Shown: one piece after another, positions 1-64,000 of the stretch
Layout of the letters: the number at the start of each line of letters is the position of its first letter
Numbering within the stretch: position 1 is the first letter of the stretch
The notes under the pieces: generated by a model
Told to the model about the DNA's origin: nothing
Databases searched by the model: none
Seen by the model: only the letters and a program-made list of their open reading frames with translations
Translations under genes and position numbers: made by a program
Origin: Nigrospora sphaerica
Lineage: Eukaryota; Ascomycota; Sordariomycetes; Amphisphaeriales; Apiosporaceae
Length of the DNA: 64,000 nt
Reading direction: 5' to 3'
NCBI GenBank assembly: GCA_018287875.1
Contig: JAGVVL010000017.1
Span: forward strand, 2,666,001 to 2,730,000

Positions 1-1703
1 CTGATGGTCTTGCCCTGCTGAGTGCCGACTTTGAGATCGACCAGAGGTCGGGACTGTCAGCTGAAGAACTCATTGACCTCATCCCTTCGTACCACGGTCT
101 CATCGTTCGCTCCGAGACCAAAGTCACCGCTCCAGTCCTTGCCGCCGGGACCAACCTGCGCGTCGTTGCGCGTGCTGGTGTCGGCGTCGACAACATCGAC
201 GTCGACGCCGCCACTGGACACGGCATCATCGTGGTGAACTCGCCCGCGGGCAACATTGTTGCTGCCGCCGAGCATACAGTGGCATTGCTACTCGCCACCG
301 CGCGCAATATCGGTCGTGCCGACCGGACCTTCAAGGACGGCCGATGGGAGCGGAGCAAGCTGGTGGGCGTGGAGGTCGGGCGCAAGACGCTCGGCATCAT
401 TGGGCTGGGAAAAGTGGGCATGAAAGTGGCCCGGATGTGTGTTGGGCTCGGCATGGAGGTGATTGCCGTGGACCCTTATGCAAGTGCCGAGTTGGCCAGG
501 CAAGCCAACGTACAGCTCGTCGCTGCGCTGTCGGATATGCTCCCTATCGTCGACTTTTTGACCATCCACACGCCCCTGCTAGCGAGCACCCTCGATCTAC
601 TTGGCGAGGCGGAGTTCAAGAAGATGAAGCCAACGGCCCGCGTCCTCAATGTCGCCCGGGGCGGCGTTTACAACGAGGCCGCTCTTATAAAGGCCTTGGA
701 CGAGGGGTGGATTGCCGGGGCTGGCATTGATGTTTTCACCCAAGAGCCACCAGAGGAAGGAAGCATCGCTGCGAAGCTTGCCCGGCATGAAAAGGTGGTT
801 TCGACCCCGCACCTGGGCGCCAGTACCGTCGAGGCCCAGGAAAACGTTAGTCTCGACGTCTGCACGCAGGTGCTTCTGATCCTGAGGGGTGGGCTGCCGA
901 CCAGTGCCGTGAATGCGCCTCTCATTCTCCCGGAGGAGTACCGGAAACTCCGGCCGTTCGTCCGGCTCATCGAGAAGATGGGCAGCCTCTACACGCAACA
1001 CTATGTGGGCGCCAAAGGTGGCATGCTGGGCGGGCGCAAGTTCGAACTGGTGTACCATGGGGACCTGGCTTCGGTCAACAATACGCGACCCCTTTTTGCC
1101 GCCCTCGTCAAGGGGCTGGTCTCCACGATTTCGGACTCGGGGGGACGCGACGTCAACATTGTGAATGCGACCTTCATTGCGAAGGAGAAAGGTCTCGTCA
1201 TCAACGAGCTGAAAACCCGCGAGACGGGCGAGTCGCAGACCTACGCCTCCTACGTGACGCTGCGTTCCACCGACACGGGGCGGCACGGAGAACAAGCCAT
1301 CGAGGGCTACGTCTCGGGCCACACCATCTACATCTCCAAGCTGGACCGCTTTTCCGCCAGCTTTACCCCCGAGGGCACGCTCCTGATCCTGCACAACTAC
1401 GACGAGCCGGGCAAGATCGGCGGCGTGGGCATGGTCGTAGGGCGGCACGGCATCAACATTCGCTTCATGCAGGTCGCCAGCCTGGAAAAGGGTGGCGACA
1501 ATGGAGGCGGCATGCCCGAGCTGACCAAAGTCGACTCGGCTGTGGCAGGTTTTGGGTCGCCCCACGGTGCCAAACAATATAATGGATCCGGCGGGGATGA
1601 GGCGCTCATGATCTTGGGGGTGGACGGCCGCGTCAGCAAAGAGCTCGTAGATGAGCTCAAGACAGAGGAGGGTATTTTGGATGTTAGTCTGGTCACTTTG
1701 TGA
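1..1703 (+). CDS. serA: D-3-phosphoglycerate dehydrogenase, 5' end outside window
   Basis: Oxidises 3-phosphoglycerate to 3-phosphohydroxypyruvate with NAD, the first step of phosphorylated serine synthesis in the cytosol. The frame is open from base 3, well upstream of the first ATG-like codon, so the start lies before the window; 566 residues are visible. Seen: a substrate-domain stretch with VRSETKVTAPVL and ARAGVGVDNID, the Rossmann motif GLGKVG (about 402-419), NVARGGVYNE, the catalytic-His segment TPHLGAST, then an intervening domain and a C-terminal ACT domain ending at LDVSLVTL. No intron is needed in the visible part. The ACT domain carries an extra Gly-rich stretch of about 35 residues (about 1495-1600) between FMQVASLEK and EALMILGVD. 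It converges on the P450 gene with only 86 bp between stop codons. The symbol is the usual fungal/bacterial name for this enzyme; yeast calls it SER3/SER33. Confidence 0.95.
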   Translation, partial: DGLALLSADFEIDQRSGLSAEELIDLIPSYHGLIVRSETKVTAPVLAAGTNLRVVARAGVGVDNIDVDAATGHGIIVVNSPAGNIVAAAEHTVALLLATARNIGRADRTFKDGRWERSKLVGVEVGRKTLGIIGLGKVGMKVARMCVGLGMEVIAVDPYASAELARQANVQLVAALSDMLPIVDFLTIHTPLLASTLDLLGEAEFKKMKPTARVLNVARGGVYNEAALIKALDEGWIAGAGIDVFTQEPPEEGSIAAKLARHEKVVSTPHLGASTVEAQENVSLDVCTQVLLILRGGLPTSAVNAPLILPEEYRKLRPFVRLIEKMGSLYTQHYVGAKGGMLGGRKFELVYHGDLASVNNTRPLFAALVKGLVSTISDSGGRDVNIVNATFIAKEKGLVINELKTRETGESQTYASYVTLRSTDTGRHGEQAIEGYVSGHTIYISKLDRFSASFTPEGTLLILHNYDEPGKIGGVGMVVGRHGINIRFMQVASLEKGGDNGGGMPELTKVDSAVAGFGSPHGAKQYNGSGGDEALMILGVDGRVSKELVDELKTEEGILDVSLVTL

Positions 1704-1789
1704 AGAAATGGCTTGCCTAAATTGGGAATATTCGCTAAGACGTTACACACATGCTCATGGTCTCCGTGTCGATCGCGCAACCTACCATG

Positions 1790-3537
1790 TTAGGCCCTCT
1801 TCGACGCTTTCACCACGATGCCACTCAGGTGGGGAAACCAAGCTCCTTGCACCCTCCATTCCTTGTGTGGGTTTACCATCTCGATATCGAACTGCGTCAC
1901 CAGCGTCGCCACGAGTTTGTGAAGCTGTATCAGCGCCAAGTTCTCGCCGATACACCTGCGAGGGCCGCCTCCAAACACGAAGTCTGCAGCGTTCATGGCA
2001 GACAACCGCTCCTGGTACCGTTGGAGATCCTCCTCCGGGCCCTGCAGCCACCGTTCTGGGCGGAACTTGTCCGCGTCCGGCCCAAAAACAGAGTCGCGGG
2101 CCATGATGTATGGGTTAACGCCGAGCGTGACGCCTTTCGGCACGAAGCCTCCGCTGGGAAGCGTGAAGCCCCCAGCGGGCACGTCGCGCTCGAGCGGCAT
2201 CGAGACGCCGGGGAGAATGCGCAGCGTCTCGCGGACGACAGCGTCCAGGTACGGCGAAGCGCGGGCCTGTTGATAGGAAATGGGTTGGCCCGGGGGGTGG
2301 GCGCCCGTGGCCCTGTCCAACTCGGAGCGGAGGCGCGTCCAGATGGCTCGGTCCCTTAGGATATGATACATGGCGGAGCAGAGGGCGCTGGTGGTGGAGT
2401 CGGCCCCCGCCAAGAACAGGCTCATGATCCAGCTGACGACAGTCTCGTCGGCCGTGCCAGGGACCGCGGCCTTGGTCTCGAGGAACTTGTCCAGCAGATC
2501 GGGCTGGCCGGGGTCGTGAAAAGACACGTCGCTTCGCGCCAAGCGTTCCTGGAAGCGACGGATGCTGCATTCCAGGACGGTAGTGAGACCGGGAACCTGG
2601 ATATAGGGGATGCGGAAAACGTAATGCCCAAGCCAGGGGAGCATGCCGGCGCTGACGAAGGTTCGGATGAGCAAATATGCGCGGCCCAGCGTGCCGTCGA
2701 AATCGCAGCCCTTGTCCATGTAGCCCAGGGTCTTGCTGAACGCCACGGCTCCTACGGCGTCCCAGGAATCTATGCACGGCGTCATCAGTTCCATTCCACC
2801 CATGGCGTGGGGACGGGGGTCGGGCCAGGACTTACAGTACCCCAGCCAATCGCTTAAATCGAACGACTGTGCCGTTCCAGCAAACCGGTTCCCGAGATGA
2901 AAACATAGGCTATTTATAACGGCATCGAGGTGAGGCTCCATGGCCAAGATATTCGACGTCGTGTAATGCCTCGCGATCGGCTTCTTGATCGCCGCATGCT
3001 GGTTGGGGTCTCTCTCGCTGAAGAGGTGGTGGATCACACGAGTTCCGTCTTTGGCGGCAGCGATTTCGTAGAAGACACTCTAATGGACAAGTCGGTCAGG
3101 GAGGGTTCGTCGGTAGTAACAGAGGCTCTAACCTTTCTCCATTGCCCCCGGTCTTGGTTGAAAATAACCTTGAGCGCGTCGACGTCGGCCACATCCAGGA
3201 CGTCGGGCCCGACGCAAACTACGGGGCCGTATCTCTTGTGTAGTTCCAGGCATTTTTGGGGGTATTGGTCTCGAACTACATGGTAAAAGCGCCATAGATT
3301 CGTCCACTCTGTGGGTGTTTGGTCAGCGACGCAACGGAGCCAGGCTTGCCACAAGGAGAGAATGGACAAAACTCAACTTGCTAGCCAAGGGCCGGGATAA
3401 GAACGGAGGGGTGAAGATAGATAGCACCACACGGTCCAAGTACAGAGTGTCAAGAGAAAGAGTGCCGTATAGGAAGGGACGAGGGGTAGGCCAGGGGCCG
3501 GGACCAGCGTGGCATCTTCCAGAGTGAAATTGGACAT
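1790..3537 (-). CDS. Cytochrome P450 monooxygenase, four exons
   Basis: Model: complement(join(1790..2769,2836..3079,3133..3308,3378..3537)), 519 residues. Membrane-anchored haem-thiolate monooxygenase of unknown substrate; resemblance is to fungal pisatin-demethylase/benzoate-hydroxylase-like P450s. Exon 1 starts at the ATG at 3537 and gives a hydrophobic anchor (ALFLLTLCTWTVW) followed by the proline-rich hinge SPLRSYPGPWLA; later in-frame starts would lose this. Introns are 69, 53 and 66 bp, all GT-AG. Splicing gives the expected joins RGQWRK/SVFYEIAAAKDGTR and DWLGY/YSWDAVG. Seen downstream: the I-helix AGADSTTS, the ExxR motif ETLR, FRPERW, and the haem loop FVFGGGPRRCIGE with Cys about residue 466. 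It is convergent with the phosphoglycerate dehydrogenase gene. An 11-bp inverted repeat lies about 250 bp upstream. Substrate cannot be inferred. Confidence 0.92.
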
Positions 3538-5606
3538 TGTGAAAACGGGCAAGAGAGACGGAAAGCCACTAGGTGAGAACTAACGGCTTCACGAGGGGCC
3601 CAGGATGAGACTTATAAGCACTACGGGCGCCAATGACGCGCGGAAGGGTATCGAGCAGCAAAAGACCACTTTCAGGGCCAAGGCCAAGATAACATGCGGG
3701 CTGGTTTATGCCACGGCTCGAGGATGCCGTAACACAGGGATCCTAAGGTCTTATCAGACGTCAGAATAGTGGAAACCATCCCCGAATGTGCATATTCTTT
3801 GATATATCACAAAGAATATGGTGGCGTTGCAGGGGAAGGATTGTAGTGTAGGTCACCCAACACCAACCAACGTCGCCCACCAGGGCTCAGCATTGGCCCC
3901 CCCCCACGTGGGCTTCGAGGCCTGCTTACTACTACTCTACACACTACCAAGCACAGGGGGTCGTCGTCGCCGGTTACGAGACGCGCAGCAAAGGAACGCT
4001 GGTCCCGTCTCGCAGTTCCCAAGCGCTCGGGCAGGTACGGGGATGGGGTCATCCGCCCTCGTTCCTCCTGCTCCACGGCTTATGATTGCGTCTATGTGCG
4101 TACAGCCGGGGACAGACCCCAGTGAGCACCCATCGGTTCAGCGCATCATCTCTGCTTGTTCCAGACCGGGTATTATCGATCCTGCGAACCCGGCTATGTG
4201 GGCTCGCAAGCGACCGGGGGGGGCCTCGGCGCCACGAATAGAATACATTCTGCAACGGCCAAACCAGCCTCGGCGGCGGGGAATCGAAACAGAGACGCGA
4301 CAGGTCACTTCTCGCAGTGCTGTTCCCCCAACTTCACCACGACCAACCAGAGCGCAGTGCCTTATGCCGAGTACCTATGGTTCGAGACCCTTCATAATGC
4401 CCGCATTGAGATGAGCTGGGTGGATTTCTCGCTCGCCCCGGAGGGCCCCACGACTCCTACCGTCGCATCCGTAGGGGAGTCCTCCATGGTAAAAGACGAT
4501 CATTTCCGGCATCCAATCAAGACTCCTGCTGCCGCCGGTACCCACCGGCAGCCTTCCCGATGCCCATCCGGTAGTTGGGAAGTGGTCCTGGCGTCACATC
4601 GCGAGAATCCACACGCCGCGGTTCCTGACCAGCCCGTGCGCGAACTCTGTATGTGCTCTCGTCGGCCAATAGGAATGTTGCCTCATTCTGACCTCTCATC
4701 TCGTGGTCGCTTTTCTTCCCTTGGCTCCCCTGGCTTCCTTCAACTCTTTCTTACCGAGATCGTTCTTTCCCGCTCACGTCTTCGCATCGTAGGGACGGCG
4801 TGGAAACAGCGACACCCATCCATCCATGCGATGAAGCGATCGCCTGCCATTGTGGTTGCTCGAGCGCAATGGTGCCTTAGGCCGAATGTAACCCCTATTG
4901 GGGGCTTGCGTGACGCCTAGCTCGGCCAGCATCTCACACTATTCGAACTAGTAATTTCCTCAATGGGGGGTTCGGCAACGACGAGTCATAGCAGCGCCAA
5001 CATCAACCGCCTACACCGCAGCTTCCTTCTTGGGATGGTGTAGTCGAGACACAACACCACTATTAACGACGTCGCCTCGCGCAACCGCTCTATAGGGTTA
5101 GACAATGGGTCTTTACTACCTAGGTAGGTCTTCAACCGGCATTCGCGCACAAGATCCATGTACCATGCCGGTCGAGGCAGCACGCGAAAGGGGGGCCCGG
5201 CATCACATCACGCATCCATCTCGGGATTTGGTCCTGGTCCTGACTTGGATCAGTCCGCCAGTCGCAACACAGCACGGCCTTGAGGTCAAGTGTGCTGCTC
5301 AAATGCACTGACACCTCTTGTTGCGCGAGAAAGTTCTAAAGCATGTGGTTGATAAGGAACAATTAGTACGGCAAATCATACAAACCAGTATGTTCTGCTG
5401 CGCTCGCTTGTTTTCTATGTATCCCGCCTGTCTTGGGTCAAGAACAAAGGACTGAATATGAAGTAAACACGGGACATCCCTGGCTGGCGCGACAGATCAA
5501 CAAAGTACACATCAAGAAGAAAAGCCTTCACTATGCTTAAAGCCGGAGCTTGCCCCCGCGTCACACATTGGTATACCGCAGTTTGACCTACGCATTTTTG
5601 ATCACT
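3538..5606. other. Intergenic, P450 upstream region
   Basis: No gene supported. The longest open frame (4156-4920, +) has no domain, no matching introns and low-quality composition. It holds the inverted repeat at 3791-3820 and otherwise nothing I recognise. It should contain the P450 promoter at its left end and the promoter of the small gene at 5607 at its right end. Confidence 0.5.
3791..3820. repeat. Perfect 11-bp inverted repeat upstream of the P450
   Basis: CATATTCTTTG (3791-3801) is exactly complementary to CAAAGAATATG (3810-3820) across an 8-base spacer, ATATATCA. The element is AT-rich in a GC-rich setting and lies about 250 bp before the P450 start codon. It could be a dimeric regulator site, a cruciform or terminator-like hairpin, or a relic of a miniature element. 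Function is inference. Confidence 0.6.
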
Positions 5607-6254
5607 ATGCCATCCAGCAGGAGTCCTTCGCGAGATTGGGGTTGGGAAAAGACTCCCGATAGCCAGCCGACGGGCGGAAGAGAACGGCGGGGCGAAACCA
5701 ACACGACCTCGACGTCGACAGACACGACGGGGCCGGCATTCAGCCAGCCCGGCTACTTCAAGCCCTTCCCTACGCGGTCCCCGGGCCCTCGGCTGCGACG
5801 CACGCCCGGAGGGCTGGGCGACGGCCCGCCATACGGGGGGTCGGAGGTCGAGCTGGAGCGGCCGGGGCCGGCGGTGGCGCCCGAGCGGGACGAGGAGGAG
5901 CGGCGAAAGCGCGAGGCGCACGAGGACGAACAAGGCGGCCGGGCGGCGGCGGCGGCCCGGCGCGACGACGCCGCCCGCCCCCGGACCGCGCAGGACTGGC
6001 ACCTCCTGGCCCACAAGCACGCCGACGCCCTGCACACGGGCACGTACGGCCTCGCCCTATCCATGGGCACCACCACGGCCGGCTACGACTCGCTCGTGGT
6101 CGGCGTGCTGCCCGACGAGGCCCCGGCCGGCATGCGAAAGGCGGTGCTGCGCTTGGGGCGCGCCATCGAGGACACGGGCAGGAGGCTCTGCTCGCAGATC
6201 GAGGCCGAGGTCGCCGCGTCGAGGGAGCGACGGGAACAGCACGAATCTGGATAG
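5607..6254 (+). CDS. Hypothetical protein, charged N-terminus, conserved-looking C-terminus
   Basis: Single-exon frame of 215 residues. The frame can be extended upstream to 5550 only through a TTG codon, so the ATG at 5607 is chosen. The first 120 residues are low complexity: Ser/Thr/Pro-rich, then a long Glu/Arg/Ala stretch (about residues 85-130) that may be helical. The last 80 residues (from about DWHLLAHKHADALHTGTYG to the end) look like an ordered helical segment with TTTAGYDSLVVGVLPDEAPA. There is no signal peptide or membrane segment. I do not recognise a family. Codon composition matches neighbouring genes, and the antisense frames are shadows of the GC-rich sequence. It could be a spurious high-GC frame; the C-terminal half argues otherwise. 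Confidence 0.5.
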   Translation: MPSSRSPSRDWGWEKTPDSQPTGGRERRGETNTTSTSTDTTGPAFSQPGYFKPFPTRSPGPRLRRTPGGLGDGPPYGGSEVELERPGPAVAPERDEEERRKREAHEDEQGGRAAAAARRDDAARPRTAQDWHLLAHKHADALHTGTYGLALSMGTTTAGYDSLVVGVLPDEAPAGMRKAVLRLGRAIEDTGRRLCSQIEAEVAASRERREQHESG

Positions 6255-7576
6255 ACGTTTGCAGCACTGCGGCAAGTCGTGGGACCAAGCCTCGCCGGAA
6301 TCGCCAAACCCGTTCCCGCGGTATGATCCAACTCCCCAGGGTCCCGAAGGGTATACCCAAACCGGTGAAAGGACGCCGTGAAGAACTAGACGGGGGTTTT
6401 AGGTACCAAGTCGCGCGTGCAAGACGGGCCAGCTGGCTTTCGTCGAGCCCCACCACACTTGAGGCGGAAAACAGTGCGTGGCTAAGTGGGCGTGTCGAAG
6501 CTTTCCGTCTAATGTTGTTACATCACATGTACGGTGTACCTAGCTTCTCATATCTATGGTGTGGTAGATCTCCCGTGATCCGAGACGACCGGCGCTATGT
6601 TGCTTTTCTTGTTTTCTTTTTATCGGGTAAATGGCATTGAGCTGAGGGTGCGTTTGTAATGATCAAGAGTGTTATTTCTTGCTGTCTATCCGCAATGTAG
6701 ACTTTCCTGGCGTTTGCGGCTTGTAGTGAGGGTTGTCCGACGAAGGCCGATAAGACGTATTGTATGTACAGAGAGGTAGTGCACACGCACCACTGTGGCT
6801 GCTGCAGGGTTCAGTCTCCCATTCAGGCTCCAGGCGATACGACGAGCTGAGTGTTGATTATGCACCCCATCCCCTGTCCAGCTGCGAGGATCGCCGCCCT
6901 GGGCGAAGTCGTAGTAGTGGATAATGCTGGACGAGTGGCACTGGAGTGGATAAAGGGCGGGCGGGGTCGGGGCGCTACGGAAGGTTGAAAGCTACCCAGC
7001 CCGCTACGCTGATAGGCTCGATAGGGAAGCCTACAAAAACGCGCGCCGGGTAGTATTAGCCTTTGGAGGGCCTTATGAACGTCACGTTGGATTGGGATGG
7101 AATGGCTCTCTCCCCACACAGAGCTAGCCGGAACTCTACTGATCATCCACGGATTAGTATTGCCTCGATGCCTCCCGCGTCGCGATCTTGTGTTCGGATC
7201 CAAGACTGCCACCGACCTGTCACCCCAGGACCCCTATTCTCCGTGCTCGGTATCCCTCTAGAACGGGCACCCCAGAACAGCCACGACACCCTAGAGGAGC
7301 GGTCGGACCGCGCTATCGAATCCATAACCCACAGCGACTCTGGACCACGCAGCATCTCCCTCTTCGACTCGAGCCAGGGACACGAAGACAGCGCGTAGCT
7401 GACCAGTAATACCGCGAAGGCTCTCTCGGGCTTTTCGGGCTATCGACCCGCAGCTTGGCCTCGGCCAAACCCGATCAATTGGCAAATCCCTCCCCAGTTT
7501 CCGCCCTGGCCCCGCCTCGGCCTCCCCTCCAACCCCCGCCCTCCGGAAGCGACACGCGCACACCGCATCCGGCTGA
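6255..7576. other. Intergenic
   Basis: No gene supported. A pyrimidine-rich stretch just before 7577 probably belongs to the promoter and 5' UTR of the next gene. Confidence 0.5.
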
Positions 7577-9743
7577 ATGGCAGACACGGGGTACGACGAG
7601 GCAGTGGCCATGGACGACGACATAGCAATCGAAAGGGACGGCCCGGGGCCGCGGGACGCCCTGGACACGGGAAGGGCGAGGTTTGATGCGCCCTCGCCCA
7701 TGTCCAAGGCTAGGAGCCTCTCGGATGGGGGCGGAACACAACTGTCGCCCTCGCCCAACATCACGGGAGCCTCACGGCGAACGTCCAAGGACGACAGCTC
7801 GCTTCGGGACCCGGCATCCACGGCCGCCGGACCTCCCGTCACGCCGCGCCGGCCAGACTTCCCCATCCGCGGTCTCTCGATCGAGTTGCCCCCGCGCGAC
7901 CCCTCGCCGATCCCCGCCGCCGCCGCCGCCTCGATCCGGCCGAGCCCGCTCTCGCCGCAGATCGACCGCTCGCATATTTACGCCTCGCCCACCAACATCC
8001 TGCCGCGGCGGTCGCGAGGGTTGGACTTTTCTCGGGCAGCCACGAGCCTGCACCACTCGACGCTGGCCGAGCAGTCGTCGCCCGACTCGTCTCCGACCAT
8101 CGGCGGCGCCATGGGCCGCGCCATGGACATCCCCGGCCGCAGCATCGGCGACTTCGGCACCGAGCAGACGACCAAGTCGCTGTGGTCCATGATGGGCGAC
8201 CGCGAGCGCCACCACATCTCGAGCTCCGTGGGCAGCGCCAACCCGCTGGCCTCGTCGAGCTCCTCCAGCTCCGACGACGACGACTACATGGACGACTTCG
8301 TCGACGACACCTTCCTGGGCACGCCCGCGGCCGCCAAGACGGGTGCCATGATGGTCGACCAGACCACCCCCCAGAGCCTGTCGGCGAGTCCGGGCGTGCC
8401 GTGGCTCGCTAGCAACTCGCCCGCCATGAACAGCCTGTCGAGCTTCCGTACCCGCCCGCGCAAGCCGCCCAAGAAGAAGCTCCGCGGTTTACTGAACCTC
8501 GGCTTCCGGTCCGCCAACCCCAGCGGCGCCACCCGGTCGCCCCCCCACAACCTGGCCAAGGACGGCAAGGACGCCTCGGCCTCGCAGTCGCGCCGGGAGA
8601 GCATCAGTTGGGCCGCCAACCAGCTGCATATTTCGAGCGCCGACGCCGAGGACCGCGCCATGGAGTCGATCGAAAGCCCACAGCGCGGCGTGATCAAACG
8701 CACCGTCACGCGGCGAGGCAATCTTCTGGTACTTACCTCCTGCTCCCCCGTCTCTCGTCCCTCCACAGCCTGCTGACCACGCGATTACCGTCCAACCTTG
8801 GCAGCCCAAAACTAAAGGTTTCGCCCGCATCCGGGCGGCTCTTGCCGAGGAGGGCGCCCCCGTCGACTGCGAGACCCGGCGCGAGGCCGAAGTGATTCGG
8901 CAAGTGCGCGAGAGCGACACGGATCTGGAGCCTCGCGTGCCTTCGGCCCCACCGGCGCCCCTGGACTTGGCCAGCGCGCCGCATCTGTCGCCAAACCTGC
9001 AGGGCAACAGCATGGAGGACATGCTTGAGGAAGACATGCTGGGCGAGCCCCGCCTGTCGGGTAGCTTCAAGCAGCAGGCGCTGAAGAACTCCAAGGGCAA
9101 GGACTTCTGGGACGCCTTTTCCGAGGCGGGCAGCGCGGCGGGCGGCCGCGTCACGCCGCCGCCGCCGAGCTTCCTGCCGCGCGGCTCGTCGTCGGGCATC
9201 AGCGAGGACGTCAACATGGACTCGCCGGCCCTGTCGACGGGGTCGGGGCCGACGGCCAACCTCTTCGGCCCCGGCCCGGCGGGCGCCGGCGGCCGCAGCG
9301 GCAGCAGCGACGGCCGGCGGTCCGACACGCCCCAGGCGCCCGCCTCGGCCCCCGAGTCGCAGCGCGGGCGGCCGCCCCCGAGCGCCGAGGAGATCACGCG
9401 GCGCATCCACAACAAGCGCCGCCGCGACGACGACCTCGACCCCGTCAGCTTCAAGCGCCGCGCCGTGAGCCCCGGCATGAGCGTCCACAACTCGCCCGTC
9501 ATGCAGAGCCCGCTGCAGCGCGACAGCATGCCCTGGGGCTCCCGCCCCGGCAGCAACGGCGCCGACAAGGCCTCGGGCTCCCCCAGCGACCACAGCAGCT
9601 CCGGCGCCAACCCCGCCGGTAACAACAACGGCGGCGGCGGCGGCGGCGGCGGCAGTCGCCCCCCCAACAGTTCCAAGGGCCGCGTGGGGTTCCAGGGCAT
9701 GGTGGACACTAATGATGGTTTGATGCGCATGAGCATCGAATGA
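7577..9743 (+). CDS. Conserved fungal low-complexity (probably nuclear) protein, two exons
   Basis: Model: join(7577..8728,8805..9743), 696 residues. The 76-bp intron is placed by frame: it joins RRGNLL to PKTKGFARIRAALAEEG, giving a block I believe is conserved in ascomycetes (about residues 380-415, rich in charged helix, ending EAEVIRQVRESD). The rest is Ser/Pro/Asp-rich: an acidic patch SSSSSSDDDDYMDDF, a basic KPPKKKLRGLL likely nuclear-localisation signal, a further block around SFKQQALKNSKGKDFWDAF, a second basic patch NKRRRDDDLDPVSFKRR followed by SPGMSVHNSPV with several SP sites, and a Gly run near the C-terminus (about 9630-9653). The SP/TP sites suggest control by proline-directed kinases. 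No enzyme domain is visible and I cannot name the family. It converges on the OPT transporter gene. Confidence 0.82.
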
Positions 9744-10385
9744 CGGCCTCCTGGCTAGGAGACGCTCGGGGGGAGGGTGAAAAACCAGGTACTCGGGGCT
9801 CGAGGAAAGGGCTCCCTGTTCGCAGCTTCTGGGCGAGGTTGATCTTTTCGCATTGCATGGCACATGGATTAGGCTTTGTACTGGCGTTGGGGCACGCCCG
9901 GGCGGTTTCGCCGAGGGCGAGGAAAGGGGCGTCGATTCTGCATCTTTGGAGGCCGTCGCAGGTTCTCGTTTCATTTTCTCTCCAATACCCATTAACGGTA
10001 CACTATGACGCAGTGGCTTATTTTTGTTCCCCGCACGCTGCACCCCCGTGTCTTTTTTCGCTTTGCCGGTTACGCTGCAGATGGTGGCGATGCTTCGGGC
10101 ACGCGACGTCTCCCCTATATCCCGCCTCTGTGTGCATTCCTACTCGTATCCGTCGCCCCGGGGTGCAGTGGGCCCACCAAATAGCCAGAGCGTTGGAAAC
10201 CTATAGCGGGCGGTGGGTGTGGTACCCTCCTTCCCGCGCCTCACTCGAGGAGCGCGGGGCGAATGTTGCATATTACTACACCGTAGCCGGTATCCATCCG
10301 TCTCGGGCGTCGCCGGCCTTTTACCTCGGTACGACAGCACCCGTAGCCTTCCTCGGCCGCCGGGGATGCCTTTCGGCAGGGCGCG
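9744..10385. other. Intergenic between convergent genes
   Basis: It contains the 3' UTRs and terminators of the gene ending at 9743 (+) and the OPT gene ending at 10386 (-). No coding signal is seen. Confidence 0.6.
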
Positions 10386-13177
10386 CTATTCGAGGGCGAA
10401 GCAGCGCTCGCTGCTCGCGGCCTCGTTGCCCCACCAGTTGGGCATGGGGAGGACGTGGGCGCTGCCGAAGAAGAGAAAGATGAGGAGCATGTTGAAGTTG
10501 AAGCCGGCGTCGAAGGCGGCGGCGAGGATGTAGTTCCAGCGGGCCCAGAGGGCGTAGCGGCGGCGGTGGGCCCAGCGCATGACGACGAAGCCGCCGATGA
10601 AGGCCGACGTGTAGCCGGCGCTGATGTTGCCGTAGAAGTTGGCCAGGGCGCTGAAGAAGATGGTGGTGTTGGCGAGGTGGAGCTTGGCGCGCGGGAAGCG
10701 GCGGTGCAGGAGGTAGAGGAGGACGGGGGCGGCGGCGCCGAGCGCGAAGCCGTAGGGCACGGCGCGGTAGAGGCCGCCCTCGCGGAAGAGGCGCAGCGGG
10801 CCGATGAGCACGTACTGCACGCCCATGGTGAGGTTGGACGTCAGCGACTGCGCCGTCCACTGGCGCGAGGGGTCGATCTCGGCGCCCGTGAGGTAGGCAC
10901 GCTTGCTCGACAGCACCCAGCGCACAACGCCGTAGTTGACGGGGATGCCGACGAGAGAGCCGCCGACCTGCGCGAGGAAGACGGCCCGCGGCGGTATGTG
11001 CATGTAGTGCCCGATCTTCATGTCCTGCAGGTTCAGCTGCGCCCGGTACCACGCGTTGCCCGCGATGGCCCCGTACACCGACGCCCCCGCCGGGTTCTTG
11101 TGCCCGCTCACGGCGTTGGCCATGAGGCCGTAGAGGAGCTCGTTGACCGTGCCGATGGGCTGCGCGCGCGCCCGGGTTAGCCGTGTTGCGTCGCGGGGGA
11201 GGGGGGAAGCCGTCGGGGCGAACTTACGAGCTGGAAGTTGGACAGGGCGTACAACCAGCCGAGGGGCACGACGAGGACGGCGCCCGTGAGCACGGCGACG
11301 AAGTAGGTGTAGACGGGGATGTACAGGCTGTCGGTGGCCACAATGGTCAGCAGGGCGACGAAGGACACCAGGAACAGCGCCAGGAACCACCAGAGCGGCG
11401 TCTCCGGGTACGCGCGCTGGAGGACGTTGAGCTGGTCGTGGTACTGCTCGCTGATCTTGCTGGTCTTGGACTTGCGGCGCTCCCACAGCTTCGCCATGCT
11501 GTCGCGGAGCTGGGGAAAGCCGAAGAGGGCCATCCAGACGACGGCCGACGTGTAGGCGGCGTAGTCGAAGAACATGCCCCAAAGCACCTGGGTGCTGACG
11601 TAGACGGGGCCGAGCTCCCGGTACGCCGTCTCGTTGAACTGGACGTCGGGCGTCAGGAGCGCGTTGATCGGGTAGGCCGTCCCGTTCTCCTGGAAGACGC
11701 GGTTGGACATGAGGTGGTGGTGCCACTGGCCGAGGCCGCCGAACTTGGCCCAGGGCAGCAGGACCCAGCAGTTGATGACAAAGGCGGCGTAGATGACGAC
11801 CTGCGTCCACCAGGGCGTCAGGAAGAGGTTGTAGAGGTTGCTGATGTTGGACCAGTCGAGCGACAGGTTCAGGAACCCCATGCCGCCGAACCCGGCCCCG
11901 ACGAAGTTGGCCGTGGCGTTGTCGGGCGCGACCCAGCACAGGAAGGCCAGCGAGCCGAGCATGGGAAAGACGTACTCGGGCAGGAACTGCCAGAGGGTGA
12001 CGCCCACCAGGACGAGCCAGAAGACGCGCGACTGTTTGCGGCTCGACGGCGTCGGCGTCTCCCGCTGCTTCTTCTGCGTCTCGAACAGGGCCGTCTGGCA
12101 CAACGCCTGGAACCAGGGGTAGAGGGGGTCGTAGATGAGGAACTGCCGCGCGATGGCGGCGAACGAGTAGCCCGTCCAGACGATGCCCCACATGAAGAAG
12201 ATGGCGACGGCCGGGTGCACCGTCTCGTTGAAGTACAGCTCGGCCATGGAGATGGGCGCGTAGCCGAGGTTGTAGGTGGCGCCCGAGGCGGCCGTGAGCA
12301 CGATCAGGACGTGTTCCTTGACGCTGAAGGGGCCGGGGTTCAAGTCGACGCCCCAGCTCGTAAAGGGGACACGCAGGCGCCAGGCGGGCAGCTTCGGGAG
12401 CCCGAGTCAGCCGTATTCCCAAGACGGGGGTTGGTGGGGATAAAGAGCAACGGGAATACCACGGGAGGAGTAAATCGTGCTCGAGGGGGCAATATGGAAC
12501 AACAGATGTCACTTACCACCCGGGCCCACCAGTCGCCCACGTAGCTGCTGGCAATCTGCACGAAGAAGATGGAATAGGGCGCGGCCGTCGTCCGGAAATG
12601 CTATCACCCCCTGGCGTTAGCAGTGTTCCCGCCAACCGGTCTGCACGGAGCCGGGTTTCGGGGCATCCCTTTGGCCCGGCACGACGAAGAGGGGGCGACG
12701 CGGAGGAGACGAGAAACCGCTTACGCTCATCATGGACAGGAAGGCGCCGGGCAGGACGAAGAGGAGCGAGAGGACGAAGTAGCGGAAGGTGAAGGTCGGC
12801 AGGGACGGGTCGTCGGTCAGGCTGACGACGCGCCGCACCGTGGGCGGGAGGTCCCGGATGCGCGGGTCGTCCTCGGGGATGACCTCCTCGCCGCCGTCGG
12901 CGCTCACCGCGAACAGCGCCGGGGCCTTCTCGGTTCCGGAGACCGAGGGGGTGCCCTTCTCGACGTCGGACGGGGCCGGCACGACGTGCTGCTGCTGCTC
13001 CTCCTTCTCGGTCCCGGTCCGCCCGTCGGCTCCGGCCACCTGCCCGCTGGAGCCGCTGTGACTGCTGTTTCCTCTTCCCATCGTAGGTGCGAATCGGTCG
13101 CCGGGGGGGTCCATGAAGCTCCTCGCTTGGCGGAGTGGGGGAAGAAAACCGGAAGCAGAAGCAGCAGCTGACGGCAT
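10386..13177 (-). CDS. OPT-family oligopeptide transporter, four exons
   Basis: Model: complement(join(10386..11159,11228..12391,12517..12600,12726..13177)), about 824 residues. Proton-coupled plasma-membrane importer of small peptides or peptide-like metabolites. Introns of 68, 125 and 124 bp are GT-AG and keep frame; exon 2 is only 84 bp (HFRTTAAPYSIFFVQIASS...). Seen: about 125 soluble residues rich in Gly/Ser/Glu, then a dozen or more hydrophobic segments. The family's NPG motif is present as DLNPGPFSVKEH and its KIPPR-like motif as MHIPPRAVFLAQ. The C-terminus is PNWWGNEAASSERCFALE. The start could also be Met22 (about 13114) or Met33 (about 13081), because the first 20 residues are low complexity. 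Substrate is unknown; OPT members carry tetra-/pentapeptides, glutathione or metal chelates. Confidence 0.93.
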
Positions 13178-15471
13178 GGCTGCTCGTCTACTTTAAGTAC
13201 GTCTTCTTCATTGTCCCAAACGACTCTAGTACAGGCATGGTGTTTCCCGGAGGCCAGGGCGAATGCCGAAAACGGGTTGTCACCGGATGGTGCAATACAC
13301 GTTACCAAGCACGTACCTTGGGCCAGGTTCTCGGGTCACGGCGCGGATGGCTGGATGCAGTATACAGAGGCCGATCGTTGCAGGTGCCATCGCTTGGTCC
13401 AACGCCGCTTCGACCCCCACATCACGCCAGGGCCTTCAGCCAACAGGCATCGAGGCCGGCTCGCCGACATGCGACCAACGACAGAGGCGATGGTGTAAAC
13501 TTTGCACCGAGTGGACGGGAATGGCTGGTTGGGCCGTCAGTGTGGCCGAGCACGTATGATGTGAAAGACGAAAAGTGCCCGTAGCGCTTCGATCCGTCTC
13601 CTCTTCCGGAAGGTGACGACGATGGCGTGCTCGGCCTGGTGGGCACTGGCACCCGCCCCGGTCCTGGCAGGCCGCCTTCCGAGAGGTAATCCTTAGCTAA
13701 GCTTTTGTCTTGAGGCCTTGCCAAGGCACTCCAAGACATTCTTATTTTCGCCTCACGGGAGGCCCGCCGGACCATTCGCAGTGAGGGCGCAGGTAGCCTG
13801 AACAGAGCGAGGCAGTGACACGGCCTTCGCACGGTAGGGACTGCATGGCCATGCTTCCTCGAAAGCAGCTTGCAAGATGTGCGTGCGTGCGTGTGTGTGT
13901 GTGTGTGTGTGTGTGCATGGATAAGGGTGTCGTCTGTCTGTCACAGTGTCTCCACTGATAACCACCACGGCAGCCGCGCCCCCCGTATCGCCAATGGTCC
14001 CTTATCCGTTAGTGGGTGCTTTTTACTGCGTCAGGTACCCAACATACACTTCTCCTGCGGCTCTATCCCAAGCTGACCGCCCTCGGGACGGACCGCTGTC
14101 AAGCCATTAAGTGCTTAGGTACATACCTACGTAGTACGCCAAGCAGGGCTTGGTCAATGCTGAGGGCGTGCAGCTAGCATCTCCCGCCAGACTGGGAATC
14201 CGTCGCGGCTACCGAAGTCCAGATGGGTGACTGTCGCACAACGTTGGGTATACGGATTAAAAGTCGATTTTTCAGGACGCCCGAGTATGCGGGGATATCA
14301 AAGGTGCACGCGCGAGGAGCCAAAGCCAACTGGGAAGGGGGGTGGGCTATCTAAGGGGGTGGGGTATAAAGATTCGATCGAGGTGTGATTTTAGTAGTAA
14401 CATGATGCCACGGTCACCCCTATGAACTTTCCGTACGCGGTGCCGCTGTATTATCACAGTTGTAGGTCGCGTCCCAGCGCGATGGCGGCCCGGACATCAA
14501 CAAGATTGGCTTCCCCAGAATCCGTCCGGCTGCATGGATTTGCCGGGTGCTCGAGCAGCCACGTGCCGATGTTGGCAGTGGACCCGCGACTGCCACGGCA
14601 GTTTCGGCCGCCTAAACGTCTTCCTTGTCCGCCGGTGCCTCTAGTGAGCGCGACGACGCCTCCTGGAGAAACGTTCAGGGGACTTTGGGCAGCGTGGTAT
14701 CCGAGACATAGCCCCGTGCCGTTGCTAGCGGGCAATTCGGTCCCCTTGGCCGGCCGTTGGATGTCGGACTGTACTCTGCAAAGCACACTCGGAAAACCTG
14801 TAACCACGGATACCACCAACATAGCGGGCTCACAATCCATTGAGCTGATGTGTCCGGCGGCATGAGCTTTGATGCTTTCCCCCTCTCTTCCACCCTCACA
14901 ATGTGGGTACGCACGGCATGAAGGGCGTTTGGCCGGGTCGGCAAACTGTGTAGCTCGTATACAGCGTCGCTTGGACCCTCAGATACGAAGTCGTCCCGTG
15001 GATAGCGTCCACTGCCGCCGCTGCCGCCGAACGCTAGTGGTGAGCGCCGCATCCGCAACCAGCCCGGCGAGAGCTCCGTGGACGTCGAGCTCCGCTTCTT
15101 CCAAGTGTCGCCGCTTGTCCGTGAGCACGGGAGAAGCCGGCGGGTCGACCGTGGGAGCATACGCAATGGCCCATGAAGTTCGAGAGTCTCGAGACAAAGC
15201 CGTGGATATCCACCTATAAGCAAATACCCCATTGTTAATTCCCGTTGTTCCACATAGGTGCGTACCTTGAATTCTCTTGCACGCACATCTTTTTTTATTA
15301 AAAAAAGAGGAGGCGGGCACTTACCTTTTCAACAGCTGCAGCTTGCTAGACGGGAGAGGGTGGTGTCTAAGCAATGGATTTCCTACGTTTGGCACAGATA
15401 GCCCCTGCAGGCCTCGGTACGGCACCCAAAAGCGAACATTCTTGTTTGCCTAGCCCTGGCACCGCGATCTA
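13178..15471. other. Intergenic upstream of OPT gene; contains a GT microsatellite
   Basis: No gene supported. It contains a (GT)n tract at about 13880-13915, a small AT-rich hairpin at 15289-15307 (C-T7-A facing T-A7-G), and several overlapping frames of 100-200 codons in GC-rich sequence without domains. It must hold the OPT promoter at its left end and the Clr5 gene terminator at its right. Confidence 0.5.
13880..13915. repeat. GT dinucleotide microsatellite
   Basis: An interrupted GTGC run passes into an uninterrupted (GT)n tract of about 12 units at 13891-13914. Likely length-variable between strains; no function inferred. Confidence 0.9.
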
Positions 15472-16364
15472 CTAGCACCCAAAGGGGGCCGAGTAACCCC
15501 CCTGATTCCAATAAGTGTTGGCCGCAGGAACCGGCCTTGCGGCCGGCGACAGTGGGTTGTTATCACTGTAGCCGTCGGCCGCAGTCGCTGGCGTCGCGTC
15601 CCACCCGTACATGAACATCGAGTCCGGCGGCATCGTGTAGGGCCCCGCCGTGGCTGCGAGGCACGGTTGAGCGACGTCGGCGGCTACCGAGTAGAGCGGC
15701 AAGTACGGAGCGGAGGCCATACGAAAACACGCGCCGAGGAGAGGCGGGGCCGGGTGGTTTGGCGCCGCGGCATACGCACTGGGGTCGAAATACTCTGGGC
15801 CGTTGCCGAGGGCCAAGGCGTTCTCGGCCACGAACGGGAGGCCGCAAACGGGGGCACGCGGGGGCTCCGGGGGCGGGAGCGGGGCGTTCTCGGCCACGGA
15901 CGGGAAATCGTAACCAGGGACTTGCGAGAGCCCCGGGGATGCCGAACCGGACACCCCGTCACCCTCAGGGCTGGCGGGGTCGCCCTCGGCCGGGACGGCA
16001 CTGCCACTCCTTTGGGCCCCCGCTTCGTTCCTTCGCCGGTACTTCTTCAAGCCCCACTGGTCGAGACGGTTGCGGAAGGCACGCATGCTGGTGTTTGTTT
16101 TAGTCAGAGCTCCTGTGTAGTGGTGGATGGTCCAGTTGGTGGTCCTAAACCCCTTAGAAAGGGGGGAAGTGGGTGGCGGATAATAGAGGCGGGGAGGACC
16201 GCGTCCCCGCCGGGGGGGTGGGGGTGAGGGGGGAATGGGTTTGCTTACGAAGCATGGAAGCCGTGTTCCTCCCGCATGATCTCCATGACGCGGACCAACG
16301 TGAGCTTCTGTTTGATGTACAGGTCCACGATGGTCTTTCTGTGCGCCCCCCACTTCTTCGTCAT
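15472..16364 (-). CDS. Clr5-domain protein, two exons
   Basis: Model: complement(join(15472..16087,16249..16364)), 243 residues. The start ATG at 16364 opens directly on the domain: TKKWGAHRKTIVDLYIKQKL, then VRVMEIMREEHGFHAS, the intron, then MRAFRNRLDQWGLKKYRR. This is the fungal Clr5 domain, named after S. pombe Clr5, a heterochromatic-silencing factor; it is a helical module presumed to bind DNA or protein. The 161-bp intron splits a Ser codon inside the domain, which is the usual position, and it is the longest intron that I place in a minus-strand gene here. The rest (about 180 residues) is Pro/Ala/Gly-rich with Tyr-containing spacers and no further domain. Filamentous fungi carry many Clr5 paralogues, so the role is probably regulatory but unknown. 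A longer single frame running to 16554 reads through the intron and is rejected. Confidence 0.88.
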
Positions 16365-18903
16365 CGTGGATGGTCGAGGCGAGGTCGACTGCCTCTGGGA
16401 TGAACGTAACGACGGAAATGTTGGCCTCGGGTGGGACGAGAAAAGGATTTGTTAAGGTGAAGGGAGGCTGATGTCGTGTTCGATGAACGCGGTGGGATGA
16501 GCAATGAGCGGATGCGAGAGCGATGGAGAACAAGAACCAGGGGGGAGGAGACACACTTTATTCGCATCCGTGCAGTCGTGATCACCTGGGAGACTGGAGT
16601 CTTTCCGCCATTGGGAATTAGATGTTGCCATGGGGAGGAAATCTCGCGTATGGGCTGTGTTTGGTTCCTACCCTTCATTACTAACTCGCTCTGTTTCCGT
16701 CATCCCTGGGGCAACGCGTTGATTGTTGGCAGTAGACTGTGACCAGCTCCTGCCCTCCCAAAACATACGCTGTCCGACAGCAACCTTATAGGTTATAATC
16801 CACTAGGCAGCCGATATCGACTGGGCAACCACACCCCAAGCTGTTGGTGGGGGACGACGCAAAAACACCAAATACGGTGTATTTGGATCTAACTTAAAGA
16901 ACACGTAGGACGGGAGAGTCTTCAGGGATTGTTGAGAGGGTGTGTAGTCGCGATCCTCCAATCCTCCTGCCCGGGCAAGCTGTAGCCGCTTCGGGGGGGA
17001 GACGCCCAAGTATAACCACCTCGCAGTCGACGTCCCATTTTCAACGGCCAGGGGGAGCAGAAAAGAGCGGAGCACAGACATGATGATAGGCACGGCACGG
17101 GAACGTGGCGAGGCGGCTGGACCCGGCGCGAGAGGACGAACTGGGGGTTGGGCCTCGGAGCATGGCACCATGGCGGATGGCGGCCCAGGGAGGAGGTGGT
17201 GAGAGACCGGTGACTAATATTATAGACAGGGGTCCATCCGAGGCTCAGTGGCTGGCTCAGTTGCTCGCGTGCCCCCAACCTACCACAATCCGCCTACTAC
17301 GATACCCACCCCTATAGCCGTCAAGGGAAGGTTCAGCTGACAAGACGAGTGAGCGTATCCCCGAACGCCCACTCGCCGCCCCTCTGAGAGCAGTGGGGGT
17401 CCGAATCGTGGCTAGCTCAAAGAGTGATGATGTCTCCGTCACGGGCGTCCCGGTTGAGCCGGTGAGACGATTTTCGTGGCCATGCTGGCTGGGTCCATAC
17501 CTGCCTTTCGGGGTGGGTGGGGGCCAGCTGAAGCCAAGGAGGGCTCTCGCTCTCTCCCTAGCAGGCAAAAGATCCTAGGACGAGCGTGGATGCGCCTTGG
17601 CCCCATTGGCCCCCTCGGCAACCCGAAAAGGGAAGGAAGCAATACTACGTAGATCAGCTCTTCTTGGCGATAATGGTGATGCGGCGCAAGGGGGGGAGTA
17701 CAACCCCCCCCCCCGGTCTTTCCCGCCCGTGGGGCAGCCGTAAATGTCTGGCTAATTATAGATGTTCCGGGTGGCTCACGAAGCCTTGCCAGAGACGGAG
17801 TTCGTCACGACCCACCCCCTGGGCGATGAATGGCAGGCTACGGCAGGGGGAGGAAGGAGGGCCCTCGTCGTGATCTACTCTCCAGCGCATGTCATGCTCG
17901 CCAACCTCCGGCCCGCCTCGTTCCCGCTTGCAAGGGCCTGATGCAGGAAACCGGTGTAGATGAGCCCAATGAGCCAATGGGAGTGCCGAGCCCCCGGATG
18001 GGAAGGCCCGGAGGGCGAGGTGAGCAAGTCATCGTACAAGCCACTGGAGAAGACGCCCTCGATTGGATGGCAATCTCCTATTCGGCCGGCCGTGGTGCCT
18101 TGGTAGCCTCGTCCTTGACGTCGAGTTCGCCGGGGACGTGAAGTTGTGTCCCGTTCAACCCGTTGCTCAGCGGCACATCCCGCCTGGAAGTCATGGTATA
18201 AGACAGTCGTCGCGTGCGGTTCCGCAGCAGCGTGGCTCGCCCGTTGGCAGGATTCAGCCTAGGCGTGGTTGGGGCTCGCGTGCGACGCTCCTCCCCCTGC
18301 TAAGCAAATCGTGACAGAGCATCGCATGACGCGGCAGAGGCGGGCCCGGACGGCCACTTCCATCTTGACAGCTCTCGCCAAAATCGCCCCTCTCGTCCGA
18401 TTGCATGCTGGCTGCTCACATCGGCTATCCCTGGGCAATATGTAGGGCTGCCTGCGGCTGGGCGCTGATCGGCATACCATTTGGGTCTGGGGATCGCCAG
18501 GTTGCGGCGGAAAGTCGCCGTCCCTGCCCCATTCGGCGCATTGATCCTACGCAGCCCCCTGTCTTGGCCATGTACAAAACAGTGCCGAACGGAAAACAGG
18601 CTGGGGGCGATAGTTCGAGCTGTCGGTTCCAACGGCGATAGACTGGCAAGCGAACAGACCAAGACCCAACACGCAGTGGCTAGCCAACTTTTGGCTGTCG
18701 TGGCGGTAGGGCCGCACTTGAATTATGTATACATACGTCTCCCCCCTACTGGCCTCTGTACTTCTTTCCAGCCTGGGTGCACACGAGATCCGCCCCTGAT
18801 GACTCGAGATTCCTGATTACTGCGTACCATGTCCTTTGAACCTTACCTTCGATTCGTGCATTGTCCGACTTGGCCTCCGCGTCGCGGCCACCTAAATGTG
18901 CCT
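16365..18903. other. Intergenic upstream of Clr5 gene
   Basis: No gene supported in 2.5 kb. It contains a short C run near 17704-17714 and scattered open frames under 125 codons, none with domain-like sequence or matching splice sites. Confidence 0.5.
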
Positions 18904-20518
18904 CTACGCAGCTGGTTTCTTCTCATCCGAGACCGAAACAGCCGCAGGAGCGGCGGCAGGAGGGGTGGTGCCCTTGGCTGTCGCTGGGGACATGGCCGCC
19001 GGGCTGGCCACGTTGTCTTGGCCCGTAATGCCGGCCTCCTGTCCTTTGATGTCCGTGTCCAGCTTGCCGGGGGCGGCGGCGGCTGAGGAACCAGAGCCGC
19101 CCACGACGGGCGAGGCCGGGGTGCTCTCGACAGGCGGCCCAGTGGCGCCAGCAGCGACCTGGATCGCCTCGAACCACTTCTGGGCCTCGGCCGGGCTGTG
19201 GGCCTTGAAGGCCAGCTCCGACGAGCCGGCCAGCTTGCTGCTGAAGCTACCGCTCTTGTCCTTGCCCTTGACGTTGAACTTGTCGCCGCTGGGGGTGCCA
19301 ACTATGGCCTCGGGAAGGTAAATGGAGAGCTCCGGCTTGGGGTCCGCGCGCAGGTTGTCGTCGTCCTTGAACTCGTGGAGGAACTTGGACGGGGTGACGA
19401 CGTAGTAGCCCGTCTGCGTGCCCCATGAAAGCTTGTTGCGCGACTTGCGCTCCAGACTACCCTCTATCAGCGGTTTGGTGGCCTGGTGGTTCTGGTTGGG
19501 GAAGGTGAGCTGCTCGAGACTGCGCGGAGGCTCGCCGGGGTCCACGAGGTTCTGGGCCTCGCGGTGCAAGAAGCCCATCCACTCAAAGTCGGGAGGGATG
19601 CGCTGAGCAGCGCCGAGCATGTCGGCGTAGAGCGCCCTCGTCTTCTCGGCCTGGCCGCCGACGCAGGCGTTGAAGGCGTCCATGGCCTGCTGGATCACCT
19701 GGACTACGTGCGCCTCGAAGTCCTGGAAGCTGTTCTGTACCTGGATCAGGTCGTTCCGGTGGTTGTTCTCCTCCATGATCTGCTTGTTCAGCCGGTGCAT
19801 AACCTGGCGCTGCACTACGTAGGGGTCATCGCTCGAGTTGAGCATACGGCCGCCCGTGGACTCGAAAGAGGCGGTATGCTGCCCTAGAAGCTCGATGTGC
19901 TTCTGGGTGGTGTTTCTGGCCTTCTCCACCTCCTTGGCGCTCTTGCCGGCGCCCTGGAGAAGCTCCTTGGCCTTGGCCTTGACCTCCTTGTGCAGCCTGT
20001 CGAGAATGGGGAGTACGGTTCCCTTGATGGTCTTCTCGGTTTCGGCGTTGGAGTTGATGAGGGCCTGGGAGAGTCAGCGCCATGCGCTGCCTGGCATTGA
20101 CCCTGTCTATGGGTAGGGTGCCTACCTGCGTATTGACGCGCATGTTCTCAAAGTACCCGGCCACTCCTCCAAGGCCCTGGTCGAAGTGTCTGCCCTCCCT
20201 AAGTGGCTGAGAGATGGTCTTCAGGACCTTCTCGTACTCCTTCGCATGCGCCTTGTGGACTTTCTCGGTCGCCTCGACGTAATCCTCCAGATAAGCTACG
20301 GCGTGTTTCCACGCCTGGAGTCGCTCGGCCAGCAGACCGGCCGTCTACACCAAATGCGCCAATTAGCTTCTTGCCGCGAACGGTAGCAGAAGCCGTCTGG
20401 CGTGTGCGTGGGGAGCACCTACCGTGCTGGGGTCAACCTCATGAATGGCCTCGTCGCCAAAGGTGCTGCTCATGGTGGTGCCCTGCCGCAGGGGCATCTC
20501 CTTCGTGTCGGCGCTCAT
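18904..20518 (-). CDS. SLM1-type PH-domain protein (TORC2 effector), three exons
   Basis: Model: complement(join(18904..20064,20126..20344,20423..20518)), 491 residues. In yeast, Slm1/Slm2 bind PI(4,5)P2 at the plasma membrane (eisosomes/MCT), recruit TORC2 to its substrates, and control actin and sphingolipid responses. Seen: a short N-terminus (MSADTKEMPLRQGTT), then an F-BAR-like helical region (about residues 35-280; AGLLAERLQAWKHAVAYLED, KAKAKELLQGAGKSAKEVEK), then a PH domain (about 300-410; LIEGSLERKSRNKLSWGTQT, YYVVTPSKFLHEF, ending AQKWFEAIQVAAG), then a low-complexity Ala/Pro/Ser tail. Introns of 78 and 61 bp keep frame; the joins T/TAGLLAERL and NTQ/ALINSNAETE fit the family. Confident on family; one-to-one orthology with yeast Slm1 is inference. 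Confidence 0.93.
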
Positions 20519-21991
20519 GGTGCGTATGCGCGGGTGCGCGGTGGTGTGGTGGTGGTGGTGGTCGAGGTGCGGGGAGACGGCGGAATGGCTTGCTTGGTCC
20601 GACGGCTTGGTATTTGATGTTCAGGATGCCGGGGCGGGTGGAGGTTTGTGTGCACAATCTGCCTCGGTTGCTGGAGGGCGGTCCAGCGGGTGTGTGGGGG
20701 ATGCGGCAGAGGGAAAAAAAGTGAACGGCAGTCAAGACACTCGGGGCTGGCTGAGGGGAGTGCAGGGAAATATCTATGGATCGGCCCAGGTGGTTTCAGG
20801 GGTGACAGCGACAGCGATGTGGCGGCAGAAGTGGTGGCAGATCAGACCAGCCCAGACTAGAAGCTGGAAAGCGGCCATCCGACCAAGGTAGACCCTGGCG
20901 CCGATCCCCGATTTCTGGATCATCCCGCCAAGGAGCTCCAAGCAACGCGCTCAGCCATCGGACGGCTGAATGAAGCTTGACTGAAGAGAGCTAGCCACGT
21001 CGACTCGGCTGCTGAATCTGGATGCAAGCCATAGGACATTCGCGGGATATTGAGGTCATCGATGGACGATCGCGACCTTTGCTCCCAATAAGGCTGCCTC
21101 ACGCTTATGACGTCAGGCGCTGCCCGTTGCACGCCTGGGCTCGTTGTGGTGCGCCGTCGAATCCCAAACCCAGCTGCTCCTTCGTCGCCGTGTCAAGCAA
21201 GACCGAAAAGAGCTACCTTTAATCAGGTGGGGTGGATTGGGGAAATGGCGGCAGTATCGCACATGCTGTCAAGCATTTGGCGAGTACATACCAACCTATC
21301 TGGAGGCCTGTATCCCGTGCAACGAACGGCATGCCAACACTTCCATATACCAGGTGACGCGCCAATACGCACGTACGACCGACGCGACGGGTCCGACTCG
21401 CGGTTGACACGCCGTGACGTGATGAGCCAGACGTGAGAATCCCGTCTGTAGACGAAGGCTTAAGTTACTTCTGGGTGACGAGGACATAGATGGAGGTGCG
21501 ATGATAGGTGCCCAGATCTTCTCCCAGTGGGAGCGGACGGCAAAGGCCGCACCAGCCGCTCGTTCGCCTCGTGCAGGCAGGTTTCCGGCTAATTACACCT
21601 ATGCCAGCAACCAGACATAGCACACCAACCTTGACGGCACTAGGTACAGCACACCAGCCTCGACGGCACTAGGTCTCAATGGTGTCATTCATATTACACG
21701 ACAGTTTCGAGAGTAACACTGGGCACACATTGTAGAGTTGAGACCATTAGTTGTCTGTATTCGTCATGATTAAGCGCCGTCTTCTGGTATTGCACCGTGA
21801 TGCCGGCCACGTCAACAATAGGGGTATATCCGAAACCAATCCATGCAGCAAACGTCAGCTGCGCGCTCATAACCCATGCCCATCCGTCTATATGTATGTA
21901 TGTGTACTACTGTATGCGCGCCCGCATCCCAAATGTCGAACGCCCCAAGCAAATACAAAATGATAAAATAGCACCCAAAGGAGGGGGGCGG
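20519..21991. other. Intergenic upstream of SLM1; holds a 29-bp tandem repeat
   Basis: It contains a G/T-rich stretch just upstream of the SLM1 start (20530-20580) and the two-copy repeat at 21619-21676. No coding signal is supported. Confidence 0.55.
21619..21676. repeat. Two tandem copies of a 29-bp unit
   Basis: Two adjacent units, 21619-21647 and 21648-21676, begin AGCACACCA and share GACGGCACTAGGT. They differ at about three sites, mostly transitions. It lies about 320 bp past the creD stop codon. Probably a minor local duplication. Confidence 0.75.
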
Positions 21992-23880
21992 TTACGAAAC
22001 GGGACCTTTCGGGTGCGAGAAGCGAACCCTGCGATCGCTGTGGTGGTCTCCGCTCGAGAGCGAGTGCAGGAAGCTGAAGCTCATGTGGAGCGAGTTGCTC
22101 CGTCGCGCCGAAGGGCGGCGCACCGGTCGCGGCTCCTGGAGGTGGCCCGTCTCGTCCTCGTTGATGGTGGCCAGATCGATACCACCTGGCGTGCGGCTCG
22201 GTGAGTTCGGTGCACTCGTGATGCTGAAGTAGTCGGGCAGTGCCGACGGATCCGTGAAGCTTTGGCTCCGCGGCATGGGCGTGCGCGTGGCCGTGTTGTA
22301 GCTGGGGACCTTGCTGAGCTGCGTCATGTCGTGTTGCTGCTCCTCAGGCGGTGTGCTGTGGCCCGAATCGGGCGAGTGGTGTTCCTCGGCACTCGTCTGC
22401 CGCGAGAGCTCGGTCGAGTGGATTTGTGACGACTCCGCCGTGTGATCCTGCGTGTTTGGCGTCGCATGGCCAGAGAGAGAGCCCGCCGACGTAAAGGATG
22501 TGTTGCGACGAGACGGGTCAAGCGATACGTTTTGAAGGCGCGAAGACAGAGCGGCCGGCGTGACCGCGCCGCTGGCCAACTGATCAAGGTTCTCGTACGA
22601 GCCCGCGCGCGACTGGGCGTAAAAGGGCGTGTTGATGCCGCTTTGCAGCGCGTTGGGCGTCATGATGCCACTGGGATCCACGTCGTCGTAGAGCTGGTCG
22701 AGAACGTGAGCACCGTAGCCCGGCGGCGCCATGTTGCCCTGCTCGTTTTCCGTTGCTGTTTCCTCGCTGGCCTCGGCCGTCACAAGGTTGCCATTGTCGT
22801 CCAGGGCCATGTTGGGCGAGATAAAAATGGTGACGGGCAGGGTGGCCCGCAACTCGGAGGTGTGGCCGTCGGGGTTCTTCAGGGCCACGGTCAGCTTGAG
22901 CTTGTGGCGAATCTTGATTCCTTCCACGGAGCAGTCCTGGAGCAGCTTGGCCAGCGTTTGCGGCAGCGGGAGCTCCTTGTGGACGTTCCAGCCCTCCTGT
23001 CCCGTCTCCTCGATGTTGTCCTGCCAGTGCTCGTCTCTCTTCACTTCGAAGGACCAGTGCGTCACCTCCCGCTCGGCCTTGTGCGTCCTCGGCAGCGACC
23101 CTTGTCCGGGAACCGAAAACTCCTGCATCTCCAGGAGCCTCACGGTAATCTCCCCCATCTCCAAGCCCTTCAGGAGCGGCGTAAATCGCATATCCAAAGG
23201 GACGTGGCTGCCGAAGACGACGGCCTTTTGGGGGATGACGATGGAGTACTCGACCTTGTTGGGCCAGATATTCTCCACACTCATGGCGTGGTTGAACTCG
23301 AGGGCCGACGGGTCCAGGGTGCGGATGATGCGCAGCCGTTTGAAGGCATGGTGGTTCTTGGCGAGCTTGCCTCGCGAGATGGTGGCTTTCAAAAAGTAGC
23401 TGATGCCGGTTTGGTAGAGGCCCTCGACGCTCTCCGGGGTGCTCCCGTCCAGCATGAGCTCAAAGGGCCACTCGTAGTTGCCAGGAGTCAAGATGTGGCT
23501 GTGGTGGTCGTTGCCCTTAACGAATGGCGGCCAGCTGTGCTTGAGGACCGTGGTGGTCCGGTCGATTTTCTGGGTGTGGATCCCAGTAGGCGTCTGTTTG
23601 CCTTCCATCCACGCTATCCGAGAGGTTCCCGTCAATCGCAGGTGAACATCCTCGACCTTGAGGGGCTCCTTGAGACACAGCACCACAACGCCCTTCAGCA
23701 GCTGACCAGACGCCTCGTGGTCGCCGCCGCGGAAGACAATAAAATCATTGTCAAGGCTGCATCCGCGCTGGTTAGAAAACGGCGTGCCGAGGCGGACAGG
23801 GCACCGAGTGCTTACCGGATCTCAAACAGCGTACAGGCGTGCCGGCCGGCCACGGAGATGAAGGGATTAAATGACGGCAT
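21992..23880 (-). CDS. creD: CreD-like alpha-arrestin (ubiquitin-ligase adaptor), two exons
   Basis: Model: complement(join(21992..23756,23816..23880)), 609 residues. Arrestin-related trafficking adaptor that recruits HECT (Rsp5/HulA-type) ubiquitin ligase to permeases; in Aspergillus, creD mutations suppress creC and creB phenotypes in carbon catabolite repression. The ATG at 23880 gives MPSFNPFISVAGRHACTLFE; a 59-bp intron joins IR to LDNDFIVFRGGD, the start of the arrestin N domain. Arrestin N and C domains fill about residues 20-350 (LTGTSRIAWMEG, SYFLKATISRG, VFGSHVPLDMRFTPLLKGLE, IKIRHKLKLTVALKNPDG). A PPxY motif, PPGY, sits at about 366-369 and LPDYF later, both expected WW-domain ligands. 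The Ser/Thr/Pro-rich tail carries many likely phosphosites. It is on the same strand as creC, 6.9 kb away. Symbol is by family resemblance. Confidence 0.9.
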
Positions 23881-26851
23881 GTTGGGGTTTCAGTGGTTCG
23901 CTGCCAGCCAACCGGGGTAAGACGCGGGTGATATGCAGCCAGACGTCAGGTTGCCCAGGTTGGTTGGCGAAGAAGAGAAGAAGAAGAGCAGGTGCCTCTC
24001 CTCTGTGCGTCTGTGTGGCGAACTTGTGGCCGAGACAGGCCGTTGAATGGCAGTTCGGTCTGTGTGCACAGAGGTGACGGTGGTGATAAACGGTGACTCA
24101 GTTGTAGGTTGCTCCAAGAGTAGGTAGGTTGGTACTTATTGACTAAAGTCAAACTTTGAAGCAAGACGGTCGCGTATGGAAGCGAACAATAAAGCGAGCG
24201 AGCGAAGAGTCGAAAGGGCGATCCAGGTGGGACCGGCATCAGTTTTATCTGCCTACGACGGCATTTGGCTGTGCTCAGACGGACGATTATGTACCGGTTG
24301 CGTCCTCGACACGCAAGACGCCGGACCCTGGAATTGGATTGCGACAGATCTAACACGGGCGGAGCGCAGCAAGTCAGCACGCACACACGCCTGCTTAGAC
24401 GCACTTCGCCGCCGCGCATCGGGACTCTGCGATCCCACTTTTTGTCAGTATTTTTTTACACTGGCGAGCCCTGGTTTGCAGGGGGGCGGGCTGGGGAGGG
24501 TACGCGACCAGGACCGGGAAGGGAAGCCAAGGAGGGCTCCTCCGGGAAGCCTACAGAGTGGAAAGGAAGCCGTAGTGGGAAGGCAATGGAAGTGGGTGGT
24601 GATGAGAACGGAGCCCCGTTCTATTTGGACCACAGTGGGGTTCCCGATGAGCGCCTGTCAGAAAAACCCATTCATCGATGGGCGCCCGCCAGCAGGGAAG
24701 CGACAGGGGCTTTTCCCCCTCCACTACCCGCGGCAGGAAGACCGCGCGAGCTTGTTCGTTCGACGGCGAGATGGCGTGACTCGACTGACACGGCGCACGC
24801 TCGCTCGTGCATATGAGACAACTTGTTCATCACACCCCAAACGGCGCCCGCCCGAAAGCCACGCGAAGCCCGACGAAACTCCTTAAGGCTCGCGAGGAGA
24901 GATAAGCAGACGGTGCAAGCTCGTTCCAGCCCTCAGGGGGGGGGGTCGGTCCCATCCTTTGATAACGGTTGGCTCAGGTACAATCCTAATCCTCCCTTGC
25001 CAAAAAACCGCTCACCGTCTGTAAGACCTACTTAATAATAAGTACCTACAAACCGTGTACGAGCCGCTGCACGCCACAGCCTCCAGTTAAACCTCGAACG
25101 CCCAACCCATGGCCCCGTCTCGGTACGGGCAAACAGGCCCGACTGCCCGACCGGGGGGGGGGGGCGTTTCTAGAACACTGTTGTCGTGCGCCGTTTTGAC
25201 CACCATGATCGTTGCATCAGGGGATTAGGGGCTCGAAATTACTTCCTGTTTTGGCCACTGCAGGGCCGCCACGAACGTACCGCCGCACCTGTGCAGAAGA
25301 TACCACACGGAGGCGTGTCACCATGTAATGTGGGTAGTTTGGGGGGAGTATACGCATGCACATGCGCATGCCCGCGCGGGTTGGACACATCACCGCGTGG
25401 AAAAGTCACCTACACCCACTGCCCGTGGCCAAATGGTCGGCTGCTCGTCTACCTGAGCACAGTTGTACTATGCCGCCATCGTGACCCCCTACCGCTCGCA
25501 AGCTATCATAAGATTGATACGACGCACACGGCTCGTCGTACCTAGAGAACGAACGGGCTGGCCAGGTCGGGGGGGGAGTGTGCAGCAAACCGATCTGGCC
25601 CATCGACCGGCTCATTACCGTGAGCTGTTCCACATACGGCATGACGGCGTTGCTTATCTTGAGCATCGTGTGGGCCCCGGCTTAGCACATCGTATAGCAA
25701 GTACCTAGTTCACTTACTTAACCACGGCGAGTAACAGCGTTGGCGCGGGTTGGAAGAGGACGCAATAAGTTACACAAGTACCTGGATGGAGCATGGGCCT
25801 TTCCATCGCACACCATCGCCCAGGCCTACATATCGGGTGTGCAGGTGGGAGAGGGAAGATCGCATGGCGCCACTGCATCGAGCTGCACTGCATCAGGGGT
25901 GCCGGCCGCGCTTTGCGTCCTATTAAGCGGTCGTCGCATACCTCGTGCGCCTGCCCGCATGTGCTGCCCGGGAGATCAATAGCCCGCGCACAAGAGGGAT
26001 CACCAGCACTGGGCTTGGCTCATGTCACCTGGCTGCCTCTTCCAAGTTGTGTGCCCGGCGAGGCAGCTAAACGGCAGAGAGCGCGCTTGATAACAGGCCC
26101 GCCACCACGACAGCCGAAAGGCGACGGAACCGGAGCTACCTCTATTGGTGCGCGGTTGCCCAACGATGGCTGACAGCCTCCAGGGCTCAGCTATCGTCGT
26201 TCAGAGTGGGGGTCATTACCCGTGAACATCCAACGACGGCTGGCCTCGGTACACGCCGCGCTTCAGTCTCGCCAGAGATGGGTATTGGTATACTTTATAC
26301 ATCTGGCTCGCTTCCGGGACGAAACCCTCCTGCCCCCGTGCCGTGGCCCCGCGCTCCCGCGCTCGCATGGAGACCAGTACGGACCCGTACGGTAGCTCAG
26401 ATCCGACACACGCCCTCTTATCGTACGAGCCGAGCGCGGCGAGCCTCGCAGCCCCAGTAGGTTGGCTCGTTGGTCGCCGCGACAGAGGCTCGATTGGCAA
26501 CGTACTGGGTGACGGTCTCGACTGGATCTTCGCGGCGGTCACTGTGTTCCCATTGCTCCACAACACGCCCGAGTCAAAGCCGGCCGCTAGCCGGCCACCC
26601 CTTGAGATAAGCTTGACGGGCAGGCGAGCCAGGGACAAGGGACATGTCACAACCACCAGCCACAAGCCGGCAACCCTATCATGCCCTGCTTTCGCTTCCG
26701 TCAGAGGACCCCACTCCTCCTTGGGAAAACTTGATGGTCTCGCTTTCTGCCCTCTGCTAGAACCCACGTGTGACGACGACGATGTCCCAGCCTCCGTACC
26801 TCCTTCCGGCTGGACGATTCCATCTATGCAGCCCGTCGACTTTGGCAAGCT

Positions 26852-26869
26852 GGGGGGGGGGGGGGGGGG
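26852..26869. repeat. Poly-G run (18 G)
   Basis: An uninterrupted run of 18 G lies within the creD-creC spacer. Such a tract can form quadruplex structures and is a common site of assembly error. Confidence 0.85.
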
Positions 26870-28466
26870 TTGGGTTTGTCAACCGACCGTGTCGTCACAT
26901 GTCGGCTTGGATTTCCCCGACGCGTCCCGAAATACCTCGAGGGGGGCCCGCGTCGGCACTGCGCATCGGCCAGCTTCGACTCTTCCACCCCTGCTACCAC
27001 TGCTGGCAATAAGCGACATTTCCCGAGTGGCCAGCCAGCCTTGCCAGCGATCTGATCTAGTGGGCCGCACTTATGGACCTTCGGGATGGACCGTTTCAGC
27101 AGGGCCATTTGTTTTCACTTCGAGACTTCCCACGTGGGGTCGAGCGGAAGAAAACAGAAAAAAGAAAACGAATACCCCCTGACGCCGACACCGCGACTCC
27201 GACATGCGCATATTTTTTTTTCTCGGACCGTTCGCCGATCTGTTCGCTCGTGGCCCATCCGCTGGTTTAAAGGGGCGTCGACCATTCGCTTGGCACCAAC
27301 CAGTACGAGATTCGACAACCCAGAGTCGGAGCCAAGGGGCCAAGCAGATCATTGGTGGCCAGCGGCATTGGCGAAGGGCCGAATCGAGAGTTTCATTTGG
27401 CTCTCAACGCTAAACACGCAGGTACTTGACGCTAATGAATCTCAACTGTTAGTCATCTCAGCCTCATGAGGGAACTGCTCTCCGCTATCTCATGAGGGTC
27501 CCGTAGCACGTTGGCACTCACTTCGCATGCCCGTCCCCACTGATGGATGAAGGGCCATATCCCGTCAGCCGGGCGTCATGACCATTCCTGGGCTGGCTAG
27601 ACGGTCTGCCCACGACCAGTCATCGTCTTGCTTTCGGCCTTGTCGCGGGCTCTTGACTCGACGCGTACCACCGTCCTCGTGTTCCTCGCAGCGCCGTGGG
27701 CGACTGCGCGTTTCTATCCCGCCGGCATAGCCGCACCTTTTTTACCGCCTATTGCTGGGCGGGGGCCGGCAACTGCGTCTATCGTCGGCGCTACGCGTAT
27801 GGATCGGGGACCACTCCCAGACTGCCGCGTACATATCGGCCTGGCCAGATTCCCAAGCGGCCCAGTCAACCGGCGTCCTTGGGACAAAGGGCCCCGGCGA
27901 ACACCAACTTTTGTCTCCTTGGTGCAAACTAGTCGTACGTGCTATACTGAGCCTAAATGTGGCAGACTCCGCTCCGAGAAAACAGACCGACAGGGCTCAT
28001 TGACGCCCAACCCGGCATCAGCCATTGTGAAGGGGGGCTCGATCCTGTATGTAGGTACCCATCCCACGCACTCCGTGCTAGTGCCGAGTTCCACAGCAAA
28101 GTCGGGTCTCGCATCGGTCAACCAGGCTGTGATCTTGCCAGGCAGACATGCAGGTTAACGGCGATGCAGTGCGTTGAAGTGGCTACCTACGTGCGGAGTA
28201 TGCGCCGAGCATATTACTTACGACCGACGCTGTGCTCAGTGGCGGGTATTCATGCTCAACTGGGTCGGTGTGTGCAGTCTCGCAGTGTGTCCTCCGTAGG
28301 CCTGCATCCGGACTGGCCTGAGTCAAGATGCTACTATACTTTCTGTGCCGGGATATTTCCGGGCGGGCCGGTGCGAGCCCTACCGCTGATCATGGCGGAT
28401 TTGGCAGCACATGGATCACATCTCTTCGCTCGTCGTCTCGCCGCGGCCACTAGGGCACGCTCAGGT

Positions 28467-28486
28467 CCCCCCCCCCCCCCCCCCCC
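28467..28486. repeat. Poly-C run (20 C)
   Basis: An uninterrupted run of 20 C lies 1.6 kb from the poly-G run, giving a G-rich tract on the opposite strand. The exact length is probably unreliable in assembly. Confidence 0.85.
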
Positions 28487-28826
28487 TTCGCGGTGGCGAC
28501 TTGCCACACTAACGACCACAAACGTATTGCCGTAGTGGGCAACCCGGGCAGGACGTACGTACGGTCCGGCATGCGCCACACCCCTCTCGCGATGCAGGCA
28601 GTGCACCCCTTGCGGCACTTGGCGAGGCGGCGAGGGGCAGAGGGGCGCCGGACCTGAGCACCGCCGCCGCCGGAAGGGTGGTCCTCTTTCAGCTGCCGGC
28701 ATATCTTTCCCGCTCCATCATCCTCTGTCGAGACCACAATTATCTGCATACAAGCTACCCTTGGGTAGCGTGGCTGGTTTTGCCCATGCGGGAAGGGGGG
28801 TGTAGGGGAGGGACCGCCGCCGAGGG

Positions 28827-28843
28827 AAAAAAAAAAAAAAAAA
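28827..28843. repeat. Poly-A run (17 A)
   Basis: A 17-base A tract immediately follows GC-rich sequence (CCGCCGAGGG). It is not adjacent to any recognisable retroelement. Confidence 0.8.
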
Positions 28844-29248
28844 GCTACCACCTGCCCTCCTCGTCTCTTCCCCGTCCCTGGCCTTCTTGCCGTCCGCAAG
28901 GCCGGGCGGCCGGGGAAGGGCGCGCGTAAACCGCGGGGATCCCCAGGACGCGTAAGTCACGCCGGAGTCATGCCATTTCGGAAGGATGGCCGGCGTTCCA
29001 AATTTTCTGTCTTTTTTCCCGCGCAAGTCTGGGAGGCGGCCAGGCCCTTCTCCCCCCCTTCAAGGAGCCCGCGTCGGCCGTGCTGGCGCTGGCGTTGCCC
29101 TCCATCATCATCCCAACTCGTCAAAGCCGCCGGGGTTGGCCCCGTTCGGTCCTTCACTCAAGCCCGAGGCCCGACGCACACAGACACGCGGCGGCGGCGT
29201 CGACGGAACGATCGATGAGCAGAACAGGCGGTTGTGTTTTTACTATTC

Positions 29249-29266
29249 TTTTTTTTTTTTTTTTTT
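29249..29266. repeat. Poly-T run (18 T)
   Basis: An 18-base T tract lies within a longer pyrimidine-rich stretch (29238-29290) of the kind seen in fungal promoters and 5' UTRs. Confidence 0.8.
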
Positions 29267-30238
29267 CACTCTTTCCCTCCTTGTTCATTGTCTGTAGGTC
29301 GAACTCACTTCTCCGCACACGGGGAGCTCCGCCTGTTCCCGAGAACAACAACCTGCTTTCCTCTTTCCTGCCGAGCAGTCCCGGGCTGCAGCCCCATCGT
29401 ATGATGGGCCGATGAACGGGAACCGGCGGTCGTATGTTTTTCCCCACGTCGCTCGATGGAAGTCCCTTCTCCCTCATACCCCACCGCCCCAGGAACGCCA
29501 ATGTTGTCGCTTTCTGCCGGTATAGGGAGTCGATCCCCCTCTCCTCGTAGGTGGCTCATAGGTAGCCCGCCGCCTTGGGGGTGTATATGCATCGTGGACA
29601 ACGACTCCGCTGCTCTGCCTCGTTGACACGTTGGCCACGCACTCACCACAGCCCCTTTATCCCCTCTTTTTTCTTCGTGGCAAGCCTCGTGTCACATTCG
29701 CGTGTTTTCTCACCCCTATGTCTGTTGCATTGTCTCTTTCACCGAGTCTGTGTGTGTATGGTCTGCCACTCCGTGATCAAAGAGGCTCCATCCATCGTAG
29801 CGACGCGGAACCGAGCCGCCGTAACGGGCAGTTCCTCGCGGCTTTTACTCGTAGTTCTTTTGAAAAGCATCTCGGTCCATAATTATTCGGTACCGGTAAA
29901 CAACCCCATCTTAGATGGCGAGGTGGACGAGGGGGGAATGGGGGTTCGATCTCGGCGCCGTCTCGGCGCAATCTGATCTGGAGTAGAGGCGAGACTCGTC
30001 GAGATCCGTTCAAGGTGTGCAGTTTTTTGTGTACCGCCGCCCGCGTCGTCTCGTCCTTCAAAAACGCTGGAACCTTGCGAGTGTTGGTGAAACCGGGCCG
30101 TGGGCCGTTCTTTACTTGTTTTCCCCCTCTCCGTTTCTGACAATGTTTCGTCTGATCTGGATGACAAAAGCGTAAGTCTGCCGATGGAATCTCAGCAAAC
30201 GCGTACGCTCTACGTCAAGGCGAGCACGAAGCCACAAC

Positions 30239-30266
30239 CTTCTCTCTCTCTCTCTCTCTCTCTCTC
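30239..30266. repeat. CT dinucleotide microsatellite
   Basis: About 14 CT units, continuing as an imperfect CTCC/CT-rich tract to about 30298. It lies about 550 bp beyond the creC stop codon. Such tracts are often nucleosome-depleted and could serve a plus-strand promoter, but no plus-strand gene is seen. Confidence 0.85.
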
Positions 30267-30818
30267 CCTTTCTCCCTTCCCCTCTCTCCATCTCCATCTG
30301 TGACTCTATCTCTATTAGCTCGAGCAGTCAAGTCCACCCGAGCCAATGGGCGAGACCCATGGAGGAAACGAGGCGTCGCCACATATTTGATTGTATATTG
30401 CAATGACATAATGCGTGGGTGGGTTGCGTTACCATCTCACTAAACGCCGCTCGCGTCCTAGCATACATGAATATTGGGCTTCCGAGGTTCCTCGTGGAAG
30501 CAGCCATGAGCATGAGGTGCCCCATGGACGTAAGAGGGGGGGGGGTGATGGACTGTTTATTGAAATATAGAAAATCTTCTGTGGCTTCTGTCCTACACGC
30601 TCCCTCGTCCCATCCTCCTGCGAGACGAGGACTGAGGATACTTAACGTCCTGCCGTTCCACCAAAATAGGCAGGGGTACCGCTAGACTGAATCGCTGCTT
30701 TGGACTGCACTGTAGCGTACCTGCGAACACCAAGACTGTCGACCGCGGAATTAATGCTCGTGGTCTCATAGGAAATGCACACAGTAAACTCCTAACACCA
30801 GTTATTGCTCCTGGATGG

Positions 30819-32979
30819 TCACGATGCGGCATTCTCAGCCTGCGTCGAGTTGTCCAGGGGCCTGCTCCATGTGCGCAAGTGGCCTATCCGAACCCCTCCG
30901 GTCAGCAACTAAAACCGCCAGAATAACTCCTCCTGGAACCATCAACTTACCTGTCTTGGAGCTGGTTACGATAGATTCGGGCGTGAACTCAAGCCAGCAC
31001 AGAGGATCCTTGTCCGCCTTCTTGCTCAAGACAGGCGGAATGATGGCTGTCATTGACCGCGCTTCAACCGGGTGATTGATGCCGTCGTCGTCGTCTCCGT
31101 CACCAACCGAAAAGCCCGAGTTGGACCGGAGCCTACTTGTGGTCGTTCCTTGGGTTTCCGCGCGCTGCAGATTCGTAGTGCGCGACGAGATCGAACCCCG
31201 GTGTCGGGCCGATGTCTAATGGAAGTCAATATCTCAGTACCGCTCGACCAGGTTCGAGAAACCCAACCAAGATGAAGGCGGCAACTTACGGCTTTCGGAC
31301 GGTGAAGCATGCCGACATTGAAATCCCACAGACACAAACGGCAGTCCTCGCCGACACTGCCGAAACGGTAGTTCTTCTCGTCGCATCTCCACAGATCAAA
31401 AGCTACCGATGTGACCCACGACTGATGACCCTGGGCGCGGGCAATGAGTCTCTTTTCCGGCGCGCACCAGATTGAGATCAAATCATCCTGTCCTCCTGTT
31501 ACCACGTACTTGCCATCTGGCGACCAGCACACACAGGTGAGTCCTCCGTAGTAAGCATTGAACAAGTTCAAAAGCCTTCAACCCCGGGTCAGCTGGGCAT
31601 GTGCGTGAACAGGTATTTTAACTTACTCCTCTTTCAAGTAGTCAATAATACGAAGGGTACCGTCCTCGGAGACAACTGCTAGATGGCGGTTGTCGGGCGA
31701 AAAGGAGAATGCGTTGATCCGTTGGTTGGACAGTTTCCAGATAGCGACGGGGTTCGCTTTCTGGTTCTTGGAATGAACCGATTTGCGCACCTGCATCCGG
31801 GTCAGGCTCGGGCGATCGGAGCCTTCGCCATCTGCGCCATTGTTGAGCTCCTCCTCTTCGGGGAGGAACGCGGCGTCTTCCTTTTCCTTGTCGTATACCA
31901 CCAGCGAGCCGTCCATATGGGCAGCCATGAACAGGTTCTCAGAGCCAGGTATCCATCGAATTTCGGAAACGGGAGTCTTGTTAATGAGACCCTATGATTC
32001 CATGTCAGTGATGAAACGGCTGGGAATGCCGAAAAGCGCGCGCCATACGTTCTTATTCAGTCTCGTATATCGCTGAGACACCGGCTCCCACCAGATGATC
32101 TCTCCAGTCGAGAAGCCCATGATGAGATCAATATGCGACAACGACCTTGTGACCATGTTGACATCATGGCAAAGGCAATGCGCCTTAGTGAACAAAATCT
32201 TGGTCAAGTAATCTGTCTTGTTGGCTGACGAAAGGTCTAGCCATTGGAAAGCACGGTTAATGTTGGCAAAGGCGAAAAGACCGTCTGCCGGGCGATCCGC
32301 AAGCTTCTTAGAGAATGTTTCATTGATGATAACGCGCGATATGAACGACGAGTTGCTCTTAGTCATGTTGTTCTTGGGTTTGCGTTTCTTGTTGGGGTCC
32401 TTCGTCTTCTCGGGCGCCAGCAACGCGTTGCCCTCGCCGAAAGCCGGCACGGAGGCGACGGTCAAGGATGTAGGTCCGTCGCTGAGGGAAGTGCCGTGGC
32501 CCTCACCGTCGCTGCTGAGCTTGACATCATGAGAGGAACGGCCCTCGTTCGGATGTTCGGCAATGCTGGGCGAAAGGGTTGTGGTGGAGGCGAGACGGAA
32601 GAAAGCCGGCGGTGGTGCGCGCACGTCCAAGCTGAGCAGTGACACGCGCGTTCCCGCTGTCGCCGGCTGAGGAGTTGTGGCCAGCGGATTGGGGTTCACG
32701 ACGGGGGCCTCGGAGGGATGGGGAGGCGGCGTCGCGAGGAGCAAGTCTTCCTTGAGCACATATGTGCCCTCGCCAACGAGGAACTGGTCTTCGGGGTTCG
32801 ATAACTGGTTATTCGTTTCGATCATGGGCGAGGCATGGCCGGCGGCCAGGGCGGCATTGTAAGCCGCTTGCGTTGGGTAACGCGGCGGGGGCGGGAGAAC
32901 ACTGGCGCGCGTTCGTCAGTCGTCCAGGGCTTCACATGGACCCATGGCAGAGAAAGAAACGCAGGTCATCTTACAACAT
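30819..32979 (-). CDS. creC: CreC WD40 protein (CreB deubiquitinase partner), six exons
   Basis: Model: complement(join(30819..30883,30951..31215,31290..31575,31627..31991,32049..32901,32975..32979)), 612 residues. In Aspergillus the WD40 protein CreC stabilises and activates the deubiquitinase CreB, which acts in carbon catabolite repression. Exon 1 is only 5 nt (ATGTT), placed because it restores [11 protein letters not shown], the family N-terminus, with a CACC context before the ATG. Introns of 73, 57, 51, 74 and 67 bp are all GT-AG and frame-exact. Seen: a Pro/Ser-rich N-terminus, then repeats around [71 protein letters not shown], an internal Ser/Arg/Asp-rich insert ([12 protein letters not shown]...GDGDDDDG), and a last blade ending [13 protein letters not shown]. 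It is divergent from gem1. Confidence 0.94.
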
Positions 32980-34646
32980 GGTGGGGGGTCGGCGTGTTTA
33001 GAGGGTTTGCGGTGTGTTCTCGTGATAATGCGCCAATATAGATGCTGCGCGTGTGTTGGCCCTAGTCTGAAGCTTCTGCAGTCTTAGACCATAGCCCGCG
33101 AGATGTCGCGATCGCAAAGGGAAGGACCAGGCCAGCGGCATGAACGAGGCGCGGTGGTTTCGATGCGCCGTCGTTGAACGTCGGTCGTTCCGTGTTTCGG
33201 CTCCTAGGTCGCGTCGCCGCACGGGGTTGAAGTTGGTACGGAGAAGCAGGCCGCTAGCTAGGAACAGACAGCCCCGGGATAGTGCGATAAAGAGGAAGAA
33301 GGCGAACGTTGGCTACGAGGGCCGAAGGAATGAGGTCGGAAGCAAGGTACGAATCCCGTTTGTCATCGGAGAGACGGTAGCCCCATCAGCAACAGGGGGG
33401 TTTTGCCTGCCAACATGGGAGGTCGGCTGGGATCAGTCGCGAGGGAGTGTGGGGTAATAAGGCGCGGATGAGGGGAAGCGGGTGAGGCAGGCGTAGCTGG
33501 AGGTCGGAAATAGACCTTGCCAACCGATACTCGAGCTGGAAGCACATGAACGTATCCTAGACCGAGGATTAAGGATTCGGCCCCTGGTAACGGATACATC
33601 CTGGAGGTATGTGAGTGTGTGTACTATTGGAAGTTGGTATACATCGAACCTACTTGGTAGATGCAGGGCAGATGCGACCTCAACGAATGACGGGCTTAGG
33701 TACGGGGAAAAGCAGTTCTGGTCTGGGTATAGTAGGTACCTGGCTCGGCCGACATGGCGGGAGACGAACCAACGGCAGGGCTTCTACTTGTATCCTGACC
33801 TCTTCCCGTCTACCCATCCATCCACGTGCTTCCTTCCATCCATCATCCACTCAGACATCCATCCTCCACATGGACACCAGACGCGGCAAGCGGCTGTCAA
33901 AGTCCGCTATGGACCCCACTCGGTCGCGATGCACAAAGAGCGACGGCTATTTAACATAGTGCATCCAATGCGATCGATTTGCCTGATCCATCCCCGTATG
34001 GTTCATATGTACGGAGTACCAGCTGCGTTAACGGTATGGTCGGAAGCGAGGTCGGGCTCGCTCCCAGGCTCGGGCGGTGGCCACCGGAAAAATGTACCCA
34101 TCTCCATTCCATTGCACTCGAGTACATAACATCGGGGGCTGTGGCCAGTCTCCAACAACTGTCGAGGCTATGAGTGCTAGCCAAAGCTACTAGGGACGGG
34201 CTAAAAGCATCCCCATCCCATCCCGTGCTGACTGCACGACTACTACCTCACCGCACTCGCCGCACAGCAAAGACCCCGGCACCCGGGAGCGATCGCCAAC
34301 TCCTCTCCAACTCCAAACCACGCCAAGTCGCTCCTCAGCCAATGACTCGGCCACCCTCACCCGCCCACGACCTCCGATAAGCCGTCACTCGCAAAGACAT
34401 ATACGCACCTGTCGCCCCGCCGCGGGCTTTTGCTCCAGGTTGTTTGCTGCGACGTCGTCGACAGGCCGAAGCCGCCGCCATCAAGGTCCACCGAACCCTG
34501 CTATTCCCGCTGCTTGTGCCTTTTGGTTTTGCGCCGCAGGGCCTTGGCTGCTCGTCCCGTCGCCCCCGAAACCTTCTGCTCCTTAGACCCCGGGAATGGC
34601 ATCATAGTGAAGCCGCCGGCTCTCTGCCCTTCGTGCTCTTAACACA
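32980..34646. other. Bidirectional promoter region, creC / gem1
   Basis: 1.67 kb lies between the divergent start codons. No coding sequence is supported. CATCCAT-type pyrimidine repeats near 33815-33870 and C/T-rich sequence before gem1 are promoter-like. Confidence 0.55.
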
Positions 34647-36610
34647 ATGGCTACTGGTACGCCGGCCCCTCCGCCCCAAACTGTCAACCCCTTTCCCCTC
34701 CGCCTGCGACCCAACCAATGGTGCTGACCAAGCAAAAAGTCCGCATCTGCGTATGCGGCGACGAAGGCACCGGAAAGTCGAGCCTCATCGCCTCGCTCGT
34801 TCGGGATGTCTTTGTTAGCAACAAGATCCAGTCCGTCCTGCCCCAGATAACGATCCCGCCGAGCATCAGCACCCCTGAAAATGTCACCACCACCATTGTC
34901 GACACCTCGGCCCGGCCCCAGGACAGGACGACTCTGCGCAAGGAGATCCGCAAGTCCAACGTCATCCTGCTCGTCTACAGCGACCACTACAGCTACGAAA
35001 GAGTCGCCCTCTTCTGGATGCCCTACTTCCGATCGCTGGGCGTCAATGTGCCTGTCGTCCTGTGCGCCAATAAGAGCGACCTCACCGACAGCTCCACCCC
35101 GCAGGTCGTCGAGGACGAAATGCTCCCGGTCATGAGCGAATTCAGGGAGATCGACTCGTGCATTCGGGCCAGCGCCAGGGAACACAACAACGTCAACGAG
35201 ACTTTCTTCCTCTGCCAGAAGGCCGTAACGCACCCCATAGCGCCACTTTACGATCACAAGGAGAGCAAGCTGAAGCCTGCCTGCGTATCAGCCTTGCGGA
35301 GAATATTCTATCTCTGCGACAAAGACCAGGACGGCTACCTGAACGACCAGGAGCTGCACAACTTTCAAGCCAAATGCTTCGAGAAGCCCCTGACGGCCGA
35401 GGATCTCGAGAATATCAAGATGTCCATCACTAAAATGGTGCCTGGTTCGAACTCCGAGAAAGGAGTGGACATGAAGGGTTTCCTGCAGTTGAACAAGTTG
35501 TACGCCGAAAAGGGACGGCACGAGACCATCTGGATCATTCTGAGGAAGTACCACTACACCGACAGCTTGAGCCTGGAGGATACCTTCCTCCACCCCAAGT
35601 TCGAGGTTCCCGAGTACTCCTCTGCCGAGTTGAGCCCCGCTGGGTACCGGTTCTTTGTGGATTTGTTTCTGCTCTTCGATAAGGACAACGATGGCGGTCT
35701 TAACGATCACGAATTGGTAGCGCTCTTTGCGCCTACACCTGGGCTGCCGCAGTCGTGGGTCGAAACCTCGTTTCCTTCGACGACGGTGCGAAACGAGGCC
35801 GGGCATATCACACTGCAAGGATGGTTGGCCCAGTGGAGCATGACGACGTTCCTGGAGCCCAAGACAACCCTCGAATACTTGGCCTATCTCGGCTTTGAGC
35901 CCTCCAACTCGAAAGAGCCCCAGACTTCGGCGCTAAAAATCACGAAGGCTCGGAAAAGGAGAACTAAGCCTGGTCGTGTCGAGCGGGCTGTGGTTCAATG
36001 CTATATCATCGGCGCTGGCGGGGCCGGCAAATCCTCATTGCTCGATGCGTTCCTCAACCGGCCTTTCGACGGCTTACACCGCCCTACGATCAAGCCTCGG
36101 CGGGCTGTGAACAGCGTCGAGCTCCACGGAGGCAAGCAGTGCTATCTGATCCTCGAGGAGCTCGGCGAACTGGAACCGGCCATCCTTGACAACCCGGCCA
36201 AGCTCGATACGTGTGACCTAATTTGCTACGCGTACGACTCGTCGGATCCTGATTCGTTTTCGCACATTGTCGACATCCGCAAGCGATTTCCTCAGCTTGA
36301 CGAACTGCCGGCCATCTACACGGCGCTCAAGGCCGACAAAGACAAGACGACGCAGAGGTGCGAAATGCAGCCAGACCAATATACGTCCAGCCTTATGATG
36401 GGAACTCCCCTGCACGTCAGTGTAACATGGAGTAGTATTAGCGAGCTCTTCGTCGCTCTCGCGGAAGCGGCGACGAACCCGAGCACCGCCTTCCCAAAGA
36501 ATGACGAGCCGCCCCCAGATCGATCCGGCTTGTATATCGCCATTGGCGCTACAGCCTGCGCAGCGCTTGCTGCCTTTATGATTTGGCGGCGGTCTACCAA
36601 CTCTGCCTAA
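34647..36610 (+). CDS. gem1: Mitochondrial Rho GTPase Gem1 (Miro), two exons
   Basis: Model: join(34647..34656,34740..36610), 626 residues. Tail-anchored outer-mitochondrial-membrane GTPase controlling mitochondrial shape, inheritance and ER contact (ERMES-associated in yeast). Exon 1 is 10 nt (ATG GCT ACT G); an 83-bp intron then gives [19 protein letters not shown], the family N-terminus. A single-frame reading from the ATG at 34718 gives MVLTKQK in place of MAT and is rejected. Seen in order: GTPase 1 (P-loop [15 protein letters not shown]), EF-hand 1 ([12 protein letters not shown], about residue 200), EF-hand 2 ([12 protein letters not shown], about 320), GTPase 2 (P-loop GAGGAGKSS, about 425) and a C-terminal membrane tail ([20 protein letters not shown]). 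The second P-loop is intact; the second GTPase lacks a standard NKxD (TALKADKD). Confidence 0.97.
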
Positions 36611-38486
36611 CCATTCTCTACGTTCCGAGCTGATCGGTTTGCATCTTCAATCTATTCGGTATTAATCCCGCATTCCTTGGAGCTGGGCTGTTGTATAGAG
36701 GCATGCATTAAGGGGCGAGCCTAGGTGTTCCATGTGATAATGGGTTCTTGGTCCTCGACTCCACCTACTTTACATTCATGATACCCATCTCTTTTGTGTC
36801 AACAGTACAGACTTAACACAAGTTGCATCGGCACAGCATAAATTGCCAGCACCTACGTAATCATCAAACTCCCCATTCCAACTGGTGTCACAGCGTCTAC
36901 TCCAGCATTATTGCCAGGGCCATCGGAAAGAGAGGCGGAAGCCGCCACATCTGAATGCATTTCTAGATCCCGAGCTAGGCATGGCATCGTAAACAGACCC
37001 GCTATAGGCAATTACAGCTCGCGTCTTATTGTTTGCTTTCAAGTTTGACACGGCCTTCATTTGTGTTTCTTACTCGCACTTCTCCTCATAGCTATCTAAA
37101 TAAAGATTGGCACTGCCGTTCAGTCCTGAACAGCGCACACGTCGCGCTCAAGACGATGGCCCCAGAGCCGAGGTGAGACACCAGTCCAACCATTGTCACC
37201 GCTGCCCAGCACCGGCGCCGGTAGTGATACTGAACGGCACGCTGCTGCGCTCCAATGCGCAGGTGAGTCCATTTAGCCGATGTGTGGCCCGCAGGGTAAG
37301 TAAAGAGTCTCATCTGATGTCTCATGCGGACTGCTTTGGCATTTGTTCTCTTTCCCCTTCTCCCGGGAGCATCGTCGAGTCTGCTGGAAGCGGGAGGGGG
37401 GGGGGCCGGAATACAGCCCCCCGGGTGAAAGCCGCGTCCAGATGGGTGGGAATGAACTGCAGCGTGTTGATAACGAAAGGCGTGAGCGTGTCTGATTTGG
37501 AGCCCAGCATGACTACAAAAAAAAGATGGGCGAAGCGAGGCTTGCGTTCGAGATCTCCTTGCTCTCCGCGGGCCATCTTCACCTCCGTCCCAGTATATAG
37601 ACCGAACTGAGTGGAGAAATAGCCTTGAGCCCTACCCCGACGCCTACACCCCCGATATGGAGGCTTCCCTTTCAGGAGCGCTTCTGGCCGGCGGTTGGAT
37701 GGCAGCCACGGCCGGCTCGTATCCGGTCGAGGGCCTGGACAAGCCGCCGCACGTTCGGACCGTCCACCTGACGTTCCGCGGTGCCACGTCCTCGTAATTC
37801 ATGGCCTTCCCGGCCGATTATACTAGTCTCCCAACCTGTATGTGATGAAACCTACCTGCTCCCAAGCACGCTCGTCCCCATCCGGGGATTGAGGGCGTCG
37901 CCAGATCCCCGATTTGCTTCTCTCCGCTGCCGACGGGGAGTTTCTCACGCCCCGTCAGAGAATGTCGTCGGTGAGTGTCATCAAGGCGCCAGACTACCAC
38001 TTGTGCACGCATTGCACATTCTGCACCGGCGGCGCCAAGGACGTGGCCGGGAGCGTCACCGAGGACAGCCTGCAGCTGGTGGCCATCAGACCGCCGCAAC
38101 CCTTCCTCGGTGTGGGCTGCTATAGTTCTTGCGTGGCGACCGGGGACGCATGCGAGGGCGAGCAGGGGCAGGTTCTCAGGTCCTGCCGCAACGGCTTTTG
38201 TGCCGCGAAGCTGTATCTTTCCTTAGTAATTCGTCGGCTTGAGCCCGGCAGGCCGTGGATGTCGCCTGCTGCCTCGTCGGTGTCCATGCTGCCAGAGGAA
38301 GGGCATGATGAAATGTATAGACAAAAAGCCTTGCCGATCAAAGGAAATAATTCATGGTCTGTTCTCTACCCGCCTCCCAGACGCCATTTTCTTGCTATCC
38401 AAGCCATGTCCGGCCAGGCACCGCTGGATGATACTAGTGTACAGAATGGCCTCGCAGTGGCGACGGTGGTTTTACGACTGTCCGAC
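36611..38486. other. Gene-poor region with possible gene remnant
   Basis: The first 450 bp look like gem1 3' sequence. From about 37100 there are coding-like fragments on the plus strand (see 37512-37798) but no complete gene model. Open frames at 37914-38834 lack a convincing start or domain. Confidence 0.45.
37512..37798 (+). pseudogene. Coding-like fragment, possible 3' exon or gene relic
   Basis: One frame from about 37512 to a TAA at 37798 reads smoothly with a protein-like composition: RDLLALRGPSSPPSQYIDRT, then DMEASLSGALLAGGWMAATA, then VRTVHLTFRGATSS before the stop. It has no ATG in a sensible place and is preceded by an in-frame TGA near 37508. A second protein-like piece lies upstream in another frame (PAPVVILNGTLLRSNAQ, about 37210-37260), followed by a GTGAGT. 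The two could be exons of one small gene with poorly defined introns, or a decayed copy. I do not recognise the family. Low confidence. Confidence 0.25.
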
Positions 38487-39608
38487 TCAATACTTTTGAA
38501 GAAGGCGAGGCCGCGACTTGGTTGGCTTGGCGAGCGAGTTGAGGGATTTGAACATGGACGTTCCAGGCTTCTGTTCCGAGAGGCCGCTCTCTTCGTCCGA
38601 CACGGGGCCCATGGGCCCCCAAACACCATGTCGTCGCGCCCGCCGCGCCCGGCCTCGGCAACACAGGCGGACGACAGGGAGATTGGCGACCCAGGGGCCA
38701 AACTCGGGGCGGCCGGCCCGCAGCCAGGATACAAGGATGGCCGAGGAAGTAAATACGGCCAGGAGGAGCAATGGTATGGGTTGGAAGAGAAAAAAGCCCA
38801 CGACGTTGGGGAGCAAAAAGGTCGGGACGTATAACGGCCCACAAATGAGGCGGCGAATCGGCCAGGTCCTCGAAGGCAGCATACCCTTAAGGTTGGAGAC
38901 TTCGACACTGTCCACGTTGGATCTCAAGTAGGAGCCGTAAGGCTGAGAGATGGGGATGTTGGAGATGGTGGCCAGGAGGCCGTACTCGCGGTCGGCATCG
39001 CGGATTGTGGAAGGATCCTTGAAGTTATTCCACAGGTCGATATTCTTCCATACCTCCACGACACCCGGCGTGGCAACCAGGAGGCGGATAACGATGTCTT
39101 CCACGCCTCCGTGCAGCACCTCGCCAATCAGGACTTTGTCGGTCCAGCGGAACCACGGCATGGCGATGAGGTCATCGGTAGTGCCGCGGCGAACGGTGAC
39201 TTGAACGGGATCACTCAGGTAATGCGGGCTCTTCTCGGCGGCGTCGCCAGCGGCCAGGCCGCGGAAGACGGCGTCGGTCAGGTTGAGGCGCGCGTCTCCG
39301 AGGTGCAGCATGATGCTGTCGGAGGTGTAGCGGGGGAAGAGGCGCCAGTCGAGGGCGAGGCCGCCGCAGCCGTCGCAGTCCATAATGGGCGAGGCGGGCC
39401 GGCGGTCGCTCGTGTGCTTGAAGAAGCCGGCGTGCTCGTGGATCGTCGTCACCGTGTCGCCGGCCCGCAGGCGGTACAGGGCGTAGGCATCGTGCGCGGC
39501 GCGCGTCGGCGCGAGGGCGGGTGACGGCAAGAAGAGCCAAGTGCCCACCAGACTGAGCCACACCAGGGGGATGAGGCCGACTACACGGGCGATGGTGATG
39601 CGAGGCAT
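38487..39608 (-). CDS. Uncharacterised fungal membrane protein
   Basis: Single-exon frame, 373 residues, from the ATG at 39608. The frame extends upstream to 39962, but that part is low-quality sequence and the chosen Met opens a clean signal-anchor (RITIARVVGLIPLVWLSLVG, then TWLFLPSPALAPT). A luminal or extracellular domain of about 240 residues follows, with CDGCGGLALDWRLFPRYTSD, MLHLGDARLNLTDAVFRGLA and two or more N-glycosylation sequons. Near the C-terminus there are two hydrophobic segments (PLYVPTFLLPNVVGFFLFQP and LLLLAVFTSSAILVSW), then a basic tail of about 60 residues. This fits a secretory-pathway or vacuolar membrane protein. I do not recognise a named family. It is divergent from the CorA-like gene. 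Confidence 0.75.
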   Translation of the reverse strand: MPRITIARVVGLIPLVWLSLVGTWLFLPSPALAPTRAAHDAYALYRLRAGDTVTTIHEHAGFFKHTSDRRPASPIMDCDGCGGLALDWRLFPRYTSDSIMLHLGDARLNLTDAVFRGLAAGDAAEKSPHYLSDPVQVTVRRGTTDDLIAMPWFRWTDKVLIGEVLHGGVEDIVIRLLVATPGVVEVWKNIDLWNNFKDPSTIRDADREYGLLATISNIPISQPYGSYLRSNVDSVEVSNLKGMLPSRTWPIRRLICGPLYVPTFLLPNVVGFFLFQPIPLLLLAVFTSSAILVSWLRAGRPEFGPWVANLPVVRLCCRGRARRARRHGVWGPMGPVSDEESGLSEQKPGTSMFKSLNSLAKPTKSRPRLLQKY

Positions 39609-40564
39609 ACAGGTGGTGGGGGGGAGGGGAGAGTAGAGAGCGAATGGGTAGAAAAGCAAAGGAACGGACGCGACCGACGTTGGGCGAGTGTCGCAGAAAC
39701 GGGGACTTTCTACCGATGCCCCCGAAGAAGAAAAGTAAGAAAAGAAGAGATGCGGCTGTACCAAAGTCGGGACGCAATGGGAAGTGTAAGGAAGAATGGG
39801 GGAAAACCAGAAGACGTGTGTTGGATGGGATAGATGGGTTTTGATGTGATCGGAATTCCAGGGTACATGTAGTTGACACCCAGGCAGCACTTGGATCCAT
39901 GTACTTTCTTTTAGATTAGGTGATCTACACAGTAGCGCCTTTCTTGTCGATGGGGGGTTCACTTTACGACTGCCGGGTCTTTCCGCCTAAGCTTTCAACT
40001 TTCATCTCAGGGGTCGGGCATTCACCAGGTGCAAGCCCGGATGCTGGATTGTGACTTGTAGCCGCAACTACTCTGGATATGTTGATGGGAACATGGCGCA
40101 CATCATGTCCAGACTGGACAAGCAAAGCCCAATTGCATACCCCTTGTGTCGCTGGGGAAGCCGTTGTGTGCAATGACGTTGGTGCTTTTAGTTCGTTAGT
40201 CAACCCGTCAAGACGGTAGGCAAGCCCTTGAATCGCGTTTCGTCCTCAGTAGGCCACGCCCTCGGGATGCGAGGTTACGGGGAACATCCTGACATGCACG
40301 GTTCTGCGATGCAATGTCGTATTGAAAATGCGAGCCCGCCTACGGTCATGGATACCGGAACGAGTGCCGGGGCTCTCCGTAAGCTCAACCCGGCCCTTCC
40401 TGCGGGGATGCCCTTGCCCAGTCTGTTAACCCTGGTTAATGGCTGCGGCTGATATTTGGCCCCTTCGTAGCCGGGCATAAAAGGACAACGCTGCTCGCGC
40501 TGACCGGGAAACATTATACTTCCTCTTCAGATCTCTCACTACACAATCTCAGGTGGCCTTGGCG
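39609..40564. other. Bidirectional promoter region
   Basis: 956 bp lie between the divergent start codons of the membrane protein (39608, -) and the CorA-like gene (40565, +). No other gene is seen. Confidence 0.6.
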
Positions 40565-43500
40565 ATGCCCATGGTCCTTAAGGGAAGCCCGTCGCCGTCT
40601 ATGGCCGGCTATGTTACAGCCGACAATCCGCGACGTCGGACCACAATGTCTTCCTCCGGCCAACCACCGCGCCGGGGTACGGCTGACCGAGGACGCAATT
40701 ATTACGAAAATGTGAGGCATTACCCGCCTGGCGCCTTTGAGAGGCGCCCTGTCATGTTCGCAGAGCCTGAGGAGGTCGACCTGTCTATGTCGCCGCCAGA
40801 TCATCGTGCTGGCTACAAGGGGTACTTCACACCCTCCCGTGCTCGCACCAGAACCAGGACCACAACCAGGTTCGACTCCGATACCGAGGGGAGTTCTCGA
40901 CCTGCGCGCCGGCGTGGTATCCGAAATTCATCCGCCGAAGAAAGCAGTGACGAGAGTTTCAATGGCCGTCGTAACCCCACCTCCCGAGGGCGAAGCACCC
41001 GGATGCGGATAGTATCCGTCGACCCGTATAGGCACGGCTATAGCGATGATAGTACCGATGATGGGTATGATCCCGATCTGGGCGGTATCGTCTACAGCTT
41101 CGTACCCTCCAGACCCTCGCCAACTGGGTCCACCGGGAGCGAGGTATCTTCCCATGCACATGACTCAACCGCAGCGGATCGCTCTCTGGGTCGGGAACCA
41201 TCGCCCATGATGCGCTTTGGTTTGCCAAAAATTGCCGAGACTCTGCACATCTCCACATCTCGTTATACAGGCGAGCCCTACCTCATCGGTACCCGTTCGG
41301 CCGAGATCAAGGCAGTACGCGAAAGCAAACAGCCAAGGCAGCCGCTGTTTCGTTGGGTCCATCTTCCGCAGAAGACTCTAAACTTCGATGAGCTTTCAGC
41401 AGAGATCATGCAAATACCCAGTCTCAGTGCCTCGGAGCGTCAAGGGCTTGAAAAACTTCTCACACAGGTGGAGAGAGACGCCATCAGACCACGGCAGCTG
41501 AAAAGAGACAAGACTGTGCAGCACATGGAGCCAGGTTCGATCCGCCTCACTATCCCAACCGACCAGCAGCCTCGAGCCAAAGGACTCATGGCGGCCAGAG
41601 TGCTTACTTGGTTCTGTATCCCTTACTTCACGCTGGAAGAATACTCGGGCCTCGGCGCCGACGTCAGTAGCGCGGGGTTCCCCATTGAGACACTGCTACA
41701 ACATGAATACGTCCGCACACCCAGAACCCGGGACGAGAAGTACCAAATTATTCGTCAGACCGGGTACGGAAAAAACGGAGAATGCCTTCATATATCACAG
41801 CTATGGTGTATTGTTTTGGACAACTGTGAGATCATATCATCCTCATGCGTCCCGGGCGTCAAGGCTGACAGCGGCTGTCTCGGTTAGCTCTTCTCATCAC
41901 TTGCGGCAGAATGTCGGCACCTTCTCTTCGAGGTGAGATTATCTCGTTGAGGGAGGCGGAGCCTCCAACAGACTCGAGCCGAAAGCCCAAAATGGTGTTC
42001 GTGTCGTACTACAAGGCAGCTTTGTGGGCGCTGCCCCTCGATTCATGCCTCACATGGTTCGTGAGTAATCCCTGCCCGTACGCCGGCGGCCCCCGCACAT
42101 ATCACTGAAGCGAAAAAGTCCTTCGTGAAACAGTTCCGTGAGTTTTGGCCACGGGCTATAGCCTTTTACGATCATCGGGGCAATGCCATCACCCACTCCG
42201 AATGGCCTCGCGTGGTGAATGAAGTTCGGCGTCCGAATACCAAGGTTGTTCTCGACCTTCGTCTGCGGTAAGGCTATGCTTTAAATCTTTACTGTTTGGA
42301 ATAAGTGCTCAGAATACTAGATCCCACTCTCTTCCTCGCGAAACTGGGGTCCTGCGTGGACTTGGCCCGGGAGCTGCGGAAGCTGCGGACACCACCGGCG
42401 AAAAGAACAGAACACAGGCGGAAGAAAAGACGTCCAGGACGGCCACGCGACTGAACGATACATTCCACGTTTTCACGTGGCTGGGCAACACACAGTCCGC
42501 ACCTGTCAGCTCATCCACGGGAATCGACACGGAGCTGGTGGTCAAACAGCTTGAAGAGATCGAGACTTACATTCTCTGTTCCACGGGCGCGCCCGACCGA
42601 TTGGCTTATGGTCGCTGTGGAACGTCTTCTCGCAGAGCGGTACATGACTATCTGGCGGAGCACACCACGGAAACCGAGCAGAGGAGCTCTGGGGCGAAGA
42701 AACAACACGAAGAGCGGGTCAACCTGTACAATACTGCGGACTTGGTCTTCAGGTTCTTCTTGCCGCGGATGATCGACTCTCAGGCTCCCACCGTTGGCAA
42801 ATTCTGGGGAGCTTTGCACAGCCTGGTGGAGGTGAGCGCTGCGATTTCCGTGTGGCAGCCTACGGTATTGACACATATGCAGATGCCCAACACTTCGAGG
42901 AAGACAGATGAGACCCCAAGTGGGTCGCGGAAAACACATCACACCTCCCGAAAAATGGTCCCGAATATCGGAGCTGCCTTACGCACCATGGCGCGATATA
43001 TGCAATCTTTCCAGGACATTTTCTCTCACATCTCGGCCGCTGAGAGGTGCCACGTCATGATACCAGATACAATGATACAGGCATGGTTGCACTTGGTCAT
43101 TGGCCTTATCCACGGGTCCCAAGGTGACCTAGTTTGGGAAGAGTACCTGAATGTGGCAGACGGGTTGGTCCGCAAAGGGATGAATGAAACCATGATGGAC
43201 CTGGACGCGCCAGAACTTCTGGACAGCACAGTCGTGCAGCCCCTTGATATTGTTTCACTTTTGGTTTTCCAACTACTGAAAGACTCGACGGAGGGCCATA
43301 TGAACTTGAGCGATACGTACCAAAACCATCTGATGGGGCTTGTAAGTGGCATGGAACTAACGCACAAAGCTCTGGACTGACTCGTGGAAATCTAGAAAGA
43401 GGACATTGACGAGAAGCCGAACCGGTCACATCAGCTCGGTTTAAGCCGTTTGCAACAGGAAGTTGCTATCGTACGCCGTATCATTGCATTGCAGAAGCGT

Positions 43501-44321
43501 ATCGTCACAACACTGCGACCTGCGCTTGCTGAAGTCGCAAACGACAACAGCAAAGAAGCTAGGATACTAGATCGTGAAAAACGCATGAAGGAGCTGCAAA
43601 CCGAGAGGGATAGGATCGAGCAGGAGGAAATATCCAGGTTCATCTGTCACAAGCGAAAAGTCGAAGCGGAATACCCCCACGGCACTGAGGTCGACGTGGG
43701 TTTCGACCGCAGTCAAGGACTCGGAGCCTTCTCCAAATTATCTCCCACCGACCTCGGGGGAATTACGGAGCTTTTCGGATCGGACAGTTGGAACTGGCTA
43801 CTCCGAAAGGATCTCGAATTCAACGAGATACAGCTGGAAGCAAAGCGACTCGATCAGCAGGTAAGCTCCGTCGTACCAGTCGCTGTCCTACCCGGTGCAG
43901 ATATTCCTGGAAAGCAGTGGCAGGGTAGCTGACGGCGAAGCAGAACATCAACATGATCGACACTACCAAAGACAGACAGGAGGCGGCCGTCTTTGCATTC
44001 ACCATGGTCACCATCGTCTTCCTGCCTCTCGGCACCATCAGCAGCATCTTCGGCATGAACACCAGCGACATCGCGAACATGGAGCTAGGGCAGTGGGTCT
44101 ATTGGGCCACGGCTCTCCCTACCACCGGCCTTGTGATCGTCCTCGGTCTCTGGTGGATGGGGGAGCTGGAGAACCTGTTGAACAAAATGCCCGGCTGGTT
44201 TCCCTACCGGCCCTCGGGCACAACCTTGTCCGTCTACCGTGACGAACAGACGAGAACGTACCCGGAGAGGAGGCGTTCTCGCCGTTTCCGCGAGCCATCG
44301 CCGACGGCGTACTCGTTCTAG
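40565..44321 (+). CDS. CorA-like Mg2+ transporter-domain protein, six exons
   Basis: Model: join(40565..41825,41888..42060,42119..42267,42321..43341,43396..43860,43944..44321), 1148 residues. Introns of 62, 58, 53, 54 and 83 bp are GT-AG and frame-exact. The C-terminus has the CorA hallmark: a helical stalk (about residues 870-1020, ELQTERDRIEQEEI and similar), then TM1 ending in GMN (FAFTMVTIVFLPLGTISSIF, then GMNTSDI), then TM2 (WVYWATALPTTGLVIVLGLW). This is the arrangement of CorA/Mrs2/Alr channels. Unlike those, about 850 cytosolic residues precede the stalk: an Arg/Ser/Asp-rich low-complexity N-terminus, then ordered segments (PLFRWVHLPQKTLNFDELSA, GECLHISQLWCIVLD, DTFHVFTWLG). Such long CorA-like proteins are common in filamentous fungi and their transport role is untested as far as I know. 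The start is uncertain: ATGs at 40565, 40571, 40601 and 40646 are all possible. The acceptor before 42321 is the TAG, not the CAG 8 nt earlier, because only the TAG keeps frame. Confidence 0.88.
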
Positions 44322-44848
44322 CAGAAGCATTCCCCAGAGCGGGGAGTTCAGAAAAAGACGCGATGGACGAATTGCAGTCCTGCCTAAACAGGATGTATTC
44401 ATTGCTCGATATGGTCTGGAAATACTACTAGTCTCGGTATCGTGGGGCTGAAGAAAACCCCATAGCTGTTGGCTGCCCGTCTCCAGGGCTCGGCAAATAG
44501 CGGACCAGGCCCCATGTTGGTGGAATCCCGGGCTAGTTTCCATTTTCTTCCAGTACTAGAGGTCGGCAGCTGGCTGGTACTCAACCGATGCTTGATGACT
44601 TCATTCTGGCTATGGGTACCACCCAAACCCCCTTCGTTGCTCCTCCCGTCGCGATAGGCCATCACGAATCTGACCAATCGTTCCATGTGTATTTTTACTT
44701 TGATTGCACGAATTGGTGGGTAAAACGACAGTCACGTCTAGATGTGCCGGGCCATAGGTATTGATCGCGCCGTACCAACAGTCCGAGAAACTTTGCCCTG
44801 CTGCTAGCTTGAAGTACCGGTTTCTTTTATTCAGTGGCGTCCGAGGCC
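44322..44848. other. Intergenic
   Basis: 527 bp between co-directional genes; nothing is seen beyond the expected terminator and promoter sequence. Confidence 0.6.
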
Positions 44849-46510
44849 ATGGCAGCCGCTCAGCCGAAGCCGCTTCAGAAGCGCGAGGTTGTCAGCGCAT
44901 TTCTCTTTCGCATCCCTTCCGATGAGACCAGGAAGGCCGAAGTCGCGCTCTTCCGCCGCAGCGGCAAAGTTCGAACGTACCAGTCAGTTGCTACCGTGGT
45001 CGAGCTCTAGCCGATGAAAACCCGTGCCTAACTCTGGATCAGGCACAGACTGGCTCCAATATCGGGCAGCGTGGAGAAGGACGATGCCAGCCCACTCGCT
45101 ACAGCCTTGCGCGAGATCAACGAGGAGACGAAATTGGACCACTCGTCAATTGAGCTCCTACGGAAGGGCAAGCCATATTCGTTCTCGGATGAAGCCATCG
45201 GCCGGGAATGGACTATTCACCCCTTTGCGTTTCGCCTCAAGAGCGCAGCGGAGGGCGGCCAGGGCGAGGAAGGGATCACGATAGATTGGGAACACGAGGG
45301 CTGGGAGTGGCACGATCCGCTCCACATTCAGGATTCTGACGAGTTTGGAGGCGTCCCCAGGCTGGTCGATAGCCTGCGACGCGTCTGGCCCGAGTATGAT
45401 CTGGGCAAAAAGGCTGCTGTTGCGTTGACCGAAGGACTTCGCAGCCTCCAGGAGGACCACGAGAGCGGCGCGAGACAACTGGCCGCCAAGGCCGTCGCCA
45501 TTCTACGGGACGTCATTTCCGCAATGGACGCGGCGCCACCGGGCCGAACGTGGTGGCTCAACATCCGAATGGCAGCGTGGCACCTCTGGAAGAATGGTCG
45601 CGAAAGCATGGGCGCCGCCATCGCCAGCGCCCTCCTCTCGGTGCTTGATCGAATCGAGGCCATTCTCAAGGACGGAGATACCAAGGACAAGCTGCCGAGG
45701 ATTCTTGATGCCATCCATGAACACTTATCACGACGCGACTCTGCGGTACAGAGGATCCAAGACGCTTTTGTGGAATACGTCAAGAAGAATATCTTGGCAG
45801 ACCCTTCGGGCCAACCCAGAGGTGCGCTGGCGGTTCTTACACTGTCGTCCAGCTCCACAATCGCCGGCTGTCTTTTGGAGGCTGCCGCCGCATTGAACGT
45901 CACGCTCGACCTACGAATTCTCGAGTCCCGGCCCCTCTGCGAGGGCGTGACCCTGGCATCGAAGATACTGGCCGACAACGGTGCGCGCGAGCGGGCCCGC
46001 ATCACCATCTACTCGGACGCTTCGGCCGCCCTCGCCGCCGAGGGCGTCGAATTGCTTCTCCTGGGCGCTGACCGCATCAGCTCGGCCGGGGACGTGAGCA
46101 ACAAGACGGGGTCGCTGCCGGCGGTCCTTAGCACCCGCCACGCTTCCCCCGGAGCCAAGGTCGTGGTGTTGAGCGAGGTAGAAAAGGTTGCCGGTCCGGG
46201 CGCAGCGACCGAGCACGCGGCCGAAGACAACGACCCGTCTGAGCTGATGGCCGGATGGGCCGGGCGGGCGGCCGTGAAGGGCGTCGACGCGATTAAGGAG
46301 TGGCTCCGGAACAAGGCGGACGGCGAGGGGTCGGGGAGGAGCCCGCCACTTGTCACGGTCAAAAACATCTACTTCGAGTGGGTGCCGGCCCCCCTCGTCA
46401 GTGCCTATATTACTGACGAAGGGGTCTGGGCGTCGGCGGACGTCAAGAAGAGGTCGGATTGGGTTGGCGCGGAGACGAACAGGTTCTTTGGGGATTCGGT
46501 GCCCTCATAG
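44849..46510 (+). CDS. Nudix hydrolase / eIF2B-alpha-like fusion protein, two exons
   Basis: Model: join(44849..44982,45043..46510), 533 residues. The ATG at 44849 starts AAAQPKPLQKREVVSAFLF, the first strand of a Nudix fold; a 60-bp intron splits a Gln codon (RTYQ/HRLAPISGSVEK). The Nudix box is present but degenerate: GSVEKDDASPLATAL then REINEET, with the catalytic REXXEE core kept and the upstream Glu replaced. From about residue 165 to the end the protein is an IF-2B alpha/beta/delta domain of the Rossmann type (WWLNIRMAAWHLWKNGRESM, VLTLSSSSTIAGCLLEAAAA, ARITIYSDASAALAAEGVEL, LLGADRISSAGDVSNKTGSL, WVPAPLVSAYITDEGV). GADRI and NKTG are hallmarks of the eIF2B/methylthioribose-1-phosphate isomerase/ribose-1,5-bisphosphate isomerase superfamily. 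The fusion suggests hydrolysis of a nucleoside-diphosphate derivative coupled to sugar-phosphate binding or isomerisation; the substrate is unknown. Not the canonical eIF2B alpha subunit. Confidence 0.9.
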
Positions 46511-46930
46511 GCCAACGTACCCTAGCCAACACGGCCTTGGCCTGGGTTTGTAATCTCACCTTACACGTTTGACAAGCCGGTGTTTACCTTGGCTTTTTCG
46601 CAGGCAACTGCACACGCTTCTATAGGTTGACGGGTCCGCTGACCGAGAGGGGTTCTTCAGTGTTCAGCTGCAGCTCTCTCCCACTTTGTACCACCAGATT
46701 AGTCAGGTTGCCGCAGTCCAACTGCGACCGAATTCTGCCGACGAGGATGACGTTATCCCGTTTCCTCCTTCAATTTCGCATGCAAAACTCTACTTATAGT
46801 ACTGGCTGATTCTATCGGCTTGCGGCTGGGCAGAACGCATTCATCACCAGGATTAGGGATTTTAACAGCAGCCATCAGCTGGCCCCTTTCAGTTTCTCCC
46901 CTAGACCCAAAGACACTCAACAGGCTTGGG
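46511..46930. other. Intergenic
   Basis: 420 bp between co-directional genes; promoter of the transcription factor. No further feature is seen. Confidence 0.6.
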
Positions 46931-48821
46931 ATGACGAAGCCGCAGCCGGTCCGCAAGCGTGCGTACAAGCCGAAGGTTCGCACAGGTACGTTGGATTGCC
47001 ATCTAAGCACTAACATCGTCCTGGCGTATGGCCAACATGATTCCTTTGGCGCGGCGCTTGCTTTGGGAAGCCAGGACTACAACTGAATGCACTTACAACA
47101 GGTTGCGCACCGTGTAAGGCTCGAAGGAGAAAGTGCGATGAGTCAAGACCACAATGCAGCACCTGCGCGCGCTCCGACAGGCCGTGCCATTACCAGCAAC
47201 TTCCCATTCGCTCCCGGCCGAAAGATCCAATACCGATTCTCCCAGCTCCAACCCATACCCGAGAAGCATCCACTCCCTCGCTTTGGATCGTACCCAAGTC
47301 CTTCTTTGGTAGTTTAGCACCCCAAGACGTGAGGTACTTCGAATTTTTCGTTCGGGGGCTTCAATCCCAGTTTTCCCTTTCACGCGTTGGCGACTCGTCC
47401 TTGTCCAACTTTTGTAAGCACCTCTCAGAAACCCCTTCTCCCATTTTACCGCTCCCTCAATTGTGCAGGCTTTTGTACTTGTGTGCTTCACATGAGCACC
47501 AGACGCTACCTGATTCAGAAATCCATTTACTCATGGCCATGTCCTCCACACTACAGGGGTCCGTACCGTTCTGCAGCAAGGTGCACAGGAGGAATACGTC
47601 CGCGAAGGGCTTCTAGGCATTGCAGCTCTGGCCCGGGCCCGCCTGTCTGTCTCTTCCCAGGTCCCGCTATTTCGACATCATCTGTCGCACTCCCTCAAGG
47701 ATGAGAATTATCGAAATGCACTCCGACATTATGACAAGGCTATTAGCAAAGTGCAGCAGATCTTACACCGTGCTCAGCCCGACGCCCAGGTCGGAGCCGT
47801 ACTCACGAGCTGCCTCTTGTTTTTCATGTTTGAGTATCTCCAGGACAACACGAGCGCTGTGGATGTGATAGGGGCAGCCGGCATAGAGGCCCTGCCAAGA
47901 TTGCTCTCAGAAGGCACGCCTGTCGACGTCAAGATGATCACAGAAGCCTCGTACTTTCTACTGAGAAGCAATGCCTTTCACATCGGCTTCTCTCCTATGT
48001 ACCCGGCGGTACGCCCTCTGCTCCTCGAATTCACTGCTTCGGAAGCTTTTCAGCCACCAACTGCACTAGGTCTCGAAAAGAGCACCCAAGAGTTCCTGGC
48101 TGTGTGGTGGCGTTTCGTCACAACCATTCTCACTGTCACCATCTACCCAACGACTCTTGGAAACAAATCCACTCTGCCGAAGCCTTCGTCAAGAATCCCA
48201 CCCTTGCTGGTTGCGCTGGACACGTGGGAACGCGAGGCACGGGACAGGGCCACTGTAGGCGAGGACGCGGACTCCCTCCACCTGCTCCGCGCCATCGCTC
48301 TATTAGCCGGTCGCCTCTCTTTGGCATTGCAGACACAGCGCGTGTCAACCCAGGCGCCTGTAGGCGGGGTTTGTGAGGAGGGGTTTTCTATTTCCCATCT
48401 AGACTACTCTGCCATCCTCGACTTCTTCAAAACCACCGAGAAGCTACGAACGGAAGGTCCTGGAAAACGCCCTGCCGAAGCCTTCGTCATTAACAACGAG
48501 GGCGCGCATGATGCCGCTCTTCCGACACTGCTCTGCGTCGCCCGCCGCTGTCCTTACTACACCATACGGCTGGAAGCGCTGGACCTCTGTTGCTCACTAC
48601 TGCAGCCTGTCGCATCGTGGAGCCTCAAGGCTACTTATATGGCATTGCGAGCCTTGGCGGAAGTTGAAGGAGAGAAGCTGACGAACTGTTACACCTGGAT
48701 CAAGGGCTCCTGGAATGACGACTATACGGCACTTCGCGTCACACTGGCACCTGTGGACAAGGGGGCGCATCACCTCCAGGCAAGACACTTGGTACTTTAT
48801 ACCCAGGACTATGGAATGTAA
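46931..48821 (+). CDS. Zn(II)2Cys6 transcription factor, three exons
   Basis: Model: join(46931..46985,47102..47413,47557..48821), 543 residues. N-terminal binuclear zinc cluster: Cys-x2-Cys-x6-Cys-x6-Cys-x2-Cys-x6-Cys (TGCAPCKARRRKCDESRPQC then STCARSDRPC) preceded by a basic arm (KRAYKPKVR). The first intron (116 bp) splits the Gly codon just before the first Cys, the usual place. The second intron is 143 bp: a nearer acceptor (after 47468) gives unlike-protein sequence, whereas the acceptor at 47556 restores NFWVRTVLQQ and GLLGIAALARARL. The rest is the fungal_trans_2-like helical region (RNALRHYDKAISKVQQIL, VGAVLTSCLLFFMFEYLQ). C-terminus HLVLYTQDYGM. Target genes are unknown. It is on the same strand as the second zinc-cluster regulator 0.9 kb downstream; the two are not similar enough to be a recent duplicate. 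Confidence 0.9.
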
Positions 48822-49751
48822 TATCTTTTCGGGCCCACGAAGAGCAGCAGGCCGACCAGTACACCTCGGATGCTATTATTGCTCCAAGTCCGCCCCCCCA
48901 TGGAGGAAGTTCAGTTCCTGTATCGGCCACAACACGAAGGCAACTCCAACAACACTCAGCTGGGCCGGCCATGAAGAGCTGGTGGTGGTGAAGCGAGTTA
49001 CGGTCCGGACGGTATGCAACCACTGACGAATTGATGATGGACATCGAGAAAAATTAGGGTGGTGTGGACGTTCTTCACAAGCTGTAAAGTGACAAAGTGC
49101 ATCAGACTACTGCGGCCAAGGTGGTGGCGCCGCAGGCAAGACACGTGGCGGTCTTTTGACTCGACCGCTTCGTGATTCAACTATCCATTCGTTTCAGCAA
49201 GCGCTTCTTTCCTTCACGATCAACTGCCACTGGCAAGTTAGGAAGGCCAATATCTAATATCATATCAAGGGTTCACATGCTCCCTGGTCGTGGTGAGCTG
49301 GTATGAGAACCAACGATACACGCACACTCCCGCGTCGGCATGGTCGTACCGGGATCGAGGGTGATCACTCGCTAAATAATACAGCATACGGAACTCCGTA
49401 CACATGCCAGGGCCGTCTGCTGGGAGGAATTAGACGGGCCAATGGGCCTTCCCAGTGGCTGGTTTCCGAACTCGGCAACGCCCCTCCAATTCGGGGGTTG
49501 GAGGCCGCTTGTGCCTCTTTGCGGAATGATCGTCGTTATTCTTGACGAATGGACGGGACGCAGGATGCTTCTGCCTTTTCTGCCATGTCGCGGTGGCCTT
49601 ACTACATGGAACACACAAACAACGAAACATATCTCCCAGGAACCTCCTCGCGGATCACGTCTTTCGGTTAGCCAAACCTCTCTCTGTACCAAACCGCTTT
49701 GAGCCTGCCATCGGGCTACCGGGAAATAACGACAGACTTCGGTATCACGCG
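48822..49751. other. Intergenic between two zinc-cluster genes
   Basis: 930 bp with no coding signal; upstream region of the second regulator. Confidence 0.6.
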
Positions 49752-52022
49752 ATGCGGGGAGAGTCAGCCGAAACGGAAGCATCTACGCGGCGCTTGCCCG
49801 TAAACCAGCGGCGTCACCGAGTCGCACCTGAAAACCGAAAGCGTGTCACGACTGCGTACGTATAGAGGCGTCCCTTTCTGTCTTGACCCTTATCCATACC
49901 ATGTACGCCGAGGAGAGGCCCACGGCTGACTGGTGCTCTTTGCAGATGCAATAATTGCAACTTGAGGCGCATCAGATGCTCGGGGCAGCAGCCCTGCCTG
50001 CAATGCGAAAAGGCGTCCCGAAACTGCCAATATCCGGCTACGGTCGAAAAGGTGTCGCTTCCGCGCTCCCAGTTGGACGGGCTGAAGTCGGAGTGCTCGG
50101 CACTCGCAAAATGTCTCGAGCTGCTCGTCCCTGACGGGCCACGACGACAGCATCTGATTTCTCGCGCCAGCGCCGGAATGCCCGTCGATATCGCCAACCT
50201 CTGCGAATTAGGGGCCCCAGGCGGTGACCAGGATTCCGGCGACTCCCCGGCGCCGAGTAGCGATGGCCGCACGCTGAGTGATCATGAAGACACGGCCCGG
50301 AATCTCGGGTCAAAATCCGCTGCTACTTTTTTGGGCCTCGTCGAAGATTTAATAGCTGTGATAATCACGCTGGCATGGCCAGCATTTGCCCCTGCAACCG
50401 CCGGCGTCCCTGAGTCGCGGATACGCTATCCGACGCTCGATCGTCGGCCCTCGGGCCTTTCGTACGACGTCGAACCTACCTGGCTGCCCGGGCGGAGTGA
50501 GATGGAAGCTATGCTGACAGAGCTGAGCTACTTCGTCCAGGATGGGAACGGTCAATACCCATCAGGTGGTCTTTTCTACTGGGGCGACCTCGATGCCGCG
50601 TGGACCGAGTCGAGCGAGCTGACCGCGTTTCCGCACGAGGCCCAAACGCTTCGTCGACTCGCTCTCTACCAGACGGCCCTGGCCATGGCTTGCCTGCTGC
50701 GATCTCCTGCAAACCCGGCAAACACGCAGCACCGGGGCGAGACCTTCTTTGCGCGGGCCAAGATCCTCATGGGCAACCCGCTCGACGCAGCGGCGAGCTC
50801 CGCCGCCAGTCTGTCCGTCTGGGCTTTGGCGGCCCTGTACTCGATCGAAATGAACCGGCGGGACGCTGCGTACATGTACGCAGGCGTCGGGATGCGCATC
50901 GCCGTCATGCACGGCGTCCACGAGGGACGCGCGGGCGGCGAACGGACCAAGCGCTCCTTCTGGACCCTGTACGTCGTGGACCGCTGGCTGAGCGTTATGA
51001 TGGAGCGGCCGCCCGCCATCGGGGACAATGCCGTCCAGCTCTCCCTCCCCGAGGAGACTCAGGGCCTACCGCCGGCCTTCGGGCTGACGGCTCACGTTGA
51101 ACTTGCGAGAATTGCCGGGTCCGCCGTCGGCAGCACCTGTCGCACGCTTCCGACCGGCCAACTCGTGCCGGCGCAGTCGGCACGCACCTACGAGGCCCTG
51201 GACCTGCTTGCGGACTGGCGGGCTCAGCTACCTCCCGAGCTCCGACTGGACGATCGAGAGGCCGGCAAAGACAAAGCGTGCTGCGAGCTTCATATGGGCT
51301 ACAACCAGGTCTTGCGTCCCTCTCTTCCCAGTCACCCCCTTCTGGAACAGTCCGAAGCTGATGGTGCCCCCGTGTAGCTTATAATCCTGGCCCTCCGGCC
51401 CCTATTTTTTGCGTCTCTGAAGAAAGCCGTGGTGGAGCGCTATAGCACGCCGCGCGACGAAGAGCCCCGCCACCACAAGCCTCCTGTTCTTAATACCCCC
51501 CTGGCAAGCGTGGGGCATATAGAGCAGTGCCTATCTGCGGCACGGCGCAACATGCGGCTAGGTCGACGGGTGCGGGACCTGGCGGCGTCGCGCAAGCTGC
51601 TCGTCCCCGTGCTGCACCAACTTTTTCACGCAGCCGTTGTGCTCCTACTCTACCAGCTAGTCACAGCGACACCCGATGACGGCGATGCCGCCGACGTCGC
51701 CTTCGCCGTCGACTGCTTCGGCTTCGAGGCCCGCGGCGGCGGCGGCGGTGGCCATTACCCCCGGCACTGCGTCCGCGTCCTGCGCGAGATTCGCATGCTG
51801 GTGGACCGGCTGCACGCCCGCGGCGCCGCCTTGGCCTCCCGTACGGCCCCGACAGCGACGATGACGACGGCCTACGACGTGGGTTTTATCCTCAACCCTG
51901 AGGCCTCCTCGCCGGGCGTCGGCGGCCCGCAGCCGATCATGACGGACGCCCTGCATGACGAGCTTTCGGCTTGGCTCAGCTACGACGATTCCCGACTGTT
52001 CGACAACCAATCGGTTCAATAA
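49752..52022 (+). CDS. Zn(II)2Cys6 transcription factor with fungal_trans domain, three exons
   Basis: Model: join(49752..49855,49946..51308,51378..52022), 703 residues. The ATG at 49752 gives a basic N-terminus (RRHRVAPENRKRVTTA); a 90-bp intron falls just before the first Cys. The zinc cluster is Cys-x2-Cys-x6-Cys-x5-Cys-x2-Cys-x6-Cys (CNNCNLRRIRCSGQQPCLQC, then EKASRNC), followed by a short linker and a heptad-like stretch (LDGLKSECSALAKCLELL). The fungal_trans (PF04082-type) middle homology region runs from about residue 200 to 430: LYQTALAMACLLRSP, SLSVWALAALYSIEMNRRDA, YAGVGMRIAVMHGVHEG, KRSFWTLYVVDRWLSVMMER. A 69-bp intron joins MGYNQ to LIILALRPLFF. It is convergent with the PTH11-like gene (162 bp between stops). 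Target genes are unknown. Confidence 0.92.
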
Positions 52023-52183
52023 GTGGCCGCAAGCGGGGAAATAAATGAAATGCGTTGGTATCCGGGGTATACTATAATATCGTTTCGGTCATCGCCCGTC
52101 CCGCGTCCTTGTTGGCTCGAGCTATCTTTACATCGCATTCTAGCACACAACTGTTGTTCTGGCTCACGGCGCCGGGTTTCTGC

Positions 52184-53406
52184 TCACGACGACGGACGGG
52201 AGTGACGGGAGTCAGCATCAGCCAGCGCTCGTTGGCTATCCGCCGCTTCGACGTCCCTCAGCGCGTACATGGGACTGTCGAAGCGCCCACTCAAGCCGTT
52301 TGACAACTTCCTCTTCTGGGTAGAATCGGCCGGCGTCGAAAAGACTTCTTTGAAAAAGCGTCGCGCGGCGGGCAGGCACGCGCAGATGATGCCGCTGTTG
52401 AGCTCGATAATGGTCCAGTTCGCGACGGCGACATTGTCCCAGGTCGGGTCGGTCGCCAGGGTACCCTGGCGCAGGAAGAAGAGCCGCACGATCGATAAGA
52501 TGCAGGTGCTACAACCGGCCGGTGAGAAAAAGGGGGCGCCGATCGATCGGGAGGCCAAGCGGGGAGGGACTCACAAAAAACCCACGCCAAAGAGGGAAGC
52601 GATCAGCAGCTTCTGCCGAAGGCCCAGCTGTAGGCCCCAGACCGCAAACAGGGGCAGCAGGAACACGATGAAGTCGGTCACAATGTTCATGATGGACGTC
52701 AGGTACCAGACGATGATGGTTTCGACACAGAAGCTGCCCCAGGCCGGGTTGATTGCCGCGGTGGGGAAACAACCAAAGCCAACGAGGACGTTTTGCGCGA
52801 CGCCCCAGACCGACAGGGAGATGATGAGGTAGAATGCGGCGGTTTTGACGACATGCTGCTCGAAGATGCGTCGGTATAGTACGCTGAAGGAGAGTTTGGT
52901 GAGGATTTGCGCCGTGTTATAGAACTCCATGCCGGGCAGGAGGGCCTAAGCGGGTTGGGGAGCATGGTCAGGACACGCCGCCAGGGGGAGGTACGATGGG
53001 CGAAAAGGATCATTACTTTCAGCTGTTTTAGCATGTGTTCTTCACTGACCATCCAGCTATGGCGGCCCAGTCCGTAATGTGTTTCTACGTCGGTCAGTTC
53101 CCCCTTTTTCCAAGCGGTGCCGGGCCGCTTACGGGTTATGGTTGAGACGGAGAGGCCGAGGGAGAGGACCTGGCACGGGTCTGTCAGGCGATAGGCATAG
53201 CAAGTAGGCAACCTTCAAGCGAAACATACCACCGCGACGGCGATGAGGGCATCATCGGCGCCTGGCAACTTCTGGATAACGAAGCGGGTGTAGAGGCGGA
53301 GGGACACGGCGATCAACGCGGGGGCGATCATGCCGTAGGCTATTCCGAGCAGCAAGGGCGCCTGAGTCTCGGCGTCTAGCGCCGGGTCATCTCCTGGGAC
53401 CGGCAT
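52184..53406 (-). CDS. PTH11/rhodopsin-like integral membrane protein, five exons
   Basis: Model: complement(join(52184..52508,52575..52945,53017..53084,53133..53169,53230..53406)), 325 residues. Introns of 66, 71, 48 and 60 bp; exon 4 (53133-53169) is only 37 nt counted from the 3' side, and all joins keep frame. Splicing gives seven hydrophobic segments in the pattern of the fungal rhodopsin-domain family: LLLGIAYGMIAPALIAVSLR then LYTRF; DDALIAVAVVLSLGLS; THYGLGRHSWMV; KLSFSVLYRRIF; AAFYLIISLSVWGVAQNVLV; IIVWYLTSIMNIVTDFIVFL; and GVGFFTCILSIVRLFFLRQG, then ELNSGIICACLPAARRFF. The family includes Magnaporthe Pth11, a plasma-membrane receptor-like protein, but this member lacks the extracellular CFEM domain, so a receptor role is inference. 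The C-terminal tail of about 50 residues is charged and soluble. Confidence 0.9.
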
Positions 53407-55678
53407 TGTGTTTGTGCTGCCGTTGCGGGCCGCGTTAAGGGTCGTGCATGTGTGGTGGCTACTAGTACGGGCATGAGGGAAGGGAGCGACGATGAAGGCA
53501 TGCAGGCACGGGGGAGCAGATGTGCGGGATGGAGCATGTTTACAAAGGAAAGCCGGCTTCGCGAGTCACCCGGTAAGGCTCGCGCCGTCGCCTTCTATTG
53601 TCCTGCAAAGCCCCGCCATGATACGGGCCCCTGTGTAGGGCGACGGTCTTTTTCGTTCAACCAGGCCCCCCCCTTCCCCTTCCCCCATCGGTTTCTTGCC
53701 TGTCCAATGCCAAAGCGCGAGAGGGCTGAACCACTAACCATTGCGGCTGATGGCGGGCTCTCTTCCCTAACTGGCCTAGATGGACTAGGTACAGGATCGG
53801 TGCACACCCGAAAAGCTGGGCCCGCGCATCGGACAGAGGCCGCGCCCGGCAGCGGGTTCCAGGGCATCCGTATCGCCATGTGGGATACGGAGCATCGGGT
53901 GGCTCCGGGTCCAGCGTCGTCTGCGAAAGTACCTTGGTGTTGGTGGTGGGCTACGCATTGCGGCCGAGTGGTTTGATGTCGCAGATTGCAGATCACCTTT
54001 CGGGTTCTTCCCCCTGCCCGAGTTGCGTCGGATCTCAAAAGGCCGGCCGCGGCACCATGGGATGACGGGCAGAAACAGAGTTTTCCGGACCATCAGCCTG
54101 GCGTCCGGGAGGCTAGAACGCCCTTGGCAACCAGCGCCCTGAGGCGGAAATGGGTCGACCCGGGCTTCCATGCCTTTTGTTCCCACGGACGGCCGGGGAC
54201 GATGGGACGGACGACGACTGGGGAAGGCCCAACCAACATCAAGGCCGAGGTGTCACAGCAACCCGGTAACGTCAACTTTGGCGAACCAAGATCGGGCGGC
54301 TGATAGGTCACAAAACCTCTCCGCCGGGCGACGACGGATGGGCCTGCTGTCACGGCAGTCAAACTGCCAGACTCGGCCGGGGGGAGAGGGAGGGGCGCGC
54401 CGCGGCCGACGATCTGCCCAATTGCCCAACTCCCCCCTTGTCCAGGTACATTTCAACCCCGCAACTCTCAGACCCCCCTGCCAAGCCCGCCTGCAATGTC
54501 CACGCTTGTCCCCGCCCCGACAGCCCACAACGACCGGAACGCTGCTGAGCAAAGGGTCGCCCGGGCGGGGGAAGGGAGACCCAAGCGGCCCCAGCTGGAG
54601 GGCCCGCCTTGGATTTTTCCCTACCGGAAATCGAGCTAAATGAAACGCGCCGCACCACGCTCGTCCAAGCGTCACGCGTGGCTTTGCGCCCAACCCGAGG
54701 TACATCAGAACCCTATTAATTAACCGAAGCTACAGTACCTCCTCGCCAGCCTCGCACGAGTCATGGCCCGCATATCCAGCATCCCGGGACCTGCTTTGTC
54801 CTCCTTCCGACGGGCACGTTGCTGGGGATCCAGGTCGGTCCAGACCGCCACCGCCCGTCTTTGCGGCTACTACCTCCTCCCCTCTCGCGTCCTTCATTGG
54901 GCCTCTCCCTCTCGTCCTCGTATCATGTAGAACCGTTCCATACTGCCTCATCGTACGGAAATACGTGATGGAGCAGAACATGACGGCGGAATAGTCGCAG
55001 TGTTGCCCGCTCCCCAGGTAAGCAGGTGCCCAACAGATAGCATGCCTCCTCCGCCGCGGGTATACTTAATCCGACAGTCTACGCCGGCTTGACTCACAGA
55101 GCATGACATTTCTTACCATGGGTCTCAAAGTGGACGTTACAGGTATAAAGATTTGTAAAATGAAGGCTAATCGATACCAGAAGCCGGAGAGATGGCATAG
55201 TAGACACCATCGAGCTGTGACACCACCCCATTTGCCCTTGCCCTCAGACCGGAGAACATGGTTGCTAAGAGGTCGTACGCCTTGAAGTCCTGTTTGCTTC
55301 CCTTTCTTTGCTGGCGCTCCTTTCTCGGCATATTCTACCCGCTCATGGTTGGATTGCTCCTGATGCTAGTAGGTATGCCTCGCTTTTGGCTCCTTCCTCA
55401 ATAGTTGAAGGCCCCAGGAGCTGCTTCCCATTTCAACCGACACAGGAAGGCAATGGGGAGGCAAGTGCGTACCTGCCCGTGTCCAATATCTATTGTATCA
55501 GCGTGGTAATTCCGTTTCTTACTCATGGATCCTACTCGCCATCGCGAGGTCTGTTAACTGTCGTTCGTCACTCCTTCACCTACATGCCATCGGAGGTGAT
55601 CGATCAAGGTAGGAACCGCCCCGGATCCGTGGAAAGACCAACCCCTCGTCGTCGGTACGGTCCAAAGGCACGTCCTTC
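53407..55678. other. Intergenic upstream of PTH11-like gene and HFM1
   Basis: 2.27 kb between the divergent starts. It has many short frames but nothing domain-like. The last 370 bp run open in one frame into the HFM1 start in a shifted register and are not part of it; a further 5' HFM1 exon cannot be excluded. Confidence 0.5.
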
Positions 55679-58600
55679 ATGGATGACCTGGATGATTTCG
55701 ACCGCCGGCTCCTCGGCATGCCGCTGGCGGGCCAAATGCCTCGACCGAGGCCGGCACGCGTTGTTGGCGATGCCAGTCGTCACTTCAGGCCCTTCGTTCC
55801 ACCACCCCCTCCTATGACGTCTTCAAGCCCCCGGAGCTCTCCTTCGGTGCTGGGATCCAGTCCTTCGAATAGATACGCCATCGACGGGGATCAACCCACA
55901 GTCTCTTCCCCTCGTCTCCCAATCCCAAGAAAGGCCGTCCAAGCGGCGCTGCAGCCCGCACCGCCCACCGTCCAAGGCATCCAGCTTATCGACCCACGAC
56001 AGGCTCTCCCGGACAGGTGCCGCGCCGTTTTCCCCTATGAGCTTTTCAATGCTGTCCAGTCCAAGTGCTTCCATCTTGCATACGGCAACGACAACTTGGT
56101 GGTGTCAGCTCCCACCGGAAGCGGAAAGACGGTCATCTTGGAGATGGCTATCTGCAAGCTGATCACAACCCCAGGAGGTGAGAATTTCAAGATCGTCTAC
56201 CAGGCACCCACCAAGGCGCTGTGTTCGGAACGTGCAAGAGACTGGCAGAAAAAGCTCAGCCACATGAATCTCAATTGCGTAGAGCTCACTGGCGATACGT
56301 CCCAGACGGAAATGAAACGCGTGGGCAATGCATCAATTATTGTAACCACTCCCGAGAAGTGGGATTCCGTCACCAGAAAGTGGGCGGACCATCGAAAACT
56401 TCTCAGCGTAGTTCGCCTCGTGCTCATTGACGAGGTCCACATGTTGCACGACGTTCGAGGCGCGACACTCGAAGCCGTGGTCTCGCGCATGAAGACGAGC
56501 GGCGCCAATGTTCGCTTTGTTGCACTCAGCGCCACAATTCCCAACGTGAAGGATATCGCAACATGGCTGGGTCTCAATCACACGAACCAACAAGATCCCG
56601 CCCATTACGAACGCTTTGGAGAGGAAATGCGACCGGTGAAGCTGAAGAAATACGTGTACGGGTATGACAGCCCGGGCAACGACTTCATCTTTGAGAAATC
56701 CTTGGACGGCAAACTCAACATGCTCCTCGCCAAGCATTCGGAAAGAAAGCCCATCATGGTCTTTTGCTTTACGAGAAAGTCCTGTGAGAACACTGCGCGG
56801 AAGCTGGCCGAGTGGTGGACTACATGCAAACCTGCTGAGAAGGCGTGGCCAGCACCGACACAGCGCGTACCAGTCATCAATCAAGATCTTTCCGAGATTG
56901 TCCGCTACGGTGTAGCGTTTCACCATGGTGGCCTCGACTTTCAGGATCGAACTTCTGTTGAACGGAACTACCTGGGTGGAGAACTCCATGTCATCTGCTG
57001 CACGTCGACTCTCGCCGTTGGTGTGAATCTCCCCTGCCATACCGTTGTTCTGAAGGGCACGTCCTGCTATTCTGATGACGGGCTCCAGGAAGCATCAGAT
57101 CTAGATGTCATGCAAATGCTTGGGCGAGCAGGACGCCCGCAGTTCGACCAGACGGCCACCGCCATCATCATGACGAAGCGCGACCATGTCACGAGGTACC
57201 AGAAGATGATTTCTGGAGAGGAGACCATCGAGAGCAACTTACATCGGAAGCTTGTTGAGCACCTCAACTCCGAGATTGGCTTGGGTACGATCCAAACACT
57301 GGCCACTGCACAGGCGTGGATTGCGGGCACATTCTTGAATGTCCGAATGAGACAGGCGCCCGAGTACTACGTCGCTCAGAGTGGCGAAGCAAGTGCCAGC
57401 CCTGATGAAAGCATACAGCAGTGGTGCGCGAGAGACATTAAGCTCCTTCAAGAACATGGACTTATAACCGACGATAGCAAGTTCAAGTGCACAGAGTACG
57501 GGATCGCCATGTCAAAATACATGGTACAATTCGACACGATGAAGATACTGTTGGAGATAGAACGAGCTCCCTCGGTGGGAGAGCTGGTAAGTTACCGCGG
57601 ACCCAAAAGTCGGCGAGTAGGCTGACAGCGTCGAGTTGAGCGAGCTGTCCAAAGCAGCTGAAATCCGTGACATACGCTTCAGTGCGGCTGAAAAGGGCCT
57701 TTTCCGCACTCTCAACAAATTCGTACTTTTCCCCATACGAGGAAATCTGAACGAGACGTGGCAAAATGTTTCAATTTGTGTGCAAATTCATCTGGGGGCT
57801 CTCGAGTGGCCGAACGAGAATGACATGGGAAGCCTGAGAAAGAAAGTGGCACAACAGAAAGGGTTGATATTCGATCGCATGAATCGCCTTCTCCGCTGTT
57901 TTATCGACTGCAGAATCTTCGACCGTGATGCTGTTGGCGTTCGGAATGGACTCGAGCTCGCCCGAAGCATTGCCGCTGGTTTCTAGGAGGACCAGCCTTC
58001 TCAGCTCCAACAAGTACTAAACGTCGGCCCGGTCGCGGCTCGGAAACTCGCTTCCTACAATATCACCAGCGTCTTGCAGCTTGCAGATACGGAATTCCAA
58101 GACATTGAGCGCATGCTAAGTCGGAACCCACCTTATGGAAAGAAGCTCCTCGAACAACTCGAGGGCTTTCCTCGCTTGACCATCGCAGCCACCATTCTGA
58201 CGGCCCAAACGGCAGCCAAAAACGCCGACCGTAACATGGCGGTCACTTTGAAGGTTCACCTTGGCTACACCAACTCCAAAGGCGTGCCCTGTTGGCGGTC
58301 AACGATCCCGGCGGTTACATTCATGGCAGAGACAAGCGATGGGCGTCTTTGTCATTTTTGGCGAAGCAGCATCAAGAATGCCCACGGAATCGACATCAAG
58401 TTTCGCGTACCACTAAGCAGGGCCGAAGGTCTTGTGAAATGCTTCTTCAGCTGCGAGGATATTGTGGGAACCCAAGTTGTAGCTACATGCCGCACTCCAC
58501 CCTCTCGAGAAGCTGCGGATACGACGGAGAAGTCGAGAACTCATCCCAAGGAGCAGGTGTCGTTGACAGCGACAATTCCCCACCAAAGGGGAACGAGGAT

Positions 58601-59489
58601 TACGGATGATCCCATCTTCGACGATCTGGACGACGAAGACATGCTAGGTGCACTCAGCACACACGAGCCCCCAAACGAGGCAGCGACCGACGAGTACCCA
58701 GACATCATGGAAATATTGAACGCGCCGTCCCTTGAACCGGTCCAAATGGAGAACGGGCGATGGCTATGCAACCACACCTGCCGCGGCGGGGGCCTTACCA
58801 AGGGCGGTAAGCCGTGTAGTCACAAATGCTGCCACGAGGGTCTGGAGAAGCCGCGACCGCCCCCCTCAAAAAAGGAGAAGGACAAGGGGAAGAAGGCGGA
58901 TAAAAACGAGGGCGCTAAAGGGCCCAGTAAAGAGGATAAGAAAGAGACCAAACGAAAGCACACCGATGACAAGAACGAGGGAGAGGGAGAGGGATCTTGG
59001 CGCGCCGCCAAGAAACAGCGACATCCCCAGAGCCTTGACGGGGGCATTGATGACCTCGACTTGATTGATCTTTCAATCTTGACAGATGATAACAGGCCAG
59101 AGGCGAGTCAGAACCAGCATCAGAGTCGGACTCAGCCTCGAGTGCTCAAGTCGTCCCTTGACCCCAGCTACTTTGAGCTCGACGAAGACGTTGCTTCATT
59201 TGAGGAGAGCCCCACCCGGGTCAATGAAGCTCCCATGGAGCCTGAAGAGGCCCCCCTCGCGATCGAAGGCAAAAAGGAAGGCGGGAATCGGGTTTGGAGT
59301 CAAGTGGTTGAAGAGAGCGGAAACTGGCCACCGCTGCTGGGACCGGACCCTTTCGCAGTGGCTATGGACGTGCGAAGGGGCCCGTCCCCTCCCCAAGAAA
59401 TCCCGGCTTGGCTGGCTGAGATGGGAGGGGAAATGTTCGATCTGGTTCACGGTGTTGTCGAAATGGAGGAGGATGGCTACAGGCCTTGA
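55679..59489 (+). CDS. hfm1: HFM1/MER3 meiotic DNA helicase with one in-frame UAG at codon 753
   Basis: Model: join(55679..57586,57636..59489), 1254 codons. Ski2/Brr2-type superfamily-2 helicase needed for crossover formation in meiosis. Seen: Walker A APTGSGKT, motif II DEVH, SATIPN, the HHGGLD segment, motif VI QMLGRAGRPQFD, a winged-helix region, a Sec63 domain (from about residue 640), then an acidic/Lys-rich tail with a zinc-knuckle-like NHTCRGGGLTKGGKPCSHKC. A 49-bp intron joins VGEL to LSELSKAAEIRDIRF; its acceptor is the GAG at 57633-57635. The frame is open except for TAG at 57984-57986, between ARSIAAGF and EDQPSQLQQVLNVG, where homologues are expected to have Trp in WED. Unspliced translation ends at 752 residues, losing most of Sec63 and all the tail. 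Downstream codons remain intact. Either the stop is edited (see findings), or it is a nonsense allele or an error. The start at 55679 is likely but not certain. Confidence 0.9.
57975..57996 (+). promoter_or_regulatory. Hairpin presenting the HFM1 UAG in its loop
   Basis: GCTGGT (57975-57980) pairs perfectly with ACCAGC (57991-57996). The 10-base loop TTCTAGGAGG contains the in-frame UAG, with the A at 57985. Two inner U-G pairs (57981/57990, 57982/57989) could shorten the loop to CUAGGA. The stem is GC-rich. This is the kind of local structure reported to be favoured for fungal A-to-I mRNA editing. The pairing is directly visible; the function is inference. Confidence 0.55.
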
Positions 59490-59850
59490 GCGGCCGCGGC
59501 GATGACTTACCACCTGCTTGCTCTGGTTCTACCCAGCTCGTCGTGTTGCTTGCTATATGTGTGTTCACGGATGGAGAGAAGATAGAGGTCCATGTAGGAT
59601 CCCATTTGCACCCAATGTAGCTGAGCTAGAAACTTCAGCCCCTTACGGGCGTCACCATGAACAAATACCAATTGCTGCCGTTGCGGCCCATTCCATCACG
59701 GGCCATGAGCATCCCACCACCTCCATTGTATATCGTCAGCCTCGCTGTTTCATTGTAGTGAAAGGTTCTTGTCGTCGTGGTCTCTAGTAAATGACATATA
59801 ATGTCAGAGCCGACAGAGATCGAGGCAAGGAGGGGGTAGATGTAGGCCAT

Positions 59851-60121
59851 CTACCGGGAAAACTGAGCGCCAACACAAGCCAATACGTCTTGGGCAGTGT
59901 CAGTGTCTCGTGTCGCGTAGTTGATGGCGGTACAGGAAGACTCGGGAGGCGGAGAGCCTCGGTGGCCCTTGGTGCTTGATGCCTTGAGGTGGTTGTTATT
60001 CTGTCTTTTCCTTGAGGCGCAAGTCAGTGAGCTGCGTTGCCACGGCCTCCGAGGGGTCTGTGAGGCAGTGGACTTACCTTTTGCCGTCGACCGCAATTGA
60101 ATATGCCATGATATATCCCAT
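59851..60121 (-). CDS. Possible small protein, two exons (weak)
   Basis: Candidate model: complement(join(59851..60010,60078..60121)), 67 residues. The support is almost entirely the splice signals: a GTAAGT donor at 60077, an ACTGAC branch site, and an AG 10-15 bases later (67-bp intron), with a TATA-like CATAAATAG about 140 bp upstream of the ATG. The product (MGYIMAYSIAVDGKRKRQ at its start) has no recognisable domain. An alternative acceptor at the GCAG, 21 bp nearer the donor, also gives an open frame. It could equally be a non-coding transcript. Listed because the intron is near-consensus. Confidence 0.22.
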
Positions 60122-62848
60122 GTTGTTTGACCGCGGGCACGGGGAGGTGGGGGCAGGCAATGCAAGAGTGTCTTGAAGGTATTGAAGCTCAACGGTGCGA
60201 CTCGCAGATTGGTGGTCCTGATGGCCCTGGAGCGTTGCGTCGACCGGAAAAGGCCTTCATACCACTATTTATGTTTGGGCGGGCATTTTCTCCCATCGTC
60301 TCTTACCTGGACGACAGTTCGGCGGTAGCAGAGCGACTCGACGAGCCCCTCCCCTTCCCCCTCCCGGGCCCCTTCTCTACCTCACAGACCATGGCCCCCG
60401 CTACGATGGTGCCCGCCAGACTCTACTGAAGCGCATTCCGCGATCAGCCACGCACGTGGTGATGAGAACAGACTGACGTGGGCGGAGGATGGAAAGGGGC
60501 GTCCTATAATTATCCCCTCGGGCGGGAGGACGAGAGCCATCCGTCCGGACCCAAGTCCCAGCCCCGTGAGATACGTGCCTATCGTCTGCGGGCAGCCGTA
60601 AGCCGGCCGCCCTCTGGCGCGTGTCTCTGCGGCAGCCCGCATGAGCTGAAAAAGAGAGAGAGAGAGAGAAGATGCGCACGGCGTGTGGGACCGCGGTAGT
60701 TTACGGGGGAAAGAAGCGGGGGAGATGACGGGCAGCGAATGTTTGGAGTGGTCGACGCGGATTCCGGCGGACGGCGTCGGCGGACACCTATCAATGGGTA
60801 TACAAGGTAATGTGTGGCCACGGCGCACGCAGCCGCCGCATCGTCGACTGCATATGTAGGCCAAGCACGGGCGGACGCCCGGCGATCGCGCGCGTGTTCC
60901 AAGTTGGGCCCGGCCGCACGACCTTGTTCCCTTTCGCTTCCATTACGGAATCCTCGGGCGCGCGGCGAAGAAAAAAAAAAGGCCGCCTCGGGAACGGTCT
61001 TCTGGCCAGGTCGCTGGGGGTGTGGCCGGGGGTGGAGAAGGCGGCGCATATGCGTGCGCGAAATGCGGGAAGCGAAGAAGATGGAAAAGCCCCCCTCCCG
61101 CCCCCAATGCCCAGTCCCTTGGTACCCTGCACGCGGCTACCCGCAGGGAGACGGGGGACCAAAGGAAAAGGCGGAAGCGTGGCCGGTCTCTGATATAAAG
61201 GCCAAGAGGGGAAAAGAAAGAGACGGTACGACGTGACGTCGCAATGTCACCATGTCATGGCCCGCGCCAGCCCTGTCCCCCCTCAATGCACGGGCGGCCG
61301 TGTATTTGAGGGGTAATGCCGGGGCCCGCAGGGAGAGCCTCCTCACAACAATCGCGGCCGTCTCTCCTGGTTCGGGGCCGGGATTTGGGGGTGCTTTGGA
61401 TCCAACGACCAGGCGGGGGCTCTCGGTTGCTGAGGCGTTGGCCGTCTGCAAGGCGGGCGGCCGCGCGGGGACACAACCCATAGCGCGACAACTCTGTTCC
61501 GCCATGCGGGCTTGGACGCTGTCAGAATATGATATCTGTTCAGGACACGTACTACGGACCGTCGAGGCACCGGCATGAGCGTGCTTCCTCCCCCCCCCCC
61601 CTTTCCCCGGGGCGCCATCTTGGGCCGTCGTCTCCCAGTACGTCTCCGGGCTGAACAATCGAAGCGTCAGTATGTCCCTCCGAGGTAAGCGTCTCCCTTC
61701 CCCTTACCGGCTGGCATTCCGAATAGGCCGCTCCTCCGCATCCGTTCTCCTGAGGGTTAGCGAAGCTCGGCAGCACCCCGGGGTCACGCCGTGTGCGCAC
61801 GCCCGCGCCGAGGCTCGATCGAGACCGGGACACGGACCCATGGCATGCCAAGTAAATGAACAGTCCCGACCCCAGTGATCAGGAGCAATCCCTATCTCAG
61901 CTGTCGTACTGCCGGAATATGTTGGACGGCAGCCTGTGAACTAGGCTTCGAGCGGTCGCTCCCTTGCTCACCGCGAGCCCCTTTTCCTCACGTAGCATGC
62001 GGGCCCCGCATACCCAACCCGGTAACCTACGCAAGCACGCCGCGACGGCCGGCCACCGAATCAAGTCGTACACAGTAGCAGCCGTCCCATGGGAAAGAGG
62101 CCTGGAATTGCCCCTTCTCCGAAACCGCGCGCTTCGATAGAGTATCGTGACCTCTTTCATTAGGCGTTCCCCCGGGGGCGGCAAAAAACAAGCGAGGTAT
62201 CGCGCTCCCCTCCCACCCCCGCACGATAGACCAGCCGTGAGCAGAGAAGAATGTTAAGCTGGTGTGTCCGCCAAAACGAGGGAGGGCATGGTGGATGCCG
62301 CGTTGTCGGCGCGGCTCGGACTCTGCGGACGGGACGTCTGGGTCCCGACCAACCGAGGACCCTCTTGTGTTGGTTTATTTGCGTGACAGGAACGAATTCC
62401 ACGGCCTAAGGAGAGGTAAAGAAGGCTCCGGATAGCCCCGAGGATTGCTTCAAGTCTCAACCTCGCTTCTCAATGTCCTCACTGGCTTGTACGGCGTCGT
62501 TCTCCTGCCAGTCGCGATCTGCGAGCGATAGCGTGACTACACGCCGGGCTAAGTGACGCTGTTAGGCCCTTTCGTCATCAACCAACCCTGAAGCCGAGGA
62601 CGTGGTCCGCAGTCTGCTCCTCACTTGTATGTGTAGCGCAACACAGGCTCTACAAATATAGGAAACTCACTAAAAGCGGCAAAGGGCAATGGCGGGCTTC
62701 CATGGCGGAAATACTATCAAACTTAGATAGAAAGGGCCGCAAGGGGAACTTGTGGTTGTTACCCGCGTCCCCTGAACCATATCCGTCCCGCTTCGGCTTC
62801 CATGCCCCTACTGTAGCCAAGCGCCTCGGTCTTTGTTATTCTCCAACT

Positions 62849-62882
62849 CGATTGCATGGCCTGGCATGGCCTGGCATGGCAC
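62849..62882. repeat. Short tandem repeat (GCATGGCCTG units)
   Basis: About three copies of a 10-bp unit, GCATGGCCTG, in tandem, giving TGGCATGGCC-type overlaps. It sits at the edge of the AT-richer end of the window. No function inferred. Confidence 0.7.
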
Positions 62883-63037
62883 ATCGGAACGTCCTGTAGG
62901 AACTTGACGTTGTGTTACACGGTTCTGCTGCTTAAGCGGCTCGAATTCGGGGCCGTCTTTTGGGATATAAGTAGCAGCTGTGGTCATCTTTTATAGCAAC
63001 GCCGTTACACTGCGCCATACGAGCACCCGATAATTAC

Positions 63038-63051
63038 TTAAGCTAGCTTAA
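63038..63051. repeat. Perfect 14-bp palindrome
   Basis: TTAAGCTAGCTTAA reads the same on both strands. It lies in AT-rich sequence flanked by TA-rich words and could be part of a decayed mobile element; by itself it is weak evidence. Confidence 0.6.
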
Positions 63052-64000
63052 ACAGTTGTAAAGGGCCTCGGTAGCTTGAAGCGCCCAGGCTAAGCTCACC
63101 AAGAGCGAGACTAATAATAGCGTTAGTTATCAGAACAGACAAACCCTAGGGGAAAGGGAGTCTGGTGGAAAGATGCCGTCTTTAGGTCAATCCTAATAGT
63201 GTGGCCGCACGTCCCAGAGGAAGTTATCTCAGCCGAAGACGTGTGGATAGCCTTGGTTAAGGGTCGCAGCACGCAGACGATAGAAACGAGGCTGAAAACT
63301 ATGAGAAAAAGAGTGTGTATAAATGAAGTGAAGTGGACAGACTGTTATTCTTGTCCATAGTCGATGGGCCATGTCTGTCTGCAAGCTATGAACCGGAAGA
63401 GTGCTCCTTTTAAGGTGGAATACCTTGATCAAGGGTCAGGGCGTTCCGCTCTGGCCCCGTCTCATTGTTATAGTTACTTTTATATAGTGACTTATATCAA
63501 AGGTAGAGCCTCGAGATTCTAGCTAGTTTAACTGGCCTATTATGGCTTAATATTTAGAACTTCGAATTTAACTATTATCCCAACAGGCCCGGTGTGGCAC
63601 TGGAGGGGGCGTGGCAAGCGAAAGGTTCAAGGTTGTTCGTTAGAAAAGACAAAGGAAAGGGCCAGAGATGGCGGTCTATATACTCGTAGCTGGGGAGGAC
63701 CCCCCACATACTCCACTGGTTCTGAGTAGGTTCCTGTAGCTCCTCACGTGACCTGACAGGCGAATCTGGTGATAGCCTCATGTTGCCACACCCGGGAAAT
63801 GGGAATTTTAGTTTTATAGCCTAATCTGACCAATCAAAAAACAGCTTCACAGAAAGGGAGGCTCAAAAAGACTTGCGCCACACTTTAAGTACGCCACGGC
63901 CTATACGGAACGCTCCAGGTAACAAGTTCATCTGAAGTTCTAAATTACTGCCGGCGACGCGCTACAATTTGCATTTTCCGAACCTGTTGGGGTGACCCTC

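Follow-up and report, generated by a model that had tools for sequence, protein, structure and literature searches.

In Fusarium graminearum, UAG-to-UGG editing of the kind seen in PUK1 is known from 69 further genes, in stretches that had been misannotated as introns (PMC4817773). Of these, 54 are perithecium-specific or upregulated in perithecia, and the orthologues of AMA1 and SPO22 are included (PMC4817773). A review counts another 70 premature-stop-correction (PSC) genes besides PUK1 (PMC11156358). The editing sites of F. graminearum show preferences for C or U at -2, U at -1, A or G at +1, G at +2, and A or G at +3 and +4; all six preferred bases are found at 3,512 sites (8.7%) (PMC9600606). 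Editing is reported to require Tad2, Tad3, and the DUF726 protein Ame1 (PMC11087585). The MV500-501 residues of Ame1, described as essential in F. graminearum, arose from KN in Sordariomycetes, and its nucleophile Ser is described as dispensable for editing in F. graminearum (PMC11087585). Individual editing sites are little conserved in the comparison of Sordaria with Fusarium and Pyronema given in PMC5381528. PMC12754623 and PMC5381528 describe a debate over the neutral or adaptive nature of restorative stop editing in fungi.

We analysed a window of 64,000 nucleotides, that is, the whole stretch of Nigrospora sphaerica DNA presented above. It holds an HFM1/MER3 gene at 55679-59489 on the forward strand, with one 49-bp intron. 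The best matches of this gene are annotated MER3/HFM1, and the protein has a Ski2-like helicase core, a winged helix, and a Sec63 domain. The features of the gene are:

55679..57586, + strand: exon 1, 636 codons from MDDLDDFD; DEAD, Helicase_C, winged helix
57587..57635, + strand: predicted intron of 49 bp; GTAAGT donor, CTGAC branch site, GAG acceptor (57634-57635)
57636..57983, + strand: portion of exon 2 that precedes the TAG, 116 codons; includes the first part of Sec63
57975..57996, + strand: RNA hairpin; stem 57975-57982 with 57989-57996, loop 57983-57988 (CUAGGA)
57984..57986, + strand: in-frame TAG at a Trp codon; A at 57985 is the proposed edited base
57987..59489, + strand: post-stop part, 500 codons and the terminal TGA 59487-59489; rest of the Sec63 domain

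Pfam identified DEAD (2e-34), Helicase_C, and SNRNP200_wHTH on 55613-57586 of the window. The start codon, ATG 55679, was placed by similarity to the relative P0121, and an upstream first exon is possible. Removal of the predicted intron joins GEL to LSEL in frame, in agreement with the homologues. Use of a closer CAG, only 3 nt past the branch A, would disrupt the reading frame, so that the next usable AG is needed; the predicted intron is thus a small example of distance-dependent acceptor choice. The part of exon 2 before the stop matches Sec63 profile positions 38-139 on its own with 24.8 bits (cut-off 25), and the whole stretch scores 39.8 bits, above the cut-off. Pfam on the post-stop piece alone scored zero families; by eye, one can make out a region like a helix-hairpin-helix, a cluster of Cys and His residues, and a conserved tail at the C-terminus. 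The counterpart protein of the closest relative, which has the Trp, covers Sec63 positions 35-245 and aligns to the post-stop part over its full length. A Sec63 family search of the whole genome gave six matches, of which the MER3 locus has one internal TAG and the other five are stop-free. In a kinase family search of the genome (138 matches), a stop within a match can be an intron read through, and such stops are therefore no measure of a genome-wide TAG excess.

The TAG is in frame with 752 codons upstream and 500 downstream, and is the sole internal stop once the intron is removed. Relatives were searched with a query carrying X at the stop. Among the best 120 of 6536 relatives, 119 have Trp at this position; the remaining one, P0094 from Xylariaceae sp. 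FL0594, has no residues for ten positions there. We fetched 286 proteins, and Trp is present in all 202 that have a residue at the TAG column. The 84 proteins with no residue in this column include P0094, P0173, P0198, P0213, and P0231; the others of the 84, as far as listed, are ORFs ending near the upstream intron. The preliminary description had claimed that the TAG is the only stop in about 1250 codons, that Trp is expected in its place, and that the 500 codons after it are intact, and had proposed an alignment of HFM1 orthologues at this codon. The open codons on both sides, the reading frame continuing to TGA 59487-59489, and the Trp in 202 of 202 relatives bear these claims out.

The strand folds as GCUGGUUU-CUAGGA-GGACCAGC, with 8 bp, a 6-nt loop, an energy of -10.8 kcal/mol, and the A third in the loop. 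The probability that A57985 is unpaired is 0.93-0.99 in folds of ±20 to ±100 nt. A 6-bp GCTGGT/ACCAGC stem around the UAG, noted in the preliminary description, is present and, with two U·G pairs added, folds as 8 bp. For comparison, TAG was written at other codons, and a hairpin was called strong if the A lay in its loop, the stem had at least 6 bp, and the ±20-nt fold was at -10.8 or below. Strong hairpins of this kind were found at 0/18 Trp codons and 2/200 codons one step from TAG in MER3, and at 2/79 Trp codons and 117/4382 codons in nine other ORFs of the window. With TAG written in, any hairpin loop holds the A at 11/18 MER3 Trp codons, 103/200 one-step codons, 33/79 Trp codons of the other ORFs, and 2115/4382 of their codons. 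Position in a loop is thus itself common (about half of the codons), and only the strength of the hairpin is rare. The neighbouring bases, C U [A] G G A G, agree with six of the six published Fusarium preferences, including the U at -1 that had been pointed out before; all six are found at 0/18 MER3 Trp codons. When the codon of a Trp that precedes Glu or Asp turns into TAG, the bases at +2 and +3 are G A, and this Trp would therefore be pre-suited to editing. The Trp-Glu/Asp context of the protein may partly account for the editing-suited bases.

The closest relative, referred to here as relative A, is represented by P0121 and P0230, which are probably one gene because both come from a 5732-base contig. 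Exon 1 of the window is identical to it at 571/635 residues. In a tree of the helicase part (45 chosen sequences out of 287 aligned), the window and relative A group together (support 1.0) and adjoin Apiospora (0.745), inside a clade (0.997) that holds Pestalotiopsis, Seiridium, and others. Apiospora belongs to the Amphisphaeriales, Xylariomycetidae. The branch of the window (0.045) is no longer than that of relative A (0.057). At the site itself, P0230 has Trp, and the stop of the window may therefore be young. A second relative, B, is P0231 on an 8860-base contig, whose ORF begins at the first Met past the site. P0231 is the only one of the 57 C-part proteins (P0230-P0286) to start after the Trp; the other 56 extend across it. 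This ORF start suggests a stop in relative B as well, and may equally be the choice of the gene caller.

The three-way comparison covered 450 aligned residues common to the window and relatives A and B, beginning 43 codons past the site. Over these residues, unique changes number 34 in the window, 46 in relative A with its Trp, and 51 in relative B. Differences from the outgroup consensus over 309 columns are also alike (window 164, relative A 162, relative B 165). By both counts, the tail of the window is as constrained as that of the Trp-bearing relative. No signs of a pseudogene were found after the stop, either as further lesions or as faster change than in relatives A and B. Identity between the window and relative A is 104/114 just before the site, 156/190 just after it, and 105/159 at the end. 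Relatives A and B differ from each other at least as much (314/450 identical), and the fall in identity past the site therefore looks like the nature of the region itself.

The same codon is affected in the gene models of distant fungi. The 661-residue model of Naviculisporaceae sp. PSN 640 (P0173) ends with the residue that directly precedes the Trp column. Nine sequences longer than 600 residues have their last aligned column at query positions 600-950, and P0173 is the sole named NCBI record among them that ends before 877; P0219 ends at 877, P0229 at 881, and six of the nine are metagenome or assembly ORFs. In Rhypophila sp. PSN 637 (P0213), the model jumps from ARL to EGRPNQ, whose Glu is the residue after the Trp. 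The residue following ARL in its sister is Val (GTN), and the called intron is therefore in phase 0 by the GT-AG rule. With an acceptor in phase 0, the codon at the Trp position must be NAG; TAG would be its natural reading, with Trp ancestral. The R. decipiens model (P0198) skips the Trp codon, probably by a gap running from GT (Val) to CAG (Gln). A break at or around the Trp codon is thus present in 3/3 of the Naviculisporaceae (Sordariales) models fetched. In the tree, these three group as a single clade (support 1.0) within the Sordariales, far from the window. Since lineages with Trp lie between them and the window, it is simplest to take the two stops as independent gains. On the evidence of protein models and not of DNA, this Trp codon seems to have turned into a stop separately in Naviculisporaceae.

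The two Rhypophila proteins agree at 588/620 residues before the site and at 358/402 after it, and have their last ten residues in common. After the site, R. decipiens matches Neurospora at 85/178 residues, much as Apiosordaria, with Trp, matches Neurospora at 92/187. The Naviculisporaceae stop, if real, would be old and its post-stop part kept. The model of P0094 lacks ten residues exactly over the Trp, which is short for a usual intron. This gap is possibly a third independent stop, and is suggestive only. An argument from an excess of gaps at the site was tried and rejected. Among rows flanked on both sides, gapped models (from one to four) occur at 70/307 conserved columns, and the site has two (P0094 and P0198). 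Because such gap counts are ordinary, the case for recurrence is built on where P0173 ends and where the splice edge of P0213 lies, both exact to the residue.

Genes resembling Tad2, Tad3, and Ame1 are predicted in the genome, and the Ame1-like one carries MV at the contact with Tad3, on which mRNA editing depends. The Tad2-like gene (L017) has HAE and PCVMC motifs and the Tad3-like gene (L021) has lost the Glu; both were assigned by eye. DUF726 is represented by four genes, of which the fourth was matched as two pieces. One of them, the Ame1-like L025 (G000:C12:3644047-3645096), has MV, and the other three have KS, RN, or MD. The MV of L025 is one residue nearer to the Ser position than in the F. 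graminearum numbering. Its Asp and His spacings of 58 and 98 equal the F. graminearum values, as do those of L024, which is without MV. In L025, Gly replaces the catalytic nucleophile Ser (GYGLG), consistent with an editing cofactor without hydrolase activity.

Part of a SPO11-family gene is present in the genome, as are six MutS-type matches on contigs that do not look bacterial. ZIP4 and MER3 are members of the ZMM group, and the matched part of ZIP4 in this genome is without a stop. A MATalpha family search of the genome gave no hits, and neither did its control. None of nine HMG matches is clearly MAT1-2-1 by eye. Hop1 was not recognised, the two HORMA hits resembling Mad2 and Rev7 by eye. 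Such mating-type and Hop1 searches are weak for short genes split by introns. As these genes were not recognised, the lineage may be asexual.

A separate observation concerns the assembly, which contains an apparent bacterial genome (G000 contigs C19 with 836366 bases, C20, and C21; loci L007-L010 and L015). MutS matches of equal score lie at C19:50643, C19:817400, C20:50939, and C21:42308, together with a bacterial-looking TadA. The repeated matches point to a circular chromosome of about 767 kb whose assembly ran on beyond its starting point. The bacterial MutS piece has at most 48% identity among the 80 prokaryote loci listed, from which near records are possibly left out. In L007:1-2067, MutS is divided between two ORFs (2-673 and 718-2067), and is either a broken gene or an assembly slip. 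These contigs may represent a new reduced endohyphal lineage, or a contaminant.

We consider it quite probable that the UAG is a PSC editing site, changed from UAG to UGG in fruiting bodies. In vegetative cells, the MER3 mRNA would give at most 752 residues, comprising the helicase core and a Sec63 domain cut in half. Within fruiting bodies, Ame1 would direct the tRNA deaminase Tad2-Tad3 to this mRNA, and A57985 in the hairpin loop would be deaminated. Ribosomes would then read UGG (Trp) in place of UAG and produce full-length MER3 for meiotic crossover formation. The editing, its timing, and the loss of function of the short form are inferred here from the DNA. Stop correction was also the reading of the preliminary description. 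It is partly supported, and agrees with the conserved Trp, the constrained open tail, the hairpin and its neighbouring bases, the lack of a consensus intron, the editing machinery, and the apparent stop in a distant clade. Neutral or contrary to it are the Trp of relative A, the unrecognised mating-type and Hop1 genes, the stop-free ZIP4, and the ordinary gap counts.

A recent null allele, in which one TGG-to-TAG mutation broke the gene of a strain or lineage that has lost sex, is a fairly unlikely explanation. A single point mutation would be enough for it, and G-to-A at TpG can also be produced by RIP. It would accord with the Trp of the closest relative and with the failure to recognise mating-type and Hop1 genes, and a young null allele would likewise leave the post-stop part intact. 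However, a random one-step TAG would hit this codon with a chance of about 1/201 at equal rates, or 1/19 if only Trp codons mutate, and a strong hairpin with a six-of-six context is unexpected by chance. The breaks at the same codon in a distant clade, the ORF of relative B starting past this codon, and the presence of a SPO11-family piece and MutS-family genes also argue against a null allele. It is highly improbable that the true genome has TGG and the TAG is an assembly or sequencing error. Only one base is involved, but the error would have to be a single substitution in a gene that is otherwise clean, on a contig of 3.6 Mb, and at a codon apparently missing in other lineages too.

The constrained post-stop part would be explained equally well if the long form arose by translational readthrough of the UAG and not by RNA editing. 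Readthrough needs neither preferred editing bases nor a loop position, and UAG editing is established in the class Sordariomycetes (PMC11156358); we give readthrough very little weight. FgBUD14 is reported to undergo PSC editing and, in addition, alternative splicing of the intron in which the site lies (PMC11156358). An unrecognised alternative intron could remove the codon here as well, a case that the preliminary description had allowed for. The sequence TTTCTAG is acceptor-like, and an acceptor of this kind is apparently used in the model of Rhypophila sp. PSN 637. Against this, 23 in-frame GT..AG candidates of 40-200 nt span the TAG codon, and 0/23 have a GTRNGY donor or a properly spaced branch site; the neighbouring predicted intron 57587-57635 has both a consensus donor and a branch site. 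An alternative intron would also remove part of the conserved stretch just before the Trp, and its probability appears close to nil.

Beyond editing at this one locus, it is possible, though we would put it a little short of probable, that the Sec63 Trp codon of MER3 is a recurrent editing lock. An Amphisphaeriales lineage and Naviculisporaceae would have acquired the UAG there separately, with relative B and Xylariaceae sp. FL0594 as further possible cases, since the conserved Trp-Glu/Asp pair already offers the deaminase an ideal context (UAG-GA). If such a lock is kept by selection, the full crossover helicase would be limited to fruiting bodies through RNA editing. A stop that seemingly recurs at one codon in two subclasses offers a clean test between neutral and adaptive views, because one can follow its gain, loss, and upkeep through species with and without sex. 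A further caution is that meiotic gene models in Sordariomycetes can conceal such stops as early ends or false introns.

Among the papers listed by searches of the literature on editing with MER3, HFM1, or ZMM, there was no report of fungal MER3 editing, in line with the preliminary remark that none was known for this gene; an entry in a supplementary table is possible. The nearest described cases are the F. graminearum PSC genes (PUK1, AMD1, FgAMA1, FgRID, FgBUD14, and the SPO22 orthologue). Like MER3, they have an in-frame UAG at a sense position with U at -1, a preference for hairpin loops, and sexual-stage functions, and annotation pipelines give them false introns (PMC4817773; PMC11156358). 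Here, in contrast, the gene is HFM1/MER3, the host is near Apiospora (Amphisphaeriales), and the editing is predicted from sequence. FGRRES_01563, the SPO22/ZIP4 orthologue of F. graminearum, is likewise a meiotic synapsis gene with PUK1-like editing (PMC4817773). It is a different protein, and the part of ZIP4 matched in this genome is stop-free. The OLD-ZAO editing of premature stops in Neurospora involves the same hairpin loop, U at -1, and PSC correction (PMC12754623). The genes treated in that account are antiviral gene pairs edited by OLD deaminases, and not meiosis genes (PMC12754623). PSC editing genes as such are already known; the new part is the apparent recurrence at one codon.
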